Origin: Oscillospiraceae bacterium
GTDB lineage: Bacteria > Bacillota_A > Clostridia > Oscillospirales > Oscillospiraceae
Assembly: GCA_017936985.1 (NCBI GenBank)
Contig: JAGBEM010000128.1
Coordinates: 1 to 14,162 of the forward strand
Reading direction: 5' to 3'
DNA length: 14,162 nt
Shown: positions 1 through 14,162 of the stretch, piece by piece
How positions within the stretch are numbered: position 1 is the first letter of the stretch
Layout of the letters: the number at the start of each line of letters is the position of its first letter
The notes under the pieces: model-generated
The model's database searches: none
What the model saw: only the letters and a program-made list of their open reading frames with translations
What the model was told of the DNA's origin: nothing
Translations under genes and position numbers: made by a program

Positions 1-774
1 AACGTGACCCATGTGGAAGGCTCCACCGATCCTCTCCGGGACATCGATATCATCAATCTGGAGCTTGTGATGGCGGACATCGAAATGGTAGAGCGCCGCA
101 TCGATAAAGCCCAGAAGGCCATGAAGGGCGGCGACAAAAAGTTTGCCCACGAAGTAGAAGTGTTCACAGACCTGCTGGCCCACCTGAACGCCGGCAAGCT
201 GGCGCGGACCTTTACGGATGACGCAGAAGACCTTGCTCTCATCGGCACATCTGACCTGCTGACCCTGAAAAAGACCATTTATGTTGCAAACCTCGCCGAA
301 AACGAGATCAACGAGCCGGAAAACAATCGCCACTACATGGCAGTCAAGACCCTGGCCGCAGAAGAAGGCAGCGAGCTGCTTCCCATCTGTGCCAAGCTGG
401 AAGCAGATATTGCCGAGCTGGACGATCCCGACGAAAAAGCCATGTTCATGGAAGAACTTGGTGTAAACGAATCCGGACTGGACCGACTGATCCGCAGATC
501 TTACGCATTGCTGGGTCTGATCTCCTTCCTGACCGCCGGTTCTGACGAGTGCCGCGCCTGGACCATCAAGAAAGGCACCAAGGCGCCCCAGGCCGCTGGT
601 AAGATCCATACCGATTTTGAGCGGGGCTTCATCCGTGCCGAGGTCATCGCCTTTGATGACATGAAAGAGTGCGGCTCCATGGCAAACGCCAAGTCCCTGG
701 GCAAAGTTCGCAGTGAGGGTAAGGAATACGTCATGAAAGACGGCGACATCGTCAACTTCCTGTTTAATGTCTAA
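1..774 (+). CDS. ychF: Redox-regulated ATPase YchF, 5'-truncated by the window edge
   Basis: This is the C-terminal two thirds of YchF (OLA1 family), a universally conserved P-loop protein of the Obg clade that prefers ATP and associates with ribosomes. The frame is open from base 1, beginning with the NVTHVEG stretch that follows the G domain, so the P-loop itself lies left of the window. Then comes the helical insertion (about residues 20-110 of the fragment: charged helices with IEMVERRIDKAQ and EVEVFTDLLAHL). The C-terminal DUF933/TGS-like domain follows, with the family's conserved stretches LISFLTAG, ECRAWTIKKGTKAPQAAG, HTDFERGFIRAEVI and a final YVMKDGDIVNFLFNV. The full protein is usually near 365 residues, so about 108 are missing. 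The GTG at 4-6 is an internal valine, not a start. The product call is very secure. Confidence 0.97.
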   Translation, partial: NVTHVEGSTDPLRDIDIINLELVMADIEMVERRIDKAQKAMKGGDKKFAHEVEVFTDLLAHLNAGKLARTFTDDAEDLALIGTSDLLTLKKTIYVANLAENEINEPENNRHYMAVKTLAAEEGSELLPICAKLEADIAELDDPDEKAMFMEELGVNESGLDRLIRRSYALLGLISFLTAGSDECRAWTIKKGTKAPQAAGKIHTDFERGFIRAEVIAFDDMKECGSMANAKSLGKVRSEGKEYVMKDGDIVNFLFNV

Positions 775-803
775 CTGGCCGCAACTTGAATGGAGGTGTA
801 CTT

Positions 804-1586
804 ATGAATTGTCACAAAAAACTCCTCTCTGTTGTAATGCTACTAGCCGTTTTTACATTGTTTTTGCTTAATGGCTGTGCTGCAAAAGAAGACACATTTG
901 ATCCGTACACAGTTCCCTCCTTCTCAATAGTATCCAATGATTTACTGGAAAAATCAGCGCAAATTGAAAACAAACTAGATATGTCCGGTAATAGTTCCTT
1001 CCACGTCAGCGACAATGGCGCAATTACATATTATCGTTCTGAAAGCGGCGAGCAAGTCCCGATCCAAATGACCGACGATGACGCAGTCCGCCAGGCAACA
1101 GCGTATCTGAATGAATGGGGGCTGTTACCCAACGATGCGTATCGTACTTATGTCAGCCGCGTGATCCGTTCTCAGATAGATCCTGCCGAAGGGAAAACTT
1201 CGCAACCGGAAACTATCTGGATTGATGTGTTCTTCTATCGGGTTTTTAACGGTGTTGATGTAATATCTGATCAAGAAGACGGGATTATTCTTTCCTTTGA
1301 TAAGCAAGGCCTCCGCTCTCTGCGATATCTCTGGCGAAACATTGAAACCACCAAACTTACCAAAGACGCAAAACCCATCTCCGCTGAAGATGCATATCAT
1401 ATCTATCTGAATCAATGGGATTCCCGCCATGGTACCTGCTGCGAACCATACGAAAATTTTGAAATCTTCAGTGCATATATTCAGGTGAATGGCGTATCTC
1501 GGCCATGCTGGGTCATCGCTGAGGATAAAATGTATACCAATGCATGGTTTGTTGATATGCTCACAGGTGAGGTCCTTTTGGGATAA
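804..1586 (+). CDS. Secreted lipoprotein of unknown function
   Basis: A 260-residue predicted lipoprotein. The start is ATG 804, not the upstream in-frame TTG at 786, because GGAGGT (792-797) sits 6 bases before it. The N terminus has two lysines, a hydrophobic core and a lipobox-like LLNGC with the modified cysteine at residue 25. The mature part ends in beta-rich segments (ETIWIDVFFYRVFNGVDV, SRPCWVIAEDKMYTNAW, VDMLTGEVLLG). These loosely recall the PepSY/YycI/YcdB type of extracytoplasmic domain, but I cannot assign a family. It follows ychF by 29 bases with no visible terminator, so readthrough from ychF is possible. Hand-counted rows of the gene are 37-43% GC against about 55% in ychF, suggesting a different history from its neighbours. 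Confidence is high that it is a gene and low on function. Confidence 0.85.
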   Translation: MNCHKKLLSVVMLLAVFTLFLLNGCAAKEDTFDPYTVPSFSIVSNDLLEKSAQIENKLDMSGNSSFHVSDNGAITYYRSESGEQVPIQMTDDDAVRQATAYLNEWGLLPNDAYRTYVSRVIRSQIDPAEGKTSQPETIWIDVFFYRVFNGVDVISDQEDGIILSFDKQGLRSLRYLWRNIETTKLTKDAKPISAEDAYHIYLNQWDSRHGTCCEPYENFEIFSAYIQVNGVSRPCWVIAEDKMYTNAWFVDMLTGEVLLG

Positions 1587-1672
1587 AAGAATGGATGCGG
1601 GCATATCTTTTGCTAAAAACGCCACATACATTCATCTTTTACAAATCATTTGTTCTTACACGAAAATAAATC

Positions 1673-1701
1673 TTGACACATTCATTAACCGGTGCTATGA
1701 T
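1673..1701 (+). promoter_or_regulatory. Sigma-A promoter of the ABC exporter leader
   Basis: A perfect -35 TTGACA (1673-1678) is followed by a 17-base spacer and TATGAT (1696-1701), one mismatch from TATAAT. TG at 1693-1694 adds an extended -10. Transcription should start near 1708, just before the ribosome binding site of the leader ORF. This is among the strongest promoter matches in the window, which suits a gene kept off by termination rather than by weak initiation. Confidence 0.88.
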
Positions 1702-1734
1702 ACTGGTAAATTTTGAAAGAAAGGAGTGAAGCAT

Positions 1735-1800
1735 ATGTCCATCAACATGAATATCACAACGAATAGAAGCTTTGCTCCTTTGAGGTCGATCCAGGCATAG
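1735..1800 (+). CDS. 21-residue leader peptide of the ABC exporter attenuator
   Basis: A small ORF: ATG at 1735, TAG at 1798-1800, preceded by AAGGAG (1721-1726) at 8 bases spacing. It lies directly between a strong promoter and an intrinsic terminator upstream of the exporter genes. The peptide begins MSINMNITTN and ends PLRSIQA; it has no signal sequence and no run of one amino acid, so it is not an amino-acid-starvation leader of the trp or his kind. Codons 11-15 (Arg-Ser-Phe-Ala-Pro) coincide with the RNA strand that can pair with the terminator's 5' arm, which ties translation of the ORF to termination. By analogy with BmrB of B. subtilis, its likely job is to sense slowed ribosomes, for instance under a translation inhibitor. 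A separate function as a free peptide cannot be excluded. Confidence 0.72.
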   Translation: MSINMNITTNRSFAPLRSIQA

Positions 1801-1838
1801 TTATGCCATGGGTGTGTATTTTCTGGGCGCAGGCTTCT
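1765..1838 (+). promoter_or_regulatory. Candidate antiterminator pairing
   Basis: AGAAGCTTTGCTCC (1765-1778) can pair with GGGCGCAGGCTTCT (1825-1838): six Watson-Crick pairs (1765-1770 with 1838-1833), then seven more including two G-U pairs, interrupted by two single-base bulges, for 13 pairs in 14 positions. This would occupy the entire 5' arm and loop of the terminator at 1825-1848, so the two structures exclude each other. A smaller hairpin lies in the intervening loop: CCAGGCAT (1791-1798) with ATGCC-A-TGG (1803-1811), holding the leader stop codon at its tip. The pairing was read by eye; the energies are not computed. Confidence 0.62.
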
Positions 1839-1855
1839 GCCTGCGCCCTTTTTTT
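1825..1855 (+). terminator. Intrinsic terminator / attenuator in the exporter leader
   Basis: GGGCGCAGGC (1825-1834), loop TTCT, GCCTGCGCCC (1839-1848): a perfect 10-bp GC-rich stem followed by seven Ts (1849-1855). It stands 25 bases after the leader-peptide stop and 78 bases before the first exporter gene. No second promoter is evident between it and that gene, so exporter transcripts from 1673-1701 must pass through it. Confidence 0.92.
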
Positions 1856-1932
1856 GCGCTTTGCAGGCAATTTCTTTTGCAGACTGACCCACCTGTAAAA
1901 GTATGCACATATCAAGAAACGGAGAGTAAAAA

Positions 1933-3759
1933 ATGAAACCACATACCCCCAATGCCGCAAAGAGGCAAACCTTTACTCTTCTGTGGCAATTCCTGAAAGG
2001 AGCAAAACGCTATTTTCTGATCAGTGTTCTGGCTGCCGGCATTACCGCCCTGGCAGATATGCTCCAACCCCAGATCATCCGCGCCGCTGTGGACTGCGCT
2101 ATCAGCGGTGAAGAAGGCGACTTCCCAGCCTTCATTATGGATCTGGTAAACCGCATCGGCGGTTTTGACTATCTGGGTCAAAATCTGTGGATCATGGCAC
2201 TAGCAGTCATCATCGTGGCAGCCTTCCAGGTCATCTCCCAGTATCTGTTCCGGGTGTTCAACACCATGGCATCGGAAACCCTGGTCAAAACCATGCGCGA
2301 CCGGCTGTTTTCCCACATCCAACATCTCCCCTTCTCCTGGCACATGAAGAACCGCACCGGCGACATCATCCAGCGCTGTACATCAGACATCGACACTACC
2401 AAAAACTTCCTGTCTGAGCAGCTGACCTCCATTTTCCGCATTGTCCTTCTTTTGGTGCTGTCGATCACCTTCATGTCCTCCATGCATCCTTTATTGACCC
2501 TGATCGCACTGATCCCAACCCCTGTAGTCCTGATCTATTCCTTCCGCTTTCACAAAAAGGTCCATGACGGTTTTATGGACTGCGACGAAAACGAAGGTAA
2601 ACTTTCTGCCATGGCCCAGGAAAATCTTACAGGCGTCCGGGTAGTCCGGGCCTTTGGCCAGGAGCGTTCCGAGATCGATAAATTTAAAAAGCAGAACGAC
2701 CACTACACTCTGCTCTGGGAGAAAATGGCAAAGATCATGTCCCGGTTCTGGAGCACCTCCGATGTGCTGTCCGGAATCCAGGTCATGCTAGTGGTGGTAT
2801 TCGGCGCTGTTTTCTGTGTAAACGGCAGCCTCAGCGAAGGCGAATATATCGCATTCATCTCTTACAACGCCCAACTGGTCTGGCCGATTCGTATGCTGGG
2901 ACGCATGATCTCTGAAATGAGCAAGGCCGGCGTTTCCATCGACCGGGTGGCCTACATCATGAACTCCCCCATTGAGCAGGACGAACCCGACGCGATCGAC
3001 GCGCCCATGGACGGCGACATCTGCTTTGAGCATGTAAATTTTGCTTACGACAATGCCCCCCAGCTGCTCCACGACATCAGCTTCACTATGAAAGCCGGCA
3101 CTACCCTGGGCATCCTGGGCGGCACCGGAAGCGGTAAATCTACGCTAATGCTGCTGCTGGATAAGCTGTACCTGCTGCCGGAAAACAGCGGCAGAATCAC
3201 CATCGGCGGTACAGATATTCGAAACATCCGCACGCAGCATCTGCGCCGGAACATCGGCATGGTGCTCCAGGAGCCCTACCTTTTCTCCCGGACCATCGCT
3301 GAAAACATCGGTATCGCTTCTGCGGAAATGGACATGGAAGCCATCCGCTCCGCCGCAGCTGCAGCTGCTCTGGACGAAACCGTCACCTCCTTTGCCCAGG
3401 GCTATGACACAGTGGTGGGCGAACGGGGCGTGACTCTCTCCGGCGGCCAGAAGCAGCGTGCAGCCATCGCCCGGATGCTGACCAACGACACCCCCATCAT
3501 GATTTTTGACGATTCCCTGTCCGCAGTGGATACCCAAACCGACGCAAAGATCCGCCAGGCCATTTCCAAACGCTTTGGCAAGGCCAGCGTGATCCTGATC
3601 TCTCACCGCATTACCACCCTCTCTGCCGCAGACAAGATCCTTGTCCTTGACCGGGGCCGTATCGTGGAGGAAGGCACTCACGAGCAGCTGAAGTCAGCCG
3701 GCGGCATCTACCAGAAGATCTACGAGACCCAGAGCGGTTCCAAGGAGGTGACTGCCTAA
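1933..3759 (+). CDS. Heterodimeric ABC exporter subunit with degenerate ATP site (BmrC-like)
   Basis: A 608-residue half-transporter of the type IV (ABCB-like) exporter fold: an N-terminal six-helix membrane domain (about residues 25-320) and a C-terminal ATPase. In the ATPase are Walker A GGTGSGKST (396-404), Q-loop Gln446, a canonical signature LSGGQ (502-506), Walker B IMIFDD (522-527) and switch His558. The residue after Walker B, normally the catalytic glutamate, is Asp527. That is the hallmark of the inactive-site partner in heterodimers such as BmrC/BmrD, LmrC/LmrD and TM287/TM288. Its intact signature completes the partner's active site. The start is ATG 1933, with GGAGAG at 1921-1926. 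The gene lies behind an attenuator, consistent with inducible drug or peptide efflux; the substrate cannot be read from sequence. Its stop overlaps the next start by one base, so the subunits are made together. Confidence 0.93.
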   Translation: MKPHTPNAAKRQTFTLLWQFLKGAKRYFLISVLAAGITALADMLQPQIIRAAVDCAISGEEGDFPAFIMDLVNRIGGFDYLGQNLWIMALAVIIVAAFQVISQYLFRVFNTMASETLVKTMRDRLFSHIQHLPFSWHMKNRTGDIIQRCTSDIDTTKNFLSEQLTSIFRIVLLLVLSITFMSSMHPLLTLIALIPTPVVLIYSFRFHKKVHDGFMDCDENEGKLSAMAQENLTGVRVVRAFGQERSEIDKFKKQNDHYTLLWEKMAKIMSRFWSTSDVLSGIQVMLVVVFGAVFCVNGSLSEGEYIAFISYNAQLVWPIRMLGRMISEMSKAGVSIDRVAYIMNSPIEQDEPDAIDAPMDGDICFEHVNFAYDNAPQLLHDISFTMKAGTTLGILGGTGSGKSTLMLLLDKLYLLPENSGRITIGGTDIRNIRTQHLRRNIGMVLQEPYLFSRTIAENIGIASAEMDMEAIRSAAAAAALDETVTSFAQGYDTVVGERGVTLSGGQKQRAAIARMLTNDTPIMIFDDSLSAVDTQTDAKIRQAISKRFGKASVILISHRITTLSAADKILVLDRGRIVEEGTHEQLKSAGGIYQKIYETQSGSKEVTA

Positions 3760-5564
3760 TGGAAGCAAATGAAACCAAACACTTAAAATTCTTTGGTATT
3801 GGTAAGATCCTTCCCTTCCTTGCCAAAGTAAAAAATCAAATATTCATCATGATCTTTTTCGGTCTGATGGGCAGCGCTACCGACATCATTCTCCCTTTGT
3901 TTCAGCGCTACGCCTTAGACCACTTCATCGGCTTGGGCATCTTTGATACCGTTGTGATCTTTGTGGTGCTGTATCTGTTGACCATCCTTGTAGCAGCTGT
4001 GTCCAACTACATTTCCTGCGCCCTGGCCACTATAGTGGAAATGCGTGTCAACCGGCAGCTTCGGCAGACCGGCTTTGAACACCTGCAAACACTGTCCTTT
4101 TCCTACTTCAACCAAAATAGTGTAGGCTATATCCATGCCCGTCTCATGAGCGACACCTCCCGGATCGGCAGTCTGGTCAGCTGGACGCTGGTAGACTGCG
4201 TCTGGCGCATTTCCTACCTCATCGGTGCTATTGTAGTGATGATCGTGCTGAACCCCGGTCTGGCAGCTATGGTACTTTCCATCCTACCCCTTTTGGTTGT
4301 CCTGTTTGCCATCTTCCAGAAAAAGCTGATCAAGGTCAACCGGGAAGTCCGGGAAGTCAACTCCCGGATCACCAGCAATTTTAACGAAGGCATCACCGGC
4401 GCAAAGACCATTAAATCCCTGGCTATTGAAGAAAAAATGGAGCAACGCTTCATGGATGAAACACAAAATATGCGTAAAAAGACCATGGAGGCCTCCCGGC
4501 TTCGCGGCCTGTTTGCCGGCACCATGAATTTTGCTTCAAGCGTAGCCTTGGCCATCGTCCTGTGGAAAGGCGGCTATATCGCCGCAGACCAGATCGGTAC
4601 ATTTTCCGTATTCATGTCCTACGCTATGGGCATGATGGAGCCTTTGCGCTGGCTGGTGGACATCATTTCCGACCTGATTACTACCCAGGTCAACATTGAG
4701 CGCTTCACCAATCTGCTAGCGGTAAAATCCGATGTCATCGACACCCCCGAAGTCATCGCAAAATATGGCGACAGCCTCGATCCCAAAAAGGAAAACTGGG
4801 AACCCATTCGCGGTGACATTGAATTCCGGGATGTAACCTTCCAGTATCCGGATGGCGAGGAGACAGTTTTGGAAAATTTTTCCCTAAAAGTCCCCTTCGG
4901 CACCCACCTGGCCATTGTCGGCGAGACCGGTGCAGGCAAATCCACCCTTGTCAATCTGGTCTGCCGGTTTTATGAGCCTACCCAGGGTCAGGTACTCATC
5001 GATGGCCGGGATGCCCGGGAGCGCTCCCAGCTGTGGCTCCACAGCGCCATCGGCTATGTACTGCAGACTCCCCACCTGTTCTCCGGCACAGTCCGGGAAA
5101 ACCTGCTCATGGGAAACCCGGACGCAACAGAAGAACAGATTTGGAACGCCATCCGCGCCGTATCTGCCGAGGATGTGATCGCTCACCTGGAAAACGGTCT
5201 GGATACCGATGTGGGTGAAGGCGGCGACCTGCTTTCCACCGGTGAAAAGCAGTTGATCTCCTTTGCCCGGGCTGTTCTGGCGGATCCCCAGATCCTGATT
5301 CTGGACGAAGCTACCGCCTCTGTAGATACCATGACGGAAGCCAAGATCCAAGCCGCCATGGAAAGTGTCACAGACGGAAGAACCTCCCTCATGATCGCCC
5401 ACAGGCTTTCCACCGTCCGCAACGCCGATATGATCCTGGTGGTGAAAGACGGCAAGATCGTGGAGCAAGGCACCCATCCCCAACTGCTGCAGCTCCGGGG
5501 CTACTACTACGAGCTCTACACCCGCCAGTACGAAGACGAAACCACTGCACAAATCCTGGCATAA
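3759..5564 (+). CDS. Heterodimeric ABC exporter subunit with catalytic glutamate (BmrD-like)
   Basis: A 601-residue half-transporter with the same layout as its neighbour: six membrane helices (about residues 20-310) and an ATPase with Walker A GETGAGKST (388-396), Q-loop Gln436, Walker B ILILDE (512-517) with catalytic Glu517, and switch His548. Its signature is LSTGE (492-496) rather than LSGGQ. The substitution sits in the same composite site as the partner's Asp527, so the pair would form one consensus and one degenerate ATP site, as expected for an asymmetric heterodimer. ATG 3759 shares one base with the upstream TAA (TAATG), and AAGGAGGTG (3742-3750) lies just before it, favouring translational coupling. 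Transport direction (export) follows from the fused membrane-ATPase architecture and the absence of a binding protein; substrate unknown. Confidence 0.93.
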   Translation: MEANETKHLKFFGIGKILPFLAKVKNQIFIMIFFGLMGSATDIILPLFQRYALDHFIGLGIFDTVVIFVVLYLLTILVAAVSNYISCALATIVEMRVNRQLRQTGFEHLQTLSFSYFNQNSVGYIHARLMSDTSRIGSLVSWTLVDCVWRISYLIGAIVVMIVLNPGLAAMVLSILPLLVVLFAIFQKKLIKVNREVREVNSRITSNFNEGITGAKTIKSLAIEEKMEQRFMDETQNMRKKTMEASRLRGLFAGTMNFASSVALAIVLWKGGYIAADQIGTFSVFMSYAMGMMEPLRWLVDIISDLITTQVNIERFTNLLAVKSDVIDTPEVIAKYGDSLDPKKENWEPIRGDIEFRDVTFQYPDGEETVLENFSLKVPFGTHLAIVGETGAGKSTLVNLVCRFYEPTQGQVLIDGRDARERSQLWLHSAIGYVLQTPHLFSGTVRENLLMGNPDATEEQIWNAIRAVSAEDVIAHLENGLDTDVGEGGDLLSTGEKQLISFARAVLADPQILILDEATASVDTMTEAKIQAAMESVTDGRTSLMIAHRLSTVRNADMILVVKDGKIVEQGTHPQLLQLRGYYYELYTRQYEDETTAQILA

Positions 5565-5565
5565 T

Positions 5566-5593
5566 AAAAAGCCGCCCAGATGGGCGGCTTTTT
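5566..5593. terminator. Bidirectional intrinsic terminator between convergent units
   Basis: GCCGCCC (5571-5577), loop AGAT, GGGCGGC (5582-5588), flanked by an A-run on the left and a T-run on the right, which extend the pairing and supply a U-tract on either strand. It begins right after the ABC exporter stop and lies 18 bases beyond the stop of the leftward gene ending at 5611, so it can end both transcripts. Confidence 0.92.
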
Positions 5594-5610
5594 ATTGATT
5601 CTTCTTGGTG

Positions 5611-7734
5611 TCACTTATATTGATCCACCGAGCTTACTACCTGCTTTACCGCAGAACCCGGCACATAGCCATCTTCCGTGATAGTCAGCGTTACGCTGTA
5701 ATCGCTGCAGGTGTAGTTTTCTTCCACACGCATCTGGCGATACAGCTTATAGTTGACCTCATAGAAGCGCTGATTGCCCTCGCCGGTGATCAACTGATTG
5801 AACAGCTTCTCGCTGGTGGGCCAGAATGCGATGGTCGGATCGATGAAATCGTACAGTTCCGTTGTGGCACCGATATTGGCATGGTGTGCCACCTGGACCA
5901 TATCGCTCTTCAGATACTCGCCGTAGCGGTCAGATATGATATCGGAAGCCTTGTCACAGGCATCGCCAAGGAAAAGTGCTGTAGTATTGTTGGCAGTGAT
6001 CTTGAACACAGAAGAAGCGTCATTGAAGTAACGCAGGGTTCTGGGATACATATCCTCCACCGTGTACAGCACTTCGACTTCCACACCGTACAATTCCATT
6101 TTCATACCGGTATGCAAGGAAGTCGCCTTCACAGTAACCGAACCGGGATTCTTGGAGTTATAGCCAACAGACTCCGGCACCACGCACTCATAGTAATTCT
6201 CTATGGTCACCTTCTGTCCATAGCTCTCGCAGAACTTCTGATATACTGCAATGTGATCCGCGTGAGAATGGGTAATAAACCAGCCGCGGATAATGATCTG
6301 GCCATCCTCCCGCTTATTCAGCTGATTCAGCAAATTCCAGATCCGCACATGGTCCTTGTTGGCAGTGGAAGAACTGGAGTTCGTGGAACTACCGCTGTCA
6401 ATCAGCAGGAAAGAACCATCCTCCAGGGTAATCACATAACCCATACCGCCGGAATTTGTGTTAAAATCAAGCTGCAGCTGGGTGATCTGTACATCTGTGA
6501 CCTTCTTGTAGCTTTCTCCACCGGCACCGGGGTAGGTAACCTTGCTCAGGTTGCCGACGATCAGACGGGTCTCATCCGTTGCATGGGCGTAGTACACATG
6601 GATCACAGTTTTGTCATTCATGTAGGTGTTGGAGATCAGCACGCCGGACACCTCATTGGACATATGTACCTTGTAGCCATTGGCCTCCAGCTTGCTGCAG
6701 TAGGCACGGTACTGCTCCTCATTGGTGTTGGTGATGTAATACTGCAGTTCGTCACCAAAACACTCGGAAGTGCCTCTGACGATACCGCCGTCATAGGCAG
6801 GAAATGCGCTGATCCATTTGGCATTGCTTCTGGTGCTTGCCTCACCCAGACAAAGCGTCATATCCGCCTTGTTGTCGTTGATCAGCTCTACAAAATATTC
6901 GCATGCCATCACGTTGGCAGCGGTACTGTGGCCTGCCACGACGATAGAACCGTCCGCATAGCCTACGCCGTACTGGGTGTATCCCACCTGAGAGATCACT
7001 TTTTTATAGGCAGAACGGTTGGTCTTGCCCACAAGGATCTCCGGACCGGATTCCGGCTGATCATCACTCTTGACCGTGACCTTCCCACCGGTCAGCTTTT
7101 CCAAGGCTGCCTGGATATCCAGAGCAAGCTGCACCTCATAATCAATGCCGCCGTTCTCATAGCTGACCTCCGGCTCTGTGGGTTTGCCATTATTATCGTC
7201 CAGGTTCTCGCTGTAAACGATACTGAAATTGCAGATACTGGCTGCAGCCAGCTTCACAGGGGTATAGGTCTTCACCACATCCAGTGTTTCATCCATCAGA
7301 ATGTACTTTTCACCGGACTTTTCCTGTACATAGTTCTTGATAAACCACTGCACAGCATCCGCACTGATGGCATCGCTTGTACCAGCCAGTACCAGCTTGC
7401 TGCCGCTGAACTTCACAGCAAAACCGTTTTCACCAACAGCTTCCAGCGCCTTGGTGCTTTCTGTTCTGTTGGTCTTGCCGATCAGGATTTCTTTGGACTT
7501 ATCACTGGCTGCTACTTCTTCATCGGTTTTCACCGTTGGGGTAACACCGGTATGATTAGTAATATAGTTTACCAGCACTCGGCTTTGCTGCTTCTCCTCC
7601 GCACCGGCATCCTTGGAAAGGATGATGGTATAATCAGAGATTTTCTCACCGGGTATATTTGCATCTCCATTACATGCAGTAAAGCAAGGCAGCACGATCA
7701 CAAGACACAGTAAAACAAGCAGAAATTTCTTCAT
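5611..7734 (-). CDS. Surface lipoprotein with duplicated N-terminal module and ComEC-like metallo-beta-lactamase fold
   Basis: A 707-residue predicted lipoprotein: lysines at 2-3, a hydrophobic stretch, and FTAC with the lipidated cysteine at 21. Two related modules follow (about 33-137 and 168-284). Each carries EIL-I/V-GKTNR (82-90 and 232-240, exactly 150 residues apart) and, further on, a hydrophobic strand ending in AG (VLAG, VVAG). They recall the small alpha/beta domain found ahead of glycoside hydrolase catalytic domains, but that is a guess. The C-terminal part (about 420-640) is a metallo-hydrolase domain: LIDSG, THSHADH with His489, His491, Asp493 and His494, then GDACD with Asp591, and VAHHA with His617. 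The last motif resembles the KVxHHGS motif of ComEC/Rec2 hydrolase domains. ATG 7734 has GGAAAGGAG upstream and follows the NPCBM gene by 21 bases, so they are co-transcribed. Substrate unknown; it should act outside the membrane. Confidence 0.85.
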   Translation of the reverse strand: MKKFLLVLLCLVIVLPCFTACNGDANIPGEKISDYTIILSKDAGAEEKQQSRVLVNYITNHTGVTPTVKTDEEVAASDKSKEILIGKTNRTESTKALEAVGENGFAVKFSGSKLVLAGTSDAISADAVQWFIKNYVQEKSGEKYILMDETLDVVKTYTPVKLAAASICNFSIVYSENLDDNNGKPTEPEVSYENGGIDYEVQLALDIQAALEKLTGGKVTVKSDDQPESGPEILVGKTNRSAYKKVISQVGYTQYGVGYADGSIVVAGHSTAANVMACEYFVELINDNKADMTLCLGEASTRSNAKWISAFPAYDGGIVRGTSECFGDELQYYITNTNEEQYRAYCSKLEANGYKVHMSNEVSGVLISNTYMNDKTVIHVYYAHATDETRLIVGNLSKVTYPGAGGESYKKVTDVQITQLQLDFNTNSGGMGYVITLEDGSFLLIDSGSSTNSSSSTANKDHVRIWNLLNQLNKREDGQIIIRGWFITHSHADHIAVYQKFCESYGQKVTIENYYECVVPESVGYNSKNPGSVTVKATSLHTGMKMELYGVEVEVLYTVEDMYPRTLRYFNDASSVFKITANNTTALFLGDACDKASDIISDRYGEYLKSDMVQVAHHANIGATTELYDFIDPTIAFWPTSEKLFNQLITGEGNQRFYEVNYKLYRQMRVEENYTCSDYSVTLTITEDGYVPGSAVKQVVSSVDQYK

Positions 7735-7755
7735 AATCTTACTCCTTTCCTGAAA

Positions 7756-9363
7756 TCAGCTTTTCTTCTTCCGCTTAACGACCAGCACAACGCCCACAGC
7801 AAGCACCACCAGAACCACCGCTGCTACGCCGATCACGATACCCAAAGTGCCGTCACTGTCCTCTTTCTCAATCGGCTTAAACAGGTCTACGGTAGGAATG
7901 TTGGCAGGATCCTCTGTAGCGTATTCCTCGTAAGGATCATATTCCTTATGGGAGGTTTTCTCCGCATTGGCATCTGCTTTAAAAATGCACGGATTGAGCC
8001 ATGCACTGGCACTGGAACTATTGGAGGTTGTGGATGTAATTACTACCAACCGAAGGGTCTTGACACCGGTAATGTCCACATTGAACTCGCCGATGCTGGC
8101 CAGCACGATCTCCTCAGAGTTTGCAACATGCTTAAACTTTCCGTCACCGTAATCCGCAAACACCTGGAAGTATACACCTGCAGATGCCGTATTGGTCAGA
8201 CCAACGCAGGAATAGAAGGTGTCGCACTGGTATTCTCCATTCGGATCTGTATAAACAGACACATCCAGATCAATGTAGGTCTGCTCCTGTTTTGCCTTGG
8301 GATGGGTACCAAAGCCCTTATCAAAGGAGATATTGCCACCAACCAGGAAATTCTTGGCAGACTTTTTGAACGGGCCATTAATGGTGGCGCCGTATTCATT
8401 CATTGTGGTGGAATCCGTATAGTAGTAGTAATCACCGCCGGGCACACCATCTGTCCTTGCGATCTTCTCCTCAGGGATCAGATCCATCACGCTGTAAACG
8501 GTATTCACGCCAGCCTTCCAGGGACCAAATGGCTTTGTGAAAGGATTATCCTTGCTCCACAGCAGAATCTCATAGTTATCGGTAGCCTCGTAAGTCTGCA
8601 TCTCACCCGGCTGCTTGTTGGTGGGTGTAGCCGGCTTTGTGGCAGCAGTATCTGCCTTGAAAATGCAGGGAGACAACCATGCGCAGGCAGAGCTGTCATT
8701 GGACATAGTTGCGGTGATAACTACCAACCGCAGCGTCTTTACGCCGGCAATATCCACATTGAATTCACCGCGCTTCTTCTGAGTGATCACAGAAGAGTTA
8801 GCAATGTGCTTGTATTTTCCGTCGCCGTAGTCGGCAAACACCTGGAAATACACACCGGGAGAAGCCGTATTGGTCAGCGCAACACAGGCATAGAAGGTGT
8901 CACACTGATACTCACCGCTGGCATCGGTGTATTTAGATACATCAATATTGATATAAACCTCTGCCTGATTTTTCTTGGGATGGGTACCGAAGCCCTCTTC
9001 AAAGGTAACGCCGTTACCCAAAGCAAAGCCCTGGCCGGAGTTTTTGTAAGGGCCATTGATCGCCACGCCGAACTGGTTGTTGGTGGTGGAATCCTTATAG
9101 TAGTTGTAGTCACCACTGGAGAAGCCCTGTGTTTTCACGATCTGATCTGCCGGAATCACATTCAGAAGGCTGTATACCTTATTCGTACCGGCTTTCCAGG
9201 CGCCATAAGGCTTTTGCTCCGGATTTGTGCTGCTGGCTACGATTTCTTCATAGTTTGCAGTCGGCTCGTACTTCTTGGCCTGCGCTTCATCTGCCGCTAC
9301 CGGAACAGCAAGCGCAAGCACCAGCGCCAAAAAGAACGATAAAACCCTAATTGTCTGCTTCAT
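7756..9363 (-). CDS. Membrane-anchored surface protein with two tandem NPCBM-like modules
   Basis: A 535-residue secreted protein. The chosen start, ATG at 9363, has AAGGAG 8 bases upstream; the in-frame ATG at 9408 lies at the predicted transcription start and is rejected. A signal peptide (cleavage near residue 24, VPVAA) is followed by two 207-residue repeats, residues 32-238 and 258-464. Both contain GFGTHPK, GEYQCDTFY, LTNTAS, GVYFQVFADYGDGK, GEFNV and GVKTLRLVVIT. This order matches the NPCBM carbohydrate-binding family, whose hallmark is a kG(L/I/F)GTH motif followed by strands reading xVxFxVxxDG. After a charged linker comes one hydrophobic helix (about 508-529) and the tail KRKKKS, a stop-transfer anchor without an LPXTG sorting motif. 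No catalytic domain is seen, so it is likely a glycan-binding surface protein. The NPCBM assignment is from motifs; the ligand is unknown. Confidence 0.87.
   Translation of the reverse strand: MKQTIRVLSFFLALVLALAVPVAADEAQAKKYEPTANYEEIVASSTNPEQKPYGAWKAGTNKVYSLLNVIPADQIVKTQGFSSGDYNYYKDSTTNNQFGVAINGPYKNSGQGFALGNGVTFEEGFGTHPKKNQAEVYINIDVSKYTDASGEYQCDTFYACVALTNTASPGVYFQVFADYGDGKYKHIANSSVITQKKRGEFNVDIAGVKTLRLVVITATMSNDSSACAWLSPCIFKADTAATKPATPTNKQPGEMQTYEATDNYEILLWSKDNPFTKPFGPWKAGVNTVYSVMDLIPEEKIARTDGVPGGDYYYYTDSTTMNEYGATINGPFKKSAKNFLVGGNISFDKGFGTHPKAKQEQTYIDLDVSVYTDPNGEYQCDTFYSCVGLTNTASAGVYFQVFADYGDGKFKHVANSEEIVLASIGEFNVDITGVKTLRLVVITSTTSNSSSASAWLNPCIFKADANAEKTSHKEYDPYEEYATEDPANIPTVDLFKPIEKEDSDGTLGIVIGVAAVVLVVLAVGVVLVVKRKKKS
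7972..8592 (-). repeat. Second (C-terminal) copy of the 621-bp NPCBM-module repeat
   Basis: Encodes residues 258-464, from YEATDNYE to CIFKAD. It is the same length as the copy at 8650-9270 and aligns to it without gaps. Identity is about 60-65% of residues by hand count, concentrated in the last half. Nearly identical DNA persists locally, for example cttgggatgggtacc in both copies. Confidence 0.9.
8650..9270 (-). repeat. First (N-terminal) copy of the 621-bp NPCBM-module repeat
   Basis: Encodes residues 32-238, from YEPTANYE to CIFKAD, separated from the second copy by a 19-residue linker rich in Thr, Pro and Gln. The equal length and shared ends show an in-frame duplication of a complete module, later diverged mainly in its first half. 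Confidence 0.9.
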
Positions 9364-9420
9364 GGTGTTTTCTCCTTCATGATAGAATTCGCAGGAATAA
9401 CGCTCCATTGTTACTATTAC

Positions 9421-9449
9421 ACTTTACGATAGGGCCAAACACTTGTCAA
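9421..9449 (-). promoter_or_regulatory. Sigma-A promoter of the NPCBM / metallo-hydrolase unit
   Basis: Read leftward: TTGACA (9449-9444), a 17-base spacer, then TAAAGT (9426-9421), four of six matches to the -10 consensus. Transcription would begin near 9414, about 50 bases before ATG 9363. It sits in the 121-base gap after the FAD oxidoreductase gene, the only sizeable gap in the leftward cluster, so the two surface-protein genes can be expressed separately. I see no clear terminator in the gap, so readthrough from the upstream operon also remains possible. Confidence 0.75.
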
Positions 9450-9484
9450 TCCAATCACGAAATTTGACCAAAGGTTCACCATCC

Positions 9485-11281
9485 TTAGATAAAGTCCGCC
9501 GCAAACAATCGAACCTCTTCCGCGCCATTGGTCGCAAGCCACTGAATACGAATTTCCTTGGCGGAAATATTCAGTGGAATGGTGACATGGGATAGGTAGT
9601 TGTTCTCAACCCGGCAGACCTCTGCTCCATCAGCATAGATCACGAAGTCCTTGACGATGGTATTTGCCACCCGGACGGGCACAAAGTCCTTGCCGGTATG
9701 CAGCTTCATGGCAAAGACACGCATCTTCATATTGTCAGATACACTGCGGCGGGAATAATCCGGGTCAAAACGCAGGCGAAGAGAACCGATTTGCTCTGCT
9801 TCGTCGAAGGTAAAGCTCAAGCTCCCGCCCACCTGCTGAACAATGCCGTTTTCTCCGGCGATTTTACGGGGACGCTCAATGCCATTGAATAGAACCTCAC
9901 GCTCTGCATCGGAAATATTCAGCTTGGCACGGAGGGTCTGCTGGCTGACCGTACGGGCAATATGGGGCAGGAATACACCATCTTCCAACAGGGCGCTTTG
10001 CAGTTCCTTCAGGTGGTCGGTATAGACACCTCTGGGGCTGCAGCCGTACTGCAGGGCAATAGCCGCGCCGGTACCGCAGGCCTGTCCCAGCAGCGCACAG
10101 GTCGCCATGACGCGGCAGGACGAAAGTGCCGCGTGGGTCACGCTGATGTTTCTGCCTGCGAACATCAAATTCTCGATATTCTTTGAATACAACGCCCGGT
10201 AAGGAATACCGTAGGGCTCTTTCAAAGGAATCATATAGGAGGGTGCATTGCTGTACGGATTCTTCTCCATACCGTAGGGGTTATGGTCATCCAACGGCCA
10301 GCCGCCGTAGGCAACTTCGTCCTCAAAATGACCGCCGGCAATGACATCATGTTCCGTGACGATCACATCACCAATGTACCGACGGGACTCCCGCTTGCCG
10401 GGCAGGAAGCCAACCCACTCCAGATCCCAGTTTTCTTTGCCGTGGTCGCCGTGGTTTTTGATGTGATCCCACACGCCGTAAATATTGGCAAGCAATCTGT
10501 CACGGAGTCGATCGGCATCGTGGATGGTATCCATATTGCCGCCCAGCTCCACCCACCATAGGTTACATTTGCTGGTGCCTACATTGTGATCACGGGTCTG
10601 GTCGCCCATAGCCTTGATCGCATTGCCGGAGAAGGACTCGTCGGTAGGATAGTAAGACGCAAAGGCAGGCGGTGTGAACTTCACCGGATGATCGGTTTCC
10701 CGGGCAGCAAGAATAATGGACATACCCATGGTACAGCTGTCCTCGGTTTCCTGCGCCATGGTTTCACCGAATTCATCCTTGGATTCCCGGCCATGACGAT
10801 ACTCCGCGCCAGTCAGAGGCGCCAGAATACTGTCGCCGGAGCAATCCATAAAAATGTCCGCTTCCACTGTGAACCATGTGTAAGTAGTGCTCTGCCACGC
10901 GGTGACCGATTGGATTTTTGTGCCGTTCATCTTTGCATCGGAGCAAGAGCAGTTCAGAAGGATTTGGATATTGGGATTATCACGAAGCATACCGTAAAGA
11001 GTCGCATCAAAAAGAGAATGTACTAAGGTCGGATTGCCGTGGATATTCCGCTCCTCCAGCTCGCTGATCAAACCGGACTCCCGGTTAAAAATACCCTGCG
11101 CCCCCCGGACCCACATCCGGATCTCGGAAGAGGCATTGCCGCCCAGCATAGGACGATCTTGAATTAAGATGACCTTTGTACCACGGCGCGCCGCTGCCAG
11201 CGCAGCAAAAGAGCCTGCCAGACCACCACCGATGACGCACAACTGGGTGCTTAGTTTTTCGTGTCGCAAATTGGAATTCAT
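9485..11281 (-). CDS. FAD-dependent oxidoreductase (FAD_oxidored, PF12831-like)
   Basis: A 598-residue flavoprotein with no signal peptide, so cytoplasmic. The N-terminal Rossmann motif is CVIGGGLAG (GxGxxG, Gly18-Gly23), with VILIQDRPMLGGNASSEIR after it; this GGNASSEIR stretch is typical of the FAD_oxidored family. A second FAD-contacting segment lies near residue 370: LMFAGRNISVTHAALSSCR, then GQACGTGAA. The last roughly 110 residues look like a beta-sandwich (SLSFTFDEAEQIGSLRLRFD, YLSHVTIPLNI). Members occur in sugar and glycan catabolic clusters, but few have known substrates. Its ATG overlaps the TGA of the hydrolase gene upstream (ATGA, 11278-11281), implying translational coupling. 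Here it could oxidise a sugar or sugar-acid intermediate; that is inferred from neighbours only. Confidence 0.87.
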   Translation of the reverse strand: MNSNLRHEKLSTQLCVIGGGLAGSFAALAAARRGTKVILIQDRPMLGGNASSEIRMWVRGAQGIFNRESGLISELEERNIHGNPTLVHSLFDATLYGMLRDNPNIQILLNCSCSDAKMNGTKIQSVTAWQSTTYTWFTVEADIFMDCSGDSILAPLTGAEYRHGRESKDEFGETMAQETEDSCTMGMSIILAARETDHPVKFTPPAFASYYPTDESFSGNAIKAMGDQTRDHNVGTSKCNLWWVELGGNMDTIHDADRLRDRLLANIYGVWDHIKNHGDHGKENWDLEWVGFLPGKRESRRYIGDVIVTEHDVIAGGHFEDEVAYGGWPLDDHNPYGMEKNPYSNAPSYMIPLKEPYGIPYRALYSKNIENLMFAGRNISVTHAALSSCRVMATCALLGQACGTGAAIALQYGCSPRGVYTDHLKELQSALLEDGVFLPHIARTVSQQTLRAKLNISDAEREVLFNGIERPRKIAGENGIVQQVGGSLSFTFDEAEQIGSLRLRFDPDYSRRSVSDNMKMRVFAMKLHTGKDFVPVRVANTIVKDFVIYADGAEVCRVENNYLSHVTIPLNISAKEIRIQWLATNGAEEVRLFAADFI

Positions 11282-11970
11282 ATTGTATCCTCCTTGAAAG
11301 CAATTTCCCGGTAGATTTCGGGAACAATCTTATTGTCGAAAGCAAAACAATTGGGGTCGATCGTATCAAACAATCCCACATGAAAAGGTACGGCATATTT
11401 TGCTCCGGTGCGCTTTGCGAAGATGGCAGCGTCGGTAGCATTCATATTGTTGCCAAGGCCGTTGATGGGTAGAAATACCGCCTTCAACGGCAGTTCCGGC
11501 AGACTGGCAAATACCGATTCATTGTAAAGGGTGTCACCTGTAATGTAATAATTCTTCTCTTCTGCGCTGATGATCACGCCGATGGCACAAGGATCAGAAT
11601 GTTCCGCCTTGACTGCGGTAAACCGAACAGTGTCTTCTGTCCACACCGTTCCGCAGTTAAACAGCACATAATTGCTGCCGCCACCGAACTTCCTGACTTC
11701 CTGCCAACCGCCGTTTGGTACAAGCACCAGGCAGCTTGCCTCCTCCGTCAGATAGTGTTTCAGCGTTTCCTTGTCCAGATGATCCAAATGATTGTGGGTG
11801 ATCACGATCACATCTGGCTTTATCTGCAGAAAGCGCTCCTCCACAGGAACTCTGCGGTAATTCTGCGGCTCAAAATTCTTGACATTGTCCGACAGATACG
11901 GATCAATCAAAATGATTTTGCCACCGGTTTCCATCAGCAGTCCTGCTTGTCCAAGCCAAGTAATTTTCAT
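11278..11970 (-). CDS. UlaG-type metallo-beta-lactamase-fold hydrolase, candidate sugar lactonase
   Basis: A 230-residue cytoplasmic metallo-hydrolase. It starts MKITWLGQAG, the usual first strand of the UlaG/YtnP branch. The metal ligands are visible: THNHLDH with His59, His61, Asp63 and His64, then His124 (AEHSDP), Asp146 (ITGDT) and His197 (PFHVG). UlaG hydrolyses L-ascorbate-6-phosphate lactone, and relatives open other lactones or phosphoesters. Placed between a dehydrogenase and an acid-sugar dehydratase, opening of a sugar lactone is the most economical role, but nothing in the sequence fixes the substrate. AGAGGT, overlapping the end of the upstream gene, serves as ribosome binding site; one base separates the two genes. 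Confidence 0.85.
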   Translation of the reverse strand: MKITWLGQAGLLMETGGKIILIDPYLSDNVKNFEPQNYRRVPVEERFLQIKPDVIVITHNHLDHLDKETLKHYLTEEASCLVLVPNGGWQEVRKFGGGSNYVLFNCGTVWTEDTVRFTAVKAEHSDPCAIGVIISAEEKNYYITGDTLYNESVFASLPELPLKAVFLPINGLGNNMNATDAAIFAKRTGAKYAVPFHVGLFDTIDPNCFAFDNKIVPEIYREIAFKEDTI

Positions 11971-11971
11971 A

Positions 11972-12751
11972 TCATACCTCTGGGATCATGGGATACAGCT
12001 GAATATTATTGCCCCCGTCCACCACCAGTTCTGCGCCAGTGGTGTTCCGGGCGAAGGCAGCGAAATAATAGACCGCATCGGCAATATCTGCACCCACCGC
12101 CACATCTCCGATGGGCGTATACCGGGACGGAACCTTTGCGTAAAAGTCCGGATTTTTGTCCCATCTGTCAGTTTTGATCATGCCGGGCAATACCGCGTTG
12201 ACCCGGATATTGTATTTTCCCAGATCCAGCGCCAGCGCCCGCATCATGCCCAGCTGACCACCTTTGGAGGCAATATATGCCACCCGGTCAGGAATCGCTC
12301 TGTATGCGGTGTTGGAGTTTACGCACACGATATTGCCGCCACCGTGTTCCTTCATTCTTTTGGCAGCATGTTCTGCCATGCAGTAATTCCAAACCACATT
12401 GGTGTTGATGACCTTCATAAAATCCGTCAGTGGATTTTCAAAAACCTTCATTCCCAGTCCTTGATCGGCAGCATTCAGCACCAGGGTTTCCACAAAAACG
12501 CCTTGCGCATCCAGATCCGCAAACATCTGCCCAACCGCCGCCTCGTCAACGGTTCTTTCATCCACCAGAGAACAGATGGCGTAACCCCGGATCTTCACAT
12601 TTGGGAACTGCGCTTCATATTTGCTCTGTGCGGCATTTACCTTCTGCGGATCTCTGCCGGTGAAGATCACATCATAGCCTTCCGATGCAAATTTATGAAC
12701 GATGTCCACACCTGTATTGATGCAGGCACCGGTGATCAGTACAGTCTTCAT
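11972..12751 (-). CDS. Short-chain dehydrogenase/reductase (SDR)
   Basis: A 259-residue classical SDR. The cofactor motif is TGACINTG (residues 7-14); the family consensus TGxxxGxG has glycine where this has Asn12. Also present are LNAA, catalytic Ser146, and Tyr159/Lys163 in YIASK. Near the C terminus, TGAELVVDGG is the usual final motif. The reaction would be NAD(P)-linked oxidation of a hydroxyl, here perhaps a sugar to its lactone or a sugar acid to a keto acid. I place the start at ATG 12751 rather than the in-frame GTG at 12757, because GAGGTG lies 5 bases before the ATG but runs into the GTG. Nine bases separate it from the dehydratase stop. Substrate and cofactor preference are not determined. 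Confidence 0.9.
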   Translation of the reverse strand: MKTVLITGACINTGVDIVHKFASEGYDVIFTGRDPQKVNAAQSKYEAQFPNVKIRGYAICSLVDERTVDEAAVGQMFADLDAQGVFVETLVLNAADQGLGMKVFENPLTDFMKVINTNVVWNYCMAEHAAKRMKEHGGGNIVCVNSNTAYRAIPDRVAYIASKGGQLGMMRALALDLGKYNIRVNAVLPGMIKTDRWDKNPDFYAKVPSRYTPIGDVAVGADIADAVYYFAAFARNTTGAELVVDGGNNIQLYPMIPEV

Positions 12752-12760
12752 ACGCACACC

Positions 12761-13921
12761 TCAGAAATAGAATTCCGTTTTTGCCGGGCGAATGTCCGTC
12801 AGAGCACCGGTATAATGGCGCAGATTGTGCTCCACATACGGATGCTTCAAACATTCTTCCTCGTTCAGTTCAATACCCAAACCCGGCTTGTTACCGATCT
12901 TCATCCGTCCGTTTTCGTATTCCAGACTTTCGTTGGTAATAAATCTTCTGTAATCCACATCACTGTACATGATCTCCAAAATGCAGAAATTGGGACAGCA
13001 GGCAGCGATCTGTAAGGTCGCCGCATTGGCGATAGGACCGGAAGGATTGTGGGGCGCAAAAGGAATGTAGTTTGCCTCAGCCTGGGCGGCGATCTTCTTC
13101 AGTTCCATAATACCGCCGGCATGGGAAATATCCGGCTGGATGTAGTCCGCAGCTCTGCGGCGAAACAGTTCGTTGTAGTCAAATCTTGTATACAGCCGCT
13201 CACCTGCAGAGATGGCCACCGGAGATTTTTCGCGTACCGCCGCCAGCGCTTCCAGATTGTTGGGCGGCACCGGCTCCTCCAGGAACATGGGCTTAAAGGG
13301 AGCAACCTCCTGGGCGATCTTAATGCCCGTGGGAACATCAAACCGGCCATGGGCCTCGATCAGCAAATCCACCTCATTGCCAACCGCCTCTCTGACTGCG
13401 GCGATGCAACGGATCGCCTTATCCAGATCCTTGTTGGAGATCTGCAGATAGTTCTTGCCAAAGGGATCCCACTTCATAGCGGTAACACCGCGTTTAACAG
13501 CTTCGGCTGCCTTCTGGCCAAATTCTTCCGGCTCTTTTGCCCCCGCAAACCAGCCGTTGATGTAGATGCGGCAATCCTCATTGACCTTGCCGCCCAGCAG
13601 CTGATACACAGGAACATTCAGTGACTTGCCCAAAATATCCCAAAGTGCCATCTCCACAGCAGACAGGGCGCTCATCAGCACCGCACCGCCGCGCCAGTAG
13701 GCATCCCGGTAAATATCGTGATAATGCTTTTCGATCTGCCGGGGATCTTTTCCTAAAAGATAACTCCGGATGTGCTCAATAGCTCCTACCAAGGCCTTCT
13801 CCTTGTACTCCAGAGTGCCCTCGCCCACACCGGTAATGCCCTCATCGGTGTAGACCTTCACAAACACCCAGTTGGTACGGAAGCAGTCAACAACAAAGGT
13901 TTTAATGTCTGTGATCTTCAT
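12761..13921 (-). CDS. Enolase-superfamily acid-sugar dehydratase (D-galactonate dehydratase-like)
   Basis: A 386-residue member of the mandelate racemase/enolase superfamily, with an N-terminal capping domain (about 1-125) and a TIM barrel. Active-site residues can be placed by motif: IEAHGRFD (Glu189, His191), LEEPVPP (Glu215), AGERLY (Glu241), APHNPSGP (His291) and ILEI (Glu316). These correspond with a constant offset of +6 to the Asp183, His185, Glu209, Glu235, His285 and Glu310 that I recall for E. coli DgoD, except that the first metal ligand is Glu instead of Asp. That supports dehydration of an acid sugar to a 2-keto-3-deoxy acid, but the substrate may differ from galactonate. RspA/ManD-type relatives are an alternative. 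AAGGAG precedes ATG 13921, and the gene follows an upstream ORF by 11 bases. Confidence 0.9.
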   Translation of the reverse strand: MKITDIKTFVVDCFRTNWVFVKVYTDEGITGVGEGTLEYKEKALVGAIEHIRSYLLGKDPRQIEKHYHDIYRDAYWRGGAVLMSALSAVEMALWDILGKSLNVPVYQLLGGKVNEDCRIYINGWFAGAKEPEEFGQKAAEAVKRGVTAMKWDPFGKNYLQISNKDLDKAIRCIAAVREAVGNEVDLLIEAHGRFDVPTGIKIAQEVAPFKPMFLEEPVPPNNLEALAAVREKSPVAISAGERLYTRFDYNELFRRRAADYIQPDISHAGGIMELKKIAAQAEANYIPFAPHNPSGPIANAATLQIAACCPNFCILEIMYSDVDYRRFITNESLEYENGRMKIGNKPGLGIELNEEECLKHPYVEHNLRHYTGALTDIRPAKTEFYF

Positions 13922-13932
13922 TTTCTTTCTCC

Positions 13933-14162
13933 TTATTCCACGATGTCAAATACCCGAACATGGTCCACCGCAAAGGTATCTCCTGCCCTTGCGGCAGCAA
14001 AAGCATCTTCCGTAGGACGGTGATTTTCTTTGCGGTAACCGTTGGTTTCTGTGGTACTTCCGGGCTTATTATAGATAATCAGAGTATTTGAATAGCGCGG
14101 CATATTATAGCCAGTAAAGGATATTTTGGTTATATAAAACGGATCGATCTCCCATGCAGACG
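13933..14162 (-). CDS. C-terminal end of an unrecognised protein, truncated by the right edge
   Basis: An open frame enters from the right edge and ends at TAA (13935-13933), 11 bases before the dehydratase start, whose ribosome binding site lies directly after this stop. The 76 visible residues run from SAWEIDPFYITK to DHVRVFDIVE. They include RYSNTLIIYNKPG and TTETNGY, which weakly recall the start of the NAGPA/phosphodiester-glycosidase domain (pattern R..L.IY....G..TGTN), but too little follows for that domain to be complete. I do not assign a function. Position makes it the preceding gene of the same operon. Confidence 0.65.
   Translation of the reverse strand, partial: SAWEIDPFYITKISFTGYNMPRYSNTLIIYNKPGSTTETNGYRKENHRPTEDAFAAARAGDTFAVDHVRVFDIVE

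Follow-up and report, generated by a model that had tools for sequence, protein, structure and literature searches.

What decides whether RNA polymerase enters the ABC exporter operon at this locus? In the window, by which we mean the whole stretch of 14,162 nucleotides that was analyzed, a leader ORF that has a ribosome binding site of its own sits between a promoter and the gene of the first exporter subunit, and an intrinsic terminator precedes this gene. The features on which the argument depends are the following.

1673 to 1701, + strand: promoter, TTGACA-17-TATGAT with TG before the −10 (extended −10), 11 of 12 consensus matches
1720 to 1732, + strand: segment 1, the Shine–Dalgarno (SD) stretch of the leader ORF, AAAGGAGTGAAGC, which pairs with 1769–1781
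1735 to 1800, + strand: leader ORF of 21 codons plus TAG, MSINMNITTNRSFAPLRSIQA, from the reading frame
1765 to 1781, + strand: segment 2, anti-SD (1769–1781) and antiterminator strand (1765–1779), codons R-S-F-A-P-L
1789 to 1813, + strand: hairpin enclosing the stop codon, from folding; possible RNA polymerase pause hairpin
1825 to 1838, + strand: segment 3, 5′ arm and loop of the terminator, antiterminator partner of segment 2
1825 to 1855, + strand: intrinsic terminator, 10-bp stem (1825–1848) followed by seven Ts (1849–1855)
1933 to 3759, + strand: ABC exporter subunit 1, 608 amino acids, from profile match and structure relatives
3759 to 5564, + strand: ABC exporter subunit 2, 601 amino acids, from profile match and structure relatives

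The initial annotation had described a promoter, an SD, a 21-codon ORF, and a 10-bp terminator with seven Ts, and all of them are present where it placed them. The SD core of the leader ORF is AAAGGAG (1720–1726), and the terminator starts 24 nt past the leader stop codon (ORF end at 1800, terminator start at 1825). A promoter scan of 1580–2000 gave two sites on the + strand, at 1673 and 1638, and no promoter-like site in 1856–1932, in keeping with the earlier proposal, which had no separate promoter between terminator and exporter. TTGACA is found in all nine leaders compared (L001–L007, L009, and L010) and TATGAT in seven of them, the −10 being different in L004 and L009. The leader (1708–1860) folds at −59.6 kcal/mol (z = −5.48), a value as low as which was reached by none of 200 shuffles.

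In subunit 1 of the exporter, IFDDS presumably replaces the canonical Walker B glutamate; in subunit 2, we take ILDEA to be canonical and the signature, LSTGEKQ, to be altered. The combination of IFDDS and LSTGEKQ suggests a heterodimer with one degenerate ATP site. The best-scoring solved relatives of the subunits are full-length eukaryotic ABCB-type transporters, and the two-chain bacterial solved relatives include TM_0288, YheI/YheH, and 5mkk/6raf. Elsewhere in the window, positions 1–774 hold the 3′ part of a YchF-type ATPase gene that the window edge truncates (TIGR00092, 275.3 bits, slightly below the cut-off of 279.2). On the − strand, metallo-beta-lactamase-fold, FAD-dependent, short-chain dehydrogenase, and enolase-superfamily-like genes (names by eye) occupy 5611–13921 and face the exporter operon.

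In the lowest-energy fold of the leader, 1720–1732 pairs with 1769–1781 inside the ORF over 13 bp. This SD:anti-SD helix (1:2) is the strongest element of the leader and lies far beyond chance, as none of 500 codon permutations of the ORF interior reaches it. The SD of the leader ORF is itself one strand of the switch, a point that the initial annotation, in which helix 1:2 does not appear, had overlooked. The second helix (2:3) appears upon folding RNA cut at 1838, where 1765–1779 pairs with 1825–1838 through 13 pairs, interrupted by one single-base bulge and one 1 × 1 mismatch. A pairing of 1765–1778 with 1825–1838 had been claimed before; it exists, but not as 14 continuous pairs. Because segment 2 can pair with either the SD or the terminator 5′ arm, it is contested, and the three helices exclude each other in turn. 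In the window alone, 2:3 is near chance (codon-permuted ORFs reach the pairing in 4.4% of cases and in 5.7% in a second run; p = 0.044 and 0.057), and the antiterminator therefore rests on comparative evidence.

Constrained folding was used to place a ribosome at different positions of the ORF. Without a ribosome, the pair probability of 1:2 is 0.99 up to RNA end 1832 and 0.46 at 1838 (0.47 for 2:3), and the terminator forms thereafter. When 1717–1751 is covered, as by a ribosome at the start, 2:3 has a mean pair probability of 0.86–0.89 at RNA ends 1838–1845, which supports the earlier proposal that ribosomes stalled near the start of the ORF free the antiterminator strand. With codon 4 in the P site, 2:3 is at 0.88–0.89 (ends 1838–1842); it vanishes (0 at every length) when codon 7, codon 10, or A-P is placed there. 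The other inducing position proposed earlier, arrest at the ORF end beyond 1778, found little support. With the stop region covered, 2:3 is at 0.71 at end 1838 and at 0.10 at 1842, and 1:2 is favored (0.74–0.84) at the other eight of nine lengths. End-of-ORF arrest was set aside as the main inducing position on these values, and stalling there is predicted by the folding model to help only transiently. From end 1848 onward, the terminator wins in every scenario (3:4 about 1.0). Since the full-length RNA always favors the terminator, the switch must be kinetic, resting on a delay at the U tract.

We propose, at a probability of about 0.68, that this leader acts as a ribosome-mediated transcription attenuator with its own SD as one strand of the anti-antiterminator, and that the exporter is switched on when a ribosome is held at the start codon or the codons next to it. 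The switching, its kinetics, its signal, and the sensing of drugs we infer as follows. Four segments would pair as 1:2, 2:3, or 3:4. When no ribosome is on the leader, 1:2 would form, the SD would be hidden, and segment 3 would be free, so that terminator 3:4 keeps the exporter off. A freely translating ribosome would cover segment 2 as the terminator emerges, and 1:2 would reclose after its release, which also leaves the exporter off. A ribosome that is halted on the start codon or early in the ORF (to about codon 4) would cover segment 1. Segment 2 could then pair with the terminator 5′ arm once this is transcribed, and the delay of the terminator would allow polymerase to read through into the exporter. 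The signal is likely a slowing of initiation or of early elongation, for example, by antibiotics acting at these steps. An SD that serves as the sensor strand predicts that ribosomes held at the start turn the exporter on and that ribosomes on the anti-SD do not. The stop-codon hairpin (1789–1813) may pause the polymerase. Support for its fold is moderate: in 11 of 28 leaders, base-shuffled controls fold less well than the stop-codon region (p ≤ 0.05; window, p = 0.030), and the stop codon is enclosed in a hairpin in 27 leaders versus 26.3 expected from shuffles, which is no better than chance.

Sequence comparison indicates that the ORF and the three possible helices are retained in relatives and recur before other resistance-like genes. 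A scan of genome contigs with the first exporter subunit yielded 108 confirmed loci, of which 80 were kept; by title, they belong to assemblies of Oscillospiraceae, Clostridia, and the like, and many of these come from samples of ruminant gut. Covariance model R2, built from 32 leaders, matches 11 of these 80 loci at E ≤ 1.3e-10 (L001–L007, L009, L010, L067, and L073), and six more matches with E of 0.17–0.95 were left out of the count. The leader is present in nine of the 11 loci with at least 77% exporter identity. These 11 also include L008, whose exporter is 79% identical and has no such leader, and L075, whose upstream sequence is only 153 nt long. Whole genomes contributed further leaders (L094, L095, L096, and L099). 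In five ABC paralogues of the same genomes (L087, L088, and L090–L092; 33–35% identical; L089 left out), no such leader was seen by eye. The relatives support one part of the initial annotation, namely that a heterodimeric ABC exporter is preceded by an attenuator whose leader ORF is translated. In L010, the exporter gene starts about 250 nt past the terminator, and a long inverted repeat within 2753–3000 (GTAGGGGCGGATATTATCCGCCC and its complement, by eye) lies between the attenuator and the gene.

Alignment A1 comprises 13 leaders, namely the window and 12 relatives (L005 was left out as near-identical to L003). The 1:2 and 2:3 duplexes are each predicted in 13 of 13, at −16.7 to −25.7 and −13.6 to −20.9 kcal/mol, respectively, with the register sometimes shifted; a mutually exclusive antiterminator with one strand in the ORF is thus predicted in all 13 exporter leaders. 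For 1:2, 2:3, and 3:4, respectively, 82.2%, 91.1%, and 100% of the cells are paired (40–52%, 32–58%, and 33–59% in slid controls), and the covariation score is reached by 0, 2, and 0 of 500 shuffles. Such scores of related sequences may exceed shuffles without structure; both-side changes and further pair types are less prone to this. Shuffles gave both-side changes as high in 58, 315, and 0 of 500 cases and further pair types as high in 120, 371, and 34, which is not exceptional for 1:2 and 2:3. As these counts stand out for 3:4 alone, only the terminator clearly covaries in A1 by the stricter reading. Overall, covariation is strong for the terminator and modest for the other two helices. That of 1765–1778 with 1825–1838, which the earlier proposal had made a condition, shows in the score (reached by two of 500 shuffles) but not in the stricter counts.

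Changes were also placed by parsimony on the exporter-protein tree (one FastTree, midpoint root, no branch support values). Double compensatory, single pair-preserving, and pair-breaking events number 2, 12, and 14 for 1:2 (by columns), 2, 10, and 4 for 2:3, and 7, 6, and 0 for 3:4; the many pair-breaking events of 1:2 are due, in part, to register shifts. Both bases of pair 1766:1837 changed, from G-C to A-U, in two independent cases, one in the L007 lineage and one in the L009/L096 lineage. Because 1837 lies in the terminator loop, this change is not required by the terminator stem.

The partners were then compared over 28 leaders. From a set of 38, which does not include L134 and L145, six were dropped for a wrong or shifted ORF or for lack of a clear anti-SD (L131, L141, L142, L144, L149, and L152), as were the near-duplicate L096 and three in which the script found no terminator (L130, L132, and L135); in L125 and L128, the hairpin chosen by the script is doubtful. 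The mean energy of 1:2 is −18.67 with the own partner versus −16.03 with swapped partners (0 of 20,000 permutations as low), and that of 2:3 is −15.74 versus −14.61 (21 of 20,000). The own partner is the single best in only two of 28 rows for either helix. Helix 1:2 significantly beats codon-permuted ORFs in 25 of the 28 leaders, and 2:3 does so (p ≤ 0.05) in 12, being weak outside the exporter leaders. The SD:anti-SD helix is therefore a robust feature of the family, and the antiterminator is clear mainly in exporter leaders. In a wider alignment (A3) of 32 leaders, in which 1:2 and 3:4 were taken jointly, each of five measures was reached by 0 of 500 shuffles, the alignment having been fitted to the structure. 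L134, in which no leader ORF is clear, is part of both A3 and R2.

Leaders of this family also precede genes other than exporters, which the initial annotation had overlooked. Among 397 relatives of genome G001, model R1 found a match at E ≤ 0.01 in 70 genomes, weak ones included; among 397 relatives of G145, R2 gave 45 matches in 42 genomes at E ≤ 1e-6. A class-wide R2 search under strict filters (E ≤ 1e-4) matched one of 391 genomes, the center genome itself, and the recognizable sequence family is therefore narrow. Downstream of the leader, there is an exporter of the window type in 15 cases (by sequence) and a second kind of ABC exporter in 14 (L129 by Pfam, the rest by eye). GNAT proteins account for four (all by Pfam; that of L142 starts 325 nt past the leader), and S66 LD-carboxypeptidases for another four (L136 and L141 by Pfam, L143 and L163 by eye). 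GrpB, methyltransferase, phosphorylase, metallophosphoesterase, histidine phosphatase, and NUDIX-HIT genes were assigned by Pfam once each. Two further cases are an ABC ATPase (L134; NCBIfam relatives below the cut-off, leader ORF not clear) and a gene for which Pfam gave no match (L145; no leader ORF starting with ATG). Of the weaker matches, L149 (phosphorylase) and L152 (methyltransferase) repeat these categories, and L146 is without a Pfam match; the weak R2 matches L148, L151, L153, and L154, which have no leader ORF, were set aside. None of the nine downstream proteins scanned had an NCBIfam match above the cut-off (L134: best 25 of 176 families), and no known resistance family is thus confirmed among these nine. 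By these searches, the leader family is lineage-restricted and stands before several kinds of resistance-like gene.

A structure scan covered the upstream regions of the 80 loci, the window, L101, L102, and L105. It found an ORF, a terminator, and a strong SD:anti-SD helix in L024, L026, L058, and L059, which resemble one another (0 of 300 permutations each), as well as in L105 (p = 0.007) and L102 (p = 0.017), and a weak case in L101 (p = 0.087). Helix 2:3 is significant in L102 alone among these leaders (0.007; others, 0.08–0.54). Four other combinations were marginal or nonsignificant (L030, 0.05; L062, L065, and an internal start in L024, 0.63–0.94), the reverse-complement control produced one nonsignificant case, and the scan missed the known leader of L010. 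The leaders of L024, L026, L058, L059, L102, and L105 were not picked up by R1 or R2 where searched. The SD:anti-SD design may have several origins or may have changed past recognition.

More distant exporter homologues (60–70% identical) are preceded by a second, unrelated conserved leader RNA, which ends 17–145 nt upstream of the start (L018, L020, L025, L027, L028, L031, L034, L037, L038, L039, L064, and L069). It consists of ACATCGGAGGG...GGCYGGATAAGATGTCAGG...CCTGATGCTTGTCCRGCC and a U tract, with no ORF by eye, and its ACATC can pair with GATGT of the terminator arm. Four of its 17 predicted pairs have changes on both sides, and no Rfam gathering match was found in the seven of 12 loci searched. 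This RNA is a candidate riboswitch or attenuator.

A broader reading, which we hold tentatively and at somewhat under even odds, is that one leader architecture constitutes a transcription-factor-free regulon in a lineage of Oscillospiraceae-like gut bacteria. Two kinds of ABC exporter and at least eight further gene families would have acquired the SD-hiding attenuator, by its spread or by repeated origin, and any drug that slows early translation would switch on a whole set of protective genes, mostly unrecognized as resistance genes. Through a single recognizable leader family, unrelated, mostly uncharacterized genes of uncultured gut bacteria would be marked as probably responsive to translation stress, which would offer a sequence-based way of listing candidate protective genes.

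The leader ORF is probably translated, judging from its reading frame. Of the 38 leaders, whose ORFs were located by script, 32 have the anti-SD word (GCTCC or a close variant) in one common frame, two have it only out of frame, and four lack it, and the distance from ATG to anti-SD ranges from 36 to 60 nt; GCTCC proper is in frame in 29 of the 30 leaders having it. This keeping of the frame across length changes argues for translation. In L131, one of the four without the word, a wrong start was chosen by the script, and the longer ORF has the usual L-A-P. An alternative to the general slowing of early translation is that a drug or metabolite arrests the ribosome at specific residues of the growing leader peptide. 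Some selection on the peptide is possible, because most leaders encode A-P at the corresponding place, Arg precedes the stop codon in one subgroup, and 22 of 38 leaders have Leu as residue 2; the peptide may thus play a role. However, A-P is the anti-SD GCTCC read in frame; RNA pairing can account for it, and the kept frame is therefore no proof that the peptide sequence matters. A ribosome on A-P also covers segment 2, and the leader then folds without the antiterminator at any length. The N-terminal halves vary widely among the 38 leaders beyond residue 2. The C-terminal Arg-stop was rejected as a peptide signal, as the stop lies in a CCCG/CGGG hairpin in four of nine such leaders. We consider peptide-specific arrest unlikely.

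The terminator is stable (−23.2 kcal/mol in isolation) and could work alone, and 2:3 is near chance in the window by itself. It is thus conceivable that the terminator is fixed and partial and regulates nothing, the leader ORF and SD pairing merely tuning a basal level. That diverged exporter leaders have jointly kept the ORF, SD:anti-SD, and 2:3 speaks against this explanation and makes it distinctly improbable. The conserved structure upstream of transporters could also belong to a ligand-binding riboswitch with an incidental ORF. Against this, Rfam 15 gave no match at the gathering threshold in the window, L001, L004, L067, and L073 (the best sub-threshold match was SorY, 22.5 of the 111 bits required, E = 0.013), the reading frame is maintained over changes in ORF length, and conservation is concentrated in the SD, start, anti-SD, and terminator; a riboswitch is very improbable. 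Least credible is a tandem-codon attenuator for amino-acid starvation, because, despite a general architecture like that of trp-type attenuators and runs of three in three of 38 leaders (Asn in L096, Gly in L130, and Arg in L142), the longest run in the leader of the window is two (Thr-Thr), no run is common to the 38 leaders, and the genes identified downstream encode exporters and modifying enzymes and are not biosynthetic.

The ribosome-mediated attenuator with the SD as a switch strand can be compared with several known systems. No description of this leader was found in the open-access literature searched, which does not by itself prove absence, and two surveys of structured RNAs list other uORF motifs (PMC11109978, PMC8632094). 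At the level of a review description, the ermK and mef-mel attenuators are macrolide-responsive leaders of resistance genes in which a leader ORF and a drug-stalled ribosome prevent transcription termination, as proposed here (PMC5418344). The patAB leader of Streptococcus pneumoniae shares a terminator, predicted antiterminator and anti-antiterminator, and an ABC exporter pair with this one, and the term "leader peptide" is absent from the main text of that paper (PMC4319486). The bmrB-bmrCD operon of Bacillus subtilis likewise has an ABC exporter pair, a leader ORF, and predicted anti-antiterminator, antiterminator, and terminator; its induction by lincomycin needs translation, and its antiterminator is stated to be less favorable than the terminator, the same energetic order as in the folding of this leader (PMC4191407). 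In bmrB, the terminator is part of the leader coding sequence, whereas here it starts 24 nt past the stop codon, and the words Shine–Dalgarno and sequester are absent from the main text of that report (PMC4191407). In vmlR of B. subtilis, which responds to drugs that stall initiating ribosomes, the stalled ribosome is described as blocking the anti-antiterminator so that the antiterminator forms, and uORF sequence variants of other species work (PMC9226507). The folding of the present leader with its start covered is in agreement with such a block. Both leaders have a uORF, an anti-antiterminator, an antiterminator, and a terminator, but the vmlR uORF has three codons and an SD that is single-stranded before SL-1, whereas here the ORF has 21 codons and the SD is the anti-antiterminator strand (PMC9226507). 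vmlR encodes an ABC-F protein and the present gene an exporter, and the likeness compared here is one of logic (PMC9226507). Among the systems compared, bmrB-bmrCD (PMC4191407) and patAB (PMC4319486) are thus nearest in target gene, and vmlR (PMC9226507) is nearest in logic.
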